A stretch of DNA of 64,000 nt from Leifsonia sp. TF02-11 (GTDB lineage Bacteria; Actinomycetota; Actinomycetes; Actinomycetales; Microbacteriaceae): NCBI RefSeq assembly GCF_017565305.1, contig NZ_JAGEKP010000005.1:1-64000 (forward strand). Direction: 5' to 3'. Positions 1 through 64,000 of this stretch are shown one piece after another. The position numbers were made by a program, and so were the translations under genes. Under the pieces are notes generated by a model that did no database searches, had not been told where the DNA came from, and saw nothing but the letters and a program-made list of their open reading frames with translations. Position 1 is the first letter of the stretch; each line of letters starts with the position of its first letter.

Positions 1-11
1 CGCCCCCCGCC

Positions 12-75
12 GCCCCCCCCCCCCCCCCCCCCCCCCCCGCCCCGCCGCCGCGCCCGCCACGGTCGGCGGCGGGCG
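12..75. repeat. 26-nt poly-C tract followed by GC-only hairpin
   Basis: Positions 13-38 are an uninterrupted run of 26 C. A GC-only inverted repeat follows, with arms at 51-58 and 68-75. On the minus strand this is a hairpin followed by a long G run, not a U-tailed terminator. It lies at the window edge, so the gene to its left is not visible. Homopolymer length here may also be a sequencing artefact. Confidence 0.5.
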
Positions 76-126
76 CCCGCCGATGCCAGCATTCCCATAG
101 GAACCGGTCGGATAGGCTTGGGTCTC

Positions 127-1359
127 ATGAATTCCTCTGTCGGGCGCCGGTTCGTCGCCTCGCTCCTCGCCGCCGTCGCGGTCGCCGCCATCGCCTTCTT
201 CGCCGCTGTGGCCGTCATCGCGATCATCACGGGCGTGCTCCTCTGGCTGAACGGCTCGGCAGCGGAACCGAAGATCCTCGGCAATGCCGTGCAGTACACG
301 GAGTACATCGCGCTGGCGCTGTTCGTGTTCGGCCTGATCGCGGCGCTGCTCGGCGCGTTCGAGCGGCGCTGGGTCTCGATCATCTCGGGCGTCGTCGTCG
401 CGGTCATCAGTACGATCGTCGGCACCCTGGTGCTCTACGCCACCAACGGCGCCTCGCTCACGGCGGCCGCGTGGCAGCAGATGTGGCTCTCGCTGATCGG
501 CGTCAACCTCGGTGTCTGGATCGTGGCGGCGATCGCGTTCCCGACCGCCGGCTACGCGGTCTACCTGGCGCTCGACAGGCGCGTGCTGGCACCCGCTGCC
601 CGCAAGATCGCCCTGGTGCGCATCCCCGCCGCCAACCTGGCCGACGGTCTGGTGACGCACATCGAGCGGGAGGCCGTCGACAACGAACTGGCCGACAAGC
701 AGTGGGACGACTACGTCGCAGCTCTCTCCGACGCCGGCTGGCAGACCGTCGAGGTCGCCAGCGCCGACACGCTCGCCGACTCCGTCTTCGTTGAGGACAC
801 CGCGATCGTCTTCGGCGACACCGCCGTCATCTCGCGTCCCGGCGCCGACTCCCGCCGCGCGGAGACCGTCGGCACCGAGGCCGCCCTGCGCGCCCAGGGC
901 CTCCGGCTCGAGCGCATCGAGGAGCCGGGCACCCTCGACGGCGGCGACGTGCTCAAGGTGGGCGACACCGTCTACGTCGGCCGCGGAGGCCGCACGAACG
1001 CCGAGGGGATCCGCCAGCTGCGCGCTCTCGTCGCGCCTCTGGGCTACACCGTCGTCGCGGTGCCGGTCACGAAGGCCCTGCACCTGAAGACCGCGGTCAC
1101 CGCGCTCCCCGACGGCACCGTGATCGGCTACGAGCCCATCGTGGACGAGCCGCGGATCTTCGAGCGCTTCCTGCCCGTCCCTGAGGCGCACGGCACCGCC
1201 GTCGTCGTGCTCGACGACGAGACCGTGCTCATGTCATCGTCTGCCCCCGGCTCGGTCGCGCTGGTCGAGGACCTCGGCTACACCGTCGTGCAGGTCGACA
1301 TCTCGGAGTTCGAGAAGCTCGAGGGCTGCGTCACCTGCCTGTCGATCCGCATTCGCTGA
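127..1359 (+). CDS. membrane-anchored dimethylargininase-like amidinohydrolase
   Basis: Four hydrophobic segments fill roughly residues 7-155 and are followed by a complete soluble domain from about residue 159. That domain reads as a dimethylarginine dimethylaminohydrolase/arginine deiminase-fold enzyme: FVEDTAIV with Asp near 224, EEPGTLDGGDVL, LHLKTAV with His near 319, and a C-terminal VTCLSIR whose Cys404 matches the family nucleophile. Members of the family hydrolyse methylarginines (or arginine) through a Cys-His-Glu/Asp centre. The usual DDAH is about 255 aa and soluble, so the membrane half is an addition. ATG 127 is preceded by TAGGCT at 113-118, which fits a leaderless start; an in-frame TTG at 118 is possible. 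The substrate cannot be read from the sequence. Confidence 0.85.
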   Translation: MNSSVGRRFVASLLAAVAVAAIAFFAAVAVIAIITGVLLWLNGSAAEPKILGNAVQYTEYIALALFVFGLIAALLGAFERRWVSIISGVVVAVISTIVGTLVLYATNGASLTAAAWQQMWLSLIGVNLGVWIVAAIAFPTAGYAVYLALDRRVLAPAARKIALVRIPAANLADGLVTHIEREAVDNELADKQWDDYVAALSDAGWQTVEVASADTLADSVFVEDTAIVFGDTAVISRPGADSRRAETVGTEAALRAQGLRLERIEEPGTLDGGDVLKVGDTVYVGRGGRTNAEGIRQLRALVAPLGYTVVAVPVTKALHLKTAVTALPDGTVIGYEPIVDEPRIFERFLPVPEAHGTAVVVLDDETVLMSSSAPGSVALVEDLGYTVVQVDISEFEKLEGCVTCLSIRIR

Positions 1360-1367
1360 CGCGGGGC

Positions 1368-1841
1368 TCAATCGCCGGACGTGTCCGTCGTGCACGGGAT
1401 GCTGCCGGCCAGCTGCGCCCTCTTCGTCCTTCCGCCGTCGAAGACGTCGACATAGTCTCCCGTCGTCCCGTCGAAGTGGACGCTGCCGCCGTCGAGATGG
1501 AACGCCTGCACCGAGAAGAACGACCCGCCGTCGCCGGTGCTGATGTTGGTGCTGAAGACTCCCTTGCGGAGGTCCGCGACGATCTGCGCCGGAGCGCGGG
1601 AGGTCGGATCGTTCCGCACGACGACGCGGTTGCCCGCCCGCACGACGCACGTCGCGTGGTGCAGGTAGACCTCGACGGTCCGAGAGTCTTCGCCCTGCAC
1701 CCGGAGTTCCAGAGTGGTGTGCGTCAACGACCGGGCCGCGCTCCACGCGGCGCCTACGCTCACGTAGATTCCGACGACCAGCGAGACGAAGACGGCGAAC
1801 GCCCCGATGACCGACCAGAACGGGAGCGAGCGCCACACCAT
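1368..1841 (-). CDS. hypothetical single-pass membrane protein
   Basis: 157 aa. One N-terminal membrane segment (about residues 8-30, FWSVIGAFAVFVSLVVGIYV) is followed by an extracytoplasmic domain rich in Val and Asp, with two cysteines (CVVRAG and IPC near the end) that could form a disulfide. I recognise no family. It converges with the DDAH-like gene, stopping 8 nt from its stop codon. TAGGCT at 1848-1853 on the minus strand ends exactly 6 nt before the ATG, so a leaderless transcript is likely. Confidence 0.75.
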   Translation of the reverse strand: MVWRSLPFWSVIGAFAVFVSLVVGIYVSVGAAWSAARSLTHTTLELRVQGEDSRTVEVYLHHATCVVRAGNRVVVRNDPTSRAPAQIVADLRKGVFSTNISTGDGGSFFSVQAFHLDGGSVHFDGTTGDYVDVFDGGRTKRAQLAGSIPCTTDTSGD

Positions 1842-1902
1842 CCCTGCAGCCTAGCGGCGCACCGCGCGTGGGGACTGGTGGCGCGGATCCGCGAACTCGC
1901 TC

Positions 1903-1932
1903 TTGCGCTCTGAGCGACACTGGGAATATCCT
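1903..1932 (+). promoter_or_regulatory. sigma-70-type promoter of the ABC exporter leader
   Basis: TTGCGC at 1903-1908 and TATCCT at 1927-1932 are separated by 18 bp, a good actinobacterial housekeeping promoter. Transcription would begin near 1939, giving a leader of about 320 nt before the first exporter gene at 2262. The gap 1842-2261 holds no other gene apart from the 29-codon upstream ORF and the hairpin listed next. Confidence 0.6.
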
Positions 1933-1987
1933 GTAGGGCTGCCTTGTCGCAGCATTCGGATGACGCATCGGGCCTTGGGAGGACGCC

Positions 1988-2077
1988 ATGACAACGACTG
2001 AGAACACACGAACCGTGACCGTGTTCGGGCTCGTCGCTGCCGCGAGCGCGTCCCCGGAGCCGGCCCCCGCCTGGTAG
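1988..2077 (+). CDS. 29-codon upstream ORF (putative leader peptide) of ABC exporter
   Basis: An ATG at 1988 follows GGGAGG (1977-1982) by 5 nt, the best ribosome-binding site in this stretch. It opens a 29-codon frame ending PEPAPAW-stop. Thr, Ala, Val and Pro dominate, and the single Trp is the last sense codon. It lies about 50 nt after the predicted transcription start and 47 nt before a strong GC hairpin, the order seen in translation-sensing attenuators. That such peptides control drug-transporter and resistance genes in actinobacteria is established for other genes; its application here is inference. Confidence 0.55.
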
Positions 2078-2123
2078 GTCCCAGGCAGGAACGCGCTTCC
2101 GGCTGACCGTCGCCGGCACCACC

Positions 2124-2146
2124 GCCCGGGCATCCGCGGCCCGGGC
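2124..2146 (+). promoter_or_regulatory. GC hairpin in exporter leader, possible attenuator
   Basis: A perfect 7-bp GC stem (2124-2130 with 2140-2146) closes a 9-nt loop between the upstream ORF and the exporter gene. No U tract follows, so it may pause polymerase, block Rho loading or mask translation instead of being a classical terminator. Confidence 0.4.
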
Positions 2147-2261
2147 TCGTCGCGCCCACGCGAACGACTCCTTTGGCGACCTCTCAGCACGTCTCACCGG
2201 GTCGGAGTCGACCCATCCACGAAATCGAAGCCACGAAACGCAGATAGAGAAGACGGAACCC

Positions 2262-4106
2262 ATGTCCATCGCTGAAACCCATCAGCACCCACCCCAAAGA
2301 GAAGACCAGAAGCGGCTCGGGACCTTCCGCACGCTTCTCCGAATCCTCCCGTTCGCCAAGTCGGCGGCGCCCCGCATCGTGCTCGGCATGGTCGCCGCTC
2401 TGCTGGCGAGCCTGGTCGCGCTGCTCATCCCGCAGGTGCTCCGCTTCCTGGTCGACGGTCCGCTGTCCACCGGAGACGCATCCGCGGTCTGGCCGGCCGC
2501 GCTGCTCGTGGTCGGGCTCGGCGCCGCCGAGGCCGTGTTCATCTCGCTCCGGCGCTGGTTCGTGCTCACTCCGGGCACCCACGTCGAGGCGCGGATGCGC
2601 AACGCGCTGTACGAGAAGCTGCAGGACCTCCCTGTCGCGTTCCACGACCGCTGGCCGAGCGGCCAGCTGCTCTCGCGCGCCGTGAGCGACCTGAGCCTGA
2701 TCCGGCGCTGGTTGTCGTTCGGCATCGTGCTGCTCGTCGTCAACGTCGTGACCATCATCGTCGGTTTCGCGATCCTGATCGGCTGGAACTGGATCCTCGG
2801 CCTGATCTTCCTCGTGCTGTCGGTGCCGTTGTGGATCTACGGCTTCGCGTTCGAGAAGAAGTACTCCATCGTCGCCCGGCGCAGCCAGGACCAGGCCGGT
2901 GACCTGGCCACGGCCGTCGAGGAGTCGGTGCACGGCATCCGCGTGCTCAAGGCCTTCGGGCGGGGCAAGCACGCGCTGGCGAAGTTCGAGTCGCAGGCGG
3001 AGGAGCTGCGCGGCACCGAGATCGAGAAGGCCAAGGCGGTCGCCGGCCTCTGGCTGTGGCTGCTGCTCATCCCGGACGTCGCGTTCGGCATCTGCCTGGT
3101 GGTCGGTGTCTGGCTGGCCGCGCAGGGCCAGCTGTCGGTCGGCGAGCTGGTCGCCTTCTTCGCGACGGCGACCGTGCTGCGCTTCCCGATCGAGTCGATC
3201 GGCTTCCTGCTCTCGATGACGTTCGACACGCGCACAGCGGCCGACCGCTTCTTCGAGGTGCTGGACGAGCGCAACGCGATCACCGACCCCGCGGAGCCGA
3301 AGCGGATCACCGATCCGCGTGGCGAGCTCGTCTTCGACGATGTGCACTTCCGCTATCAGGACTCCCCTGAGCGCTTCCCCGACCTCCTGAACGGCGTCGA
3401 CCTCACGGTGCTGCCGGGGGAGACGATGGCGCTCGTCGGGCTCACCGGAAGCGGCAAGTCCACGCTGACCGCGCTGACCACGCGTCTGTACGACGTGACG
3501 GGAGGCTCTGTGCGCATCGACGGCATCGACGTGCGCGAACTGACCAGGTACGACCTCCGCAAGGCCATCGCGATGGCGTTCGAGGACGCGACGCTGTTCT
3601 CGGCCTCGGTGCGCGACAACGTGCTCCTGGGCCGCGACGGCCTCGACCCCGCGTCTCCGGAAGCCGAGCAGGTGCTCACCGAGGCCCTCGAGATCGCCCA
3701 GGCCGGGTTCGTCTACGAACTGCCGGAGGGGCTCGACACCAAGGTCGGCGAGGAGGGGCTCAGCCTGTCCGGCGGCCAGCGCCAGCGTCTCGCACTCGCG
3801 CGCGCGGTGGCGGCGGCGCCGAGCGTCCTGGTGCTCGACGACCCGTTGTCGGCGCTCGACGTGGACACGGAGGCGCTGGTGGAGGCCGCCCTGCGCCGGG
3901 TGCTCGCGTCCACGACCGCCCTGGTCGTCGCTCACCGTCCTTCGACCGTGACGCTCGCCGACCGGGTGGCGCTGCTGGAGGACGGCCGCATCACCGCCGT
4001 CGGCACGCACCACGACCTGCTCGCCACCAACGAGCACTACCGTTTCGTCCTCTCCTCCCTCGAAGAGGAACAGGACGAGGAGTTCCTTCAGGAGGTGAAC
4101 CTGTGA
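2262..4106 (+). CDS. ABC exporter half-transporter, subunit with degenerate ATPase site
   Basis: 614 aa: a six-helix exporter membrane domain (about residues 35-310) and an ATP-binding domain (about 350-600). The Walker A is GLTGSGKST and the signature LSGGQ. The Walker B reads LVLDDP, so the catalytic Glu is Asp. Together with the next gene this is the typical heterodimeric multidrug or lipid exporter (BmrCD/TM287-288/TmrAB class), which hydrolyses ATP mainly at one site. This subunit contributes the weak Walker B; its own canonical signature completes the strong site of the partner. The start follows a weak GGAA sequence, consistent with leader-controlled expression. Confidence 0.93.
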
Positions 4107-5917
4107 GCACCGCGACAGTACTGGGCGTCGAGGGCGAGGAGCGCAACGACCTCAGCAAAGCGGAGAGCCGGCAGATCCGCCGCCGCTCGCTGCGCCTTCT
4201 CGGCTCGCTGCTGCACCCGCTGCGCCTGCGGCTGGTGCTGACCGCGATCGTCGTCGTGGTCAGCACGGCCGGCCAGGTGGCCGGGCCGGCGATCATCGCG
4301 TTCGGCATCGACAACGGGATCACGGCTCTGCACTCGCAGAACTGGCTCCCGGTCGCCGCCGCCGGTGTCGCCTACCTGTTCACCGGCATCATCGGTGCCG
4401 TGCTGATCTCGTGGTACACGGTGCTCAGCGCGCGCATCAGCCAGGCGATCCTGATCGACCTCCGCAAGCGGGTCTTCCTGCACACGCAGAAGCTCTCGCT
4501 CGAGTTCCACGAGTCGTACACGTCCGGCCGCATCATCTCGCGGCAGACCAGCGACCTGGACTCGATCCGCGAGCTGCTCGACTCCGGCATCAACCAGCTG
4601 GTGCAGGGCTTCCTGTACATGCTGTTCATCGCGATCGCGCTGTTCTGGCTCGATTGGCTGAGCGGCGTGGTGCTGCTGTGCTCGCTGGTGCCGCTATACC
4701 TGCTCACGCGCTGGTTCCAGAAGCGCTCGCAGGCGCTGTTCCGCGTCTCGCGGGTGGCGTCGGCGAAGCTCATCGTCCACTTCGTGGAGACGATGACCGG
4801 CATCCGCGCGGTCAAGGCCTTCCGCAAGGAGAAGCGCAACGAGAAGGAGTTCGGCGGCCTCGTCGAGGACTACCGCGACGTCAACGCGCGGGTCATCCAG
4901 CTGTTCGGGATCTTCGACCCCGGTCTGGTGATGATCGGCAACGTGACCGTCGGTGTCGTGCTGCTGGTCGGCGGCTTCCGGGTCGCGAACGGCCAGCTCG
5001 CCATCGGTGTGCTGCTGGCGGCGTTGCTCTACACGCGCCGGTTCTTCGACCCGATGGAGGAGATGGCGATGTTCTACAACTCCTACCAGTCGGCCGCAGC
5101 GGCGCTCGAGAAGATCTCCGGCGTGCTGGAGGAGGAGCCGAGCGTGCCCGACCCGGTCAAGCCGGTCGACCTCTGGACAGCCGAAGGCCACGTGCGCTTC
5201 GACGACGTGACGTTCGCCTACAAGCGTGATCGCGTCATCCTGCCGGAGTTCAGTCTGGACATCCCTGCCGGGCAGACGATCGCGTTGGTGGGTTCGACCG
5301 GCGCGGGCAAGTCGACGCTGGCCAAGCTGATCTCGCGCTTCTACGACCCGAGCGAAGGCTCCGTCACGCTCGACGGCGTGGATCTGCGCGACATGCACCC
5401 GAAGGACCTGCGCCGTGCGATCGTCATGGTCACCCAGGAGGCGTACCTGTTCAGCGGGTCTGTCGCCGACAACATCGCGCTCGGCAAGCCGGAGGCGACG
5501 AGGGACGAGGTGGTGGAGGCCGCGAAGGCGGTCGGCGCCCACGAGTTCATCACGGGCCTGCCGAACGGGTACGACACCGACGTGAACAAGCGCGGCGGCC
5601 GGGTGTCCGCCGGTCAGCGTCAGCTGATCTCGTTCGCCAGGGCGTTCCTGGCGAACCCGGCGGTGCTCATCCTGGACGAGGCGACCAGCTCGCTCGACAT
5701 CCCGAGCGAGCGCCTGGTGCAGGAGGCTCTGCAGACCCTGCTCGCCGATCGCACCGCCGTGATCATCGCGCACCGACTGTCGACGGTCGCGATCGCGGAC
5801 CGGGTGCTCGTCATGGAGCACGGGAAGGTCGTCGAAGACGGCTCGCCGGACCAGTTGATCGCCGGCACCGGCCGGTTCGCGCAGTTGCACGCCGCGTGGC
5901 GGGACTCGCTCGTGTAG
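4103..5917 (+). CDS. ABC exporter half-transporter, subunit with canonical ATPase site
   Basis: 604 aa with a six-helix membrane domain followed by an ATP-binding domain. Walker A is GSTGAGKST and Walker B is [12 protein letters not shown] with the catalytic Glu intact. The signature is the altered VSAGQ. This complements the upstream subunit exactly: the degenerate site pairs that subunit's Asp Walker B with this subunit's altered signature. The GTG start overlaps the previous stop (GTGA), so the two proteins should be made in equal amounts. A strong hairpin terminator follows at 5939. Substrate unknown; drug or lipid export is the usual role. Confidence 0.93.
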
Positions 5918-5938
5918 TCACAGTCGCGAGGTGATACC

Positions 5939-5984
5939 GACAGGCCCCGGGCCCTCCCTTCGGGGAGAGGATCCGGGGCCTGTC
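5939..5984 (+). terminator. strong hairpin terminator after ABC exporter operon
   Basis: A perfect 12-bp stem (5939-5950 with 5973-5984) encloses an inner CTCCC-TTCG-GGGAG hairpin. It lies 22 nt after the stop codon. There is no T tract, as is common for actinobacterial terminators. Confidence 0.75.
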
Positions 5985-6005
5985 GCCGTGGTCGGGACGG
6001 GCCAA

Positions 6006-6024
6006 GGGGTTGGGTTGGGTTGGG
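6006..6024 (+). repeat. G-quadruplex-capable (GGGTT)n tract
   Basis: Four G runs (6006-6009, 6012-6014, 6017-6019, 6022-6024) are separated by TT only, the classic telomere-like intramolecular quadruplex pattern. It lies between the ABC operon terminator and the 3' end of the convergent ODC-like gene. Confidence 0.6.
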
Positions 6025-6052
6025 TTTCGGCCCGTCCGGCCAGGTCTGTGGG

Positions 6053-7048
6053 TCAGGTGCCCGCGAGACGGCGGAGCACCCGATGGCCGGAGGCGCCCCT
6101 GCTGCGCAGCAGGGGCAGGCGTCGCAGGAGCGAGGTGCCCTGGCCGTCGAGGACGACGACCTCCGCGCCGGCGTCGATGCATGCGCTGGCCACCGCGGGC
6201 TCCACGTCGCGCCGCACATCTCCCGACACGATGGTCAGACAGCCGGCGGTGACCGCGCTTCCGGCGGACGCCGTCACGGTGATCCCGGAGGTGGCGGGCG
6301 CCACGATGCCGCGGATGGCCCGCGCCAGTTCTGCGCGCTCGGCGGGCCGGCTGTCGGCACGTCCGGGGAACCCGTCGCCGAGATCGAGGAGGCGCAGACG
6401 CTGAGCGGTCCCGGCCTCCACGTCGGCGGCGACTCCCATCGCGCGCACGATCTCGCTGACGTACTCGGCCGGACTGCCGTCGTGCGGGAGGGTGAGGGAG
6501 AGGCCGGCGATGCGGACGCCGAGGCCGCGCGCCGCGCGGGCCGCCGCCACGATCGCCGCGGGCGACATCCCCCGGGCGGCGCGGTGGGCCGGGCGCGGGG
6601 CGAGGGCCGGCTGGAGCTTCAGCACGACCCGCAGGTCGCCCGGAGCGCCGGCGAACACCTCCAGGGCGCGTGCGTCGTCGACCACGAACCGGCGGACGCC
6701 CGCGTCGTAGGCCGCTCTGGCCTCGTGGGGGTGCGCGACCGGGGTCGCGTGGAGCACGTGGCGGCCGGCGCTGCCCGCGAGCAGCAGCGCGGGCAGCGCC
6801 TGGTCGTGCGTCACCTCGAAGCCGCCGTCGACCTCCGCGATCGCGGAGAGCAGCGCGGGATGGGCGAGCGCGCTCACGTCGTAGTGCACGTCGACCCATG
6901 GGAAGTCGTCCCGCAGCGCGCGGTACCGCCGCCGCGCCCGCTCGAGGTCGATGACCACCACCGGGAGGTCGCGGACGCCCACCGCGACCGCCTCGGAGGC
7001 CAGTTCGGCTGCTCCGTTCGGGTCGGCGGTTCGGGTTGCGGTGGGCAT
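6053..7048 (-). CDS. PLP fold-type III (ODC-like) protein lacking the PLP lysine, probable pseudoenzyme
   Basis: 331 aa resembling the TIM-barrel domain of group IV decarboxylases (ornithine, DAP and arginine decarboxylases). Landmarks are a Y-D-V-S-A block at 56-60 in the place of the family Y-A-V-K-A/C, GGFEVTHDQAL, and LDLGDGFPG at 221-229 for LDIGGGFPG. The PLP-binding Lys is Ser59. The region matching the substrate-stacking His reads LTLPHDGS, and the phosphate-binding EPGR region reads TASAGSA. The C-terminal CDG substrate domain is absent (the family usually has 380-450 aa). It should not bind PLP normally, so a regulatory or structural role, or decay, is inferred. The frame is intact. 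It stands alone, with no operon partner. Confidence 0.7.
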   Translation of the reverse strand: MPTATRTADPNGAAELASEAVAVGVRDLPVVVIDLERARRRYRALRDDFPWVDVHYDVSALAHPALLSAIAEVDGGFEVTHDQALPALLLAGSAGRHVLHATPVAHPHEARAAYDAGVRRFVVDDARALEVFAGAPGDLRVVLKLQPALAPRPAHRAARGMSPAAIVAAARAARGLGVRIAGLSLTLPHDGSPAEYVSEIVRAMGVAADVEAGTAQRLRLLDLGDGFPGRADSRPAERAELARAIRGIVAPATSGITVTASAGSAVTAGCLTIVSGDVRRDVEPAVASACIDAGAEVVVLDGQGTSLLRRLPLLRSRGASGHRVLRRLAGT

Positions 7049-7229
7049 CGCATCCTCCTCGGGTTCGGGTTGGTCGTCTGTTTCGGGATGGCGGGCTCGG
7101 CGCCAGGTGCTGAGCTTGCCTCATATGTTCGTGCTGTCGGGGCATGTCCCACATCCGGGGGACCACCCGAAAGGTGGTGCGTGCTGGCACGGATGCGCTC
7201 TCCCGCCGCTTCCGGCGAGAATCGTCAGC

Positions 7230-7577
7230 ATGTGCCTCCGTGTTGTGATCGTCGACGACCACGCGCGATTCCGTGCGCAGGCCGCCGAGCTCCTCACGTT
7301 GGAGCGGTTCTCCGTCGTCGGAGACGCCGAGACCGGCGCCCGTGGCGTCGAGTTGAGCCGTGCCCTCACGCCCGATCTGGTGCTGCTCGACGTCGGGCTT
7401 CCCGATGCGAACGGGTTCGATCTGGTTGCGGCGATGCGCGCGACGGGGGCTGCCGTCGTCCTGACCTCCAGCCGTTCGTCGCGCGACTACGGCACCCGGG
7501 TGACCGACAGCGGGGCGGACGGTTTCATCAGCAAAGCGGAACTGAGCGGTGAGGCGATTCGCAGCCTGCTAATGTAA
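7230..7577 (+). CDS. single-domain response regulator (receiver only)
   Basis: 115 aa covering one receiver domain: acidic pair D9-D10, phospho-acceptor Asp54 in LVLLDVGLPD, the Thr in VVLTSS and the conserved Lys in FISKAEL. There is no output domain. It starts an operon with a NarL regulator (4 nt downstream) and a histidine kinase. Stand-alone receivers act as phosphate sinks, relay elements or protein-binding switches. Here it may compete with the NarL partner for the same kinase; that is inference. Confidence 0.85.
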   Translation: MCLRVVIVDDHARFRAQAAELLTLERFSVVGDAETGARGVELSRALTPDLVLLDVGLPDANGFDLVAAMRATGAAVVLTSSRSSRDYGTRVTDSGADGFISKAELSGEAIRSLLM

Positions 7578-7581
7578 GCGC

Positions 7582-8265
7582 GTGGTCGGGGGAGAGAACT
7601 CGGATTCCCGCCCGCTCCGGGTTGCGATCGCCGATGACGCCGTGCTGCTGCGTGAGGGGATCGGGCAGCTCCTGCGTGCGGGTGGAGTGGATGTCGTCGC
7701 GTCGGTGGACACGGCGGAGCAGCTGCTGCATCTGCTCGAGGGCGACGACCGCATCGACGCCGTCGTGCTCGACATCCGGATGCCGCCGACGCACACCGAC
7801 GAGGGGCTGCGCGCTCTGGAGTCGTTGCGCGCCGAGGGGTCGACGGTGGGCGTGCTCCTGCTCTCGATGTACACCACCGCCGCGTTCGCCATCCGGGCGA
7901 TGAGCGCCGGCAGCGGAACGGGCTATCTCCTCAAAGACCGGGTCGCCGACGGCGACACGCTCGTGAACGCCGTGCGCACCGTGGCAGGCGGCGGGTCCGT
8001 GGTCGACCCGGAGATCGTCCAGCTCCTGGTGTCCGCACGGTCGTCCGAGGCCGCGGTCGAGTCGCTGTCCAGCAGGGAGATCGACGTCCTCCGGCTCATG
8101 GCCGAGGGGCTCTCCAACGCCGGGATCGCCGCCGCGCTGCACCTCAGCCTGCGCACCGTCGAATCGCACATCGGGCACATCATGAACAAACTCGACATCG
8201 AGGACACCACCGAAGGCCACAGGCGGGTGCTCGCCGTCCTGCGCTTCCTCGGCCGGGACGGCTGA
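7582..8265 (+). CDS. NarL/LuxR-family response regulator
   Basis: 227 aa: N-terminal receiver with phospho-acceptor Asp64 (AVVLDIRMPP) and a C-terminal LuxR helix-turn-helix (about residues 160-222, LSSREIDVLRLMAEGLSN then SLRTVESHIGHIMNKL). The GTG start is 4 nt after the receiver-only gene, and the kinase GTG follows its stop by 4 nt, so the three are almost certainly co-translated. It would be activated by the downstream kinase and bind DNA as a dimer. Targets unknown. Confidence 0.92.
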   Translation: MVGGENSDSRPLRVAIADDAVLLREGIGQLLRAGGVDVVASVDTAEQLLHLLEGDDRIDAVVLDIRMPPTHTDEGLRALESLRAEGSTVGVLLLSMYTTAAFAIRAMSAGSGTGYLLKDRVADGDTLVNAVRTVAGGGSVVDPEIVQLLVSARSSEAAVESLSSREIDVLRLMAEGLSNAGIAAALHLSLRTVESHIGHIMNKLDIEDTTEGHRRVLAVLRFLGRDG

Positions 8266-8269
8266 CGAC

Positions 8270-10060
8270 GTGAACGCCGCACGCATCTCGCTGCGGGCGT
8301 TCGCCGTCACGGTGACGATCGCGTCGAACGTGCTCGCGCAGGTCGTCAGCGCGATGACGAACGACTACGGCCCGCGGCCGCAGGGGATCGGCTGGGCCAT
8401 CGTGTTCGTCGCGGTCGCCGTCGACTACGTCGTCTGCGCGGTGATCGCGTGGCGGGCGATCCGCAGCCCGGTGCCCGGTTGGCTGATGGTCGGGGCGGCG
8501 CTCTTCTGGGCGGCGGGCGCCTGGTATCCGGTGACCAGGGACATCGCCTGGCTCTGGCCGCTGATGGAGGGCGTCACCGATCTGTGGGCGGTGCTCGTGG
8601 GCATCCTGGTGCTCACCTATCCGACGGGCCGGTTCGCCTCCCGGTTCGACCGCGTCGTCGCCTACACGCTCGCCGGGGCCTTCGTGGTGCGCTTCCTCGG
8701 CATCCTGCTGTTCTCGTCGCCGACCGCGGCCGAGTGCGGATGCGTGGCGAACGCGGACGCGCTGTTCCCGAGCCATGACGCCGACTACTGGCTCGGCATC
8801 GCCTGGCGGGTCGTCGGCGTCGTGCTCCTGCTGACCGTCGCCGTCCGGCTCGCCGTGCGCTGGGTGACCAGCACGCTCCCCGCACGACGCGTCGCCTTCG
8901 TGATGCCGCTGGCCCTGCTGCTCTGGTGCTACGGGACATTCCAGGACTCCCTGAGCTTCGCGCTCGGCTGGGACAGCGGCTGGCTCCAGTTCATCCCGCC
9001 CGTCGCGATCGCACTCATCCCGCCTGCCTACGTGGGCGGTGTCTTCTACGCGCGCGGCCTGAGGTCACGGGTCGCCGACCTGGTGATCGTGGCCCGTGAC
9101 AAGGTGGACCGCGGGCTGTGGGAGTCGAGCCTCGCCCGCACACTGCACGACAGTTCGCTGCGCGTCTTCTGGTGGGACGAGCACACGCGCGGCTATCGCA
9201 CCAGCCGGGGCGACGCGGTGCCGGACGGCGACCACGCGGACCGGCCGGGCCGCTCCACGCTCGCCATCGACTCCGACCAGGGGCCGATCGCACTCATCGA
9301 GCACGATGTGGCGCTCGCGCAGGACGACAGGCTGCTGGACGCCGTGTCGTCCGCTCTGCTGCTGTCGGTCGACAACGACCGGTTGCGCGCCCGCCTCGAG
9401 CAGACGATCCAGGAGCTGCGGGAGTCGCGGCTGCGAATCGTCGAGGAGGGCTACCTGGCGCGCAGGCGACTCGAGCGCGACCTCCACGACGGCTCGCAGC
9501 AGCAGCTGGTGTCGCTCGCGATCAGCCTCCGGATCGCGACCTCGAAGGCCGCTGCGGCCGACGAGCACGAGCTCGTCGGCGACCTCGAGAGCGCGTCGGC
9601 GCAACTCGCCGACGCGCTGCGCGAACTGCGCGAGCTCGCCCGCGGTATCCACCCCACCGTGCTGACCGACGGCGACCTGCGGTCGGCACTGGAGGAGCTC
9701 GCCCAGCGCAGCCGCACCCCCGTCGAGGTGCACGTGGAGCTCGCCGAACGGCTGCCCAACGTCGTCGAGGAGACGATCTACTACTGCGTCTCGGAGTGCC
9801 TCGCCAACGCGGCGAAGCACGCCGAAGCGCGCAACTGCGCCGTGCTGGTCACCCGCGAGGGCGACCAGGTCACCGTGACCGTCAAAGACGACGGCCGCGG
9901 CGGGGCGCGCGTCGAACCGGGCGGCGGGCTGGAGGGGCTGCGCGACCGCGTGGAGACGGTCGGCGGTCACGTCGACGTACGGTCGGTCGTCGGCCTCGGC
10001 ACGATCGTGGAGCTGGTGCTGCCGGCGCATGCGGCGGAGGGTGGCAAGGCCGCATCGTGA
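8270..10060 (+). CDS. membrane sensor histidine kinase (HisKA_3 type)
   Basis: 596 aa. About seven to eight hydrophobic segments in residues 1-265 form a membrane sensor. A linker follows, then a HisKA_3 dimerisation domain with phospho-acceptor His406 in LERDLHDGSQQQL. The HATPase domain carries the N box ECLANAAKHA and a G box GLEGLRDRVETVGG. This is the kinase type that pairs with NarL regulators, matching the gene just upstream. Signal unknown. Confidence 0.92.
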   Translation: MNAARISLRAFAVTVTIASNVLAQVVSAMTNDYGPRPQGIGWAIVFVAVAVDYVVCAVIAWRAIRSPVPGWLMVGAALFWAAGAWYPVTRDIAWLWPLMEGVTDLWAVLVGILVLTYPTGRFASRFDRVVAYTLAGAFVVRFLGILLFSSPTAAECGCVANADALFPSHDADYWLGIAWRVVGVVLLLTVAVRLAVRWVTSTLPARRVAFVMPLALLLWCYGTFQDSLSFALGWDSGWLQFIPPVAIALIPPAYVGGVFYARGLRSRVADLVIVARDKVDRGLWESSLARTLHDSSLRVFWWDEHTRGYRTSRGDAVPDGDHADRPGRSTLAIDSDQGPIALIEHDVALAQDDRLLDAVSSALLLSVDNDRLRARLEQTIQELRESRLRIVEEGYLARRRLERDLHDGSQQQLVSLAISLRIATSKAAAADEHELVGDLESASAQLADALRELRELARGIHPTVLTDGDLRSALEELAQRSRTPVEVHVELAERLPNVVEETIYYCVSECLANAAKHAEARNCAVLVTREGDQVTVTVKDDGRGGARVEPGGGLEGLRDRVETVGGHVDVRSVVGLGTIVELVLPAHAAEGGKAAS

Positions 10061-10081
10061 GCGGTGCCCGGCCGAGCCGCT

Positions 10082-10504
10082 CTACTTGGTGGCGGGCCGG
10101 ATCGCGTAGACCTGCTGGCCGATCGGGAACGCGATCCACTTGCCCGGGCACGTCGACCCTTGGGCAGGGATACCGGAGACGGGCCACCAGCTGTCCTGGA
10201 TGGTCGGCTTGGGCGTGGCCGCCGTACCCGTGCAGACGTTCGGCCGCAGCAGCGTCGGCGACGTGTACGTCATGATCGCCTCGCCGGTCTGCGTGTCGTA
10301 GTCGATGCGGATCACCGTCGCGTCATCGGGGACGAACGCCGTCGAGCCGATCGCCGTGTTGTTCGCCGCCGTGAGATCCTTCGCCGTGTCGTAGATCGCC
10401 GGCTCGACATGCGGAGTGAATGCCGCCACGACCGAGCACCCGGAGAGGGCGGCGACGAGGGGGACGGCGGCGATGGCGAGGCCGAGTCGACGGGTACGGG
10501 GCAC
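10082..10504 (-). CDS. hypothetical lipoprotein
   Basis: 140 aa with a short basic N-terminus, a hydrophobic stretch and the lipobox LSGC, so the mature protein should be lipid-anchored outside the membrane. GTG 10504 is chosen because AGGAG lies 5 nt upstream. The mature part contains two further cysteines and a VIRIDYDTQTGEAI segment; I recognise no family. It converges with the sensor kinase gene (22 nt between stops), so it may be unrelated to it. Confidence 0.75.
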   Translation of the reverse strand: MPRTRRLGLAIAAVPLVAALSGCSVVAAFTPHVEPAIYDTAKDLTAANNTAIGSTAFVPDDATVIRIDYDTQTGEAIMTYTSPTLLRPNVCTGTAATPKPTIQDSWWPVSGIPAQGSTCPGKWIAFPIGQQVYAIRPATK

Positions 10505-10600
10505 GGACGCTCCTGGACGGGATGTTGGACAGACCAACCCAGTCAACACCATCAACCTGAGCGCTGCATCGGCCGAGAGGATGATGTCGCGAGTGGGATC

Positions 10601-10936
10601 TCAGGCGCCGTCGTGACGGGCCGCTGTCAGATCGACGCGGTACGGCCGGTCACCGCCCCCGAGAAGTGGCGTCCCCTCTGCGCGGTAGTGCTGCAGGGCG
10701 ATGTGCTCGTGGTTCACCGGCGGATGGCCGCTCGCCCGCACGACGCGCCACCACGGCACCGCAGCGCCGTAGTAGGCCATGACCTGGCCGACCATGCGCG
10801 ACGCCCGCGACCCGAGGGCCGCCGCGACGTCGCCGTAGGTCATCACACGCCCGGGCGGGATGCTCTCGACGACGGCGAGGACCCGCGAGGCGAAGTCGTC
10901 GCCCGCTCCTGCGGCGCCGTCAGAGGTCGAGGGCAC
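10601..10936 (-). CDS. alkyltransferase-like (ATL) DNA-damage protein, MGMT family
   Basis: About 111 aa matching the DNA-binding half of O6-alkylguanine-DNA alkyltransferase: PPGRVMTYGDVAAALG is the helix-turn-helix, and PWWRVVRASG replaces the active-site PCHRV. The acceptor Cys is Trp, the mark of ATL proteins, which bind alkylated guanine and hand it to nucleotide excision repair without removing the alkyl group. The GTG at 10936 lies inside the 3' end of the upstream GNAT gene (17-nt overlap), so the two are coupled. Confidence 0.8.
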   Translation of the reverse strand: MPSTSDGAAGAGDDFASRVLAVVESIPPGRVMTYGDVAAALGSRASRMVGQVMAYYGAAVPWWRVVRASGHPPVNHEHIALQHYRAEGTPLLGGGDRPYRVDLTAARHDGA

Positions 10937-11372
10937 CGATCGTCTCGCCGTACTGCGTCTCGCCGACGGGCTTGAATCCGGTGCGCAGGAAGAACTGCTC
11001 GGGGCCGAGCTCACCCGACTCCCAGATGACGTAGAGACGCTGGACGCCGCGCTCGCGCGCCTCGTCGGCCAGAGCACGCACCGCGAACGTGCCGATACCG
11101 CGGCCCTGGTCGTCGGCGTCGACGTTGATCCGCCAGAGGATGGCCTTGAACTCGTCGTGCTCGGCGTGCGGGTTGAAGTCGCCCATGATGAATCCGACGA
11201 CCTCGTCGCCGTCGAGGACGACGCGCTGCCATGAGGTCGTCGGGTCGGCGACGGCGGCCGCGGCCGAGTACGACACGGGAGCGATGAACTGCTCCTGGCC
11301 GGGCTTCAGCGACAGCGCGTTCGCCGCCACGACGGTCTTCGCGCTCAACTCTTCCAGTCTCAACTCAGCCAT
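10920..11372 (-). CDS. GNAT family N-acetyltransferase
   Basis: 150 aa with the GNAT core: beta strands VVGFIMGDF and LWRINVD, the acetyl-CoA loop QGRGIGTFAVRAL, and a C-terminal FFLRTGFKPVGE. Substrate unknown; small amines or amino acids are typical. TACCCT at 11379-11384 (minus strand) ends 6 nt before the ATG, giving a leaderless start. The ATL gene overlaps its 3' end. Confidence 0.85.
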   Translation of the reverse strand: MAELRLEELSAKTVVAANALSLKPGQEQFIAPVSYSAAAAVADPTTSWQRVVLDGDEVVGFIMGDFNPHAEHDEFKAILWRINVDADDQGRGIGTFAVRALADEARERGVQRLYVIWESGELGPEQFFLRTGFKPVGETQYGETIGALDL

Positions 11373-11474
11373 AACGAAAGGGTAACGTGCGCGGAGCGGC
11401 CCGCATAGTCGACGACGGCGCTGACCGAATGCTGGCAAAAGTGTCTCGATGTCAAGATAGTTGCCCGCCTCGGG

Positions 11475-11480
11475 TAAGCT
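11475..11480 (+). promoter_or_regulatory. -10 element of icd promoter
   Basis: TAAGCT at 11475-11480 is a good actinobacterial -10 box, 39 nt before the icd start. The -35 region (TCAAGA near 11452) is weak. Confidence 0.4.
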
Positions 11481-11519
11481 GTCTGCGGCTGAAACACGGC
11501 ACAGACCCCAGGAGAACCA

Positions 11520-12734
11520 GTGGACAAGATCAAGGTTGATGGAACGGTCGTCGAGCTCGACGGCGACGAGATGACGCGGATCATCTGGAAGGCGATCAAG
11601 GACTCGCTCATCCACCCGTACCTCGATGTGAACCTCGAGTACTACGACCTCGGCATCCAGAAGCGCGACGAGACCGACGACCAGATCACGATCGACGCGG
11701 CGCACGCCATCCAGAAGCACGGCGTGGGCGTCAAGTGCGCGACCATCACCCCGGACGAGGCCCGTGTCGAGGAGTTCGGCCTCAAGAAGATGTGGAAGAG
11801 CCCGAACGGCACCATCCGCAACATCCTCGGCGGCGTCGTGTTCCGCGAGCCCATCATCATCTCCAACATCCCGCGGCTGGTCCCCGGCTGGAACAAGCCG
11901 ATCGTCATCGGCCGTCACGCCTTCGGCGACCAGTACCGCGCCACCGACTTCACCTTCGACGGCCCCGGCACGCTCACGATGAGCTTCCAGCCCGCCGACG
12001 GCGGCGAGGCGCAGTCCTTCGAGATCTACCAGGCGCCCGGTGCCGGTGTCGCGATGGGCATGTACAACCAGGACGAGTCCATCCGCGATTTCGCCCGCGC
12101 GTCGTTCAACTACGGCCTCGACCGTCAGTACCCGGTCTACCTGTCGACCAAGAACACGATCCTCAAGGCCTACGACGGCCGGTTCAAGGACCTCTTCCAG
12201 GAGGTCTTCGACACCGAGTACAAGGAGAAGTTCGACGCGGCCGGCCTCACCTACGAGCACCGCCTGATCGACGACATGGTCGCCTCCAGCCTCAAGTGGG
12301 AGGGCGGCTACGTCTGGGCCTGCAAGAACTACGACGGCGACGTGCAGTCCGACACCGTCGCGCAGGGCTTCGGCTCGCTCGGCCTGATGACCTCCGTGCT
12401 GACCACTCCGGACGGCTCGGTCGTCGAGGCGGAGGCCGCGCACGGCACCGTGACGCGCCACTACCGCCAGTACCAGCAGGGCAAGCCGACCTCCACCAAC
12501 CCGATCGCCTCGATCTTCGCCTGGACGCGCGGCCTCGCGCACCGCGGCAAGCTCGACGGCAACCAGGACCTCATCGACTTCACCCACACCCTCGAGGATG
12601 TCGTGGTGAAGACGGTCGAGGAGGGCAAGATGACCAAGGACCTCGCCCTCCTGGTCGGCCCTGAGCAGAAGTTCCTTACCACCGAGGAGTTCCTCGACGC
12701 GATCAGCGAGAACCTCAAGGCGCGCGTGGCCTAG
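11520..12734 (+). CDS. icd: NADP-dependent isocitrate dehydrogenase
   Basis: 404 aa homodimeric-type [22 protein letters not shown] at the N-terminus, [19 protein letters not shown] as the isocitrate-binding loop, and [11 protein letters not shown] near the cofactor site. It oxidises isocitrate to 2-oxoglutarate with NADP+ in the TCA cycle. The GTG start follows AGGAG by 4-5 nt. An inverted repeat after the stop probably ends the transcript. Transcribed alone. Confidence 0.96.
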
Positions 12735-12746
12735 GTCGCTCCCGCA

Positions 12747-12799
12747 GACATTCGTGCCGAATGTCGACTCCGGTGCATCCGGGTCGGCATTCGGCACGA
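12747..12799. repeat. intergenic inverted repeat after icd, probable terminator
   Basis: A perfect 12-bp inverted repeat (12752-12763 with 12788-12799). The left arm sits inside an imperfect 22-bp palindrome, GACATTCGTGCCGAATGTC..., at 12747-12768. The same palindrome, almost identical, occurs twice at 15870-15932, so it is a small dispersed element and not a random hairpin. Confidence 0.6.
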
Positions 12800-12899
12800 G
12801 TCGTTAAGGCCTACCGTCGGGCCTGGCCAAACCGGCGGAGCCGCCCCTATGCTGCGGCGCAGATGCGGGTCGCGCATCGGACGAGTCGAGGGGGATGCT

Positions 12900-14228
12900 G
12901 TGATCGCACTGAGCCCGGACGAGGTCGCCGCGCGCGCGGCCGAGGCCTACACGTACTTCTACCCGCTGGTGACGATGGATGTCACGCGCACCGTCTTCAC
13001 CCAGCCGGGCGAGTCCACCGTCATCGGCCGCGGGCCGACGAACACGCTCGCCCACGCCCGGGCCTTTCCCGACGCCGATTTCCGGGCCGTCGTCGCGCCG
13101 AACTTCGACACCCTGTACTCCTCCGCTTGGCTCGACCTCTCGGGTGGGCCGCTCGTGCTGGACGTCCCGGACAGCGGGGGCCGCTACTACCTGCTCCCGT
13201 TGCTCGACATGTGGACGAACGCGTTCGCCGTGCCGGGCAAGCGCACCACAGGGACCGCGGCAGCGCGCTTCCTGATCGCGCCGCCCGGGTGGGCGGGGGA
13301 GGTGCCGGACGGTGCGACGAGGATCGACGCGCCGACCTCCCACATCTGGCTGATCGGCCGCGTGCAGACCAACGGGCCGGCCGACTACGCCGCCGTCAGA
13401 GAGTTCCAGGACGGTCTCCGGCTCACCACGCTGGACGGCGAGGCGCCCTCGACCGCGCTGCCGGCCTCGGTCGCGCCGGAGGGCCTCGACCTCAGCGCGG
13501 AGCCGCTCGCCATCGTCAACGGGCTCCCGGCCGTGGACTACTTCGCCTACGCCGCGCGCCTGCTCGCCGAGCATCGTCCGCAGGTGACAGACTTCAGCGC
13601 CCTGGCCCGCTTGGGGGCGCTGGGGATCGTCCGCGGCGCGGAGTTCGACGCGGACGCGTTCGACGACGACCAGCGCGCCGCCCTCGAGCGTGGTGCAGAG
13701 GAGGCGCGCCGGCGGCACGACCGGGCGATCACCACGATGGCCCGCATCGCGAACGGCTGGGCGATGAACACCGACACCATGGGCGTCTACGGCGTCTTCT
13801 ATCTGAAGCGCGCCGCCGTGTCGGTCGTCGGTCTGGGCGCGAACCAGCCGGAGGACGCCATCTATCCCATCGCCGTCGGCGACGCGGCGGGCCGCCCGAT
13901 CGTGGGGGAGCGCGACTACGTGCAGCGCTTCGAACGCGACCAGCTGCCGCCGGTCGATGCGTTCTGGTCGGTGACCATGTACGACCACGATAGCTTCCAG
14001 GCGCCCAATCCGCTGAACCGCTTCGCGCTCGGCGACCGCGACGACCTCCACTACGGCGACGACGGCTCGCTCGAGCTCTACTACGGCCCGACGGATCCGG
14101 GCGCCGAGAAGTCGGCGAACTGGCTGCCGGCGCCCGCTGGGCCGCTGCGGATCATCATGCGACTGTACGCACCCCGGCCGGAGGCGCTGGACGGCAGATG
14201 GAACCCGCCGGCGATCGCGGAGCGCTGA
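12900..14228 (+). CDS. DUF1254/DUF1214 domain protein
   Basis: 442 aa. The N-terminal half (EAYTYFYPLVTMDVTRTVF, RAFPDADFRAVVAPNFDTLY) matches DUF1254 and the C-terminal part (FWSVTMYDHDSF, IIMRLYAPRPEALDGRWNPP) matches DUF1214. These domains occur together in proteins of unknown biochemistry. No signal peptide is obvious. GTG 12900 is chosen for its GAGGGGG ribosome-binding site; TATGCT at 12848-12853 would start RNA near 12860, arguing against an upstream ATG at 12849. Confidence 0.85.
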   Translation: MIALSPDEVAARAAEAYTYFYPLVTMDVTRTVFTQPGESTVIGRGPTNTLAHARAFPDADFRAVVAPNFDTLYSSAWLDLSGGPLVLDVPDSGGRYYLLPLLDMWTNAFAVPGKRTTGTAAARFLIAPPGWAGEVPDGATRIDAPTSHIWLIGRVQTNGPADYAAVREFQDGLRLTTLDGEAPSTALPASVAPEGLDLSAEPLAIVNGLPAVDYFAYAARLLAEHRPQVTDFSALARLGALGIVRGAEFDADAFDDDQRAALERGAEEARRRHDRAITTMARIANGWAMNTDTMGVYGVFYLKRAAVSVVGLGANQPEDAIYPIAVGDAAGRPIVGERDYVQRFERDQLPPVDAFWSVTMYDHDSFQAPNPLNRFALGDRDDLHYGDDGSLELYYGPTDPGAEKSANWLPAPAGPLRIIMRLYAPRPEALDGRWNPPAIAER

Positions 14229-14232
14229 GCTC

Positions 14233-14856
14233 CTAACCCGTCTGGTCACCGTCGCCGGGGCGGGAGGGGCGGGCGCGCAGATGGACGCGTTCGCCCTGCT
14301 TGCCGAACAGGCTGAGGAACTCGACGGCGTCGGCGCCTGCGCGTTCGAACCAGTGCGGCACCCGGGTGTCGAACTCGGCGGCCTCGCCCGGGCCGAGCTC
14401 GATGTCGTGGTCGCCCAGGACGAGGCGGAGTCGACCGTTCAGCACGTAGAGCCACTCGTAGCCCTCGTGGGTCTTCGGGTCGGGGACTCCGGGGGCGGGG
14501 GTGCCGCCGGGGATGACGGTCTTGAACGCGTGGATGCCGCCGGGTCGGCGGGTCAGCGGGATCACGGTGCGGTCGCCGTGCCGCACCGGTCGCAGGTGCA
14601 CGCGCGGGTCACCCGTCTGCGGTGCGTCCACCAGCTCGTCGAGCGTGACGCCGTGCGCGCGGGCGAGGGGGAGCAGCAGCTCGAGGGTCGGCCGTCGCGT
14701 GCCGGACTCCAGCCGAGACAGCGTGCTGACCGAGATGCCGGTCGCGGCCGCGAGGTCGGCGAGGGTCAGGTCGCGCCTGGTCCGGAGGGAGCGGAGGCGA
14801 TCGCCGACGGCGTCGAGGCTGCGATCGCGCTGAATGTCGTTCGTCACAGAGGCCAT
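14233..14856 (-). CDS. XRE-family regulator with C-terminal cupin
   Basis: 207 aa: an N-terminal helix-turn-helix (LTLADLAAATGISVSTLSRL, about residues 31-50) and a cupin sensor (HEGYEWLYVLNGRLRLVLG then GEAAEFDTRVPHWF) about residues 125-190. Such regulators bind a small ligand in the cupin and usually repress themselves and a neighbour. The flavoprotein at 14915 is divergent, and a palindrome lies between them, so it is the likely target. Confidence 0.9.
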   Translation of the reverse strand: MASVTNDIQRDRSLDAVGDRLRSLRTRRDLTLADLAAATGISVSTLSRLESGTRRPTLELLLPLARAHGVTLDELVDAPQTGDPRVHLRPVRHGDRTVIPLTRRPGGIHAFKTVIPGGTPAPGVPDPKTHEGYEWLYVLNGRLRLVLGDHDIELGPGEAAEFDTRVPHWFERAGADAVEFLSLFGKQGERVHLRARPSRPGDGDQTG

Positions 14857-14857
14857 T

Positions 14858-14872
14858 TTGCCATTCCGGCAA
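14858..14872. promoter_or_regulatory. candidate operator TTGCC-N5-GGCAA
   Basis: A perfect 5-bp inverted repeat around ATTCC lies 1 nt upstream of the XRE-cupin start codon and 43 nt before the divergent flavoprotein. The left half could also serve as a -35 box. Suited to XRE autoregulation. Confidence 0.45.
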
Positions 14873-14914
14873 CAGAACTTGCCAGTCGCAGCGCCTGGCA
14901 TCGACCCTGGAGTC

Positions 14915-15847
14915 ATGGACGACTTCGATGTGATCGTGATCGGCGGCGGTGCGGCCGGACTCAGCGCCGGACTCATGCTGGCCCGTGCCCGCGTGTCGGT
15001 GCTCGTGGTGGACGCGGGCGCGCCGCGGAATGCGCGGGCCGGCGAGGTCCACGGCCTCTTCGGCCGAGACGGCACGCCTCCCGCGGAGCTTCTCGCCCGC
15101 GGCCGCGCCGAGGTGCAGGGATACGGCGGCCGCCTCGTCGCAGGCACCGTGACCGACGCGCGGCCCGACGGGCCCGGCTTCTCGGTGACGGTGGACGGCG
15201 ACCGGCGGTTCACCGCACGCCGGATCGTCGTGGCGACCGGGCTGGTCGACGACGTCCCCGATCTCCCGGGCCTGCGCGAGCGCTGGGGAGCAGAGGTCGT
15301 GCACTGTCCGTTCTGCCACGGCTGGGAGGTGCGCGACACGGCGATCGCGGTGTTGGCGCTGAGCCCGCGGGCGATGCACCAGGCGCTGCTGTTCCACCAG
15401 TGGAGCCCCGACGTCACGCTGTTCGTCAACGGTCAGCCCGGTCTCGCCGAGGAAGCGGCCGAGCACGGCATCCCCGTTGTGGCGGGCATCGCCGAGGCTG
15501 TGGAGCTGCGCGACGGACGGGTCGCGGGCATCCGCCTCGAGAACGGTGACGTGCACCCCGTCGAGACGGTCGTCATCGGGCCGCGTTCGCGCGTCGTCGC
15601 GCCGTTCCTGGAGGGACTCGGGCTCGCGGCTGTGGAGCATCCGTCCGGCATCGGCGAGTACCTGCCGACCGATGCGCAGGGCCGGACCGGGGTGCCGGGT
15701 GTCTGGGCGGCCGGCAATGTGACAGATCCGTCCGCGCAGGTCGGCGGGGCCGCAGCGACAGCAGCACTGGTCGCCGCGCAGCTCGCGATGGAGTTCGCGC
15801 TCGAGAAGGTGGCGCGGCTCCGGACACCAGCCGGTTCCCCGGAGTGA
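14915..15847 (+). CDS. thioredoxin-reductase-like FAD/NAD(P) oxidoreductase
   Basis: 310 aa two-dinucleotide-domain flavoprotein: FAD motif VIVIGGGAAGLSAG at the N-terminus, redox Cys131-Pro-Phe-Cys134 (CPFC), and the C-terminal FAD motif GVWAAGNVTDPSAQ. The usual TrxR NADPH motif GGGDSA is not clear (AIAVLALSPRAMHQAL in its place), so the electron donor or partner may differ from classical thioredoxin reductase. ATG 14915 is preferred because VIVIGGG then sits at residue 6 as in relatives. Divergent from the XRE-cupin regulator. Confidence 0.88.
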   Translation: MDDFDVIVIGGGAAGLSAGLMLARARVSVLVVDAGAPRNARAGEVHGLFGRDGTPPAELLARGRAEVQGYGGRLVAGTVTDARPDGPGFSVTVDGDRRFTARRIVVATGLVDDVPDLPGLRERWGAEVVHCPFCHGWEVRDTAIAVLALSPRAMHQALLFHQWSPDVTLFVNGQPGLAEEAAEHGIPVVAGIAEAVELRDGRVAGIRLENGDVHPVETVVIGPRSRVVAPFLEGLGLAAVEHPSGIGEYLPTDAQGRTGVPGVWAAGNVTDPSAQVGGAAATAALVAAQLAMEFALEKVARLRTPAGSPE

Positions 15848-15869
15848 CGGCCGGACTGCGCGGGTGGGC

Positions 15870-15932
15870 GTCGACATTCGTCACGAATGTCGACTTTCGT
15901 GCCACGAATCGCGGCATTCGTCACGAATGTCG
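15870..15932. repeat. paired palindromic repeat GACATTCGTCACGAATGTC between convergent genes
   Basis: A 25-nt near-perfect palindrome (15870-15894, 12-bp arms around one base) and a second copy of its core (15913-15932) fill the space between the flavoprotein and the convergent SDR. A degenerate half-copy lies between them. Either copy could end transcription in both directions. Confidence 0.65.
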
Positions 15933-15934
15933 GC

Positions 15935-16723
15935 TCAGCGGGCGGTCCAGCCTCCGTCGATGGCTAGGGTTTGGCCGGTGATCAGGGATGCAGCGGGGGA
16001 GGCTAGGAAGGCGACGGCCCCGGAGACCTCGGCGGGCACGCCGATGCGGTGGAGGGCGGCGATCCGCTCGATGGTGTCGGCGCGGAAGTCGTCGTCCGAG
16101 AGCGCCTCGGAGGTGCCGTCCGTGGCGATGAAGGTAGGCGCGACGGCGTTCACCCGGATGCCGTAGCCGCCCCACTCCACGGCCAGGCAGCGGGTGAGGT
16201 GCACGACGGCGGCCTTGGCGGTGCAGTACGACGACTCCAGCGGGAGGGCGACGAGCCCGGCCTGCGAGGCGATGTTCACGATCGCTCCGCCTCCGTTGTC
16301 GCGCATGCTCTTCGCGACGTGCTGCGAGAGGAAGAACGCCGAGCGGGTGTTCAGGCGCCAGACGTGGTCGAAGTCGTCCTCGGTGACCTCGAGCGCCGGA
16401 GCGTCGATGCCGCCGCCCGCGTTGTTCACCAGGATGTCGATCGGCCCGAGGTGGGCGGTGACCTCGTCGATCGCGGTGCGACACGCGGCGAGGTCGAGCA
16501 CGTCCAGGCGCACCGCCCGCGCCGAGGCGCCGAGTGCGGTCAGCTCGGCGACGAGCTCGGAGGAGCCGTCGGGGTCGCGCACGCCGAGCACGACATCGGC
16601 GCCCTGCCCCGCGAGTTCGAGGGCGATCTCGCGGCCGAGCCCGCGACTGGCCGCGGTCACGAGGGCGCGGGAGCCGGTGAGGGCGAAGGGTGTGCGGGCG
16701 GTGGCGAGGGATGCGGCGGTCAC
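15935..16723 (-). CDS. short-chain dehydrogenase/reductase
   Basis: 262 aa classical SDR: cofactor motif TAASRGLG, NNAGGG, and the catalytic Ser with YCTAK (YxxxK), ending in ITGQTLAIDGGWTA. It should oxidise or reduce an alcohol/ketone with NAD(P); the substrate is unknown. GTG 16723 lies 7 nt after TACACT (16731-16736, minus strand), so it is probably leaderless. It is divergent from the ROK repressor, whose operator lies about 40 nt upstream, so it may be under the same control. Confidence 0.88.
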   Translation of the reverse strand: MTAASLATARTPFALTGSRALVTAASRGLGREIALELAGQGADVVLGVRDPDGSSELVAELTALGASARAVRLDVLDLAACRTAIDEVTAHLGPIDILVNNAGGGIDAPALEVTEDDFDHVWRLNTRSAFFLSQHVAKSMRDNGGGAIVNIASQAGLVALPLESSYCTAKAAVVHLTRCLAVEWGGYGIRVNAVAPTFIATDGTSEALSDDDFRADTIERIAALHRIGVPAEVSGAVAFLASPAASLITGQTLAIDGGWTAR

Positions 16724-16764
16724 GTGCAGGAGTGTAACGACTTCGTTTCGGTGCTTGCGTTTCT

Positions 16765-16789
16765 TTTGTTCGTAAGCTTTACTAACAAA
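16765..16789. promoter_or_regulatory. ROK-type operator palindrome
   Basis: 25 bp with outer arms TTTGTT and AACAAA and inner GTAA/TTAC halves around an AAGCTT centre. It overlaps the TAAGCT -10 box (16773-16778) of the ROK gene and ends 1 nt before its ATG. It is AT-rich in a high-GC setting, which supports a functional site. Auto-repression is likely. Confidence 0.6.
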
Positions 16790-16790
16790 C

Positions 16791-17972
16791 ATGACCACGA
16801 TGGATGTGCGGGGAGGCAACGGCGGGCTCGGCCCCGGCCGGGCACTCCGGCCGCGCGCCAAGGTCCTCCCGGAGCACGCGCGGAGCCACAACCGCTCGCT
16901 CGTCCTCCAGACGCTCTACCGCGCCGGCCGGCTCAGCCGTGCCGACATCGCCCGCGAGACCGGCCTCACGCGGGTCACCGTATCCGATCTGGTCGCGGAA
17001 CTCCTGAACGAAGGCCTGGTCATCGAGCTCGGCCAGCGCGAGGCCGCCCGCCCCGGCAAGCCGGCGGTGCTTCTCGACATCAACCGCTCCGCCCACCAGA
17101 TCGTCGGTGTCGACCTCAGCGACCACGATCGCTTCCGCGGCGCCGTGATGGACCTCGACGGCGAGCTGCTGCACTCCGCCGAGGTTCCGCTCGAAGACGG
17201 CGACGGCCGCGCGGCGACGGGCGAGGAGGCCCTCGCGAAGGTCGTCGAGCTGGTCCGCCACCTCGTGGACAGCGCGACGGCGCCGATCCTCGGCATCGGC
17301 GTCGGCTCCCCGGGTGTCGTCGACCTGACCGGCACCATCCTCACCGCCCCGAACCTCGGCTGGACCGGCGTGCCCCTCCAGCACGACCTGCAGGTCCTCA
17401 CCGGGCTGCCGGTCGTCGTCGCCAACGACGCCAACGCCGCCGTGCTCGCCGAGCACAGCTACGGGGGAGCCACCGGCGACATGATGCTGATCCGCGTCGG
17501 CCACGGCATCGGAGCCGGACTCATCATCGCCGGCGCCCTGGTCTACGGCAGCCACTTCGCCGCGGGGGAGATCGGCCAGGTCATGGTCGGCACCGACCTC
17601 GGGCTCGACGCCACGTACAGCCGCGACCAGGTGCTCGAGCACTGGCTCAGCGTCCCGCAGCTCCGGCGCGGCATCCGCGAAGCGGAGGACGCCGGCGCCG
17701 ACGCGACGCCCCTCCTCCGCGAAGCCGGCAGCAGGCTCGGCATCGCGCTCGCCCCGGTCGTGGGCGCCCTCAACCTGTCGGAACTCGTGCTCAGCGGGCC
17801 GACGGACCTCCTCGATGGCCCCCTCTCCGAGGCGACCATCCACACGCTCCGGAGCCGGACGATGGCAGAGAACCACGCCGACCTCGCGGTCCGGATGACC
17901 ACGCAGGGGCAGGACATCGTCCTGCGCGGCGCGGCCGTACTCGTCCTCTCCGGACAACTCGGGGTCTCGTGA
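16791..17972 (+). CDS. ROK-family transcriptional repressor (NagC/XylR-like)
   Basis: 393 aa: an N-terminal winged helix (LSRADIARETGLTRVTVSDL) joined to a ROK sugar-sensing domain (IGVGSPGVVDLTGTI, VVANDANAAVLAEH, GAGLIIAG). The zinc-binding CxCGxxGC of ROK kinases is missing, as in some regulators. It stands just upstream of the amino-sugar importer and GlcNAc catabolic genes and has a palindrome at its own start. It probably releases DNA when GlcNAc, GlcNAc-6-P or a chito-oligosaccharide accumulates; the ligand is inference. Confidence 0.9.
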   Translation: MTTMDVRGGNGGLGPGRALRPRAKVLPEHARSHNRSLVLQTLYRAGRLSRADIARETGLTRVTVSDLVAELLNEGLVIELGQREAARPGKPAVLLDINRSAHQIVGVDLSDHDRFRGAVMDLDGELLHSAEVPLEDGDGRAATGEEALAKVVELVRHLVDSATAPILGIGVGSPGVVDLTGTILTAPNLGWTGVPLQHDLQVLTGLPVVVANDANAAVLAEHSYGGATGDMMLIRVGHGIGAGLIIAGALVYGSHFAAGEIGQVMVGTDLGLDATYSRDQVLEHWLSVPQLRRGIREAEDAGADATPLLREAGSRLGIALAPVVGALNLSELVLSGPTDLLDGPLSEATIHTLRSRTMAENHADLAVRMTTQGQDIVLRGAAVLVLSGQLGVS

Positions 17973-18067
17973 CACAGCACCGATCCACGACCCCTGCACC
18001 GACGGTGTGACGCACTCGCCCACACTGACCACCCAAGAAAAGCCCGAACACTATGAAGGGAACAGCA

Positions 18068-19417
18068 ATGAAGAGAAAGCTCGTCGGCCTCGCCGCTGTG
18101 GCTACGGCTTCCGCTCTCGTGCTCGCCGGATGCGCCTCAGGCGGAGGCCAGGCTCCGAGCACCGATGGCAAGGGAAAGACGGTCACCCTGTGGCTCGTCG
18201 GATCAGACACCCCTGACGCGCTCCGCAACTACCTGAAGACGGAGTTCAACAAGGAGACCGGCGCCACGCTGAAGATCGAGCAGCAGGACTGGGGAGACAT
18301 CGTCACCAAGCTGACGACGTCGCTCCCCGACGCGAACAACACCCCCGACGTGACGGAGATGGGCAACACCCAGTCCCCGACGTTCACGAACGTGGGCGCC
18401 TTCCTCGACATCTCCGACATGTACAAGGACCTGGGCGGCGACAAGCTGCTGCAGTCCTTCGTCGACGCGGGCAAGGTGGACGGCAAGAACTACACGCTGC
18501 CGTACTACTTCGGCTCGCGCTACATGTTCTACCGCAAGGACATCTACAACGAGGCCGGCGCCTCGGTCCCGACCACGCTCGACCAGTTCAACTCGACCGT
18601 CGCCGACATCACGTCGAAGAACCCGCGGAACATCCCGAACTTCAGCGGTTTCTTCCTCGGCGGGCAGGACTGGCGCGACGGCATCTCGTGGATCTTCGCG
18701 AACGGCGGTGACATCGCCAAGAAGGAAGGCTCCAAGTGGGTCGCCACGCTCGACTCGGCGGAGTCTCTGAAGGGTCTCCAGCAGCTGCAGGACATCTACA
18801 AGAACGCGTCCAAGGCCCCGAACGACGCCAAGGACTCGAACCAGTACATCTACCTGAACGACACCGACCAGACGGTGGACGCCAACGGCAACAAGACGGG
18901 TGACACCTCGCTCGCCGCCGCCACCATCATGGCTCCGGGTTGGGCGCACTGGTCGATCGGCGACCTGTCCACCAAGGACGGCAAGGCGGTCCGCACCTGG
19001 AACGACAACACCTTCGGCACCTACGTGCTGCCGGGCAACGACGGCAAGCCCGCACCGGTCTTCGCCGGCGGCTCCAACATCGGCATCTCGGCCAAGTCCA
19101 AGAACCCGGGCCTGTCCAAGACGCTGCTGAAGATCATCTTCAGCAAGGAGTACCAGGAGCTGCTCGGCAAGAACGGCCTCGGCCCGGCGAACTCGGACTA
19201 CGTGTCCTCGCTCGGCGACGACCAGTTCGCGAAGGCGCTCATCGAGTCGGCCTCCAACTCGAAGCTGACCCCGGCCGCTCCGGGCTGGGCCGGTGTCGAG
19301 GCGGCGAACGTGATGGAGGAGTTCTTCTCCAAGATCCGCGACGCGTCCGACCTGAAGGGCCTCGCCCAGCAGTACGACACCAAGATCAACGCTCTTCTCA
19401 ACGTGAAGAACGGCTGA
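18068..19417 (+). CDS. ABC importer solute-binding lipoprotein (amino sugar/oligosaccharide)
   Basis: 449 aa family-1 sugar-binding protein: basic N-terminus, hydrophobic core and lipobox LAGC near residue 22, then a mature domain with the binding-protein pattern WLVGSDTPDALRNYL and ITSKNPRNIPNFSGFFLGG. ATG 18068 is chosen because GAAGGGA lies 6 nt upstream; an in-frame ATG at 18053 has no such site. The following permeases, hexosaminidase, ROK kinase and NagB suggest N-acetylglucosamine or chitobiose as ligand. The ATPase is not encoded here, so a shared MsiK-type ATPase elsewhere is expected. Confidence 0.9.
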   Translation: MKRKLVGLAAVATASALVLAGCASGGGQAPSTDGKGKTVTLWLVGSDTPDALRNYLKTEFNKETGATLKIEQQDWGDIVTKLTTSLPDANNTPDVTEMGNTQSPTFTNVGAFLDISDMYKDLGGDKLLQSFVDAGKVDGKNYTLPYYFGSRYMFYRKDIYNEAGASVPTTLDQFNSTVADITSKNPRNIPNFSGFFLGGQDWRDGISWIFANGGDIAKKEGSKWVATLDSAESLKGLQQLQDIYKNASKAPNDAKDSNQYIYLNDTDQTVDANGNKTGDTSLAAATIMAPGWAHWSIGDLSTKDGKAVRTWNDNTFGTYVLPGNDGKPAPVFAGGSNIGISAKSKNPGLSKTLLKIIFSKEYQELLGKNGLGPANSDYVSSLGDDQFAKALIESASNSKLTPAAPGWAGVEAANVMEEFFSKIRDASDLKGLAQQYDTKINALLNVKNG

Positions 19418-19451
19418 TCGGCTCCACCTAGCGACACCTAGCAGCGCAGTG

Positions 19452-19492
19452 GCGAGGGCGCGGAAGCAGCACCACCCCTTCCGCGCCCTCGC
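19452..19492 (+). terminator. hairpin between binding protein and permease genes (attenuator)
   Basis: A perfect 15-bp stem (19452-19466 with 19478-19492) with an 11-nt loop. Such partial terminators keep binding-protein mRNA in excess over permease mRNA. Confidence 0.7.
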
Positions 19493-19557
19493 TCCTGCCT
19501 CCAGACTTTCCCCAACACCCGCACCGCTTTTCCATCTCACCAGGAAGGAGGACCGCC

Positions 19558-20514
19558 GTGACCACCACCAGCGAGACCGTGACCGCCTCGCCGACCGCGA
19601 GCGCACAGAAGCCCATCGCGCCGCGCAGGCGCAAGGGCCGCCTCACGCCGTACACCCTGCTGCTGCCGGCCATCCTCATCCTGCTGCTCGCGCTCGGCTA
19701 TCCGATCGTCTGGCAGCTCATCACGTCGATGCAGCACTTCGGGCTCGCCCAGCAGTTCGGCAAGCCGGCGCCGTTCGTCTGGTTCGACAACTACATCACG
19801 CTCTTCTCCGACCCGTACATGTGGGTCGTCGTCGGGCGCTCGCTCGTCTTCTGCCTGACCACCGCCGCTGTGACCGTGGTGATCGGCGTCGGCCTCGCGC
19901 TCCTGATGACCGGCATCTCGCGCTTCCCCCGCATCTTCCTGCAGATCACGCTGCTGCTCGCCTGGGCGATGCCGGTGGTCGCAGCCATGACCGTCTGGAA
20001 CTGGCTGTTCGACTGGCGGCGCGGCGTCATCAACAACGTCCTGACCTCCTGGGGACTGGACTTCCACAACCACAACTGGCTGCAGAACCCGCTCTCGTTC
20101 TTCTTCGTGGCCGGCGTCATCGTGACCTGGATGAGCGTCCCGTTCGTGGCGTTCTCGGTCTACGCCGGTCTCACGCAGGTCTCGTCCGAGGTGCTGGAGG
20201 CTGCGCAGATGGACGGCGCGAAGGGCTACCAGCGGCTGCGCTACATCATCCTGCCGATGATCCGCCCGGTGCTCGGGATCGTGCTGTTGCTCCAGGTCAT
20301 CTGGGATCTCCGGGTGTTCACCCAGATCAAGCTGCTGCAGGACAAGGGCTCCATCGCCAGCGAGACCAACCTGCTCGGCACCTACATCTACCAGCTCGGC
20401 GTCGGATCGAGCGACTTCGCGATGGCCAGCGCCGTCTCGGTGTTCGTGCTCGTCCTGACCATCGCGCTCAGCTGGTTCTACGTCCGCCACCTGCTCAAGG
20501 AGGACCAGTCGTGA
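19558..20514 (+). CDS. ABC sugar importer permease, MalF-like
   Basis: 318 aa with six membrane segments and the permease EAA-like loop EAAQMDGAKGYQRLRYIILPM, which contacts the ATPase. The GTG start follows AAGGAGGAC, one of the strongest ribosome-binding sites in the window. Its stop overlaps the next permease start (GTGA). Confidence 0.93.
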   Translation: MTTTSETVTASPTASAQKPIAPRRRKGRLTPYTLLLPAILILLLALGYPIVWQLITSMQHFGLAQQFGKPAPFVWFDNYITLFSDPYMWVVVGRSLVFCLTTAAVTVVIGVGLALLMTGISRFPRIFLQITLLLAWAMPVVAAMTVWNWLFDWRRGVINNVLTSWGLDFHNHNWLQNPLSFFFVAGVIVTWMSVPFVAFSVYAGLTQVSSEVLEAAQMDGAKGYQRLRYIILPMIRPVLGIVLLLQVIWDLRVFTQIKLLQDKGSIASETNLLGTYIYQLGVGSSDFAMASAVSVFVLVLTIALSWFYVRHLLKEDQS

Positions 20515-21398
20515 CCACCGTCACCGCCGACCGCCAGGTCGCCGCCGACCGCAAGCTCAAGCAGAAGGTCCGCCCCGGCCGCATCCTCCTCGGCGTCCTC
20601 GCCGTGGTGCTCGGGTTGATCTGGGTCTTCCCGGTCTACTGGATGCTGAACTCCTCGCTGCTGCCGAACGTCGTGCTGCAGAGCTCGACGCCCACCTGGC
20701 TGCCGTTCGGTGGCTCGTTCGACAACTTCGTCGCCGTCATGCAGGGCGGGACGTTCTTCCCCGCGCTCGGGATGAGCCTGGTCATCGCCCTCGTCACCGT
20801 CGTGTTCTGCCTGGCGTTCGCCTTCCTGGCCGCGCTCGCGATCAGCCGGTTCAAGTTCCGCGGCCGCACGTCGTTCGTGCTCGCCGTGCTGCTCATCCAG
20901 ATGCTCCCCGCCGAGGGCCTCTTCATCGCGCAGTACAAGCTGATGGGCTCGCTCGGCCTCCTCAACACCGTGATCGGTGTCAGCATCATTTACATCGCCG
21001 CCGTCGTGCCCTTCACGATCTGGATGCTGCGCGGCTTCGTCGCAGGCATCCCCGCCGACCTCGAAGAGGCCGCGATGGTGGACGGGCTGAGCCGCACTCA
21101 GGCCTTCCTGCGCATCACCTTCCCGCTGCTGGCCCCCGGCCTCGTCGCCTCCGGCGTGTACGCGTTCCTGCAGGCCTGGAACGAGTTCACCGTGGCCCTC
21201 GTCATCCTGCAGGACAACAGCAGCCAGACGCTTCCGCTCTGGCTGCGTGGATTCATCCAGCAGTCCGCGTCGCGGGCGACGGACTGGGGACAGGTGATGG
21301 CGGCCTCCACGCTGGTGGCCGTGCCCGTCATCATCTTCTTCCTCATCGTCCAGGGACGCATGACCAGCGGCCTGGTCAGCGGGGCGGTCAAGGGGTGA
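20511..21398 (+). CDS. ABC sugar importer permease, MalG-like
   Basis: 295 aa with six membrane segments and the EAA loop EEAAMVDGLSRTQAFLRITF. It pairs with the upstream permease to form the channel. The GTG start overlaps the previous stop, and its own stop overlaps the GH3 start (GTGA), so five genes from 19558 to 24667 are translationally linked. Confidence 0.93.
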   Translation: MTTVTADRQVAADRKLKQKVRPGRILLGVLAVVLGLIWVFPVYWMLNSSLLPNVVLQSSTPTWLPFGGSFDNFVAVMQGGTFFPALGMSLVIALVTVVFCLAFAFLAALAISRFKFRGRTSFVLAVLLIQMLPAEGLFIAQYKLMGSLGLLNTVIGVSIIYIAAVVPFTIWMLRGFVAGIPADLEEAAMVDGLSRTQAFLRITFPLLAPGLVASGVYAFLQAWNEFTVALVILQDNSSQTLPLWLRGFIQQSASRATDWGQVMAASTLVAVPVIIFFLIVQGRMTSGLVSGAVKG

Positions 21399-22990
21399 GC
21401 GGGATGTCGGTCACCCGGTCCGATACGGCCGAGGCGCCCGGCCCGACTGACACCGCACTGCGTCGCCGCATCGCGGCGACGCTGCTCCCCGGCTTCGTCG
21501 GCACCACCGTGCCGGCGTGGCTCGAGGAACGGCTGCGGAACGGTCTCGGCGGGGTGTGCCTCTTCGGTCAGAACGTCGAGTCGGCCGCGCAGCTGCGCGC
21601 GCTGACCGATGCGATCTACGCAGCCAACCCGGACGCCGTCATCGCGATCGACGAGGAGGGCGGCGACGTCACCCGCCTCTACTACGACAGTGGTTCACCG
21701 TTTCCCGGCAACGCCGTGCTCGGGCGTCTCGGCGACACCGACTACACCGAGGCGGTGGCGCGTCGCGTCGGCGAGGAACTCCACGCGGTCGGGGTGAACC
21801 TCGACCTCGCCCCGGACGTCGACATCAATTCCAACGCCGACAACCCGGTCATCGGCGTGCGCAGCTTCGGATCGACACCCGAGGTGGTCGCCGAGCAGGG
21901 CGCGGCGTGGACGCGCGGGCTGCAGTCCGCGGGCGTCGCGGTGTGTGCCAAGCACTTCCCCGGTCACGGCGACACCGCCCAGGATTCCCACCTCGAGCTT
22001 CCGGAGGTCGATCTGACCGTCGAGCAGCTGCGGGAGCGCGAGCTGCTGCCGTTCCGCGCAGTCGTGGCGGCGGGCGCCCGCACGGTCATGACGTCGCACA
22101 TCCTGCTACCGCGCATCGACCCCGACCTGCCCGCCACCTTCAGCCGGGCCGTCGTGGAGGACCTGCTGCGCGGCGAACTCGGCTTCACGGGCGTGGTCGT
22201 CACCGACGCGCTCGACATGCACGGAGCGAGCGGAGACCGGGGCATCCCGGAGGCCGCCGTCCTCGCGCTCGCCGCGGGCTGCGACCTCCTCTGCATCGGG
22301 ACGGAGAACACCGACGCCCAGCTCGCCGCGATCGAAGACGCGATTGCAGTCGCGATCGCCGCAGGACGGCTCGGCGAGGACCGCGTCGAGGAGGCGGCCG
22401 GCCGCGTCCGCGCACTGGCCGACGGTGTGCGCGCCGACGCGGCGGCACACACGGCCGCCCGGTCGACCGCCGACGACCGCGGCCGTGCGGCCGACATCGA
22501 CGACGCGGACGTGGAGCGCGTGCTCGAGGCCTTCGACGTCTCCGGCTACGCAGCGTCCTGGCTGCGCGACCACCACGGCCGCTACTCGGTCGTGCGCGTC
22601 GACACCGTCGCGAACATCGCCATCGGCCAGGCCCCCTGGGGGCCGTTCGCCGAGGTTGCGGTGGAGACGGCGACCGACCGAACGCGCTCGCGTTTCGCCA
22701 CCAACCCCCTGGTGGTGTTCACCGAGGGAGACGATCCCGACCTCGTGCTCGCCGCCGCCTCGCCCGTGCTGGTCGTCGGCAAGGACAATCACCGGCACGC
22801 CTTCGCGCGAGAGGCGATCGACCGGCTGCGCGCGCACCGCGACGATGTGCTCGTCGTCGACATGGGCTGGCCGAGCGACGACCGCGCCTACGCCGACATC
22901 GCGACGTTCGGCGCCTCGCGGCTGATCGGCCGCGCGCTCATCGAGCTCCTCGACCGCGACGACACGGGCGGTACGGGGGACAACCCGTGA
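21395..22990 (+). CDS. GH3 beta-N-acetylhexosaminidase (NagZ-like)
   Basis: 531 aa cytoplasmic GH3 enzyme: IAIDEEGGDVTRL, the GlcNAc-specific loop KHFPGHGDTAQDSH (residues 186-199, His191 as the likely general acid/base), and nucleophile Asp271 in VVVTDALDMHG. It would cut imported chitobiose or muropeptide-derived GlcNAc disaccharides to monomers, feeding the next two genes. A further C-terminal domain of about 150 aa follows the barrel, as in actinobacterial two-domain NagZ/Nag3 enzymes. No signal peptide. Confidence 0.9.
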   Translation: MSGMSVTRSDTAEAPGPTDTALRRRIAATLLPGFVGTTVPAWLEERLRNGLGGVCLFGQNVESAAQLRALTDAIYAANPDAVIAIDEEGGDVTRLYYDSGSPFPGNAVLGRLGDTDYTEAVARRVGEELHAVGVNLDLAPDVDINSNADNPVIGVRSFGSTPEVVAEQGAAWTRGLQSAGVAVCAKHFPGHGDTAQDSHLELPEVDLTVEQLRERELLPFRAVVAAGARTVMTSHILLPRIDPDLPATFSRAVVEDLLRGELGFTGVVVTDALDMHGASGDRGIPEAAVLALAAGCDLLCIGTENTDAQLAAIEDAIAVAIAAGRLGEDRVEEAAGRVRALADGVRADAAAHTAARSTADDRGRAADIDDADVERVLEAFDVSGYAASWLRDHHGRYSVVRVDTVANIAIGQAPWGPFAEVAVETATDRTRSRFATNPLVVFTEGDDPDLVLAAASPVLVVGKDNHRHAFAREAIDRLRAHRDDVLVVDMGWPSDDRAYADIATFGASRLIGRALIELLDRDDTGGTGDNP

Positions 22991-23889
22991 GACTCGGCAT
23001 CGACATCGGCGGCACGAAGACCGACGCGGTCGCCGTCGACGACGGGGGAGTGCTCGCCCAACGCGTCCGCCTCGCGACCGGATTCGGGCACGCGGCCGTC
23101 GTGGAGACGGCGGTGACCGCCGTCGCCCGCATCGGAGAGCTGACCGGACTCCCGGCCGGCGGCTTCTCCTCTATCGGCATCGGCATCCCCGGCATGGTCG
23201 ACAGCGTCTCGGGTCAGGTCGCCCACGCGGTCAACCTCGGCGTGGAGAGCCTCGCCCTGGGCGGTGAGCTCGCCGGGAGGCTCGGCGTCGGAGTTCGGGT
23301 CGAGAACGACGTGAAGGCGGCGGCCCTCGGAGCGTTCCACCTGCTCGGGCTGGATGGGTCGATGGCCTACCTCAACCTCGGGACCGGGATGGCGGCCGGC
23401 ATCGTCGTCGACGGCCGGCTCTGGCGGGGAGCCACGGGCGTGGCCGGCGAGATCGGCCACCTGCCCGTCGACCCGGCAGGAGCGCTCTGCCGCTGCGGTC
23501 AGCGCGGCTGCCTGGAGACGGTGGCGAGCGGATCCGGCATCGCCCGGCAGTGGCGCACGGACGACCCGCTGCCCGCCCGCGCCCTCTTCGCCGCGGCGGC
23601 CGACGGCGACCGCGAGGCGCGCGCGATCGCCGCTAGGCTTGCCGAGGGTATCGCCGCAGCGGTGCGGGTGCTCGTGCTGACGGTCGACGTCGACACCGTG
23701 GTGATCGGTGGCGGCCTCCGTCATCTCGGGGACCGGCTGCTGAGCGATGTCCACGAGGTGCTCGACGGGTGGGCCCGGACATCCCCGTTCCTCGCGTCTC
23801 TCGCGCTGTCCCGGCGAGTGCGCCTCGTCCCCGAAGGAACGCCAGTCGCCGCGCTCGGAGCGGCGCTCGTAGGAGGAACAGATGGCTGA
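22987..23889 (+). CDS. ROK-family N-acetylglucosamine kinase
   Basis: 300 aa: phosphate loop LGIDIGGTKTDAVAVD, IGIPGMVD, catalytic ENDVKAAALGA, EIGHLPVD and the zinc site Cys168-x-Cys-Gly-x-x-Gly-Cys175. ROK kinases phosphorylate the 6-OH of hexoses. Position between the GH3 hexosaminidase and nagB makes GlcNAc the likely substrate. The GTG start overlaps the GH3 stop by 4 nt; nagB starts 8 nt before its end. Confidence 0.88.
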   Translation: MRLGIDIGGTKTDAVAVDDGGVLAQRVRLATGFGHAAVVETAVTAVARIGELTGLPAGGFSSIGIGIPGMVDSVSGQVAHAVNLGVESLALGGELAGRLGVGVRVENDVKAAALGAFHLLGLDGSMAYLNLGTGMAAGIVVDGRLWRGATGVAGEIGHLPVDPAGALCRCGQRGCLETVASGSGIARQWRTDDPLPARALFAAAADGDREARAIAARLAEGIAAAVRVLVLTVDVDTVVIGGGLRHLGDRLLSDVHEVLDGWARTSPFLASLALSRRVRLVPEGTPVAALGAALVGGTDG

Positions 23890-24667
23890 AGTCGTCGTCG
23901 TCGCAGACAAGGACGCGGCGGGCGAGCTCGCGGCGGAGTCGATCGAGCGGCTGATCGCCGCCAAGCCCGACGCTGTGCTCGGGCTGGCGACCGGCTCCAC
24001 CCCGCTCCCGGTGTACCGGGCGCTGGCCCGGCGGGTCTCCGAGAGCGGCCTCGACGTGTCGCACGTCCGCGGCTACGCACTCGACGAGTACGTCGGTCTG
24101 CCGGCCGGGCACCCGGAGTCGTACCGCGCCGTGATCACCCGGGAGGTCGTCGAGCCGCTCGGGCTGACGCCGTCCCTGATCCACACCCCGAACGGTGCGC
24201 GGGAGACCATCGAGCACGCCGGCGCGGACTACGAGAAGGCGATCGCCGAGTCCGGCGGCGTCGACGTGCAGATCCTCGGTATCGGCACCGACGGCCACAT
24301 CGGCTTCAACGAGCCAGGCTCGTCGTTCGCGTCGGTGACGCGGGTGAAGACGCTCACCGAGCAGACCCGCAAGGACAATGCGCGCTTCTTCGACAGCGAA
24401 GACGACGTGCCCATGCACTGCATCACCCAGGGCCTCTCGACCATCCTGCGCGCACGTCACCTTCTGCTGCTGGCGTTCGGCGAGGGCAAGGCGGAGGCGC
24501 TCGCCGGTGCCGTCGAGGGCCCGGTGTCGGCTTCCAACCCGGGCTCGGCCATCCAGCTGCACCCGCACGTCACGGTGCTGGTCGACGAGGCGGCCGCCTC
24601 CCGGTTGGCGAACCTCGACTACTACCGGTACGCCTACGCCCACAAGCCGGCCTGGCAGAAGCTGTAG
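23882..24667 (+). CDS. nagB: glucosamine-6-phosphate deaminase
   Basis: 261 aa NagB: VLGLATGSTPLPVYRAL, the catalytic region VRGYALDEYVGLP, and QILGIGTDGHIGFNEPGSS. It converts GlcN-6-P to fructose-6-P and ammonia, the entry to glycolysis. The start overlaps the kinase gene, and AGGAGGAACAG precedes it. It is the last gene of the importer operon and faces nagA. Confidence 0.95.
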   Translation: MAEVVVVADKDAAGELAAESIERLIAAKPDAVLGLATGSTPLPVYRALARRVSESGLDVSHVRGYALDEYVGLPAGHPESYRAVITREVVEPLGLTPSLIHTPNGARETIEHAGADYEKAIAESGGVDVQILGIGTDGHIGFNEPGSSFASVTRVKTLTEQTRKDNARFFDSEDDVPMHCITQGLSTILRARHLLLLAFGEGKAEALAGAVEGPVSASNPGSAIQLHPHVTVLVDEAAASRLANLDYYRYAYAHKPAWQKL

Positions 24668-24685
24668 CCCGCGCTCCCGCGCGTC

Positions 24686-24734
24686 GCGAACGGAGGAGAT
24701 TCGGCCCACAAGGCCGCTGATCTCCTCCGTTCGC
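24686..24734. terminator. bidirectional hairpin between nagB and nagA
   Basis: A perfect 14-bp inverted repeat (24686-24699 with 24721-24734). A third copy of the right arm core, GATCTCCTCCGTT, recurs at 24759-24771, so alternative pairing is possible. It serves two convergent genes. Confidence 0.7.
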
Positions 24735-24786
24735 TGCATTTCGGGGGTCCCGGCGCCGGATCTCCTCCGTTAGCCACCGGCGTCCG

Positions 24787-25938
24787 CTAGAGAAGGCGGC
24801 CGTCGGCGAGCACGCGGCGGACGCGCCACTCGTGGTCGAGCAGCACCGCGTCGGCCGCATAGCCGGTGTGGAGGCGACCGAACCGGTGGCCCTCGCCGAT
24901 CGCCTTCGCAGGCGTGTGCGTGAGCGCCGTGACCGCGGTCACCGGGTCGAGCCCGACGAGGGTGACGGCGTTGCGAAGCGCCGCGTCCTGCGTGAGGGTC
25001 GAGCCGGCGATGGTCGACGTACCGGAGAGCACCGCAAGCCCGTCGCGCACGCTGACGTTCAGCCCGCCCAGCCGGTAGTCGCCGTCGGAAGCGCCCGCGG
25101 CGGCCATCGCGTCGGTGACCAGCGCGACCCGCCCGGGGGCCTCCCGGAAGAGCAGCCCGGCGACCGATGGGTGCACGTGCAGGCCGTCGAGGATGAGCTC
25201 GAGCGTGACCTCAGGGTTCTCGATCGCGGCCATCACCGGCCCGGGAGCGCGGTGATGGATGCCGTTCATGGCGTTGAACGCGTGCACCAGCAGGCGCGCG
25301 CCGACCTCGAACGCCCGCCGGGCCTGCTCGTAGTCGGCTGCCGTGTGGCCGATGCCGACGACGATGCCGGCCTCGATGAGTACGCCGATGGCCTCCAACG
25401 CGTTCGGCAGTTCCGGCGCGATCGTCGCCGTGCGCAGGGTGCCGCGCGCCGCGCCGATCAGCTCCTCCACCATCTCCGGCCCCGGCTCGCGCAGGAAGGC
25501 GTCGTCGTGCGCACCGCGGCGCTCGCGCGCGAGGAACGGCCCCTCCAGGTGCGACCCGAGCACCATTGGGTCGACCGCGGCCAGATCGGCGACGACGCCG
25601 AGGCTCTCGCGCAGCGAGGCGAGCGGGTTCGCGACGTGCGAGACCAGTGCGCGCGTCGTCCCGTGCGCGCGATGCGTGGCGAGCGCCGCCAGCATCTCCT
25701 CGGGACCGTCGTCGTACGGATGGCCGCCGCCGCCGTGGCAGTGCAGGTCGAGGAAGCCAGGCGTCAGCCAATGGCCCCCGGCGTCGACGACCTCGGCGCC
25801 GGGTGCGCGGGCGGCGTCGTGCCAGCCCGTGCCGGAACCGGTCGCGACGATGCGGTCGCCGTCGGTGACCAGCCAGAACTCGTCGACCAGTCCGCTCGCA
25901 TCCACTTTGCGGGCGTCATGGACGACGACGCCGGTCAT
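24787..25938 (-). CDS. nagA: N-acetylglucosamine-6-phosphate deacetylase
   Basis: 383 aa amidohydrolase: metal motif DLHCHGGGG, SHLEGPFL, GHTAADYEQ, LVHAFNAMNGIHHR and catalytic Asp in LVTDAMAAAG. It removes acetate from GlcNAc-6-P to give GlcN-6-P for NagB, encoded convergently next door. The start ATG overlaps the stop of the upstream YrdB-like gene (ATGA). Confidence 0.94.
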   Translation of the reverse strand: MTGVVVHDARKVDASGLVDEFWLVTDGDRIVATGSGTGWHDAARAPGAEVVDAGGHWLTPGFLDLHCHGGGGHPYDDGPEEMLAALATHRAHGTTRALVSHVANPLASLRESLGVVADLAAVDPMVLGSHLEGPFLARERRGAHDDAFLREPGPEMVEELIGAARGTLRTATIAPELPNALEAIGVLIEAGIVVGIGHTAADYEQARRAFEVGARLLVHAFNAMNGIHHRAPGPVMAAIENPEVTLELILDGLHVHPSVAGLLFREAPGRVALVTDAMAAAGASDGDYRLGGLNVSVRDGLAVLSGTSTIAGSTLTQDAALRNAVTLVGLDPVTAVTALTHTPAKAIGEGHRFGRLHTGYAADAVLLDHEWRVRRVLADGRLL

Positions 25939-26312
25939 GCGAACTCGCGCCGACCGTTGATCACGCCGCTCACGGTGGCCACCACGGCGAAGACGAGCGC
26001 GACGATCGGCTGGCCGAGACTCCACCACGCGAACGCCGCGGACCCCATCACGACGAGCTCGACGATCGCCTTCACGAACGGGTCGACGTGCAGCACGGCC
26101 TTCGGGGAGCGGAACAGCGCCCACAGCAGGATGGCCAGCGCGGGTGCACCGATTCCGACGACGATGTTCCACGGCAGCGGCCAGGCGATGAATCCCCAGA
26201 TGCCCAGCGAGACGATCGCGAAGATCTCGAGCAGGAAGCGCAGGATGTCGTTGGCCCGCAGGGCGACGGGACGCTCTGCGGCGGGGGTGTTCGGGTCGTG
26301 CGTGGAGGTCAC
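25935..26312 (-). CDS. YrdB/DUF2568 family four-helix membrane protein
   Basis: 125 aa with four hydrophobic segments (LRFLLEIFAIVSLGIWGFIA, WNIVVGIGAPALAILLWALF, IVELVVMGSAAFAW, IVALVFAVVATVSGVI), the DUF2568 layout. Function unknown. GTG 26312 lies 6 nt after TACACT (26319-26324), so the nagA transcript probably starts here without a leader. Confidence 0.8.
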   Translation of the reverse strand: MTSTHDPNTPAAERPVALRANDILRFLLEIFAIVSLGIWGFIAWPLPWNIVVGIGAPALAILLWALFRSPKAVLHVDPFVKAIVELVVMGSAAFAWWSLGQPIVALVFAVVATVSGVINGRREFA

Positions 26313-26355
26313 CGGACCAGTGTAGCCGCGCGGCCTCGGCTCCCGCCGTGCGGCC

Positions 26356-27249
26356 TCAGCGGAAGATGATGGTGCGGGCGCCGTCGAGCAGCACCCGGTC
26401 CTCCGCGAACCACTTGACCGCCTGCGTGAGCGTGCGGCTCTCCTCGTCCTGACCGATCGCGACGAGTTCCGGAACGCTGCGCGTGTGGTCGACGCGCACC
26501 ACGTTCTGCTCGATGATCGGTCCCTCGTCGAGGTCGCTGGTGACGAAGTGGGCCGTCGCCCCGATGAGCTTCACGCCGCGCGCGTGCGCCTGACGGTACG
26601 GGTTCGCCCCCTTGAAGCCGGGCAGGAAGGAGTGATGGATGTTGATGGCCCGGCCCGCGAGCTTCTCGCAGAGTTCGGGGGAGAGGATCTGCATGTAGCG
26701 GGCGAGCACGACCAGCTCGATGTCGTGCTCCTCCACCGCTTCCAGGATGCGCGCCTCGAACGCCGCCTTCGACTCCGGGTCGGTGACCGGGCGCGATTCG
26801 AACGGGACACCGTAGAACCCGGCCAGGTCGCGCAGGGTGCCGTGGTTCGACAGCACGAGCGGGATCGTCACCGGCAGCTGACCCGCCCGCTGCCGGAAGA
26901 GGAGGTCGTTGAGGCAGTGCGCGGCGGTGGAGGCCAGCACGAGGGTGCGCAGCGGACGCCCGACGTTGTCGACGTTGTGCGTCATCCCGAAGCGTTCCAC
27001 GACCGGCGCGAGCGCCCGCTCGAATTCCGCACGGTCGGCCGCCGACTCCACCTGCAGCCGCATGAAGAACCGGCCGGTGTCGGTGCTCGCGAACTGCTGG
27101 CTCTCGGTGATGTTGCCGCGCGCGGCGACGATGGCGCCGGAGACGGCGTGCACGATCCCGGGCTGGTCGGCGCAGCTGAAGGTGAGCACCCAGTGGTTGG
27201 CGTGGCCGGTGGCGGCGCCGGTCGGGTCGGAAGGGCCGGTGGAGTCCAT
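26356..27249 (-). CDS. purU: formyltetrahydrofolate deformylase
   Basis: 297 aa: an N-terminal ACT domain (VLTFSCADQPGIVHAVSGAI, about residues 15-95) and a formyl-transferase/hydrolase domain with NIHHSFLPGF and the catalytic HFVTSDLDEGPII. It hydrolyses 10-formyl-THF to THF and formate, balancing the one-carbon pool. ATG 27249 lies 6 nt after TACCCT (27256-27261), a leaderless start; an in-frame ATG 21 nt upstream would lie before the transcript. Confidence 0.93.
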   Translation of the reverse strand: MDSTGPSDPTGAATGHANHWVLTFSCADQPGIVHAVSGAIVAARGNITESQQFASTDTGRFFMRLQVESAADRAEFERALAPVVERFGMTHNVDNVGRPLRTLVLASTAAHCLNDLLFRQRAGQLPVTIPLVLSNHGTLRDLAGFYGVPFESRPVTDPESKAAFEARILEAVEEHDIELVVLARYMQILSPELCEKLAGRAINIHHSFLPGFKGANPYRQAHARGVKLIGATAHFVTSDLDEGPIIEQNVVRVDHTRSVPELVAIGQDEESRTLTQAVKWFAEDRVLLDGARTIIFR

Positions 27250-27320
27250 CCGTCCAGGGTACCGGCCCACACGCCCGCACTCGGTTGACGGCGGCCGGGC
27301 CCCTGCACTTGGATCGAGCC

Positions 27321-28790
27321 ATGACGAGCGGTGACGATCGGCCCGACCGGGGCGGAGGCGCGACGGCGACCTTCGGTGTGGAGCTCAACGGCCTCAACAC
27401 CATCCACGAGAGCGAGCGCGCCGGGCGCGCCCGCGACCTGTTCTGGCCCTGGTTCGGCGCGAACGTCTCGGTGTTCGGTCTGAGCTACGGCTCGTTCCTG
27501 CTCGGGTTCGGCATCTCGTTCTGGCAGGCGACGATCGTGGGGGTCGTCGGGATCGTCGCGTCGTTCCTGCTCTGCGGCGTGATCGCCCTCGCCGGCAAGC
27601 GCGGCTCCGCTCCGACGATGGTGCTCAGCCGCGCGGTGTTCGGTGTCGAGGGCAACAGGGTGCCCTCCGCCCTGTCGTGGCTTTTGACCGTCGGCTGGGA
27701 GACCGTGCTCACGGCGCTCGCCGTGCTCGCGACGGCGACGGTGTTCACCCGGCTGGGCTGGGAGGGCGGCACGGCGACCAAGGTCGTCGCACTGGTCGTC
27801 GTGGTCGGGCTGGTCGTCGCCGGCGGCGTGATCGGCTTCCACCTCATCATGCGGATGCAGATGGTGATCACCATCGTCACCGGTGTGCTCACCGTGCTCT
27901 ACATCGCCCTGGTGCTCGGCCACATCGACCTCGGTGCGGTGGCCGCGCTGCCGGCCGGGGACGTGCCGCACGTCGTGGGCGGCTTCGTCTTCATGCTCAC
28001 CGGCTTCGGACTCGGCTGGGTGAACGCGGCGGCCGACTACTCCCGCTATCTGCCCCGTGCGACCCGCAGCGGCGGGGTCGTCGGCTGGACGACCTTCGGC
28101 TCCTCGCTCGCTCCGGTCCTCCTGCTGATCTTCGGGATCCTGCTCGCCGGTTCGTCCGAGTCGCTCTCGAAGGCGATCGCGGCCGATCCGATCGGCGCGC
28201 TGGCCTCGCTGCTGCCGACGTGGTTCCTGGTGCCCTTCGTCATCGTCGCGGTGCTCGGGCTGGTCGGCGGCGCCGTGCTCGACATCTATTCCTCCGGGCT
28301 CGCGCTGCTGAGCGTCGGGGTGCGGGTCCCACGCTACGTCGCCGCGGGGATCGACGGCGTGATCATGACGGCGGGAGCCGTCTACGTCGTGTTCTTCGCG
28401 AGCGACTTCCTCGGCCCGTTCCAGGGCTTCCTCATCACGCTGGGTGTGCCGATCGCGGCGTGGTGCGGCATCTTCGTCGCCGATATCGCGCTGCGTCGGC
28501 GCGACTACGCGGAGGCGGAGCTCTACGATCGCCGCGGCAGGTACGGGGCGGTGCGCTGGCTGCCCATAGCCTTGATCGCAGCGGGCACCGCGGTGGGCTG
28601 GGGACTGGTCACCAATGGCTCGGCGGACTGGCTGAGCTGGCAGGGCTACCTGCTCGGGCCGCTCGGGCTCGGCGGCAGGACGGGGGACTGGGCATACGCC
28701 AACCTCGGCGTGCTCGTGTCGTTGGCGATCGGCTTCCTCGGCGTCCTGCTGTTCGGGAGGCGGGCCATCCGCCGCCAGGAGGAGCGGTGA
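27321..28790 (+). CDS. NCS1-family nucleobase/cation symporter
   Basis: 489 aa with about 12 membrane segments and NCS1 marks: GVELNGLNTIHESERAG before helix 1, FWPWFGANVSVFGLSYGSFL, and WVNAAADYSRYLPR. Family members take up cytosine, purines, allantoin or hydantoins with Na+ or H+. The downstream gene overlaps its stop by 4 nt and encodes a small cysteine hydrolase, suggesting uptake plus first catabolic step of a nitrogen compound. Confidence 0.9.
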   Translation: MTSGDDRPDRGGGATATFGVELNGLNTIHESERAGRARDLFWPWFGANVSVFGLSYGSFLLGFGISFWQATIVGVVGIVASFLLCGVIALAGKRGSAPTMVLSRAVFGVEGNRVPSALSWLLTVGWETVLTALAVLATATVFTRLGWEGGTATKVVALVVVVGLVVAGGVIGFHLIMRMQMVITIVTGVLTVLYIALVLGHIDLGAVAALPAGDVPHVVGGFVFMLTGFGLGWVNAAADYSRYLPRATRSGGVVGWTTFGSSLAPVLLLIFGILLAGSSESLSKAIAADPIGALASLLPTWFLVPFVIVAVLGLVGGAVLDIYSSGLALLSVGVRVPRYVAAGIDGVIMTAGAVYVVFFASDFLGPFQGFLITLGVPIAAWCGIFVADIALRRRDYAEAELYDRRGRYGAVRWLPIALIAAGTAVGWGLVTNGSADWLSWQGYLLGPLGLGGRTGDWAYANLGVLVSLAIGFLGVLLFGRRAIRRQEER

Positions 28791-29329
28791 CGGGGCGAAC
28801 GCTCGTCGTCGTCGACATGCAGCAGGTCTTCGGCGACCCGGCGAGCCCGTGGTTCACGCCGCGGTTCGCCGACGCGGAGGCCGTGATCGCCGGGCTGCTG
28901 CCCGCGTTCGGTCCACGAGCGGTGTTCACCCGGTTCGTCGCCCCCGAGCAGCCCGACGGCGCCTGGATCCGCTACTACGAGCAGTGGCCCTTCGCCCTGG
29001 TGCCCGCCGACGATCCGCTCTACGACCAGGTGCTCGGGTTCCGGGATACCGGCCATCCCGTCGTCTCGCTGCCCGCGTTCGGCAAGTGGGGACCGGAGCT
29101 GCGGGACGCGATCGGCGACGCCGACGAGATCGTGCTCACGGGCGTCTCCACCGATTGCTGCGTGCTGTCGACGGCGCTCGCCGCGGCCGACGCCGGCATC
29201 CACGTGCTCGTCGTCGCGGACGCCTGCGCCGGGGCGACCGACGCCGACCACCGACGGGCCCTCGACGCGATGGCGCTCTACGCCCCGCTCATCGAGATCG
29301 TGAGCAGCGCCGACCTCGACGGTTCCTGA
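28787..29329 (+). CDS. isochorismatase-family cysteine hydrolase
   Basis: 180 aa with the family triad: Asp9 in VVVDMQ, a Lys in AFGKWGPEL and the nucleophile region TGVSTDCCVLSTALAAAD. Relatives hydrolyse nicotinamide, ureidoacrylate, carbamates or isochorismate. Coupled (GTGA) to the NCS1 transporter, so its substrate is probably a derivative of the imported base; that is inference. Confidence 0.88.
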   Translation: MTGRTLVVVDMQQVFGDPASPWFTPRFADAEAVIAGLLPAFGPRAVFTRFVAPEQPDGAWIRYYEQWPFALVPADDPLYDQVLGFRDTGHPVVSLPAFGKWGPELRDAIGDADEIVLTGVSTDCCVLSTALAAADAGIHVLVVADACAGATDADHRRALDAMALYAPLIEIVSSADLDGS

Positions 29330-29354
29330 CGGATCGAGCGGCCGACCGATCGGC

Positions 29355-30515
29355 TCAGCGGCCGACCGGGGCCCCCGCCGACCAGACCTGCAGCACATGG
29401 AAGTCGTCGTCGAGCAGCACGGCGTCGGCCGCGTACCCGGGCGCCAGCCGCCCGAGGTCGGCACCCCGCCCGATGGCAGCGGCGGGCGTCTCGGTGAGCG
29501 CGAGCACAGCCTCCTCGACGCTCACGCCGACCTCCTGGACCGCGCGGCGCAGCGCGTCGTCCTGGGTGAGCGTCGAGCCCGCGATCGACCCGCCCCCGGC
29601 GAGCCGGGCGACGCCGTCGCGCACCTCCACGCGCAGAGCGCCCAGGAGGTAGTCGCCGTCCGCTTCGCCGGCGGCGGCCATCGCGTCGGTGATCAGCGCC
29701 ACCCGGCCGGGCGCCGCAGCGAACGCCATCCGCACCACCTCCGGGTGCACGTGGATGCCGTCGTTGATGACCTCCACGGTGACCCCCGGAGTGCGGGTCG
29801 CCGCGGCGACCGGGCCGGGCGCCCGGTGGTGGAGGCCGTCCATGCCGTTGAAGGCATGCGTCAGGATGGTGGCTCCCGCGTCGAAGGCGGCGCGGGTCTG
29901 CTCGTAGTCGGCGCCGGTGTGCCCGACGGCGACGGCGACGCCCGCACCGGCGAAGGCGCGGACGGCTTCCATGCCGCCGGGGAGTTCCGGGGCGATCGTG
30001 ACCTGGCGGAGAGTGCCGCGGGCGGCCTCCAGCAGCAGGTCGATGTCGGCCGGTGTCGCGGACCGCAGCAATGCGGGGTCGTGCGCGCCCTTGTGGCCGA
30101 CGTCGAGGAAGGGGCCTTCGAGGTGCGAGCCGAGCACGCGGGGGTCCTCCGCCGCCAGCGCAGCGATGGTCCCGACGCGCTCGGCGAGCTCGGGGACGGT
30201 CGCCGTGACCAGCGACACGACGAACCGCGTGGTGCCGTGGCGCTGATGGAGGTCCAGCGCAGTGCGGATCGCCTCAGCACCGTCGTCGAACGCCGCGCCG
30301 CCCCCTCCGTGGCCGTGCATGTCGATGAAGCCGGGCGTCAACCACCCGCCGTCGGCGTCGGTGACGATCGCGTCCGGTGCGCCGGCGACGGCGGCGACCC
30401 AGCCGTCGCCTGTCCCCGCTGCGGCGACGCGGCCGCCGTCGAACAGCACCCAGGCGTCCCGGGTGACACGGCCCTCGCTGACGAGGCGGGCGGAATGGAT
30501 CGCGTGCACAGACAT
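29355..30515 (-). CDS. second NagA-like amino-sugar-6-phosphate deacetylase
   Basis: 386 aa paralogue of the nagA product: DMHGHGGGG, SHLEGPFLDVGHKGAHD, GHTGADYEQ, LTHAFNGMDGLHHR and LITDAMAAAG are all kept, so it should be active. Being in an operon with a ROK kinase, a PfkB sugar-phosphate kinase and a class II aldolase, it fits a GalNAc-6-P deacetylase (AgaA type). ATG 30515 or GTG 30509 could be the start: GGAGAGG lies immediately before the ATG, a better spacing for the GTG. Confidence 0.88.
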   Translation of the reverse strand: MSVHAIHSARLVSEGRVTRDAWVLFDGGRVAAAGTGDGWVAAVAGAPDAIVTDADGGWLTPGFIDMHGHGGGGAAFDDGAEAIRTALDLHQRHGTTRFVVSLVTATVPELAERVGTIAALAAEDPRVLGSHLEGPFLDVGHKGAHDPALLRSATPADIDLLLEAARGTLRQVTIAPELPGGMEAVRAFAGAGVAVAVGHTGADYEQTRAAFDAGATILTHAFNGMDGLHHRAPGPVAAATRTPGVTVEVINDGIHVHPEVVRMAFAAAPGRVALITDAMAAAGEADGDYLLGALRVEVRDGVARLAGGGSIAGSTLTQDDALRRAVQEVGVSVEEAVLALTETPAAAIGRGADLGRLAPGYAADAVLLDDDFHVLQVWSAGAPVGR

Positions 30516-30525
30516 CCTCTCCAAC

Positions 30526-31311
30526 TTACGCGACGATCACTTCGACGCCTCGCTCGACGAAGGCGGCGCGCTGTTCGGCGGTGATGCCGTCGTCGGTGAT
30601 GAGCGTGGACAGGATCGTGGGACCGCCCAGCGTGGCGAACGCGGTGCGGCCGATCTTGCTCGAGTCGGCGACGACGACGGCGCGGGTGGCTCTGCGCGCC
30701 ATCAACGAGTTGACGCTCGCCTCGCCCTCGTCGTGCACGGTCGGGCCGACAACCGGGTCGATGCCGTTGACGCCGATGAACGCGATGTCCATCGTGATCC
30801 GCTCGAGCACCACATCGCTGTAGGGTCCGACGAGTTCGTACGATCGGGCGTGCACCACGCCACCCGTCACCACGGTCTTGATCTGGGGCCGCATCACGAG
30901 CTGGGCGGCGATGTTGATGGCGTTGGTGACCACGGTGAGATTGGGGTGCGGCGACGGCTCCATCAGATCCGGCCGCGAGCCGAGGACGCTCGCCACCGCC
31001 GTGCTGGTCGTGCCGCCGCACAGGCCGACCACGGACCCGCGTGGCACGAGAGCGCTCGCCGCCTGAGCGATCCGGAGCTTCTCCGGCGCGTGCTGCTCGC
31101 GCTTGTAGCGGATCGGGAGGTCGTAGGCCACGGACTGGCCGACGGCTCCGCCCCTGGTGCGCGTCAGCAACTGCTGCGATGCGAGCGCGTCGAGGTCGCG
31201 CCGGGCCGTCACCGCGGAGACATCGAGCTTGGCCACGATGTCCTCGACCTCGATCTGACCCGTCTCGGCGAGGAGGTCGAGGACCGCGTTGAGGCGCTCC
31301 GCCCTGTTCAT
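30526..31311 (-). CDS. DeoR-family sugar-phosphate-responsive repressor
   Basis: 261 aa: an N-terminal DeoR helix-turn-helix (IEVEDIVAKLDVSAVTARRDLDAL) and the sensor domain with GLCGGTTSTAVA, ITMDIAFIGVNGID and VVADSSKIG. Members bind sugar phosphates. It sits within the operon it probably controls (AgaR-like), overlapping the aldolase stop by 4 nt. Confidence 0.9.
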   Translation of the reverse strand: MNRAERLNAVLDLLAETGQIEVEDIVAKLDVSAVTARRDLDALASQQLLTRTRGGAVGQSVAYDLPIRYKREQHAPEKLRIAQAASALVPRGSVVGLCGGTTSTAVASVLGSRPDLMEPSPHPNLTVVTNAINIAAQLVMRPQIKTVVTGGVVHARSYELVGPYSDVVLERITMDIAFIGVNGIDPVVGPTVHDEGEASVNSLMARRATRAVVVADSSKIGRTAFATLGGPTILSTLITDDGITAEQRAAFVERGVEVIVA

Positions 31312-32180
31312 GGGCGCGCCGTCACCGTTCCGCCGGGGAGGCGGGCCGCGACGTCGAACAGGGTCAGCAGCCGGGCGGCTTCCTCCGCGACGGCCGCACG
31401 CCCGGCGCGGACGTAGCGGCGCGAGTCGACGACGTCCGGGTTGGCGCCGAGGTAGGCGCGGATCGCCTCGGTGAAGTGACGGTTGAGGTGGGTGGACACA
31501 TTGACCTTGGTGATGCCGGCGCGGATGGCCGCCTCGATCGTCTCGTCCGCGACCCCGGAGGAGCCGTGCAGCACGAGCGGGACGGGGACGGCGTGCCGCA
31601 ACGCGGCGATCAGGTCGAGGTCGAGCTGCGCCGTGCGCTCGGTCATCGCGTGGGAGCTGCCGACGGCGACCGCCAGCGCGTCGACCCCGGTCTCGGCGAC
31701 GAACCGACGCGCCTCGCCCGGATCAGTGCGCACCCCCGGTGCGTGCGCGCCGTCCTTGCCGCCGATCTCGCCGAGTTCGGCCTCGACAGAGACATCGTTG
31801 GCGTGGGCGTACTCGACGACGCGGACGGTGGCCGCGACGTTGGCGTCGTACGCCAGGGTCGAGCCGTCGAACATGACGGACCCGAAGCCGAGGTCGATCG
31901 CGCGCCGTGTCAGCTCCTCGTCCTCCGCGTGATCGAGGTGCACGGCGACGTGCGCGGACGACTCGGACGCGAGCGCGAGGGCGCCGCGGGCGATGGGGTC
32001 GAGCGAGCCGTGATACGCCACACAGTTCTGCGAGATCTGGAGGATCACCGGGCGGCGCGACTCCTCGGCGGCGGCGACGAGCGCCTCCGCCGTCTCCAGA
32101 TGGATGACGTTGAACGCGGCGACGCCGGTGCGCGCGGCGACCGCTGCGTGCAAGAGGTCGAGGGTGGGGACGAGGGACAT
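31308..32180 (-). CDS. class II ketose-bisphosphate aldolase (tagatose/fructose type)
   Basis: 290 aa class II aldolase: zinc and catalytic region VHLDHAED, AELGEIGGKDG, LVLHGSSGV and NVSTHLNRHF. The length and the partners (PfkB kinase, ROK kinase, NagA-like, DeoR) point to a tagatose-1,6-bisphosphate aldolase (AgaY/GatY type) and not the housekeeping Fba. It gives DHAP and glyceraldehyde-3-P. GGAGATCCC precedes the ATG. Confidence 0.88.
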   Translation of the reverse strand: MSLVPTLDLLHAAVAARTGVAAFNVIHLETAEALVAAAEESRRPVILQISQNCVAYHGSLDPIARGALALASESSAHVAVHLDHAEDEELTRRAIDLGFGSVMFDGSTLAYDANVAATVRVVEYAHANDVSVEAELGEIGGKDGAHAPGVRTDPGEARRFVAETGVDALAVAVGSSHAMTERTAQLDLDLIAALRHAVPVPLVLHGSSGVADETIEAAIRAGITKVNVSTHLNRHFTEAIRAYLGANPDVVDSRRYVRAGRAAVAEEAARLLTLFDVAARLPGGTVTARP

Positions 32181-32209
32181 GGGATCTCCGGTGGGTCGGC
32201 GTTCGCGGG

Positions 32210-33118
32210 TCAGGAGAGCACGAGGCGGGCCTCGTACTCCGGGTAGGCGGGGTCGAGCTCGCCCGCGAGCGGGGCGAGGACGGCAGCGGCGGACCAGGCG
32301 GTGGCGCGCCGCACGAGGAGTGCGGGATCGTCGATGCCCGCGGCGAGACTCGTGGCGACCGCAGCGACGGCGGCGTCGCCCGCTCCCGTCGCGTTGCCGG
32401 CGAGCGGCTGCGGCAGGCGGGCGCCGGACACGCCTGTCGCGCTCACCGCCAGCATCCCCTCGGAGCCGAGCGAGACGAGGACGAGCCGTGCACCGGCGGC
32501 GAGCAGAGCGCGCGCGCCCGCGACGGGATCGTCGATGCCGACGGTGTCGGCGAGCTCGCGGTGATTCGGCTTGAGCACGTCGGCGCCAGCCTCGGCGGCC
32601 GCGAGCAGCGGGAGACCTGTGGCGTCGATGACGCTGGGGATGCCCCGTCGGCGGGCGACCTCCACGAGGTCGGCGTAGAACGAGTCGGGGGCTCCGGGAG
32701 GGAGACTGCCCGAACCGACGACCGCGGTCGCGGGCACGGCGAGCCGCTCGACGGCCTCCGTGAGCGCCCGCCATTCGGCCGGCGACAGCGCGCCGCCCGC
32801 CTCGTTGAAGATCGTGGTCACCCCGGAGCCCTCGTCGACGATCGCGACGCTGCTGCGGGTCGGGGCCGAGACGGGGACCAGCTCGGACGGCAGGCCGGAA
32901 GCCTCCAGGTCGTCGGCGAGCCGGAGCCCGGGGGCGCCTCCGGCCGTCGTCAGAGCAAAGGCCGCGCCACCGGTCTGGACGATGACGCGGGCGACGTTGA
33001 GACCCTTGCCGCCGGCGCGCGCCGCGGGTGCGGCGACGCGGTGGGTCTCGCCGGGTTCCAGCGCGGCGACGCGGTAGGTCAGGTCGATGGCGGGGTTGGG
33101 CGTGACGGTGAGGATCAT
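32210..33118 (-). CDS. 1-phosphofructokinase/tagatose-6-phosphate kinase family (PfkB)
   Basis: 302 aa PfkB kinase: LTVTPNPAIDLTYRV at the N-terminus, AGGKGLNVARV, KPNHRELAD, and the ATP/anion-hole GNATGAGDAAVAA with the catalytic Asp. These enzymes phosphorylate fructose-1-P or tagatose-6-P; the aldolase next door makes tagatose-6-P likely. The start overlaps the ROK kinase stop (ATGA). Confidence 0.9.
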   Translation of the reverse strand: MILTVTPNPAIDLTYRVAALEPGETHRVAAPAARAGGKGLNVARVIVQTGGAAFALTTAGGAPGLRLADDLEASGLPSELVPVSAPTRSSVAIVDEGSGVTTIFNEAGGALSPAEWRALTEAVERLAVPATAVVGSGSLPPGAPDSFYADLVEVARRRGIPSVIDATGLPLLAAAEAGADVLKPNHRELADTVGIDDPVAGARALLAAGARLVLVSLGSEGMLAVSATGVSGARLPQPLAGNATGAGDAAVAAVATSLAAGIDDPALLVRRATAWSAAAVLAPLAGELDPAYPEYEARLVLS

Positions 33119-34122
33119 CGAGCTCTCTCGCGGACGGGGGCGGGGATGGGGTCGGGGTCGACGGGGTCCGGGTCGACAGCGTCGAGGAGTTCCCGCGCGC
33201 GCAGGGCCGCGCCGATCACCCCCGCGTTCTCGCCGATTCGGGCCGCGAGCAGCACGGGCCGGCGCTGGAAGGTGAGGATGCCCTCGAGGCGCTCGGCGAG
33301 CGGCAGGAAGAGGTCGTCGCCGGCCTGGGCGAGACCGCCGCCGATGACGACGGCCTCGGGGGCGAGGAGCGCGACGGTGTGCGACAGGTCGAGCGCGAGG
33401 GCGTCGAGCGCCGAGTCCCAGATGCGCCGGGCCGCAGCATCGCCCGACTTCGCGCGCTCCAGCACCTCCCGCGATCCGGCGACCGGCACACCGCTGAGCG
33501 CCGTGTAGCGCCGCGCGATGGCGGCGGCGGAGGCGACGGCCTCCAGGCAGCCGCGGCCGCCGCACGCGCACTCGGGGCCGTCGGCGACCCGGGAGTGGCC
33601 GATCTCGCCGGCCATGCCGCCGCCGGTGTACAGGGTGCCATCGATGAAGATCGCGCCGGCGATCCCGGTGCCGATCGCGACCACCACCACGTCGCGGAAG
33701 TCCTTCGCCGCTCCGAGCCGGTACTCGGCCTCGCCCGCTGCCCGCACATCGTGGCTGAACGCGACAGGGATCCCGAGGGCCTGCGCGGCGAGGTCGCGGA
33801 ACGGGTACTCCCGCCAGCCGAGGTTCTCGGCGAGGACTCCGACCCCGCGCGCCTCGTCCACGTGGCCGGGCACGACGAGCCCGGCCGCGACCGGCCGGAG
33901 CTCGGGGTGGGTGCGACGGAATTCCTCCAGGAGCGCGACGGTCGCCGAGACGACGGCGTCGCCCGTGCGCTCGCCGTCGAGAGGTGTCGGGCGGCGGAGG
34001 AGTTCGACGATGCGTCCGCCGTCGTCGACCAGGGCGGCTTTGATGTCCGTTCCTCCGACGTCGAAGGCGACCACCGGGTGCCCGGCGCCCAGCCGGTCGT
34101 CGAGTCGGGTCTCGGACGCCAC
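33115..34122 (-). CDS. ROK-family sugar kinase (possible GalNAc kinase)
   Basis: 335 aa: FDVGGTDIKAALVDD, GLVVPGHVD, catalytic SHDVRAAGEAE, EIGHSRVADG and zinc-binding CACGGRGC. First gene of the five-gene operon. Operon content suggests an amino sugar such as GalNAc. The C-terminal tail (DPDPVDPDPIPAP) is a low-complexity extension beyond the fold. Confidence 0.87.
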   Translation of the reverse strand: MASETRLDDRLGAGHPVVAFDVGGTDIKAALVDDGGRIVELLRRPTPLDGERTGDAVVSATVALLEEFRRTHPELRPVAAGLVVPGHVDEARGVGVLAENLGWREYPFRDLAAQALGIPVAFSHDVRAAGEAEYRLGAAKDFRDVVVVAIGTGIAGAIFIDGTLYTGGGMAGEIGHSRVADGPECACGGRGCLEAVASAAAIARRYTALSGVPVAGSREVLERAKSGDAAARRIWDSALDALALDLSHTVALLAPEAVVIGGGLAQAGDDLFLPLAERLEGILTFQRRPVLLAARIGENAGVIGAALRARELLDAVDPDPVDPDPIPAPVRERAR

Positions 34123-34160
34123 TTCTCATCTCCTCTGCGACGACGGCTCGGTCGCTTCAA

Positions 34161-34206
34161 TGATCGCTTATGAGCGTAACGGTTGTCTACTGATCATTTT
34201 CGATCG
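34161..34206. promoter_or_regulatory. two direct 16-bp repeats, candidate DeoR operators
   Basis: TGATCGCTTATGAGCG at 34161-34176 and TGATCATTTTCGATCG at 34191-34206 match at 11 of 16 positions and are spaced 30 bp apart, three helical turns. They lie upstream of the ROK-kinase operon, whose DeoR repressor is its fourth gene. Direct repeats are typical for DeoR proteins. Confidence 0.45.
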
Positions 34207-34308
34207 TCGAGTCGCGGCGGTCCTCGGAGGGGTAGACCGTCCGGTATGGTGTGCGGGACCTGCACACCAGAAAATGCAGGCATCGAATTGCTACGAAGGG
34301 GTAACGCA

Positions 34309-34560
34309 ATGAAATTCACCAGGAACAAGGTGCTCGGGGGCGCGGCGATCGTGGGGCTCGCCGTGAGTCTGTCGCTCGGAGTGGCCGCTCCGGCGTCGGC
34401 GGGCACCGTGTTGACGACGATGAAGTTCACCACGAAGTCGGAGTGCGACCAGGTGCGGAACCGATTCATCCAATACGGCTACGACCGGGTGAGCACCTCC
34501 TGCTGGTCGACGTTGGCCTACGGGGGAATGACGCACTACGTCTTCACCTACTACAAGTAG
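34309..34560 (+). CDS. small secreted protein of unknown function
   Basis: 83 aa with a clear Sec signal (KFTRNKVLGGAAIVGLAVSL then APASA, cleavage near residue 31). The mature part of about 52 aa contains two Cys (one possible disulfide) and many Tyr, Thr and Ser, ending HYVFTYYK. GAAGGGG precedes the ATG by 7 nt. I recognise no family. Stand-alone transcription unit between two divergent or parallel units. Confidence 0.75.
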   Translation: MKFTRNKVLGGAAIVGLAVSLSLGVAAPASAGTVLTTMKFTTKSECDQVRNRFIQYGYDRVSTSCWSTLAYGGMTHYVFTYYK

Positions 34561-34676
34561 GCCGTCAGCGCAGCCGCACGCCGAGACGGAAGATTCGCTC
34601 GCGCCGGAAGAACACGGGGCGGGGGCCGCGAATGGCCCTCGCCCCGTGCGAGCGTCGCGGGAGTAGCATCGAACCG

Positions 34677-35921
34677 ATGACGGCCGGTACCTCCAGTTCG
34701 CTGCGCCCGGCGAATCCCGCCGGGCCGTCGGCCGATGTCGGCCAGGTGCGGCTGTTCGGCCGCGATCTGCCGTGGTGGGCGGCGATCCTCGGCCTCTACG
34801 CCGCGTCGCGCGTGCTCACCACCGGTCTGATGCTCGTGCTGTACCTGCTGGCCGGCGCGTTCCACTGGGAGGGCGGGAGCCCGCAGGCGCACCCGACGTT
34901 CCTCGGGTTCGCCGGCACCTGGGACGCCTCCTACTACCGGCGCATCGTGGAGCACGGCTATCCCGCGACGCTCCCCACCGACGCGGCCGGCGATGTCCAG
35001 CAGAACGAGTGGGCGTTCCTGCCCCTCTATCCGCTGGTCGTCCGCGGGCTGATGGCGGCCACAGGGCTCGGGTTCGCGCCGGCCGGGGTCCTGGTCGCCG
35101 TGCTCTGCGGCGCGGTGGCGGCGCTCGTGCTGTACCGCCTCGTCGCCGCGCGCGTTGGACCCGTGAGCGGGCTGTGGGCCGCGGCCTTCTTCTGCTTCGG
35201 ACCGCTGTCGTTCGTGCTGCAGATCGCCTACGCGGAGAGCATGTTCTTCGTCCTCCTGTTCGGCGGACTCTGGGCGATCATGGCACGGCGCTACTGGACG
35301 GTGATCCCGCTCGGCGTGGCGGCTGCGTTCACGCGCCCTGGCGAGCTCGCGCTGCCCCTGACGCTCGGGATCATCTTCGTGATCCGTTCGCTACTCGCGC
35401 GTCGGGAAGGGGAGGAGTTCGGGGCGCGCGACCGCGTCGCGATGCTCGTCGCCGGGGCGGTGACGGCCGTCGCCGGACTGGCGTGGCCCCTGGTCGCGGC
35501 CACCGTGACGGGGACTCCCGGCGCCTACGTGGAGACCGAGCTGTCGTGGTGGACCGGTTTCATCGGCAGGGTGGCGTTCGTCCCGCTCACCCCGTGGTTC
35601 CTCTTCACCTGGCGGTACGCGAGCGTCGCGGGGGCACTCCTCGTCGTCGCCGTCATCGCCGGCTATGCGTGGTTGCTCAACCGGCCGAGCGTCCGCGCGC
35701 TCGGAACGGAAGTGGTCGCGTACGCCTCGAGCTATGCGCTGTATCTCTTCGCGGTGTTCCTCCCGCAGCAGAGCCTCTTCCGCCTCCTGATGCCGCTGGC
35801 CCCGCTCGCCGGCGCGCCCGGGCTCACGCACAATGTGCGGGCGAGGCGGATCGTGCTCATCGCGGGAATCGCCCTTCAGCCGGTCGCGCTCGTGCTGCTG
35901 TGGTTCATCGGATATCCGTGA
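34677..35921 (+). CDS. PIG-V-like mannosyltransferase, membrane glycosyltransferase
   Basis: 414 aa with about nine to ten membrane segments and GT-C style motifs: GTWDASYYRRIVEHGYP (the lumenal Asp of the PIG-V family) and FLPLYPLVVRGLM. Relatives transfer mannose from polyprenyl-phosphate-mannose on the outer face of the membrane. ATG 34677 lies 7 nt after TAGCAT (34664-34669), a leaderless start. It converges with the LuxR-ATPase gene. Confidence 0.83.
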   Translation: MTAGTSSSLRPANPAGPSADVGQVRLFGRDLPWWAAILGLYAASRVLTTGLMLVLYLLAGAFHWEGGSPQAHPTFLGFAGTWDASYYRRIVEHGYPATLPTDAAGDVQQNEWAFLPLYPLVVRGLMAATGLGFAPAGVLVAVLCGAVAALVLYRLVAARVGPVSGLWAAAFFCFGPLSFVLQIAYAESMFFVLLFGGLWAIMARRYWTVIPLGVAAAFTRPGELALPLTLGIIFVIRSLLARREGEEFGARDRVAMLVAGAVTAVAGLAWPLVAATVTGTPGAYVETELSWWTGFIGRVAFVPLTPWFLFTWRYASVAGALLVVAVIAGYAWLLNRPSVRALGTEVVAYASSYALYLFAVFLPQQSLFRLLMPLAPLAGAPGLTHNVRARRIVLIAGIALQPVALVLLWFIGYP

Positions 35922-35927
35922 GCGCGC

Positions 35928-38321
35928 TCACAGCGCACCGGAGCGGGCGAGGTCCGCGAGTTCTCTGCGGTCGCGCAGCCCCAGCTTGCGGATGATCCGC
36001 GCGGCGATGCCCTCGACGGTGCGCGCGCTGAGGTGGAGCCGCGCCGCGATCTCGCGGTAGACGAGCCCGTCCGCCACGAAGCGGACGATCTCCCGCTCCC
36101 GGTCGGTCAACGAGATCGGCGTCGTGAAGAAGCCCGTGCGGTCGTGTCCGCTCGGGGTCAGCCTCTCGAGGCCCACGGCCATGAGTCGGGGAGCGAGCGC
36201 GCGCTGGGCGTCGTGATCGTGTTCTGCGCGCGCCACGAGGTGGGCGAGTCGTGCGTCGAACAACTCCGACTGCTGGCCGGCGAGCAGAGACCGCGCTTCC
36301 TCGAGCCCGCTCTCGTCGGCGCAGTGTTCGAGTGCCGTCAACAGGGCGAACGCGGCGGCGGACTCCTGCCGATCGGCGCGGAGAACAGTGGCCAGCCTGC
36401 GCAACAGGCCGACCGCGACGTCGGAGCGTCCCCGCGCGGCGGCCAGCTGCGCGTCGATCCAGGCGCGTGCCGCCCGGCTTGCACCGGAGGATGCGTCGGG
36501 GCGGACGGCGAGCTCGTCGCGGACGCGCTCTGCACCAGCCGGGTCGCCACGCCGGGCCGCGATGATCGCCGTGAGCACGCGGAGGCCGAGCTCCGCCGCC
36601 GAGCCGGGCGACGGCGGTGTGCCCAGCGCCGTCGCCGTCGCGATGGCCGACGACGCGGCGTCCGTGCAGCCGGAGACCAGGTGGCCCAAGCCGCCGACGA
36701 CGCTGTGCAGACGCAGCGCCTCGACGTCGAGGCGTCCCCGCGCGGCAGCCGCTCCCCGCTCAGCCCAGGTCGCCGCGTCCGCGCTTCGCCCGCAGCCGAG
36801 CAGCGCGAACCCGTGAAGGGCGTCGCCGAGCGCGGGGATCTCCGCGTCGGGGAGGGAGCGCATCCGCTCGCGGAGGTCGAGTGCGTCGGCGAATCGCCCC
36901 CGTTGCAGGGCGACGGCCTGTGCGGCGAGAAGACGGCGTGAGCGGACGGCGTTCGGCAGCTCCCGGTCGTCGGCCGGCTGCGCGGCCTCCGCGCCGGGCG
37001 TCGCGCCGATCTCGATCGCGAGCAGTGCCGCCGCCGCGTCAGCAGCACGCGAGTACGGGTGGCCGAGCCCGGAGACCGCGTCGTGCAGGGCCGCCGACGC
37101 CGTCGCGAGGTCGACGCCCGCTCGGAGCGCGTGACGGGCGCGCAGCTCCGCGAGCTCGAGGAGGGCGAGCGGATCGTCCGAGTGCGACGCCGCCGTCATG
37201 ACTGCATCGAGCTCCACGGCGGCGCCGTCCGCCGGGCACGCCGGCGCCATCGACGCCCGCACGAGCGCCAGCGCCGACCGCGGCGTCGGTGAGCTGCGCC
37301 AGTCGGCAGCCGCCTCCGCGCAGCGCGCGTCCGCCTCCTGGTGCACGAGTCGCGCTACGAGGGCGTCGGAGGAGGCCGCGGGCGCATCGGTGTGGCGGAA
37401 GTGCTCGGAGAGCAGGGGAGGCTCGAGCACGATCCGGCGTCTGCCGCCATGGTCGAGCGTCCTCACGACCCCGGCCGCCTCGAGCTCGGAGAGCGCTGCC
37501 TCGCCGTGCCTGTCGCCGAGACTCCGACGGACGACCTCGGCGTCGTCGTCCCCGGCGACGGCGACCTCCGCGAGAACGGCCAGTTCGGCCGGTGTGCAGC
37601 CGGCGAGATGATCGATGACCAACCCGCGCAGCGCCGGTGTCCAGAGGTCCCGTTCCGCGGTCCAGATCCCGGCCCGTCTGGTGAGCGCTCCCTCGACGAC
37701 GGCGAGTCGGAGCGTCGAAACGGCGAGGCCGACATTGCCGCCGGACAGGGCGTAGAGGCGACTCATCGCCGTGGCGTCCACCGGCCCGTCGAGGCGCTCG
37801 CCGACCACCGCGGCCAGCTGATCGTACGAGAGCGGGACCAGGTCGACGACGTAGCCGGACTCCATCGCCCTGGCGTGCCGGGTGCGGGTGCGCAGTACCG
37901 GCACCCCCGTCGCGCGCCGGACCGCGTCGACGGCCCCCGTCGACGTCTCGTCGAGCAGATCGGCGTCGTCGACCACGATGACGGCGTCGACGCGTGCGAC
38001 GGCCGCCGTCAGCGCGTCGATCGCGTTCTGCAGCGGGGAGGGGGTGCGACGCTCCTGGCCGGTGTTGCCTCCGAGCCCTGCGACATGGAGTGCGGCGAGG
38101 GGCGTCGATGCGAGGGTCCGGATGCCGTTCAGCCGGACGGGGGTGCGGTGCGCGTCGGACACGAGGGCCGTGAGCGCGTCGGCGACGCTCGACCGCCCGC
38201 TGTGTCGCGGGCCGACGATGTCCACGTCGGCGCCCGCGGACAACAGGAGTTCGCGGGCGAGCGTCAGCGCGCGGTCGCGGCCGACGAGCCTCGGTGCTGA
38301 TGCGGCGCGGGGATCGGTCAA
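35928..38321 (-). CDS. LuxR-family regulator with AAA-like ATPase domain and altered Walker A
   Basis: 797 aa large regulator: P-loop domain at the N-terminus, a long alpha-helical middle (about residues 280-720, TPR-like) and a LuxR helix-turn-helix at the C-terminus (LTDREREIVRFVADGLVYREIAARLHL...). The Walker A is GPRHSGRSS, with Arg43 where Lys normally contacts ATP; the Walker B AVIVVDDADLLD is intact. ATP binding may be weak or lost. TTG 38321 is chosen because GGAG precedes it by 7-8 nt; an upstream TTG at 38372 remains possible. Confidence 0.82.
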   Translation of the reverse strand: MTDPRAASAPRLVGRDRALTLARELLLSAGADVDIVGPRHSGRSSVADALTALVSDAHRTPVRLNGIRTLASTPLAALHVAGLGGNTGQERRTPSPLQNAIDALTAAVARVDAVIVVDDADLLDETSTGAVDAVRRATGVPVLRTRTRHARAMESGYVVDLVPLSYDQLAAVVGERLDGPVDATAMSRLYALSGGNVGLAVSTLRLAVVEGALTRRAGIWTAERDLWTPALRGLVIDHLAGCTPAELAVLAEVAVAGDDDAEVVRRSLGDRHGEAALSELEAAGVVRTLDHGGRRRIVLEPPLLSEHFRHTDAPAASSDALVARLVHQEADARCAEAAADWRSSPTPRSALALVRASMAPACPADGAAVELDAVMTAASHSDDPLALLELAELRARHALRAGVDLATASAALHDAVSGLGHPYSRAADAAAALLAIEIGATPGAEAAQPADDRELPNAVRSRRLLAAQAVALQRGRFADALDLRERMRSLPDAEIPALGDALHGFALLGCGRSADAATWAERGAAAARGRLDVEALRLHSVVGGLGHLVSGCTDAASSAIATATALGTPPSPGSAAELGLRVLTAIIAARRGDPAGAERVRDELAVRPDASSGASRAARAWIDAQLAAARGRSDVAVGLLRRLATVLRADRQESAAAFALLTALEHCADESGLEEARSLLAGQQSELFDARLAHLVARAEHDHDAQRALAPRLMAVGLERLTPSGHDRTGFFTTPISLTDREREIVRFVADGLVYREIAARLHLSARTVEGIAARIIRKLGLRDRRELADLARSGAL

Positions 38322-38518
38322 CGTCGAGCTCCAGGAGGTTCGAGGAGGGGAGGAAACCAGCCTCCCATGCAAGTAATACGCATAATTCTAATCTTAGACA
38401 CGCAGTGTTGACGATTGACTCCGGATCATCCGCCCAGGAGCACGGTCTTCTCCGGATTCACGGGCCCGCGCCTTCCGCCTCGCGTCAGCATGGGTTTCGA
38501 ATGAAGGGGATCCGTGGC

Positions 38519-40315
38519 ATGAGCGATCGGGCACGCCGTCGAGCGACGAAGTCAGGCTCGGCGAAGACGAAACGCGTCGTCGTCGCCACCGTCGGCGGCC
38601 TCGCGCTCGTGGTCGTGGCGTGCGCCGCCTGGATCGGTGTGCGCTTGGTCATGTCGTACGGACACGTCTCGGCCGCGCGTTCGGAGGCCGGTGTGGTCGT
38701 CGCGAAGCTCTCGGCCGATCCCAGCACGGGAGCGGCATCCGTCGACCGGCTCCGCGGCCTCGGCGCGCGCCTGGATGACGCGCACGACTTGACGTCCGAC
38801 GTCGTCTGGCGGTCCGCGGAGTTCGTTCCCCTCCTGGGCGACAACCTGCGCGCCTACCGGCTGACCGTCGATGCCCTGGCCGTCGCCGTCGGCGACGGCT
38901 TGACTCCGGTCGCGGCAGACTTCTCGACTCTCGCGGCCGCCGTCTCGCTGTCGGACCGAACGGTCGACGTCGCAGCGGTCTCCACGGTCGCAGGCGACCT
39001 CCACGCGGCCGAGAGCGCGCTCGCGCGCGGCGAGAGGACTCTGGCCGACGCCGATTCCGGTGCGCTCGTGCCGGTGCTCGCCTCCGGCGTCCGAGAAGCA
39101 GCGGAGCTCGTCGGCGACCTCCACGGCACGGTATCGGCCCTCTCCACTGCAGCAGACGTCCTGCCCAGCGCGCTCGGGATCGAGGGAGCCAAGCGCTACG
39201 CCCTCCTGTTCAACAACAACGCCGAGCTCCGGACGACCGGCGGGATCGCCGGCGCGATCTCCGAGCTCACGACCGACGGCGGCCGGTTCGAGCTCGGGCG
39301 TCAGCTCGTTCCCGCCGACCTCAATCCGGCCGAGGGCGACGGCATCGCGGTGACCCCGGAAGAGCGTGCGCTGTTCGGCGTGCAGCTGGGCGAGTACATC
39401 CAGGACGTGAACCTGACCCCGGACTTCGTCCGGACCGGGCAGCTCACCTCGGCACTCTGGCAGACCTCGCAGGGAGTGCCGCTCGACGGGGTGGTGTCGA
39501 TCGATACAGCCTCGATCTCGCATCTGTTGGCGGCGACCGGGCCGGTCACGATCGGGCAACGCACGATCGATGCGGAGAACGCGAGAGCCGTGATCCTGAC
39601 CGACATCTACCGCGAGATCGAGGATCGAGACGAGCAGGACGTCTTCTTCGCTGACTTGACCCGCGCCATGTTCGACAAGCTCTTCAGCAGCGGCACGCCT
39701 CTCATCGCGCTGGCGAAGCAGCTCGGCGCCGTGGCCGACGAGGGCAGGGTCTCGGTCTGGTTCGCCGACCCGGCGCTGCAGTCGGTGACCTCGGGCGGAA
39801 AGCTCGGCGGCCCGCTTGCGCAGCTGAGCGACGACGGCGCTCCCGTCGGCGTGTTCTTCGCCGACGGGACCGCGGGAAAGATGGACGGCTATCTCGAGGG
39901 GACGGTCACCGCGACGTGCTCGTCGCAGAAGGGCGGCCGGTCGATCGCGGCGACCGCGACGCTCGCCTCCACCGCGCCCGACGACATCACCTCAGCGCCC
40001 TGGGTGGTAACCGGTCCGGGTGGCAAAGGCCTCCCGCCCATCGGGCACATCCGGACGATGGTGCAGTTCGCGAGCACGGACAGCCTGCGTCCCGTCCGCG
40101 TCACCGTCGACGGCGAACAGGTGGATCTGGTCTCGCGCATGATCGACGGGCGCCCCGTCGTGGTCGCCATGGTCGATCTCGCGCCGGGCCAGGTGGCCGT
40201 CCTCGAGACCGAATTCACCGTACTCACCCAACGGACACCCACTGTCGACCGCATTGTCGTCACCCCCACCGCCACCTCGTTCGACCAGTACGCCGAGCGC
40301 GGAACCTGCGGCTGA
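38519..40315 (+). CDS. DUF4012 surface protein, membrane-anchored
   Basis: 598 aa: a basic N-terminus and one membrane segment (about residues 20-45), then a large outside domain. It carries the DUF4012 core YALLFNNNAELRTTGGIAGA and GVVSIDTASISHLLAATGPV. Such proteins occur in actinobacterial exopolysaccharide and surface loci; their chemistry is unknown. ATG 38519 is preferred over 38501 since GAAGGGG lies 9 nt upstream. An LAMTG-anchored protein follows 48 nt later. Confidence 0.85.
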   Translation: MSDRARRRATKSGSAKTKRVVVATVGGLALVVVACAAWIGVRLVMSYGHVSAARSEAGVVVAKLSADPSTGAASVDRLRGLGARLDDAHDLTSDVVWRSAEFVPLLGDNLRAYRLTVDALAVAVGDGLTPVAADFSTLAAAVSLSDRTVDVAAVSTVAGDLHAAESALARGERTLADADSGALVPVLASGVREAAELVGDLHGTVSALSTAADVLPSALGIEGAKRYALLFNNNAELRTTGGIAGAISELTTDGGRFELGRQLVPADLNPAEGDGIAVTPEERALFGVQLGEYIQDVNLTPDFVRTGQLTSALWQTSQGVPLDGVVSIDTASISHLLAATGPVTIGQRTIDAENARAVILTDIYREIEDRDEQDVFFADLTRAMFDKLFSSGTPLIALAKQLGAVADEGRVSVWFADPALQSVTSGGKLGGPLAQLSDDGAPVGVFFADGTAGKMDGYLEGTVTATCSSQKGGRSIAATATLASTAPDDITSAPWVVTGPGGKGLPPIGHIRTMVQFASTDSLRPVRVTVDGEQVDLVSRMIDGRPVVVAMVDLAPGQVAVLETEFTVLTQRTPTVDRIVVTPTATSFDQYAERGTCG

Positions 40316-40363
40316 CCGGACCCGCTCCGATCTGCCCTGCCTACCCACACAAAGGAGAACCCC

Positions 40364-40993
40364 ATGCGAAAGAAACTCTTCGGCGGCCTCGTCGCCCTGG
40401 CGCTTGCCCTGGCACCGGCAGCAGGCGCGAACGCCGCGCCGTACCCGCCCGGCGCGGGAGACTCGATCCACGGGACGCTCAGCTCGCTCGTCGGGGCGCC
40501 GGGCGACACGATCACGTACACCGCGATCGCCGACACCTACGCGGCAGACGAGGCGCTCACGCAGAAGATCCGCGGCCTCGACGCTCACGCGATTTCTCTG
40601 GTGTCGACGAAGACTGCCCCGGCCACCGAGGGCGTCTTCTCCAAGCGGGCGGCGGCTGACGGGTCGCACACGTTCAACTTCACGATTCCGATGAGCGCTC
40701 AGCACGGCGACCAGTACGAGCTCGATGTGATCCTCGCGAGTGGCGAGGTGTGGGACCACTTCGTCGTCACGACCGTCGTTCGCGGCGCCGAGAACGGAAC
40801 GGGCCCGGGTGCGGGTCCCGGCTCGGGCAGCGATTCCGCGGCCGGTTCGGGCTCCGGTAAGGGTGGCCTCGCGATGACCGGTTCGGACATCGCGATCGCC
40901 GGCATCGCAACCGGCGCGGTCCTGCTGTTCGTGGGCGGCCTCGTGCTGCTCATCGTGCGCCGCCGCCGCTCGCGCGCCGACGCCGCCGCCTGA
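40364..40993 (+). CDS. sortase-anchored (LAMTG) surface protein
   Basis: 209 aa: Sec signal ([22 protein letters not shown]), a beta-rich domain (residues about 25-140), a Gly/Ser/Pro linker ([19 protein letters not shown]), the sorting motif LAMTG at 169-173, a membrane segment and a terminal Arg cluster RRRRSR. LAxTG is the class E sortase motif. No sortase is encoded in the window. GGAGAA precedes the ATG. Possibly displayed with the DUF4012 protein upstream. Confidence 0.85.
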
Positions 40994-41027
40994 GAGCAAC
41001 GCGACGGGGTCAACCCCGTCGAACGAA

Positions 41028-41063
41028 CGACGAGCCGGCGACCGAGAGGTCGCCGGCTCGTCG
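41028..41063. terminator. 16-bp GAGA-tetraloop hairpin between convergent genes
   Basis: A perfect 16-bp stem (41028-41043 with 41048-41063) capped by GAGA, followed on the plus strand by a duplicate of the right arm. A smaller hairpin, GACGGGG/CCCCGTC (41003-41020), precedes it. It ends the LAMTG gene and/or the convergent GH20 gene. Confidence 0.75.
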
Positions 41064-41104
41064 CCGTCGCTCGGGAGGTCGCCGGCTCGTCGCCGTCGCT
41101 CGGA
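41047..41104 (+). repeat. 29-bp tandem repeat, two copies
   Basis: Positions 41047-41075 and 41076-41104 are identical except for the last base. Each copy contains a full right arm of the hairpin at 41028, so two mutually exclusive stems can form. Confidence 0.85.
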
Positions 41105-41147
41105 TTCTTCGCGCTCTTCGGGCGACGACCGCCGATCCGACCGCTGG

Positions 41148-42659
41148 TCAGCCGGCGACGGCCTCCGGCCACGGCACACCCGGCACCCGGCGGTAAGAGG
41201 TACCGAGGGCATCCCAGTGCTCGGCGAGCCGTCCGAGGCGGGCGGCGAAATCGTCGAAGTCGCGGGCGGTCTCGATGGCCGCGGTGTCCGCCGGCGCCGC
41301 GGACCAACCGATCTCCGCGATGGCGGCGAGGCGTGGGAACACCATGTCCTCCACCTCCTCGATCGTCGCGATCGTCTCCGTCCAGATCGGAGCCTCGACG
41401 CCGAGGATGTGCGCGTCTCCCAGCCCCGGCACGATTCGGGACGGATCCCACTGGTAGGAGCTGCGCAGGTCCGTCGCGCCGTCCGCCCAGTCCTGGCCGA
41501 TCGTGTCGCCGTCCGCGTACACGATGTCGAGGTAGGCGACATCCGCGGGCGACATGATCACGGCCCCGCCCGCGCGGACGAACGACAGCGTCTCGTCCGC
41601 CGCGCGCTCGCGCGGGGTCCGGAACGACCAGTACTGGCCGACGGTGCCCTCCGGGAGGTCCGGGCTGCGGCCCATCTCGTGCCAGCCGACCGGGATCTTG
41701 CCGGTGTCGGCGACGGCGTGGGTCGCGTAGTCGATGAAGCCGAGGAAGTCGTGCTCCGAGGTGCTCAGGCACTCGTCCCCGCCGATGTGCAGATACGGGC
41801 CGGGCGTGAGCGCGGCGACCTCGCCGATGACGTCGCGCACGAACCGATCGGTCACCGGGTCGCCGGTCCGCAGCGTGCTGAATCCGACCTCCGAGCCCGT
41901 GTAGAGGGCGGGCGCGACGCCGTCGGGATTCAGCTCCGGGTAGGACGCCAGGGCCGCGTTCGTGTGGCCGGGCATATCGAGCTCCGGGACGATCGTGACG
42001 AAGCGTTCGGCCGCGTAGGCGACCAGGTCGCGGTAGTCGTCGGCGGTGTAGTAGCCGCCGCGGCTCCCGTCGCTCCCCGTCGACCCGCCGTGGCGGGTCA
42101 GCGCGGGCCAGGACGCGATCTCGATCCGCCAGCCCTGGTCGTCCGTCAGGTGGAGATGGAGGTGATTCACCTTGAGCAGCACGATGGCGTCGATGAAGCG
42201 CTTGACCTCGGCCGGCGTGAAGAAGTGCCGGGCGACGTCGAGCATCGCACCGCGGTACGCGAAGCGCGGGTGGTCGCTGATCCGAACCGCCTCGACGGTC
42301 AGCGGGTCGCCGTCACAGACCGCCGGGACCAGCTGGCGCAGCGTCTGGACCCCCCAGAACGCTCCGGCAGGCGTCGCCGCGCCGACGCGCACGCCCTCGG
42401 CCGCGACCTCCAGGGTGTACCCCTCCGCCGCGTGTCCGGCCGGTCCTTCGTCGTCGGCGATCACGATGGCGATGTCGCCGAACGCGGGAGGCTCGTGCGC
42501 GACGACGAGGTCGCGCCGGCAGTCCGACGCCAGTTCGTCGCGCAGGAGCCGACCGACCGCTTCGGCTCCGGTGCCCGCGACGATGATCCGCGCGCCGGGG
42601 AGGAGGGTGAAGGGCGCATCGCCCGTGTTCTCGAGCTGGGCGGGGCGAGGCACGACCAC
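41148..42659 (-). CDS. GH20 beta-N-acetylhexosaminidase
   Basis: 503 aa: an N-terminal GH20b domain and a TIM barrel with the catalytic Asp295-Glu296 in HIGGDECL; also [15 protein letters not shown] and [13 protein letters not shown]. It removes terminal GlcNAc/GalNAc from oligosaccharides. No signal peptide is present (N-terminus [13 protein letters not shown]), so it is probably cytoplasmic and acts on imported chito-oligosaccharides. GTG 42659 follows GGAG by 5 nt. Confidence 0.92.
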
Positions 42660-42804
42660 GGATGCTCCTCACGACGTCAGGGGGATTCTCGGATCGGTCG
42701 GCGCTGCCCACCCGCGGGACGACCACCAGCGAGTATTGCAGGGCTCCTAACTAATCAGCAAGGTCTTCCGCCGATGAGCACGGCTCCGGCCGGCCCGGCT
42801 TTGC

Positions 42805-42810
42805 TATGCT
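42805..42810 (+). promoter_or_regulatory. extended -10 element of the glyA operon
   Basis: TGCTATGCT contains TATGCT at 42805-42810 with the TG extension, so transcription begins near 42817, the first bases of the riboswitch. Confidence 0.55.
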
Positions 42811-42815
42811 TGCTC

Positions 42816-42910
42816 ACGTCGCGACTGGCGCTCAGATGGTCACCATCGGGGAGCGACGACGGTACCTCGAACGAACGGATGGATTCGGCCGCGCGCCTGG
42901 GTCGATGCAG
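42816..42910 (+). ncRNA. ZTP (pfl) riboswitch controlling glyA-folD
   Basis: The leader shows the class-specific elements in order: P1 strand GUCGC, the conserved GACUGGCG, a GAUGG-UCA-CCAUC hairpin, GGGGAGCGAC closing P1, a variable linker and the downstream CCGCGCGCCUGGGU hairpin. ZTP riboswitches sense the AICAR-triphosphate that builds up when 10-formyl-THF runs low, and they turn on glyA, folD, purH and fhs. The downstream glyA and folD match this known regulon. The ribosome-binding site lies 18 nt past the aptamer. Confidence 0.85.
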
Positions 42911-42939
42911 TATTCATCCCTGTTTTGAAGGAGCCGATT

Positions 42940-44265
42940 GTGACCGACACCCTTCCATCCACTTTCACCGCGCCGCTGGCGGAGGTCGATCCGGAGATCG
43001 CGGAGGTGCTGGCCCTCGAGCTCGGCCGCCAGCGCGACTACCTCGAGATGATCGCCTCCGAGAACTTCGTGCCGCGCGCCGTGCTCGAGTCTGTCGGCTC
43101 CGTGCTGACCAACAAGTACGCCGAGGGCTACCCCGGGCGCCGCTACTACGGCGGCTGCGAGTACGTCGACATCGCCGAGCAGCTGGCGATCGACCGGGCG
43201 AAGAGCCTGTTCGGCGCCGAGTACGCCAACGTCCAGCCGCACTCCGGCGCCTCCGCCAACGCCGCCGTCCTCTCGGCGATCGCGACCCCGGGCGACACCA
43301 TCCTCGGTCTCGAGCTCGCCCACGGCGGCCACCTGACGCACGGCATGAAGCTCAACTTCTCCGGCAAGCTTTACAACGCCGTCTCCTACGGTGTCGACCC
43401 CGAGTCCTTCCTCGTCGACATGAACGTGGTGCGCGACAAGGCGATCGAGCACAAGCCGCAGGTGATCATCGCCGGCTGGTCCGCTTACCCGCGCCAGCTC
43501 GACTTCGCCGCGTTCCGCGAGATCGCCGACGAGGTGGGCGCCAAGCTCTGGGTCGACATGGCGCACTTCGCGGGCCTGGTGGCCGCCGGGCTGCACCCGT
43601 CGCCCGTGCCTTACGCCGACGTGGTCAGCTCGACCGTGCACAAGACGATCGGCGGCCCGCGCTCCGGCTTCATCGTCAGCCGCGACACGGAGCTCGCGAA
43701 GAAGCTCAACTCGAACGTCTTCCCCGGCCAGCAGGGCGGCCCGCTCATGCACGTGATCGCCGCCAAGGCGACCGCGTTCAAGCTCGCCGCGACCGACGAG
43801 TTCAAGGACCGCCAGGAGCGCACTATCCGTGGCGCCAAGCTGCTGGCAGAGCGCCTGACCGCCGACGACTCGCGCGCAGCGGGCGTCGACGTGCTCACCG
43901 GCGGCACCGACGTGCACCTCGTGCTCGCCGACCTCCGCACCTCGGAGCTCGACGGCCAGCAGGCGGAGGACGTCCTCCACGAGGTCGGCATCACCGTCAA
44001 CCGCAACGCGGTTCCCTTCGACCCGCGCCCGCCGATGGTGACCTCCGGCCTCCGCATCGGGACGCCGGCCCTGGCGACCCGCGGCTTCGGCGACGTGGAG
44101 TTCACCGAGGTGGCCGACATCATCGCCCTCGCGCTGCGTCCCGGCGCCGACACCACGGCGCTCCGCGCCCGCGTCGACGCCCTCACCGCGGCCTTCCCGC
44201 TGTACCCCGGCCTGACCCCCTCCGGCCAGGACGCCTTCCCGGTCGAGCTCCCGTCCTCGATCTGA
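42940..44265 (+). CDS. glyA: serine hydroxymethyltransferase
   Basis: 441 aa [33 protein letters not shown], and the PLP lysine in [13 protein letters not shown]. It interconverts serine + THF and glycine + 5,10-methylene-THF. GTG 42940 is set by AAGGAG 6 nt upstream. It follows a ZTP riboswitch and precedes folD, so both steps of one-carbon loading are co-controlled. Confidence 0.97.
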
Positions 44266-44305
44266 CGGCTCCGGCAGCAGCCGAGTACGCGAATAATCAG
44301 CCAGG

Positions 44306-44344
44306 AACCGTCGAGTACGCGGATTGTCCGCGTACTCGACGGTT
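44306..44344. repeat. 18-bp perfect inverted repeat between glyA and folD
   Basis: Arms 44306-44323 and 44327-44344 pair fully around TTG. A diverged copy of the inner sequence (CCGAGTACGCGAATAATC) lies just upstream at 44281-44298. It lies inside an operon, so it is probably a processing, stability or partial-termination element. Confidence 0.7.
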
Positions 44345-44366
44345 CGCAACGAGTGTGGAGGCCGGC

Positions 44367-45248
44367 GTGACGGCGAAGATTCTGGACGGCAAGGCGACAG
44401 CGGCCGAGATCAAGGCGGAGCTGAAGGAGCGCGTGAGCGCGCTGCGCGAGCACGGGGTGGTTCCCGGTCTCGGCACCATCCTGGTCGGCGACGACCCCGG
44501 TTCGCAGTGGTACGTCGCGGGAAAGCACCGCGACTGCGCGGAGGTCGGCATCGCGTCGATCCGCCGCGACCTCCCGGCGGACATCTCGCAGGCCGAGCTG
44601 GAGGCCGTGGTCGAGGAGCTCAACGACGACCCCGACTGCACCGGGTTCATCGTGCAGCTCCCGCTGCCGTCGCACATCGACACTGACGCCATCCTCGAGC
44701 TCGTCGATCCCGCCAAGGACGCGGACGGCCTCCACCCCACGAACCTCGGCCGGCTCGTGCTCAACGTCAACCGCCCGATCACGACGCCGCTGCCGTGCAC
44801 TCCGCGCGGCGTGATCGACCTGATGCTGCGCCACGGGATCGACTTGAAGGGCAAGGACGTCGTGGTCGTCGGCCGCGGCGTGACCGTGGGTCGGGCCATC
44901 GGTTCGCTGCTCACCCGCCGCGAGTTCAACGCCACCGTCACGCTGACGCACACGGGCACCGTCGACCTGGACGAGCATCTGCGTCGGGCCGACATCATCG
45001 TCGCCGCCGCGGGCGTGGCCGGACTGGTCACCGCCGCCAACGTGAAGCCGGGCGCCGTCGTGCTCGATGTCGGCGTGAGCCGCGTCGAGGACCCGGTGAC
45101 CGGCAAGAGCGTCGTGGCAGGCGACGTGGCCGCGGACGTCGCCGAGGTGGCCTCGTGGGTGTCGCCCAACCCCGGCGGCGTCGGCCCGATGACCCGCGCG
45201 CTGCTGCTGCAGAACGTGGTCGAGTCGGCCGAGCGGGCACTGGCGTGA
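44367..45248 (+). CDS. folD: methylenetetrahydrofolate dehydrogenase/cyclohydrolase
   Basis: 293 aa bifunctional FolD: the catalytic region [21 protein letters not shown] (Tyr and Lys), [21 protein letters not shown] and the NADP loop [13 protein letters not shown]. The usual Ser in GRSxxVG is replaced by Gly here (GRGVTVG), seen in some actinobacteria. It converts methylene-THF to 10-formyl-THF. The GTG follows GGAGG. The next gene overlaps its stop by 4 nt. Confidence 0.95.
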
Positions 45249-45730
45249 CCGACGCCGAGCGCACGCACCCCGCCGTCGAGCGGGTGGAGGCCGCCCTCCT
45301 CGAGGCCGGGATCGAGCCGCGCGTGCGCTGGTTCGAGTCCGCGACGCCGACAGCGGTCTCGGCCGCGGCGGAGCTCGGCGTGGAGGTCGGCGCCATCGCC
45401 AACTCCCTGGTGTTCACGATCGACGGCGCACCGCTGCTGGTCATGACCTCGGGAGCGCACCGCGTCGACACCGCGTTTCTGGGGGAGCGGCTCGGCGGGC
45501 GCATCCGCCGCGCCGACGCCGACACCGTGAAGGCCGCGACCGGTCAGACGATCGGCGGTGTCGCGCCGCTCGGCCATCCCGAGCGGCTGCGCACCGTCGT
45601 CGACATCGCTCTCGCCGGCTATCCCGAGGTCTGGGCCGCCGCCGGTCACGCGCACACGGTCTTCCCGACGACGTTCGACGAGCTCGTGCGCATCACCGGC
45701 GGCGAGCCCGCCCCCGTCGAACCCTCCTGA
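45245..45730 (+). CDS. YbaK/ProX-type aminoacyl-tRNA deacylase
   Basis: 161 aa YbaK-fold domain: [24 protein letters not shown] and the [13 protein letters not shown] loop that closes the active site. Relatives hydrolyse mischarged Cys-tRNA(Pro) or Ala-tRNA(Pro). Coupled to folD (GTGA overlap), the last gene of the riboswitch operon. Confidence 0.88.
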
Positions 45731-45736
45731 CCAGCC

Positions 45737-45798
45737 ATCGCTTCCTCACCTTCTCCCGCAACACGCCGTGCGTAGGCGGGAGAAAGTGAGGAAGCGAT
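45737..45798. terminator. 23-bp hairpin with one mismatch between convergent genes
   Basis: Arms 45737-45759 and 45776-45798 pair with a single C/A mismatch at 45750/45785. It fills almost the whole gap between the YbaK gene and the convergent carbonic anhydrase gene and would serve both. Confidence 0.75.
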
Positions 45799-45800
45799 TG

Positions 45801-46313
45801 CTACGGGGCGGGGTGTTGGGTGACGTGGGTGAGGTAGGCGGCGGCGTTGCGGAGGATGCCGGCGCGTTCGTCGTCGGTGAGCTCACGGCGCACCTTGCCG
45901 GGGACGCCCGCGACGAGGGATCCGGGCGGGATGACCGCGCCCTCCAGCACAACGGTGCCGGCCGCGAGCAGCGATCCGGCGCCCACCACGGCTCCGTTGA
46001 GTACGGTCGCGTGCATTCCGACCAGCACGCCGTCCTCGATCGTGCAGCCGTGCAGCACGGCGTTGTGACCGACGGAGACGTCGGCGCCGATGGTGAGCGG
46101 GAAGCCGTGGTCGACGTGGCACGACACGTTGTCCTGGAGGTTGCTCCGCTCGCCGACGACGATGTCCTCGGCCTCCGCCCGCAGCACGGCGTTGTACCAG
46201 ACGCTGGATCCGGGACGGAGGTGCACGCGCCCGGCGAGCACAGCGCCGACGGCGACGAACGCATCGTCGGCGACGCTGGGGGTGGAGCCGTCGGTGAGGC
46301 TGATGATGGTCAT
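45801..46313 (-). CDS. gamma-carbonic anhydrase-like hexapeptide protein
   Basis: 170 aa left-handed beta-helix protein: hexapeptide turns such as LRPGSSVWYNAVLRAEAEDIVVG, then the histidine ligands in DNVSCHVDHGFPLTIG and VGHNAVLHGCTI. It is of the YrdA/PaaY type and could be a zinc/iron carbonic anhydrase or a CoA thioesterase. ATG 46313 lies 6 nt after TAGGGT (46320-46325), a leaderless start. Confidence 0.9.
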   Translation of the reverse strand: MTIISLTDGSTPSVADDAFVAVGAVLAGRVHLRPGSSVWYNAVLRAEAEDIVVGERSNLQDNVSCHVDHGFPLTIGADVSVGHNAVLHGCTIEDGVLVGMHATVLNGAVVGAGSLLAAGTVVLEGAVIPPGSLVAGVPGKVRRELTDDERAGILRNAAAYLTHVTQHPAP

Positions 46314-46336
46314 GACTTCACCCTACGGGGAGCCGC

Positions 46337-47125
46337 TCACTCCGCGACGACCACGAACCGCTTGCGCACGACGCGCTCCCCTGGCCCGTCGTGGAGGTCG
46401 TCGAGCGCCGAGCGGACCCGGTCGAGGATGCGTGGCGGGAGCGCGAGGGGCAGCTCGTCGGGTTGGTCGAGGGTGCCGGGCGGATAGACCACGCCCGGGG
46501 TCGCCGACATCTCGACGTGCGCACCGCGCAGCTCCCGCAGCGGAGCGGTCGGGGCGTCGCGGAAGCGTTGCAGCCGTTCGATCGTCGCGACGTACTGGGG
46601 GAGGTCGCGCACGTAGAGGTGGCCGGGGAGGACGGTGTCGCCGGTGAAGAGGATGCCGGTCTCGCGGTCGAAGAAGGCGACCGCCGAGGGCTCGTGACCG
46701 GGTCCGCCGATCACATCGACGATGCGCCGGCCGAGGTCGAACTCCACGGTCTCGTCGGGCCAGGAGCGGAAACCGAAGAACGCGATCACCTGGGCCGGCG
46801 TCGTGCCGACGACCGTCGTGCCCGGCCGGCTGGCGAGGAGAGCGTCGCCGGCGATGTGGTCGCGGTGCGCGTGGCTGTGCGCCACCACCAGCGGGTACGG
46901 CCGGGTGAAGACCGCGGGATTTCGGCGCAGCCAAGTGTCGGTGAGGGCGTCGACGGTGCCGCGCAACGGGAATACCTGCTCGTCGCCGGTGGCGCCGGTG
47001 TCGATCAGGAGCGCCCGCTCCCGCCCGAAGAGCAGGAACAGGAACGGCGCCTCCCAGTGCGACGCCTTCGGCTGACGGATCTGAACGGTGTCAGGGCTCA
47101 GCCAGGTGATCTCCGCGTCGGTCAT
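46337..47125 (-). CDS. MBL-fold metallo-hydrolase
   Basis: 262 aa with the metallo-beta-lactamase site HSHAHRDHIAGD, GGPGHEPSAVAFFD and FTGDTVLPGHLYV. Glyoxalase II-like or thioesterase-like hydrolysis is typical; substrate unknown. CAGAAT ends 6 nt before ATG 47125, again a leaderless layout. Confidence 0.88.
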   Translation of the reverse strand: MTDAEITWLSPDTVQIRQPKASHWEAPFLFLLFGRERALLIDTGATGDEQVFPLRGTVDALTDTWLRRNPAVFTRPYPLVVAHSHAHRDHIAGDALLASRPGTTVVGTTPAQVIAFFGFRSWPDETVEFDLGRRIVDVIGGPGHEPSAVAFFDRETGILFTGDTVLPGHLYVRDLPQYVATIERLQRFRDAPTAPLRELRGAHVEMSATPGVVYPPGTLDQPDELPLALPPRILDRVRSALDDLHDGPGERVVRKRFVVVAE

Positions 47126-47192
47126 CGTCCCATTCTGGCGAACACCCGTGACGAACGGATGAACGAGCGAACCGAGGGACGGCCGGATGGAC

Positions 47193-49540
<2,348 letters not shown>

Positions 49541-49546
49541 GCGTCC

Positions 49547-49593
49547 CTTTCGTTTGCGAAAGCAAATGTACTCAATGACTTGCGGATTGACAA
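49547..49593. promoter_or_regulatory. divergent gal promoter with CTTTCG-TTTG-CGAAAG operator
   Basis: On the minus strand TTGTCA (49588-49593), a 17-bp spacer and TACATT (49565-49570) make a near-consensus galTK promoter. TTGACA (49587-49592) on the plus strand can serve as -35 for the DeoR gene, so the two promoters share their -35 region. A perfect 6-bp-arm palindrome (49547-49562) sits just downstream of the gal -10, where a repressor would block elongation. Confidence 0.65.
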
Positions 49594-49622
49594 GAAAACG
49601 CAAGCGCAGGAGCATTGCCGGT

Positions 49623-50408
49623 ATGACCGAACCGCTGCCGGCCGCCCTCCGTCGCGAGCGGATGCTCGAACTGATCGGGCGATCCGGCTTCGTCCGCGTC
49701 GCCGAGCTGAGCGAGGAGTTCCAGGTCTCCGACGTGACCGTGCGCACCGACCTCGACGCGCTCGACGCGCAGCAGAGCATCCGGCGAGTCCACGGCGGGG
49801 CCGTGCTCCGGGCGGCGGGGACCCGCGAGGCGAGCTTCGAGGAGGCACTCGAGTCGTCGGCGGAGGAGAAGCGCCGCATCGGCACCGCCGCAGCGGCCCT
49901 GGTCGAGTCGGGAAGCAGCGTCCTTCTCGACGTCGGTACCACGACCGCCGCCATCGCCCGCGCCCTGGCCGACCGTGACGACCTGGAGGACGTCACGGTC
50001 ATCACCAACGGGCTCACGATCGCGCTCGAGCTCGAGCGCGCGATCCCGCGGTTCCAGGTGGTGGTCACCGGAGGCACCTTGCGACCGCTGCAGCACTCGC
50101 TGGTGGAGCCGCTGGCCTCCACGCTGTTGGAGCGCGTGCACGCCGACCTGGCGTTCATCGGCTGCACCGGCGTGCATCCGGTCGGCGGCGTCACGAACGT
50201 GAACCTGCCGGAGGCCGACCTCAAGCGCGTGATGGTCGCGACCTGCAGCCGGGCGCTCGTGGTCGCCGACGGCTCCAAGCTCGGCCGCACGCACGTCGGC
50301 CGCATCGCCGCGATCGACGAGGTGGCCGGCCTGCTCACGGGGGAGTCGGCCGACCGGGACGAGGTTCGGGCGCTCCGGGCGGCGGGCCTGCCCGTGACCA
50401 TCGCCTGA
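49623..50408 (+). CDS. DeoR-family regulator of galactose genes
   Basis: 261 aa: DeoR helix-turn-helix (VRVAELSEEFQVSDVTVRTDL) and sensor motifs DVGTTTAAIARAL, HADLAFIGCTGVHP and VVADGSKLGRTHV. Divergent from galTK and followed by galM, so galactose-derived phosphates are its likely inducer. AGGAG lies 10 nt before the ATG. Confidence 0.9.
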   Translation: MTEPLPAALRRERMLELIGRSGFVRVAELSEEFQVSDVTVRTDLDALDAQQSIRRVHGGAVLRAAGTREASFEEALESSAEEKRRIGTAAAALVESGSSVLLDVGTTTAAIARALADRDDLEDVTVITNGLTIALELERAIPRFQVVVTGGTLRPLQHSLVEPLASTLLERVHADLAFIGCTGVHPVGGVTNVNLPEADLKRVMVATCSRALVVADGSKLGRTHVGRIAAIDEVAGLLTGESADRDEVRALRAAGLPVTIA

Positions 50409-50424
50409 GTAATACGCTGTGCCC

Positions 50425-51360
50425 ATGCGCGCACCGACCGGAGAACAGTACGAACTCGAGTTCGGCGACCTGACCGCGACGATCACGCAGGTCGCGGCCG
50501 GCGTCCGAACCCTCCGCTACGGCGGCGCTGACCTGGTCGAGCCCTTCCCGGAGGAGGCCACGCCTCCCTCCGCCGACGGCATCGTGCTGGTGCCGTGGCC
50601 CAACCGGGTGAAGGACGGCGTGTGGGAGTTGGACGGCGTCCCGCAGCGGCTGGCCATCACGGAGCCGGCTCTCGGGAACGCCTCGCACGGTCTGCTGCGG
50701 TTCCGCCCGTATGCGCTTGTCGAGCGGTCCGAGTCCGCGGTCACCCAGGGTGCGACCATCTACCCGGAGCCCGGCTATCCGTTCGTGCTCGACACCACGG
50801 TCACGCACGAGCTCGACACGGAGGGGCTGACGGTCACCCACACGGTCACCAATCGCAGCCGTCGAACCGCGCCCGTCGCGATCGGCGCGCACCCCTATCT
50901 GCGGGTCGGCGACGTGCCGCCCACCCAGTTGACGCTGACGGTGCGCGCCGGAACGCGGTTCGAGACCGACGACCGTCTCAACGTGGTCGGCGAGACAGCG
51001 GTCGCAGGCACGGCGTACGACCTGTCCGCAGGGCGGATCGTCGCAGAGCTCGACCTGAACGACGGGTTCGGCGAGCTCCCGTCGCCCGTCGAGCACACTC
51101 TGGCCGCGGCGGACGGCCGCACCGTCACCCTGTGGGGCGATGCGTCCTTCGCCTACGTGCAGCTGTTCACCCACCGCGCCTTCGCCACGAAGGAGGCGGG
51201 GGAGGTGGCGCTCGCGGTGGAGCCCATGACGGCGCCGGCGAACGCGCTCAACACCGGTCGGGGCCTGCGCTGGCTGGAGCCGGACGAGACCTGGACGGCG
51301 CAGTGGGGCATCCGCCCCCGCGGGTTCGCCGGCGACTCCTACCTGGCGAGCTGGGGGTAG
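50425..51360 (+). CDS. galM: aldose 1-epimerase
   Basis: 311 aa galactose mutarotase-like: VLVPWPNRVKDGVWELDG (with Asn-Arg), NASHGLLRF (catalytic His) and IGAHPYLRVG; the Glu base probably lies near VEPMTAPANALNTG. It interconverts alpha and beta sugars for GalK. ATG 50425 follows TACGCT (50413-50418) by exactly 6 nt, so it has its own leaderless promoter despite the 16-nt gap to the DeoR gene. Confidence 0.9.
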   Translation: MRAPTGEQYELEFGDLTATITQVAAGVRTLRYGGADLVEPFPEEATPPSADGIVLVPWPNRVKDGVWELDGVPQRLAITEPALGNASHGLLRFRPYALVERSESAVTQGATIYPEPGYPFVLDTTVTHELDTEGLTVTHTVTNRSRRTAPVAIGAHPYLRVGDVPPTQLTLTVRAGTRFETDDRLNVVGETAVAGTAYDLSAGRIVAELDLNDGFGELPSPVEHTLAAADGRTVTLWGDASFAYVQLFTHRAFATKEAGEVALAVEPMTAPANALNTGRGLRWLEPDETWTAQWGIRPRGFAGDSYLASWG

Positions 51361-52043
51361 AGGGCACGCACGTCCTCGTGCAGCACGGACTTCACGCGCT
51401 GCGCGGTCTCCCCGACGATCGCCTCGGCGCCTCCGGCGGCCACGGTGTCGAGTGCCTCGGTCACGACCTGGGCCGGCGGCACCTTGTAACCCTCAGCGTC
51501 CGCTGCCATCTCGGTGTCCACGTAGCCGACGTGGACGCCGACGACCTGGATGCCCTGGGGTGCAAGCTCGACGCGCGTCGAGTTGCTCGCCGACCAGAGT
51601 GCGGCCTTGGTCGCGCTGTAGGAGCCGACCGCATACCAGCTCAGCGCGGAGTGCATGTTCACGATCGCGCCGCCCCCGTTGTCGGCGATACCCGGGGCGA
51701 ACGCGCGGGTCACCAGCACAGGGCCCCAGAAGTTGGTGTCGAACTCGCGGTGGATCTGCTCGAGGTCGCCGGTCACGAGCGACTGGTTGACGCCGATGCC
51801 CGCGTTGTTGACCAGCACGGTCACGTCGGGCGCGGCCTCCGCAGCGCGCCGGATGCTGTCGGCGTCGGTGACGTCCAGTTCGAGCGGGACGACGCGCGGG
51901 TCGGTGACCGCGACGGTCTCGGGGCGGCGCGCGGCCGCGTAGACCTTCGCGGCGCCGCGCTCGAGGAGCTCTGCGACGAACGCGGCGCCCAGGCCGCGGT
52001 TGGCGCCGGTGACGAGGGCGACGCGCCCGGTGAGATCTGTCAT
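51339..52043 (-). CDS. short-chain dehydrogenase/reductase under TetR control
   Basis: 234 aa SDR: VTGANRGLGAAF, VNNAGIG, the catalytic Ser and YSATK. Its 3' end overlaps the convergent galM end by 22 nt. Its promoter region contains paired TetR-type operators shared with the divergent regulator, so it is probably induced by the TetR ligand. Substrate unknown. Confidence 0.9.
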   Translation of the reverse strand: MTDLTGRVALVTGANRGLGAAFVAELLERGAAKVYAAARRPETVAVTDPRVVPLELDVTDADSIRRAAEAAPDVTVLVNNAGIGVNQSLVTGDLEQIHREFDTNFWGPVLVTRAFAPGIADNGGGAIVNMHSALSWYAVGSYSATKAALWSASNSTRVELAPQGIQVVGVHVGYVDTEMAADAEGYKVPPAQVVTEALDTVAAGGAEAIVGETAQRVKSVLHEDVRALYPQLAR

Positions 52044-52055
52044 GAGGGTCCTCCA

Positions 52056-52104
52056 AAAGTAAACCGATCTGTTTCCGGCCAATGTACACAGATCGGTTTA
52101 CTTT
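52056..52104. promoter_or_regulatory. twin TetR operators in an extended inverted repeat
   Basis: A perfect 17-bp inverted repeat (52056-52072 with 52088-52104). Each arm contains a near-palindromic site of the form AAAC-N-GATC-N-GTTT, centred 27-30 bp apart. It covers both divergent promoters. Confidence 0.75.
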
Positions 52105-52132
52105 GTGCAAGCGTGCCCCTAGAATCGTCTGC

Positions 52133-52720
52133 ATGACGTCGACCATCCCCGCCCGCCCCCGACCCAGGGAGCGCGTGCTCGACGCCGCGGCGCGACTCTT
52201 CATCCGCGAGGGCGTCAACGCCGTCGGAGTCGACCGACTCGCGCAGGAGGCCCAGGTCTCCAAGCGTTCCATCTACCAGCACTTCGCGAGTAAAGACGCG
52301 ATCGTGGCCGACATGCTCCGCGAATACGGTCCGCGCGTGGTCGCGGGGTACTTCTGCGCGGAGGACGACGGGCGCTCACCGCGCGAACGGGTGCTGCACG
52401 TCTACGACGCCCTCCATAGCGCGGCGGAGGCCGGGGACTTCTTCGGTTGCCCGTTCGTCAACGTCGCCACCGAGCTGCGCGATCGCAACCATCCGGCGGC
52501 CGTGGTCGCGCAGCACTTCAAGGGGGAGCTGACGGCGTACTTCCAGCGCCAGGCGGAGGCGGCGGGTGCGAGGTCGCCGCACGTGCTCGCCGTGCAGCTG
52601 ACCCTCCTGTTCGACGGCGCGTCGGCGAGTGCGGCGATGTGCGGGGGGACCCCGCTCGCCGCACGTCTCGCGGCGGAGCAGCTCTGGGATGCGGCGGTCA
52701 GCGCCGGCCGGAGCGCTTGA
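52133..52720 (+). CDS. TetR-family repressor
   Basis: 195 aa: N-terminal helix-turn-helix (VGVDRLAQEAQVSKRSIYQHFASKD as the recognition region) and a ligand domain with GCPFVNVATEL. It probably represses itself and the divergent SDR through the twin operators. ATG 52133 lies 7 nt after TAGAAT (52120-52125), a leaderless start. Confidence 0.92.
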   Translation: MTSTIPARPRPRERVLDAAARLFIREGVNAVGVDRLAQEAQVSKRSIYQHFASKDAIVADMLREYGPRVVAGYFCAEDDGRSPRERVLHVYDALHSAAEAGDFFGCPFVNVATELRDRNHPAAVVAQHFKGELTAYFQRQAEAAGARSPHVLAVQLTLLFDGASASAAMCGGTPLAARLAAEQLWDAAVSAGRSA

Positions 52721-52841
52721 TAGTCTCCTCCATCGCGGGATCCGCCTCGTGGAGGATGTCCCGCAGTTCGCCGAGGACCTGCTGCTGCCACAGCGGCAGC
52801 CCGTTCAGGTACGCATCCACCCGCGGGTCGCGCTCGCTCAT
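52698..52841 (-). pseudogene. truncated DUF1801-like protein remnant
   Basis: 47 codons reading as the N-terminus of a DUF1801-like protein (RVDAYLNGLPLWQQQVLGEL, then LHEADPAMEETIKR). Full-length relatives run on for about 80 more residues. Here the match breaks after EETIKRS at a stop lying inside the 3' end of the TetR gene. TAGGGT ends 6 nt before the ATG, so the promoter and start are intact while the body is gone, suggesting deletion at the TetR junction. Confidence 0.6.
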
Positions 52842-52878
52842 GGCGTCACCCTACGCCGTCGGCGTGAGGGCCGTGACG

Positions 52879-53982
52879 TCACGGCGCGATCGACAGGAAG
52901 ATGAACGCCGCGAAGATGATGAGGTGGATGCCGCCCTTGATGCGGGCCGCCTGGCCGGGCATGATCGTCAGGATGCTGATGACGACCGTCAGCATCAGCA
53001 GCACGATCTGGCTGGAGCCGAGACCCAGGTGCAGCGGACCGGGGAGCCAGATCGACGCGACCGCGATCGCGGGGATGGTGAGTCCGATGCTCGCGATCGC
53101 CGAGCCCAGGGCGAGGTTCAGGCTGGTCTGCATGCGGTTGCGCCGCGCTGCCTTCGATGCGGCGATGCCCTCCGGCAGTAGCACCAGGAGTGCGATGATC
53201 ACACCCACGAACGACTGCGGGAGGCCGATCCCGGTCACGGCGCGCTCGATCGGAGTCGACTCCAGCTTGGCGAGCCCCACGACCGCGACGAGCGCGACGA
53301 GGAGCAGGCCGACGCTGATGAGCGCGGTGCGGTTCGAGGGGGCGTCCGCGTGGGTCTCCTCGTCGTCGGAGAGGGGCTTGCCTTTGGGCGACACCGGCAG
53401 GAAGAAGTCGCGGTGCGCGAAGGTCTGCGTGAAGACGAACATCCCGTAGAGCAGCACGGAGGCGATCGCCGCGAACGTGAGCTGGCTGGGCGAGAACTCG
53501 GGGCCGGGCGTCGCCTCGGTGAAGGTCGGGAGCACCATCGTGAGCGTCGCCATCGCGGTCACCGTCCCGAGCGCCGCTCCGCTGCCCTGCGCGTTGAACG
53601 TCGTGGTCTCGCGTCGCGAGGCGCTCAACAGCAGGCTGAGCCCGACGATGCCGTTCATCGTGATCATCACGGCGGAGAAGACCGTGTCGCGTGCCAGCGT
53701 CGCGCTGTCCTTGCCCGTCGTCATGAGTGTGACGATCAGGGCCACCTCGATGATCGTCACGGCCACCGCGAGCACGAGCGACCCGAAGGGCTCGCCGACC
53801 CGGTGCGCCACGACCTCCGCGTGCTGCACCGCCGCCAGCACCGTTCCCGCCAGGACGACGGCGATCAGGGCGACAGCCAGCGGCTGGAGCTCGACCGTCC
53901 AGAAAGCGACGAGCACGACGATGCCGACGATCGGGACGAAGACCGTCCACCAACGGGCGAGCCACTGACCGAACGCTTTCAT
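52879..53982 (-). CDS. calcium/proton antiporter (ChaA/CaCA family)
   Basis: 367 aa with about 11 membrane segments and two inverted alpha repeats containing acidic motifs: FTEATPGPEFSPSQL in the first and VLLPEGIAASKAARRNRMQTSL in the second. It would export Ca2+ (or Na+/K+) in exchange for protons. CAGTAT (53989-53994) ends 6 nt before ATG 53982. Confidence 0.9.
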   Translation of the reverse strand: MKAFGQWLARWWTVFVPIVGIVVLVAFWTVELQPLAVALIAVVLAGTVLAAVQHAEVVAHRVGEPFGSLVLAVAVTIIEVALIVTLMTTGKDSATLARDTVFSAVMITMNGIVGLSLLLSASRRETTTFNAQGSGAALGTVTAMATLTMVLPTFTEATPGPEFSPSQLTFAAIASVLLYGMFVFTQTFAHRDFFLPVSPKGKPLSDDEETHADAPSNRTALISVGLLLVALVAVVGLAKLESTPIERAVTGIGLPQSFVGVIIALLVLLPEGIAASKAARRNRMQTSLNLALGSAIASIGLTIPAIAVASIWLPGPLHLGLGSSQIVLLMLTVVISILTIMPGQAARIKGGIHLIIFAAFIFLSIAP

Positions 53983-54063
53983 GCGTCCATACTGTCAGGA
54001 CGACTGCCGCGAGGGCGGCGCGCCGTCCTGCGACCACCGGCTTCGGCGTGCTGACAATAGAGC

Positions 54064-54684
54064 ATGTCCGCGACCTCCAGCGCCGCCCTCGCACGTGCCG
54101 TCGTCACACTCGCGCTGTCGGCGGCCGTCGTGTTCGGCATCGCGGGCTGCACGGCAGCGGGCGGCCCGTCCACGTCGCCGAGCTCGTCGGAATCGCCGAC
54201 GGACACCGGGTCCGCGTCGCCGCGGCCGACCGGGACCAGCACCGCGCAGCCCGTCGAAGGGCAGTGCGCGACGTCCAGCCTGAAAGGCACCATCGGACAG
54301 GGGGGAGGCGGGGCCGCCGGCAGCGTGGAGGTCACCCTGGTTCTCACCAATCACGGCTCGGCCCAGTGCTCGCTGCAGGGCTGGCCCGGTGTCTCCTTCG
54401 TCGGGGGCGGCAACGGCACCCAGCTCGGCAAGCCGGCCGACTTCGACAGGAGCACCCCGCACGCGACGGTCGTCCTCCGGCCCGGCGGCACCGCACAGGC
54501 GGCGCTGAAGATCGTCCAGGCGATGAACTACCCGGAGGGGGACTGCAAGCCGCAGAAGGCCGACGGGTTCCGCGTCTATCCGCCCGGCTCCACCGAGTCG
54601 CTGTTCGTGAGGGACGACACGGTCACGGCGTGCACGACCACGACCGTCACGCTGCTCACCGTCGGCGCCCTGGCCGCGCCGTGA
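54064..54684 (+). CDS. DUF4232 lipoprotein
   Basis: 206 aa: hydrophobic N-terminus with lipobox IAGC near residue 29, a Ser/Thr/Pro linker, and a DUF4232 domain (VTLVLTNHGSAQCSLQGWPGVSFV) with four Cys in two probable disulfides. Extracytoplasmic; function unknown. GACAAT ends 5 nt before the ATG, close to a leaderless layout. Confidence 0.85.
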   Translation: MSATSSAALARAVVTLALSAAVVFGIAGCTAAGGPSTSPSSSESPTDTGSASPRPTGTSTAQPVEGQCATSSLKGTIGQGGGGAAGSVEVTLVLTNHGSAQCSLQGWPGVSFVGGGNGTQLGKPADFDRSTPHATVVLRPGGTAQAALKIVQAMNYPEGDCKPQKADGFRVYPPGSTESLFVRDDTVTACTTTTVTLLTVGALAAP

Positions 54685-54726
54685 CGCGCCGTGACGCGCC
54701 GCCACGGCGGACGATAGCCTGATTCC

Positions 54727-56004
54727 GTGCCCACCGCCCGCCGCCAGCCCGGACCGACCACACCCGGCTGGCTGATCCGGCTCGTCGTCGTGACCGCCCT
54801 CGTCGGCGTGGGCGCGGGCATCGGCGGCGGGCTCGTCTACCTGGGCCTGCACAGCATCCAGCATCTGGCGTTCGGCTACTCGGAGGGCAGCTTCCTCGAG
54901 GGCTTGCTCGAGGCCCCTCCGGTGAACCGCGTCGTGGCGCTCGTGGTGGCCGGTATCGTCGGCGCCGTCGGCTGGTACTTCCTGCGCGCGTGGGGCCGCC
55001 GCAGGGCCGACCACGCCGTGGTGTCGGTGGAGGCCGCGGTCGGCGGCAAGCGGATGCCCGGAGTGGTGACCCTCCTGAACGCGGCCCTCCAGGTCGTCAT
55101 CGTCGGGCTCGGCGCCTCGATCGGCCGGGAGGTCGCACCGCGGGAGATCGCGGCGTGGTGGGCGTCGTGGCTGGCCGACCGCGCGGGCGTGAGCGCCAGG
55201 GAGCGGCGCATCCTGGTCGCGTGCGGCGCGGGCGCCGGCCTCGCGGCGGTCTACAACGTCCCCTTCGGCGGTGCGGTCTTCGCTGTCGAGATCCTGCTGG
55301 CCGAGATCAGTTTCGCCACGGTTCTCCCCGCCCTCGCCACCTCCGCGATCGCGGCGCTGGTGGCGCGCATCGTGGTGCCGGCCAACCCGCTCTACGTCGT
55401 CGAGCAGGTGCCGCTGCACCCGCAGATCGTGGTCTGGGCGATCCTGGCCGGCCCGATCATCGGCTTCGCCGCCGTCGGCTTCGTCCGACTGACGCGCCTG
55501 GCCCAGACCCATCGGCCGAAATCGTGGGGCATCCTGGTCGTGATGCCGCTGGTGTTCGCAGCAGTCGGGGTCGCCTCCCTCTGGCTGCCGGCGATCCTGG
55601 GCAACGGCCGTTCGCTCGGCCAGCTCGCCTTCACGGCGTCGCTGCCGGTCGTCGTCATCCTCGGGATCACGCTGGTGAAGACCGCTGCCACCGTCGGGAC
55701 CATCGGAGCCGGAGCCGCGGGCGGAACGCTCACTCCATCGCTCGCGATCGGCGCCGGACTGGGCCTGACGCTCGGCGGCGTCTGGCAGCTGGCCTGGCCG
55801 GGCGAACCCCTCGCGGCCTTCGCCCTGCTCGGGTCGGCGGCATTTCTGGCGGTGACCATGCGCGCACCGCTCACGGCACTGCTCCTGGTGATGGAGTTCA
55901 CGAACCAGGGGCCCGAGCTGCTCGCCCCGATCATGCTGTGCGTGGCGGGCGCGGTCGCGGTGGGCTACGTGCTCGAGCGCGGCCGGGTCACCGGCGTCGC
56001 CTGA
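54727..56004 (+). CDS. ClC-family chloride channel/antiporter
   Basis: 425 aa with ClC filter motifs: VSVEAAVGGKRMPG in the first filter position, GASIGREVAPRE with the gating Glu, and GTIGAGAAGGTLTPSLAIG in the third. The kept gating Glu suits an H+/Cl- exchanger. No cytoplasmic CBS domains. TAGCCT (54715-54720) ends 6 nt before GTG 54727, a leaderless start. Confidence 0.9.
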   Translation: MPTARRQPGPTTPGWLIRLVVVTALVGVGAGIGGGLVYLGLHSIQHLAFGYSEGSFLEGLLEAPPVNRVVALVVAGIVGAVGWYFLRAWGRRRADHAVVSVEAAVGGKRMPGVVTLLNAALQVVIVGLGASIGREVAPREIAAWWASWLADRAGVSARERRILVACGAGAGLAAVYNVPFGGAVFAVEILLAEISFATVLPALATSAIAALVARIVVPANPLYVVEQVPLHPQIVVWAILAGPIIGFAAVGFVRLTRLAQTHRPKSWGILVVMPLVFAAVGVASLWLPAILGNGRSLGQLAFTASLPVVVILGITLVKTAATVGTIGAGAAGGTLTPSLAIGAGLGLTLGGVWQLAWPGEPLAAFALLGSAAFLAVTMRAPLTALLLVMEFTNQGPELLAPIMLCVAGAVAVGYVLERGRVTGVA

Positions 56005-56020
56005 GCGGCGACGCGGCCGA

Positions 56021-56731
56021 TCAGTCGCAGACGTCGATGATGCTGTTGTATGTCGAGGTCTGGATGGTGTTGACCGTTACGCCGGAGCCGTCCGGTGTCG
56101 GCCGCACGTTGAAGACGAGGTAGCGACCGCCTTGCGGGCCGAGGAAGTACGTTCGGGAGCCGCTGGACTCGTCGTACCTGGAGCTGCCCTTCTTCACGTT
56201 CGGGTAGGCGGCCAGGAGCGCCGCCTCCGTGGACCCCACCCGGATGCCCGCGGTGGTCGCCGGGGATCCCGGCTGCACGGCGTCGGGGGAGGTGCGCGCG
56301 AAGACCATGCCGAGTGTGAGCGTGGGATCGGCCACGTCGGTGCCCCTGCTTTCCGCCTGCAGGAAGGAGACGCTCAGCTGGTTGTCCGGTTCGCCGTCGA
56401 CGGGTGTCGTGGAGGAGAACCCGGGCGGGCAGTCGACGGTATCCTGCTGGCGTACGAGCCCCGCCGCCTGCCCGAAGGATGCGATCGGCTGCCCGACGCG
56501 GACCCCGGCGAGCGTGTCGAAGTCGATGATCCAGGAGCCCTGGTCGGTCGGGACGTTGCCGGCGGTCGCGGTCGGTGTCGGCGCGGAGGTCGCTGTCGCG
56601 GTGGCCGTCGGCACGGAGCTCGCGGTCGCGGTGGCCGTCGGGCCGGCCTGCGGCGACGCGCAACCTGCGAGCGCGATGACGGCGAGGGCGGTGGCGGCGG
56701 CGAGCGTGGTGACGCGGCTTCGTCGGTGCAT
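56021..56731 (-). CDS. hypothetical lipoprotein with Thr/Ala/Pro linker
   Basis: 236 aa: lipobox LAGC near residue 24 and a low-complexity (AT)n(P)-rich linker of about 35 residues, then a globular domain with TTAGIRVGSTEAALLAAYP, a pattern seen in secreted SmpA-like or PepSY-neighbouring lipoproteins. GGGGGATCAC precedes ATG 56731, and TAGTCT at 56765-56770 (minus strand) is a plausible -10. Function unknown. Confidence 0.8.
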   Translation of the reverse strand: MHRRSRVTTLAAATALAVIALAGCASPQAGPTATATASSVPTATATATSAPTPTATAGNVPTDQGSWIIDFDTLAGVRVGQPIASFGQAAGLVRQQDTVDCPPGFSSTTPVDGEPDNQLSVSFLQAESRGTDVADPTLTLGMVFARTSPDAVQPGSPATTAGIRVGSTEAALLAAYPNVKKGSSRYDESSGSRTYFLGPQGGRYLVFNVRPTPDGSGVTVNTIQTSTYNSIIDVCD

Positions 56732-56880
56732 GTGATCCCCCGGTTCGTGACGACTGGTGTGGTCAGACTAGCGGCCCGCGCGGAATCGACACGCAGGGTG
56801 CCGTGTCGACCCGCCGGCCTGCCGCCTGTCCTCCGATCGGGGGCGTGCGTGGCCCGGCGGATGTTGGCCAGGATGAGGGG

Positions 56881-57489
56881 ATGCGGACAGGTCGGGTGTA
56901 CGTCGAGATCGACATCGCCTGCGCCGTCGACGACCTCTGGGCGCTGACGCAGGACCCGGCGCTGCACGCGCGCTGGGACCTGCGGTTCAGTTCGATCGTG
57001 CCCACCGACCGGCTGGCGAGCGGCGGGTACCGGTTCCGGTACGAGCGGAGGATCCCGCTGCACACGATCGCGGGCACCGGCACCTCCCTCGGCGAGCGCA
57101 CCCGGCCGGACGGCACGCGCACCTCGGCGCTCCGGTTCACGACCGGCGACCGGCTCTCCCCGCTGGGTGAAGGACGGGGCTATTGGCGATACCTTCCGAC
57201 CGAATCGGGCACCACCTTCATCACCGGCTACGACTACGTGCCCGGGTGGGGGAGGTTCCTCGACGCACTGGTCTCCCGCCCGCTGATCGGGTGGATGACG
57301 GCGTGGAGCTTCGACCGGCTGCGGATCTGGGCGGAGACCGGCACGCCGCCGGAGGAGTGGCCGCTCCGGTCGGTGCTGCAGTTCTGGCGACGGGATCGGC
57401 CGCGCGCTTCCCGGTGTCTGCGCGTCCCGCGCTACGCTCGCGGGGCGGACCGCGAGCCCGCGACCCTGGCCACCTTGGAGGCGCCGTGA
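56881..57489 (+). CDS. SRPBCC-family (polyketide cyclase-like) protein
   Basis: 202 aa with the START-like pattern VYVEIDIACAVDDLWALTQDPALHARWD at the N-terminus and GYDYVPGWGRFLDALVSRPL near the end, a ligand-binding helix-grip fold. No catalytic assignment is possible. It ends in ATLATLEAP-stop, the same residues encoded by the repeat units that follow. Coupled through them to the DUF4166 gene. Confidence 0.8.
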   Translation: MRTGRVYVEIDIACAVDDLWALTQDPALHARWDLRFSSIVPTDRLASGGYRFRYERRIPLHTIAGTGTSLGERTRPDGTRTSALRFTTGDRLSPLGEGRGYWRYLPTESGTTFITGYDYVPGWGRFLDALVSRPLIGWMTAWSFDRLRIWAETGTPPEEWPLRSVLQFWRRDRPRASRCLRVPRYARGADREPATLATLEAP

Positions 57490-57523
57490 CGCTGGAGGTA
57501 CCGTGACCCTGGAGGCGCCGTGA
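57473..57523 (+). repeat. three 17-bp tandem copies of ribosome-binding site plus GTGA
   Basis: Copies at 57473-57489, 57490-57506 and 57507-57523 share the form NCTTGGAGG/CTGGAGG then CGCCGTGA or TACCGTGA. Each supplies GGAGG, a spacer and GTG overlapping TGA. The first two GTGs open hexapeptide frames (VTLEVP and VTLEAP) that end at the next GTGA. The third GTG starts the DUF4166 gene. Confidence 0.9.
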
Positions 57524-58191
57524 CCTCGATCTTCGCCCGGGCGCTGGGGGAGGACTTCGCCCGGCTGTCGCCGATGATGCAGAAGCGGTTCGGTGTGGGG
57601 CTGGATGCCGGCTACGCGTGCGTCGGCACCGGCGTCATGTCGCGCATCCGCCGCGGCCCGTGGTGGGTCGTCCCGTTCCTCCAGCTCGGACGGCTCCGCA
57701 ACATCCTGATCGCCGACGTCGGTGAGAACGTGCCGTTCACGATCGAGAACTTCCCGTATCGGGATCCGCTCGGACGCGAGACCGTCACGTTCGTGCGGGA
57801 GTACCGGGTGCGACGTCGGCCCAGCCGTTTCGACGCGACCATGATCCTCCACGACGGACGCGTCGTCGACTACCTCGGAACGCATCAGCATCTGGCGGTC
57901 GATCTCGACTTGAGTGTCGGGGACGACGGGTCGCTGCACCTCGTCTCGGGAGCGCAGCGGTTCTACGAGGGCACGCTGGTCGGGTTCCGGTTCCCGATGC
58001 TGTTCAGCGGTCGGGCGCGCCTGCACGAATGGTTCGACGAGGACGACGGCGTGTACCGGATCCGGATGGAGGTGCACAACGCGGTGTTCGGCTTCCTGTT
58101 CGGGTACGAGGGCGAGTTCCGGTGCGAGTTCCCCGAGGCGACCGAAGCCCCGGAGCGGCTGAAGCCCGTCCGCCACGAGAGCCGCGTCTGA
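57520..58191 (+). CDS. DUF4166 domain protein
   Basis: 223 aa: FARALGEDFARLSPMMQKRFG at the N-terminus and FYEGTLVGFRFPMLFSGRARLHEWFDEDDGVYRI near the end match DUF4166, which is often fused to saccharopine dehydrogenase-like domains; here it stands alone. The GTG start is the third in the 17-bp repeat. Function unknown; the pairing with SRPBCC suggests a shared lipid or isoprenoid ligand (inference). Confidence 0.82.
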   Translation: MTSIFARALGEDFARLSPMMQKRFGVGLDAGYACVGTGVMSRIRRGPWWVVPFLQLGRLRNILIADVGENVPFTIENFPYRDPLGRETVTFVREYRVRRRPSRFDATMILHDGRVVDYLGTHQHLAVDLDLSVGDDGSLHLVSGAQRFYEGTLVGFRFPMLFSGRARLHEWFDEDDGVYRIRMEVHNAVFGFLFGYEGEFRCEFPEATEAPERLKPVRHESRV

Positions 58192-58331
58192 CCACCCGGA
58201 TCGCCCGGCGGGATAGCCTCACAGCGGACTCTGGGTTTCTCCCGGTCAGGACATAGGTCGTCCATGAGGGTCTCTCACTCGGCTGCGGTGTGCTGTGGCG
58301 ATCACGCGACACAGCTGAGAGGACGAGAGCC

Positions 58332-59684
58332 ATGGACACCGTCGACGGGGTTCCCACGGGTACGAACGACGAGGGCGCGCAGCCGCCCGCCGATGCGCGG
58401 CTGAACGCCGCTGCGCAGCCGGACCGGCGCAGGCATCGGAGCCGGCGGGTGATCGTGCTGTCGACGGCGGTCGCCGCGACGGCCGCAGTCGGGGCGGCTT
58501 TCGGGCTCGCAGCGGGCGGTGCGGCCAACGCCGCCGGAGCATCGACGTCGACCGCGTCGTCGGCGAGCATCCACGCCGTTTTCGGGCGGAGCAGCTCCGG
58601 GTATGGGTACGGCTCGGGAGGCTACGGATACGGATACGGTTCCGGCAGCGGCGGCTCCAGTTCGTCCTCCGCCTCCTCCGGGTCCTCCGCCCTGGCGAGC
58701 GCGACGGCCGCTCAGGAGGTCGGCGTCGTCGACATCACCTCCCAGCTGACCTACGACCAGGCGGAGAGCGCGGGCACCGGCCTCGTCCTGACCTCGAACG
58801 GCGAGATCCTGACCAACAACCACGTGGTCGAGGGGGCGACCAGCATCAGCGTCACGGTCGTCGCGACCGGCGCGCAGTACACGGCGACGGTCGTGGGCAC
58901 CGACGCGACGGACGACATCGCCGTCCTCCAACTCGGCAACGCCTCCGGTCTCAGCACCGCCACCCTCGACACCGCGTCGGATGCGTCGGTCGGCGAGGCG
59001 GTCACCGGCGTCGGCAACGCCGGCGGAACGGGAGGGACGCCGTCCGCGTCACCGGGCACGATCACGGCGCTCGACCAGACCATCACGACGCAGGCCGAGC
59101 AGACCGCCGCCTCGGAGACCTTGAACGGCCTCATCGAGACCGACGCCGACATCCAGGCCGGCGACTCCGGGGGTCCGCTGTTCAACTCCGCGGACCAGGT
59201 GATCGGCATCGACACCGCCGCAGAGCAGGGCGGTGCGATCGCCGGCTACGCCATCCCGATCGAGCCCGCGCTGACCATCGCCGGCCAGATCGAGTCGGGC
59301 CGGTCGTCATCGACCGTGACCATCGGCTACCCCGCATTCCTCGGCGTGGAGGTCGATTCCGCGGCTGGTGCGAGCTCGGGTTCGGGCGACGGTTCCGCCT
59401 TCGGCGGCTTCGGTTCCGGATCCTCGACCGGCGACACCGCGGGAGCCGCGACCTCCGGTGCGACGATCGCCGGCGTCATCGACGGGAGCCCCGCCGCGGC
59501 CGCGGGCCTGACCACCGGCGACACCATCACCGCAGTAAACGGCACCGCGATCGACTCGGCGTCGGCCCTCACGGCCGCGCTCGGCGCCCACGCCCCCGGC
59601 GACAGCGTCAGCGTCACCTGGACGGACGCCTCCGGCGCCTCCCACACCGCGACCGTAACGCTGGCCCAGGGCCCCGCCGCCTGA
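58332..59684 (+). CDS. HtrA/DegP-like trypsin-type serine protease with PDZ
   Basis: 450 aa: cytoplasmic N-terminus, membrane anchor (about residues 38-62), a Gly/Tyr/Ser linker (GYGYGSGGYGYGYGSG), a protease domain with His164 (TNNHVVEG), Asp195 (DDIAVLQL) and Ser279 (AGDSGGPLFNS), and one C-terminal PDZ domain. It degrades or processes misfolded surface proteins. A GAGAGGACGAGAG region precedes ATG 58332. Confidence 0.92.
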   Translation: MDTVDGVPTGTNDEGAQPPADARLNAAAQPDRRRHRSRRVIVLSTAVAATAAVGAAFGLAAGGAANAAGASTSTASSASIHAVFGRSSSGYGYGSGGYGYGYGSGSGGSSSSSASSGSSALASATAAQEVGVVDITSQLTYDQAESAGTGLVLTSNGEILTNNHVVEGATSISVTVVATGAQYTATVVGTDATDDIAVLQLGNASGLSTATLDTASDASVGEAVTGVGNAGGTGGTPSASPGTITALDQTITTQAEQTAASETLNGLIETDADIQAGDSGGPLFNSADQVIGIDTAAEQGGAIAGYAIPIEPALTIAGQIESGRSSSTVTIGYPAFLGVEVDSAAGASSGSGDGSAFGGFGSGSSTGDTAGAATSGATIAGVIDGSPAAAAGLTTGDTITAVNGTAIDSASALTAALGAHAPGDSVSVTWTDASGASHTATVTLAQGPAA

Positions 59685-59721
59685 CCCCCCCCTTTTCCAC
59701 CCCCACCCCCCGCCCCTCCGG

Positions 59722-59761
59722 CAGGAGATGTCCCCTGGGGCGCCCCGCAAACTCCTGTTTT
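59722..59761 (+). terminator. hairpin with T tail after the HtrA gene
   Basis: CAGGAG (59722-59727) pairs with CTCCTG (59752-59757), with an inner CCCCTGGGG/CCCC hairpin, followed by TTTT. It is the only intrinsic terminator in the window with a clear T tract. The 59685-59721 stretch is C-rich. Confidence 0.6.
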
Positions 59762-59804
59762 AGCGCTGAGACAGGGGAATGGGACGCCGTTTTCCTTCCG
59801 ACCG

Positions 59805-59921
59805 CTAGGCAGACTGCGCCGTCAGGAGCCGCATCAGATCGGTGACGTCGATCGAGACCGTCCGCGGCAGCTCGATCGCCGCAGGGTCGATGCCGACCGG
59901 CGCCGCCTCCGATGCCGTCAT
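59805..59921 (-). CDS. 38-aa ORF translationally coupled to the HAAS gene
   Basis: ATG at 59921 overlaps the TGA of the HAAS gene (ATGA), the same coupling seen in true operons here. The product reads MTASEAAPVGIDPAAIELPR followed by SIDVTDLMRLLTAQSA: no membrane segment, an amphipathic C-terminal helix and a net acidic charge. I recognise no family. Position as the third gene of a PadR operon and its sensible composition make it a credible small protein, possibly an accessory of the HAAS protein. Confidence 0.5.
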   Translation of the reverse strand: MTASEAAPVGIDPAAIELPRTVSIDVTDLMRLLTAQSA

Positions 59922-60976
59922 GGCGCCGGAGTCGGCGTCGGGAGCGGAGTGGGCGGCGCCGTCGGCGTCGGCGCCCCCGTCGGTGCCGGTGTGGGCCCTG
60001 TCGTCGCCTGCCGGTACGCACTCAGCGGCGAGGTCAACTGAAACGGGAGCGGCACCGCCTGGGCCTTGCCCGTCTCGACCTGTCCGGATTCCGACATCGG
60101 CGCCTCGCGCAGCGGGAACACGTTCCAGACGTAGTTGCCGCCTGCCTTCGCGAACGGGATCCGCACGCGGTTCGGGTCTCCGGTGTACTCGGAGTCGCTC
60201 CCGATGGCGGACCGCCCGACGGTGACGAGAGGCTCACCATCCTGGTCGAAGAGCTGGACGTGCTCGAGCGGCTTCCCCTCCGCGTCGTAGCCGAAGATGT
60301 TGGTGACCGGCTGGCCGTCCTGGGTGAGTCCGACGGGTGCCGGCTCGGAGTAGACCTGCGTCCCGGAGTACGCGTTGGCGGCGGCGTTCAGTGCGGCGGT
60401 GGCGAGGAACGGCGCCGCGACGACGGCCACGACGGACATCAGGACCCGTACGCCTTTCAGCCAGCCCATCGGCAACCACCGACCGCGTCCCCACTGGACG
60501 CTGACCAGCATGATCACGATCAGCACCACCCAGCCGGGAAGGCTGTCCGGGAGCAGACGCGATTGGCGCACGACGAGCATCCATCCGAGGAAGAAGACCG
60601 CCCAACCGCGGAACAGCCACCACACTGGCCGTAGCGCGAGCAGCAGGTCGGTCAGCCACGCGCCGAACCTGCTCGACCGCGCGAGCTCCGACGTCCGCGT
60701 CCTGGCGTGCGCGACGAAGTCGGTGAGGCGGCTTCGCAGCGAGGCGGCCGACGCCGCCGACCGCTCGGGTAGGCCGGCGGAGGCCCGCAGCTCGGCCGCG
60801 TACTGCGCGGCATCCGACTCGGCGAGCCGCCCGCCGTTGTCCTCGGCCTGCTCGAAGAGGTCGGACTCCAGGCCGTCGGTGAGGTCTTCGACCTCGTCGG
60901 ACGGCAGGTCGTCGAGGTGGGCGCGAACGGCGGCGGCGAAGGCCGCGACATCGTCCCGCAGGGTGGTCGTGGTCAT
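59918..60976 (-). CDS. HAAS-domain membrane protein partner of PadR
   Basis: 352 aa: an N-terminal helical HAAS (DUF1700-like) segment (VRAHLDDLPSDEVEDLTDGL), two to three membrane helices (about residues 115-215), an outside domain and a Pro/Thr tail. Such proteins are the usual co-operonic targets of PadR repressors and often act as anti-sigma or envelope-stress factors. The start overlaps the PadR stop (TGATG). Confidence 0.8.
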   Translation of the reverse strand: MTTTTLRDDVAAFAAAVRAHLDDLPSDEVEDLTDGLESDLFEQAEDNGGRLAESDAAQYAAELRASAGLPERSAASAASLRSRLTDFVAHARTRTSELARSSRFGAWLTDLLLALRPVWWLFRGWAVFFLGWMLVVRQSRLLPDSLPGWVVLIVIMLVSVQWGRGRWLPMGWLKGVRVLMSVVAVVAAPFLATAALNAAANAYSGTQVYSEPAPVGLTQDGQPVTNIFGYDAEGKPLEHVQLFDQDGEPLVTVGRSAIGSDSEYTGDPNRVRIPFAKAGGNYVWNVFPLREAPMSESGQVETGKAQAVPLPFQLTSPLSAYRQATTGPTPAPTGAPTPTAPPTPLPTPTPAP

Positions 60977-61332
60977 CAGCGGTCTCCGATCGAGTGGACG
61001 GCGGTCAGGGTCTGGGGTTCGTCGAGCAGGGCGGACATCGCGGCCGAGAACGACGTCCACGTCTCTCGCTGGCTGGCGAGCATCTCGCGGCCTGCGGAGC
61101 TGATGGCGTAGTACTTGCGGTTGGGTCCGCCCTCGGACGGCGCCATGTAGCTGGAGACGGCACCCGCGGTGTACAGCCGTCGCAGGGTGCCGTAGACGGA
61201 GGCGTCGCCGACATCGCCGAGCCCGGCCTCCCGGAGCCGGCGCACGATGTCGTACCCGTAGCCGTCTTCGTGCTGGACCACGGCCAGAACGGCCACGTCG
61301 AGCACCCCCTTGAGCAATTGCGTCGTATCCAC
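60976..61332 (-). CDS. PadR-family transcriptional regulator
   Basis: 118 aa winged-helix PadR: LLKGVLDVAVLAVVQHEDGYG, SVYGTLRRLYTAGAV and GGPNRKYYAISSAG (the wing). GTG 61332 is chosen because GGGAGG lies 5 nt upstream; a GTG at 61344 is less well placed. It probably represses its own operon; a TACAACGTATTCC-like stretch upstream (61360-61382) could hold its operator. Confidence 0.88.
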   Translation of the reverse strand: MDTTQLLKGVLDVAVLAVVQHEDGYGYDIVRRLREAGLGDVGDASVYGTLRRLYTAGAVSSYMAPSEGGPNRKYYAISSAGREMLASQRETWTSFSAAMSALLDEPQTLTAVHSIGDR

Positions 61333-61507
61333 GCGACCTCCCACTGTGTCGCGTCACACGGTACCACGGAATACGTTGTAGTGCGCGATGGAGGGTAGTG
61401 CGGCGTGTCCCGGATCGTCGACACGATCGATCCGGGCGGGGGAGACGGCGTAGCGGGGACTACAGTCGTGTCGGCCGCCCACGATGCCGCGGCCGACAGG
61501 AGGCGAC

Positions 61508-61855
61508 ATGGACGACCCCGAACAGCCCGCGTACCAGCAGCCGATCCAGCCGATCCAGCCCGGCCAACCCGGCCAGCCGATCCAGCCGATTCCGACCGCG
61601 CCGCCGGCTCTTCCGCCGCAGGCTCAACGGCTTCCGTTCAGTCAGCCGGCGATCTGGGGCTTCGTGATCTCGTGCGTGAGCCTCTTCGTGTTCGGCTTCA
61701 TCGGAGCGCTCGGTGCTGCGATCGCCGGACGCGGCTACCGTGCAGCGCGGCTCGGCCAGGCCCGCGGCGGCGGGCTGGCGATCGCGGGGATGATCATCGG
61801 CGCGATCGGATTCGTGCTCTACGCCGTCATCTTCATCCGGTCGCACCTGGGCTGA
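61508..61855 (+). CDS. DUF4190-like small membrane protein
   Basis: 115 aa: a Pro/Gln-rich N-terminus (QQPIQPIQPGQPGQPIQPI) and two membrane helices with the DUF4190 pattern (FVISCVSLFVFGFIGALGAAI, GGLAIAGMIIGAIGFVLYA). Function unknown. AGGAGG precedes ATG 61508. Confidence 0.82.
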   Translation: MDDPEQPAYQQPIQPIQPGQPGQPIQPIPTAPPALPPQAQRLPFSQPAIWGFVISCVSLFVFGFIGALGAAIAGRGYRAARLGQARGGGLAIAGMIIGAIGFVLYAVIFIRSHLG

Positions 61856-61894
61856 GTGTCGAATCCTCCACGAGCGTGCGATCGTCGAGCGGCA

Positions 61895-62353
61895 TCACTG
61901 ACGCGGTTCGTCGTTCGGGTCGTCCGCGAACCAGCCGAAGGCGGCTTCGGGTTCGCGTGTGACCCGCACGACGAGTTCCAGGTGCGCGGCACGAATCCTG
62001 TCGAAGGCGCGGGCGGCGCGCTCGTTCGTGGCCGGCTCGTCTGACCGCACCCGCACCTTCCGGTCGCGTTCGTCGTAGTACTCGACTTCTAAAGCGTGAC
62101 CCACCTCGACGGACAGCGCCTCCGCGAGGCGACGGCCTTCCGCGGCGTGGTACTTCTCATCTTCTCGCGACCGCCACACGAGGTCGTTGCCCATCGCCTC
62201 GTAGTAATGGTTCTCCCACGCCTCCATGTCGTGCCGGAGGGTATCGCTGATGCAGGACTCGCGGTAGGAGACGGTTCCGATGATGAACCACATCACACTC
62301 TCGGCGTAGTCGGGAAAGACGCGGATCACCGAGTAGTCGTCATCGCTTGCCAC
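61895..62353 (-). CDS. hypothetical protein
   Basis: 152 aa, acidic and without signal or membrane segment, containing an HYYEAMGNDLVWRSREDEKYH stretch and a C-terminal tail rich in Arg and Asp. GTG 62353 lies 6 nt after TAAGCT (62360-62365), a leaderless start. I recognise no family. Confidence 0.7.
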   Translation of the reverse strand: MASDDDYSVIRVFPDYAESVMWFIIGTVSYRESCISDTLRHDMEAWENHYYEAMGNDLVWRSREDEKYHAAEGRRLAEALSVEVGHALEVEYYDERDRKVRVRSDEPATNERAARAFDRIRAAHLELVVRVTREPEAAFGWFADDPNDEPRQ

Positions 62354-62533
62354 GATCGGAGCTTAGGACGCCGGCGCGGAGCCGCGACAACTACGCCGTA
62401 CGACCGTGATGCCGTTGGAGACGCATTGAGCCGCCTTGGCTCTCCAGAAGTTGTGGGCAAAGTGTGGGCAAATCCCGAAATCGGCGAGCCGGATCCGGCC
62501 GCCGGTGGGCTTGAATCCCTTTGACACACTGAG

Positions 62534-62606
62534 TGGGCCCCGTGGGGCTCGAACCCACGACCCGCGGATTAAAAGTCCGATGCTCTACCGACTGAGCTAG
62601 AGGCCC
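62534..62606 (-). tRNA. tRNA-Lys (anticodon UUU)
   Basis: Complete 73-nt cloverleaf on the minus strand: acceptor GGGCCTC with GGGGCCC, D-arm AGCTCAGTCGGTAGAGC, anticodon loop CTTTTAA (anticodon TTT), T-arm GTGGGTTCGAGCCCCAC and discriminator A. CCA is not encoded. Confidence 0.97.
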
Positions 62607-62663
62607 TCGCCCTCTAATCTAGCGTGGATTCCGTGCCTTCCCGTGCCGGGGCAGAATGGGAGG

Positions 62664-63293
62664 ATGTCTGACCGCTTTCACAAGCCGACACTGTTTCCCG
62701 GGGGGATGTTCGAGGCGTTCCTCGGTGGGGATGATCCGGCGCAGATCAGCAAGGTCGCCCACGAGACCGCGCAGGCGCTGCTCGCGCGGGTGCGGGAGGA
62801 TCCCGACCCAGAGATCGTGGATCGGCTGGTGGCCTACACGGACGAGCACGGCATCGACGCGATCGCCGAGTTGTGGTCGCGGTCGAACGCCAAAAGCCTG
62901 CCGGGGGCGCTCTGGCGCATCTACCTGCTGCGGCTGCTGATCCGGCAGGACGCCGACGGCACCGCCCTGCTCTACCAGCGCGGCACCGAGGTCATCGCGT
63001 CCATCGACCCTGTGGTCGCCGGGGCGCCGACGCCGGCCGGGCCGGGGGAGGTCACCGAGCTCGCCGACCGGATCCTCCGCGGGGTGTTCGAGGGGGATTT
63101 CGCCGTCGCTCTCGACCGGGCCGCCGCGTTCTGCCGGGTGACCGCCGCCGGCTGCCTTTCCATCGCCGACGATCGCGACCCGCTCGACCCGGAGCGCGCG
63201 AGCGAGCTCACCACGCGCGCGCTGCGCTTCACCCGCACCGCGGAGGAATTGACGGCGTGCGCGCGGCTCTGGCGCAGCGACTCGCTCGACTGA
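62664..63293 (+). CDS. conserved helical protein of unknown function
   Basis: 209 aa, helical and acidic, beginning MSDRFHKPTLFPGGMFEAFL; a central ALWRIYLLRLLIRQD and C-terminal ERASELTTRALRFTRTAEEL. I recall near-identical N-termini in Microbacteriaceae that databases label RNA polymerase beta subunit, but nothing here supports that. CAGAAT (62652-62657) ends 6 nt before the ATG. Confidence 0.75.
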   Translation: MSDRFHKPTLFPGGMFEAFLGGDDPAQISKVAHETAQALLARVREDPDPEIVDRLVAYTDEHGIDAIAELWSRSNAKSLPGALWRIYLLRLLIRQDADGTALLYQRGTEVIASIDPVVAGAPTPAGPGEVTELADRILRGVFEGDFAVALDRAAAFCRVTAAGCLSIADDRDPLDPERASELTTRALRFTRTAEELTACARLWRSDSLD

Positions 63294-63372
63294 GGCCGTA
63301 TTCCCCGTTCGCGTTCTCGCGCCGCGAACGCCACGCCGTGAACGCACCCCTCGCCTCCTGTACTATGGACGA

Positions 63373-63452
63373 AGCCGGACCGCAGTAACCCCGGGCTCCA
63401 ATACTTGCCGCTTCGAGCGGCCTCGCGCCGAGAGGCGTTCTGCGGTCCGGCT
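63373..63452 (+). ncRNA. candidate structured RNA (three-way junction)
   Basis: Arms 63373-63385 and 63440-63452 form a perfect 13-bp stem. Inside it are two hairpins, GCCGC-UUCGA-GCGGC and CCUC-GCGCC-GAGAGG, giving a compact three-way junction of about 80 nt. TACTAT at 63361-63366 predicts transcription from 63373, the first base of the stem. The 3' side ends CUCUUUCG. No known RNA family is recognised. Confidence 0.5.
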
Positions 63453-63494
63453 CTTTCGTGCCCGGAGACACGAGACTCCGCGAAGAGTGGTCTA

Positions 63495-63510
63495 CTGTCG
63501 AATTCGACAG
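63495..63510. promoter_or_regulatory. 16-bp perfect palindrome overlapping sigma factor promoter
   Basis: CTGTCGAATTCGACAG is fully self-complementary. It overlaps a TACTGT -10-like box (63493-63498) about 50 nt before the sigma factor gene. Likely an operator. Confidence 0.4.
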
Positions 63511-63550
63511 CGCCCGACACCAACGCAGCACCGGAGCGGAGAAACAGCAC

Positions 63551-64000
63551 GTGGACGACACCTCGGGCGACGGCTCGCCACCCGACCTCGATGCGCTTCT
63601 GCTCGCGACGGCGCGTGGCGATCAGCGTGCGTTCTCGGACTTCTACGACCGGACCGCCCCTCGGGTGCTCGGCCTGGTGCGCCGGCTCGTGATCGACGCG
63701 GCGCAGTCGGAGGAGGTCACGCAGGAGGTCTTCCTCGAAGCGTGGCAATCCGCGGCGCGGTTCGATCCGAATAAGGGACGAGCACTCACCTGGATCCTCA
63801 CGATGGCCCACCGGCGAGCGGTCGACCGCATCCGGGCGTCCCAGTCCGCCCACGATCGGGATACCGCCATCGGCATCCGCGACCTGCCGACGGATTTCGA
63901 CGTGGTGGCCGAAACGGTCGAGGTGCGGGTGGAACACGAGAGGGTGGAGGTGGCCATGACGAGACTGAGCGACGCGCAACGGCAGGCCATCGGCCTCGCG
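63551..64000 (+). CDS. ECF sigma factor (SigK-like), 3' end beyond the window
   Basis: At least 150 codons, open to the last base. Region 2 is RAFSDFYDRTAPRVLGLV, then EVTQEVFLEAWQSAARFDP, then RALTWILTMAHRRAVDRIRAS, the SigK/SigL family pattern; region 4 begins at MTRLSDAQRQAIGLA. GTG 63551 follows GGAG by 10 nt. An anti-sigma (RskA-like) gene is expected next, outside the window. Confidence 0.88.
   Translation, partial: MDDTSGDGSPPDLDALLLATARGDQRAFSDFYDRTAPRVLGLVRRLVIDAAQSEEVTQEVFLEAWQSAARFDPNKGRALTWILTMAHRRAVDRIRASQSAHDRDTAIGIRDLPTDFDVVAETVEVRVEHERVEVAMTRLSDAQRQAIGLA

Follow-up and report, generated by a model that had tools for sequence, protein, structure and literature searches.

In Leifsonia sp. 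TF02-11, an SRPBCC gene meets a DUF4166 gene at a junction made up of three 17-bp units in tandem (table 1), and 30 nt now separate the SRPBCC stop from the DUF4166 start. The window is the whole stretch of 64,000 nt analysed here. At E 0.01, no NCBIfam model matches either gene product. Against three relatives, pairwise dN/dS is 0.09-0.16 for the last 190 codons of SRPBCC, and against the three nearest relatives it is 0.07-0.10 for DUF4166; judged by these values, which also average over the time preceding the duplication described below, both flanking genes are shown to be under purifying selection. The gene after DUF4166 in the window encodes a trypsin/PDZ protease, unlike in genomes G006 and G011, where the orthologue is directly followed by a second, diverged DUF4166 frame (loci L022 and L027). 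Upstream in the window, a 10-bp repeat, CGCGCCGTGA, is present in 2.7 perfect copies at 54675-54701; it repeats a GTGA stop without GGAGG and is placed at the end of an ORF (54064-54684), 5' of a CLC-channel gene (54727).

Table 1. Features of the SRPBCC/DUF4166 junction, in window coordinates. Here and in the text, the peptides of mini-ORFs are written without the stop that ends them.
Feature	Position	Strand	Description
SRPBCC gene, 202 aa	56881..57489	+	Inferred ATG start; Polyketide_cyc2 PF10604, E 4e-8; ends in TLATLEAP and stop
17-bp unit 1	57473..57489	+	GGAGG 57477-57481; GTGA 57486-57489 contains the SRPBCC stop TGA
Mini-ORF 1, VTLEVP	57486..57506	+	GTG ACG CTG GAG GTA CCG TGA; predicted, by translation
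17-bp unit 2	57490..57506	+	GGAGG 57494-57498; GTGA 57503-57506
Mini-ORF 2, VTLEAP	57503..57523	+	GTG ACC CTG GAG GCG CCG TGA; predicted, by translation
17-bp unit 3	57507..57523	+	GGAGG 57511-57515; GTGA 57520-57523; 16/17 positions identical with unit 1
DUF4166 gene, 223 aa	57520..58191	+	GTG start; PF13761, E 3e-57

All three units share the layout GGAGG-N4-GTGA, and TRF describes the array as period 17 with 3.2 copies and a score of 80. Sequence and TRF thus confirm the three tandem copies carrying GGAGG and GTGA that the earlier note had reported, and its two hexapeptide ORFs, each with a stop overlapping the next start, are also present as VTLEVP and VTLEAP. The overlap is 4 nt at every step (SRPBCC stop with VTLEVP, VTLEVP with VTLEAP, and VTLEAP with the DUF4166 start), so that the NTGA stop/start overlap of gene pairs coupled at -4 nt occurs at 57486, 57503 and 57520, and the Shine-Dalgarno sequence GGAGG of such pairs lies 4 nt 5' of the start in every unit. 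Pairwise identity among the units is 13-16/17, with one mismatch between units 1 and 3, three between units 2 and 3, and four between units 1 and 2. The four variable positions of the array all fall outside GGAGG and GTGA, which is suggestive, though it concerns one array. The window contains the three-unit pattern (at most 3 mismatches) a single time and none of 100 dinucleotide shuffles contains it, whereas the lone unit GGAGGN4RTGA is common in this genome (109 sites vs 30 for the reversed control). An assembly error seems unlikely because the array is just 51 bp long and its units can be told apart. The predicted RNA fold of the junction is weaker than that of its own shuffles (z = 2.2; relatives, -0.4 to 0.3), and coupling via unfolding may, on this model, be less important here.

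The nearest named DUF4166 orthologues are those of L. shinshuensis DP-L11 (94% protein identity) and Leifsonia sp. Leaf336 (93%); among 28 genus genomes searched, three besides that of the window have a close orthologue (E below 1e-130). The three nearest Leifsonia orthologues (L002, L003 and L004) carry a single unit each, in the sequence context CTGGAGGCGCC GTGAC, and the single-unit junction of the nearest relatives reads GGAGGCGCC-GTGA. In the alignment the window is longer than these three loci by exactly 34 bp at the junction, and flanking synteny is kept with the two relatives compared. GGAGGN4RTGA was counted within 110 nt 5' of the start at 82 loci, namely L001-L004 and L030-L107, with the paralogue loci L005-L027 and the duplicates L028/L029 omitted. 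Units number three in the window, one at each of 25 loci and zero at the remaining 56, and no second unit was found at any of the 81 relatives' loci. Similarly, the best upstream self-match of the last 17 nt is 16/17 in the window and 8-12/17 at the other 81 loci. Among the relatives examined, the array is therefore seen in one species only. A constant single copy in relatives, which the earlier note had named, together with a lack of effect of copy number on expression, as evidence against its proposal, describes the relatives counted, where the number never exceeds one, and does not describe the window itself, with its three units. The array is most simply read as a derived, lineage-specific tandem duplication, because the nearest relatives are single-unit, the window exceeds them by 34 bp, and a second unit is absent across the 81 loci. 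Peptide conservation, as looked for in a leader peptide (attenuator), was not found: none of the 81 relatives counted has a corresponding mini-ORF, since none has a second unit.

We scanned for paired GGAGG-RTGA units in 398 genomes of the family and in 394 and 384 genomes of the class (about 770 different genomes in total). At spacing 4, 73 places were found in 51 of 384 class genomes, including the window's two, vs 10 for the reversed control; at spacing 5, 54 places were found in 40 of 384 class genomes vs 18 for the control, 10 of the 54 being one conserved sequence. The family scan gave 27 places in 23 of 398 genomes (control, 13), and phases read from that scan alone were dropped, as several matches were chance-like; at L128 and L129, for example, of the upstream frames the longer one stops at the second TGA. 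Counting overlapping pairs of one array separately, cores with at most 2 mismatches make up 58 of 63 distinct pairs at spacing 4 and 27 of 53 at spacing 5, with equal spacing on both sides. The core criterion has just 5-6 free positions, and some analogues may be chance pairs and not duplications; whole-unit identity is low, for example, at L246 (22/35) and L217 (19/29). These counts show that start-unit arrays recur across actinomycetes.

The period of such an array determines what an extra start would encode. Twin in-frame starts result from a period of 0 mod 3; at 2 mod 3, translation from the extra start would stop at the next TGA, as in a relay; and at 1 mod 3 it would enter the gene out of frame. 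A gene start was accepted when the ORF opened by the last start had 60 codons or more and lay in the frame of highest GC3, leading the other frames by 0.08 or more. Phases are given below in the order 0 : 2 : 1 mod 3, with the window excluded and homologues merged. The window's unit-1-to-unit-3 pair (1 mod 3) was omitted, as was L135, whose search pattern fits period 17 alone and hence only 2 mod 3. Of the 68 arrays, those passing the start test merge into 32 loci and show 15:17:0, with starts that are predicted from GC3 and related species that are partly non-independent despite the merging; arrays failing the test show 14:8:10 (n = 32). An array within a gene cannot have a period of 1 mod 3, and removal of the 3 of 32 loci possibly affected by this confounder leaves 13:16:0 (n = 29). 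For 2 vs 1 mod 3, the contrast is 16:0 at starts vs 8:10 where the start test fails (P = 0.0004, Fisher's exact test).

The same pattern is evident in subsets and in a replicate. With whole-unit identity of at least 80%, the phases are 7:11:0 at starts (n = 18) vs 10:6:8 for arrays failing the test (n = 24). Where the first TGA closes an upstream coding frame, they are 3:7:0 (n = 10; 7 vs 0, P = 0.016). The spacing-5 replicate, with its criterion fixed in advance (core identity of at least 11), gives 7:9:0 (9 vs 0, P = 0.004), and 5:9:0 under the stricter core of at most 2 mismatches. Relaxing the GC3 margin to any positive value brings in a period of 1 mod 3 at 3 of 40 loci (L165, L177 and L206). 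Because this period is absent at starts and present where the start test fails, ribosomes probably read copied starts in most cases. The simplest reading is that an out-of-frame copied start would be harmful, and that twin starts and relays would be tolerated. Twin in-frame starts account for 15 of the 32 analogues; relays are not clearly favoured over them, so there is no sign of selection for relays as such. The stop/start relay that the earlier note had considered possible is borne out in its anatomy, and the phase rule in analogous arrays backs the reading of such duplicated starts by ribosomes.

Several analogous loci resemble relays in their translations, from which a gene was also named where it has no Pfam call. 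At L121 and L203, an ABC-permease-like frame is followed by VIKEAL and an ABC-ATPase-like gene; at L135, a sensor-kinase-like frame is followed by VTVEGP and a response-regulator-like gene; and at L136, VIREAR lies ahead of an acyl-CoA dehydrogenase gene. In two congeners, a decapeptide mini-ORF (MTARRTREAT at L182, about 1430-1480; MTGRHIREGT at L184, about 1440-1490) lies 5' of a septum-formation gene of the DivIC/FtsL type (DivIC by Pfam for L182), and the frame 5' of the mini-ORF is one that we take to be rsmH-like. The relay at L159 (about 1470-1600) is cleaner than that of the window: a 197-codon frame ending in VEVA leads through three chained VSDDRAEVA mini-ORFs, in 26-bp units, to a metallo-beta-lactamase-fold gene. 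In its congener L157 (about 1470-1620), two mini-ORFs read VSDDRAEVA and the third VSDDRAEVG, and the stop of this third one has lost its overlap with the start. Moreover, L158 (about 1440-1560) has three and its congener L171 (about 1350-1460) two chained units of the MTDDRLREE type immediately before a universal-stress-protein gene, the Pfam assignment being for L171 only. Unit number therefore differs between species at some loci. Matches to the DDRLREE unit number three in genome G692 and two in its congener G619. This repeat was also considered as a dispersed family and rejected, an exact-pattern search giving one locus per genome in two of the three genomes searched.

Other short repeats and mini-ORFs were noted beside these arrays. 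A pentapeptide mini-ORF (MREDA, MREDA and VREAA) is conserved in three genomes on the gene strand at about 1500-1530 of L110, L111 and L112, where it overlaps the start of a gene that is presumably recombinase-like. The congeners L195 and L197 have 18-bp in-frame start units in three and four near-perfect copies, forming stacked alternative starts. L118 (about 1495-1640) has a unit of about 22 bp with GGAGG[A/C]GTTATG in six near-identical copies, which are off the relay phase and have no clear gene.

Our main reading of the Leifsonia junction, to which we give a probability of roughly 0.7, is a tandem-duplicated Shine-Dalgarno/stop-start unit that is tolerated owing to its 2 mod 3 phase and whose starts would be able to pass ribosomes on. 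The two extra 17-bp junction copies would have arisen in the lineage of this strain through tandem duplication, probably by slippage. Since the upstream stop lies within the first copy and the downstream start within the last, a duplication of any length would spare both proteins and leave them intact. As 17 is 2 mod 3, each extra GTG would run into the TGA of the next copy, which would yield the two hexapeptide mini-ORFs, and a ribosome finishing SRPBCC could re-initiate step by step and so cross an otherwise 30-nt gap. De novo recruitment of ribosomes would be possible at each GGAGG too, and DUF4166 may be started de novo by unit 3 alone. The array is most likely near neutral, or would slightly reduce DUF4166 output per SRPBCC, and may persist because its phase leaves the gene undisturbed. 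We infer slippage, the translation of the mini-ORFs and the size and sign of any effect. In E. coli and Haloferax, according to the portions of PMC10666635 considered here, gaps of about 20 nt nearly abolished termination-reinitiation in six native gene pairs, which makes chained overlaps a plausible means, by analogy, for coupling to outlast a 30-nt separation. A relay is perhaps unneeded, because other reporter studies, as summarized in parts of PMC10666635 and PMC12548453, see coupling over longer gaps with a weaker distance dependence; in these parts the two papers disagree in describing one such reporter study.

Slippage could also have been purely neutral, with untranslated mini-ORFs and with DUF4166 begun de novo at the last GGAGG, as it would be in relatives that have one unit. 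Unit 3 by itself recreates the relatives' context and the array is known from a single species, both as such a history would have it; the phases of the analogues argue against it, with 1 mod 3 at 0 of 32 predicted starts vs 10 of 32 loci failing the start test, and we consider it rather unlikely. A more active role was suggested in the earlier note, in which selection on unit number would set DUF4166 output, or switch it, among strains. The difference between three units in the window and one in congeners would fit such a tuning or phase-variation device, and so would the varying count of DDRLREE matches between G692 and G619. The units have however diverged, by as many as 4 of 17 positions, and very recent slippage is therefore not evident; the array is absent from every other species examined; and nearly half of the analogues (the 15 of 32 given above) are twin in-frame starts, without a clear preference for the relay phase. 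To judge from these comparisons, a device of this kind is improbable.

The remaining two explanations concern the origin of the extra DNA and the fate of the stop. A mobile repeat resembling the mycobacterial MIRUs, inserted at the start codon, would share the coupling geometry of a repeat ORF that overlaps a gene start by 4 nt. Dispersal of this type was rejected for the window unit: CTGGAGGNNCCGTGA is found at three places in the genome, two of them inside the array, and the 34-bp insertion is similar in sequence to the local junction taken twice. There is hardly any chance that such an insertion made the array. Readthrough of the SRPBCC stop, giving an SRPBCC-DUF4166 fusion protein, is suggested by the TGA at 57487 and the GTG at 57520 sharing one frame with no further stop between them; about one-third of insertions would align the frames by chance, however, and the two genes are in different frames in the single-unit relatives. 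On this sequence evidence readthrough would be a most improbable account.

The geometry of this junction belongs to a familiar type. Termination-reinitiation at NTGA (-4 nt) is the commonest coupling geometry known, according to the passages of PMC10666635 and PMC12548453 that bear on it, and in coupled pairs of this kind, as far as those passages and the relevant part of PMC6728339 go, the Shine-Dalgarno sequence likewise lies within the upstream ORF. The Leifsonia junction differs from these in being tripled, with two added steps via 6-codon ORFs between the genes. MIRUs, such as those of senX3-regX3, are described in part of PMC12548453 as repeats whose ORF couples at -4 nt to a gene start; for senX3-regX3, an excerpt of PMC4213456 gives tandem copies that vary between strains, three 77-bp MIRUs in H37Rv, and two of 77 bp plus one of 53 bp in CDC1551. 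The Leifsonia array is like these in geometry only, its repeat ORF and the flanking gene standing in the -4 nt arrangement. As those excerpts have it, MIRUs are longer, dispersed and apparently mobile, whereas the Leifsonia unit is short (17 bp), non-dispersed and a match to the local junction. The earlier note's statement that it knew of no described equivalent was therefore too strong, as mycobacterial MIRUs are described repeats with an ORF coupled at -4 nt. Short-ORF ribosome 'delivery' and engineered bicistronic designs, in the section of PMC12548453 that deals with them, likewise bring the ribosome to a gene through a short upstream ORF, with one ORF before the gene where the Leifsonia array has two in series between two genes. 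Tandem-duplicated Shine-Dalgarno/start units or a phase rule were not reported among the matches listed (titles and abstract openings in open-licence PMC).

It is also possible, and we propose it tentatively, that start-unit arrays form a recurrent, unnamed class of gene junction in actinomycetes in which selection keeps only the twin-start and relay periods, and in which unit number would act as an evolvable ribosome dial. If this is true, slippage would copy units and their number would set how many ribosomes reach the downstream gene. Natural arrays of one, two or three steps are a ready series for measuring the loss per termination-reinitiation step, and could show whether post-termination ribosomes scan or require overlaps, a point disputed in the literature. 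The phase rule provides evolutionary evidence for the reading of copied starts. For genome annotation, the array carries a warning that hexapeptide ORFs may bridge genes that are seemingly 30 nt apart.
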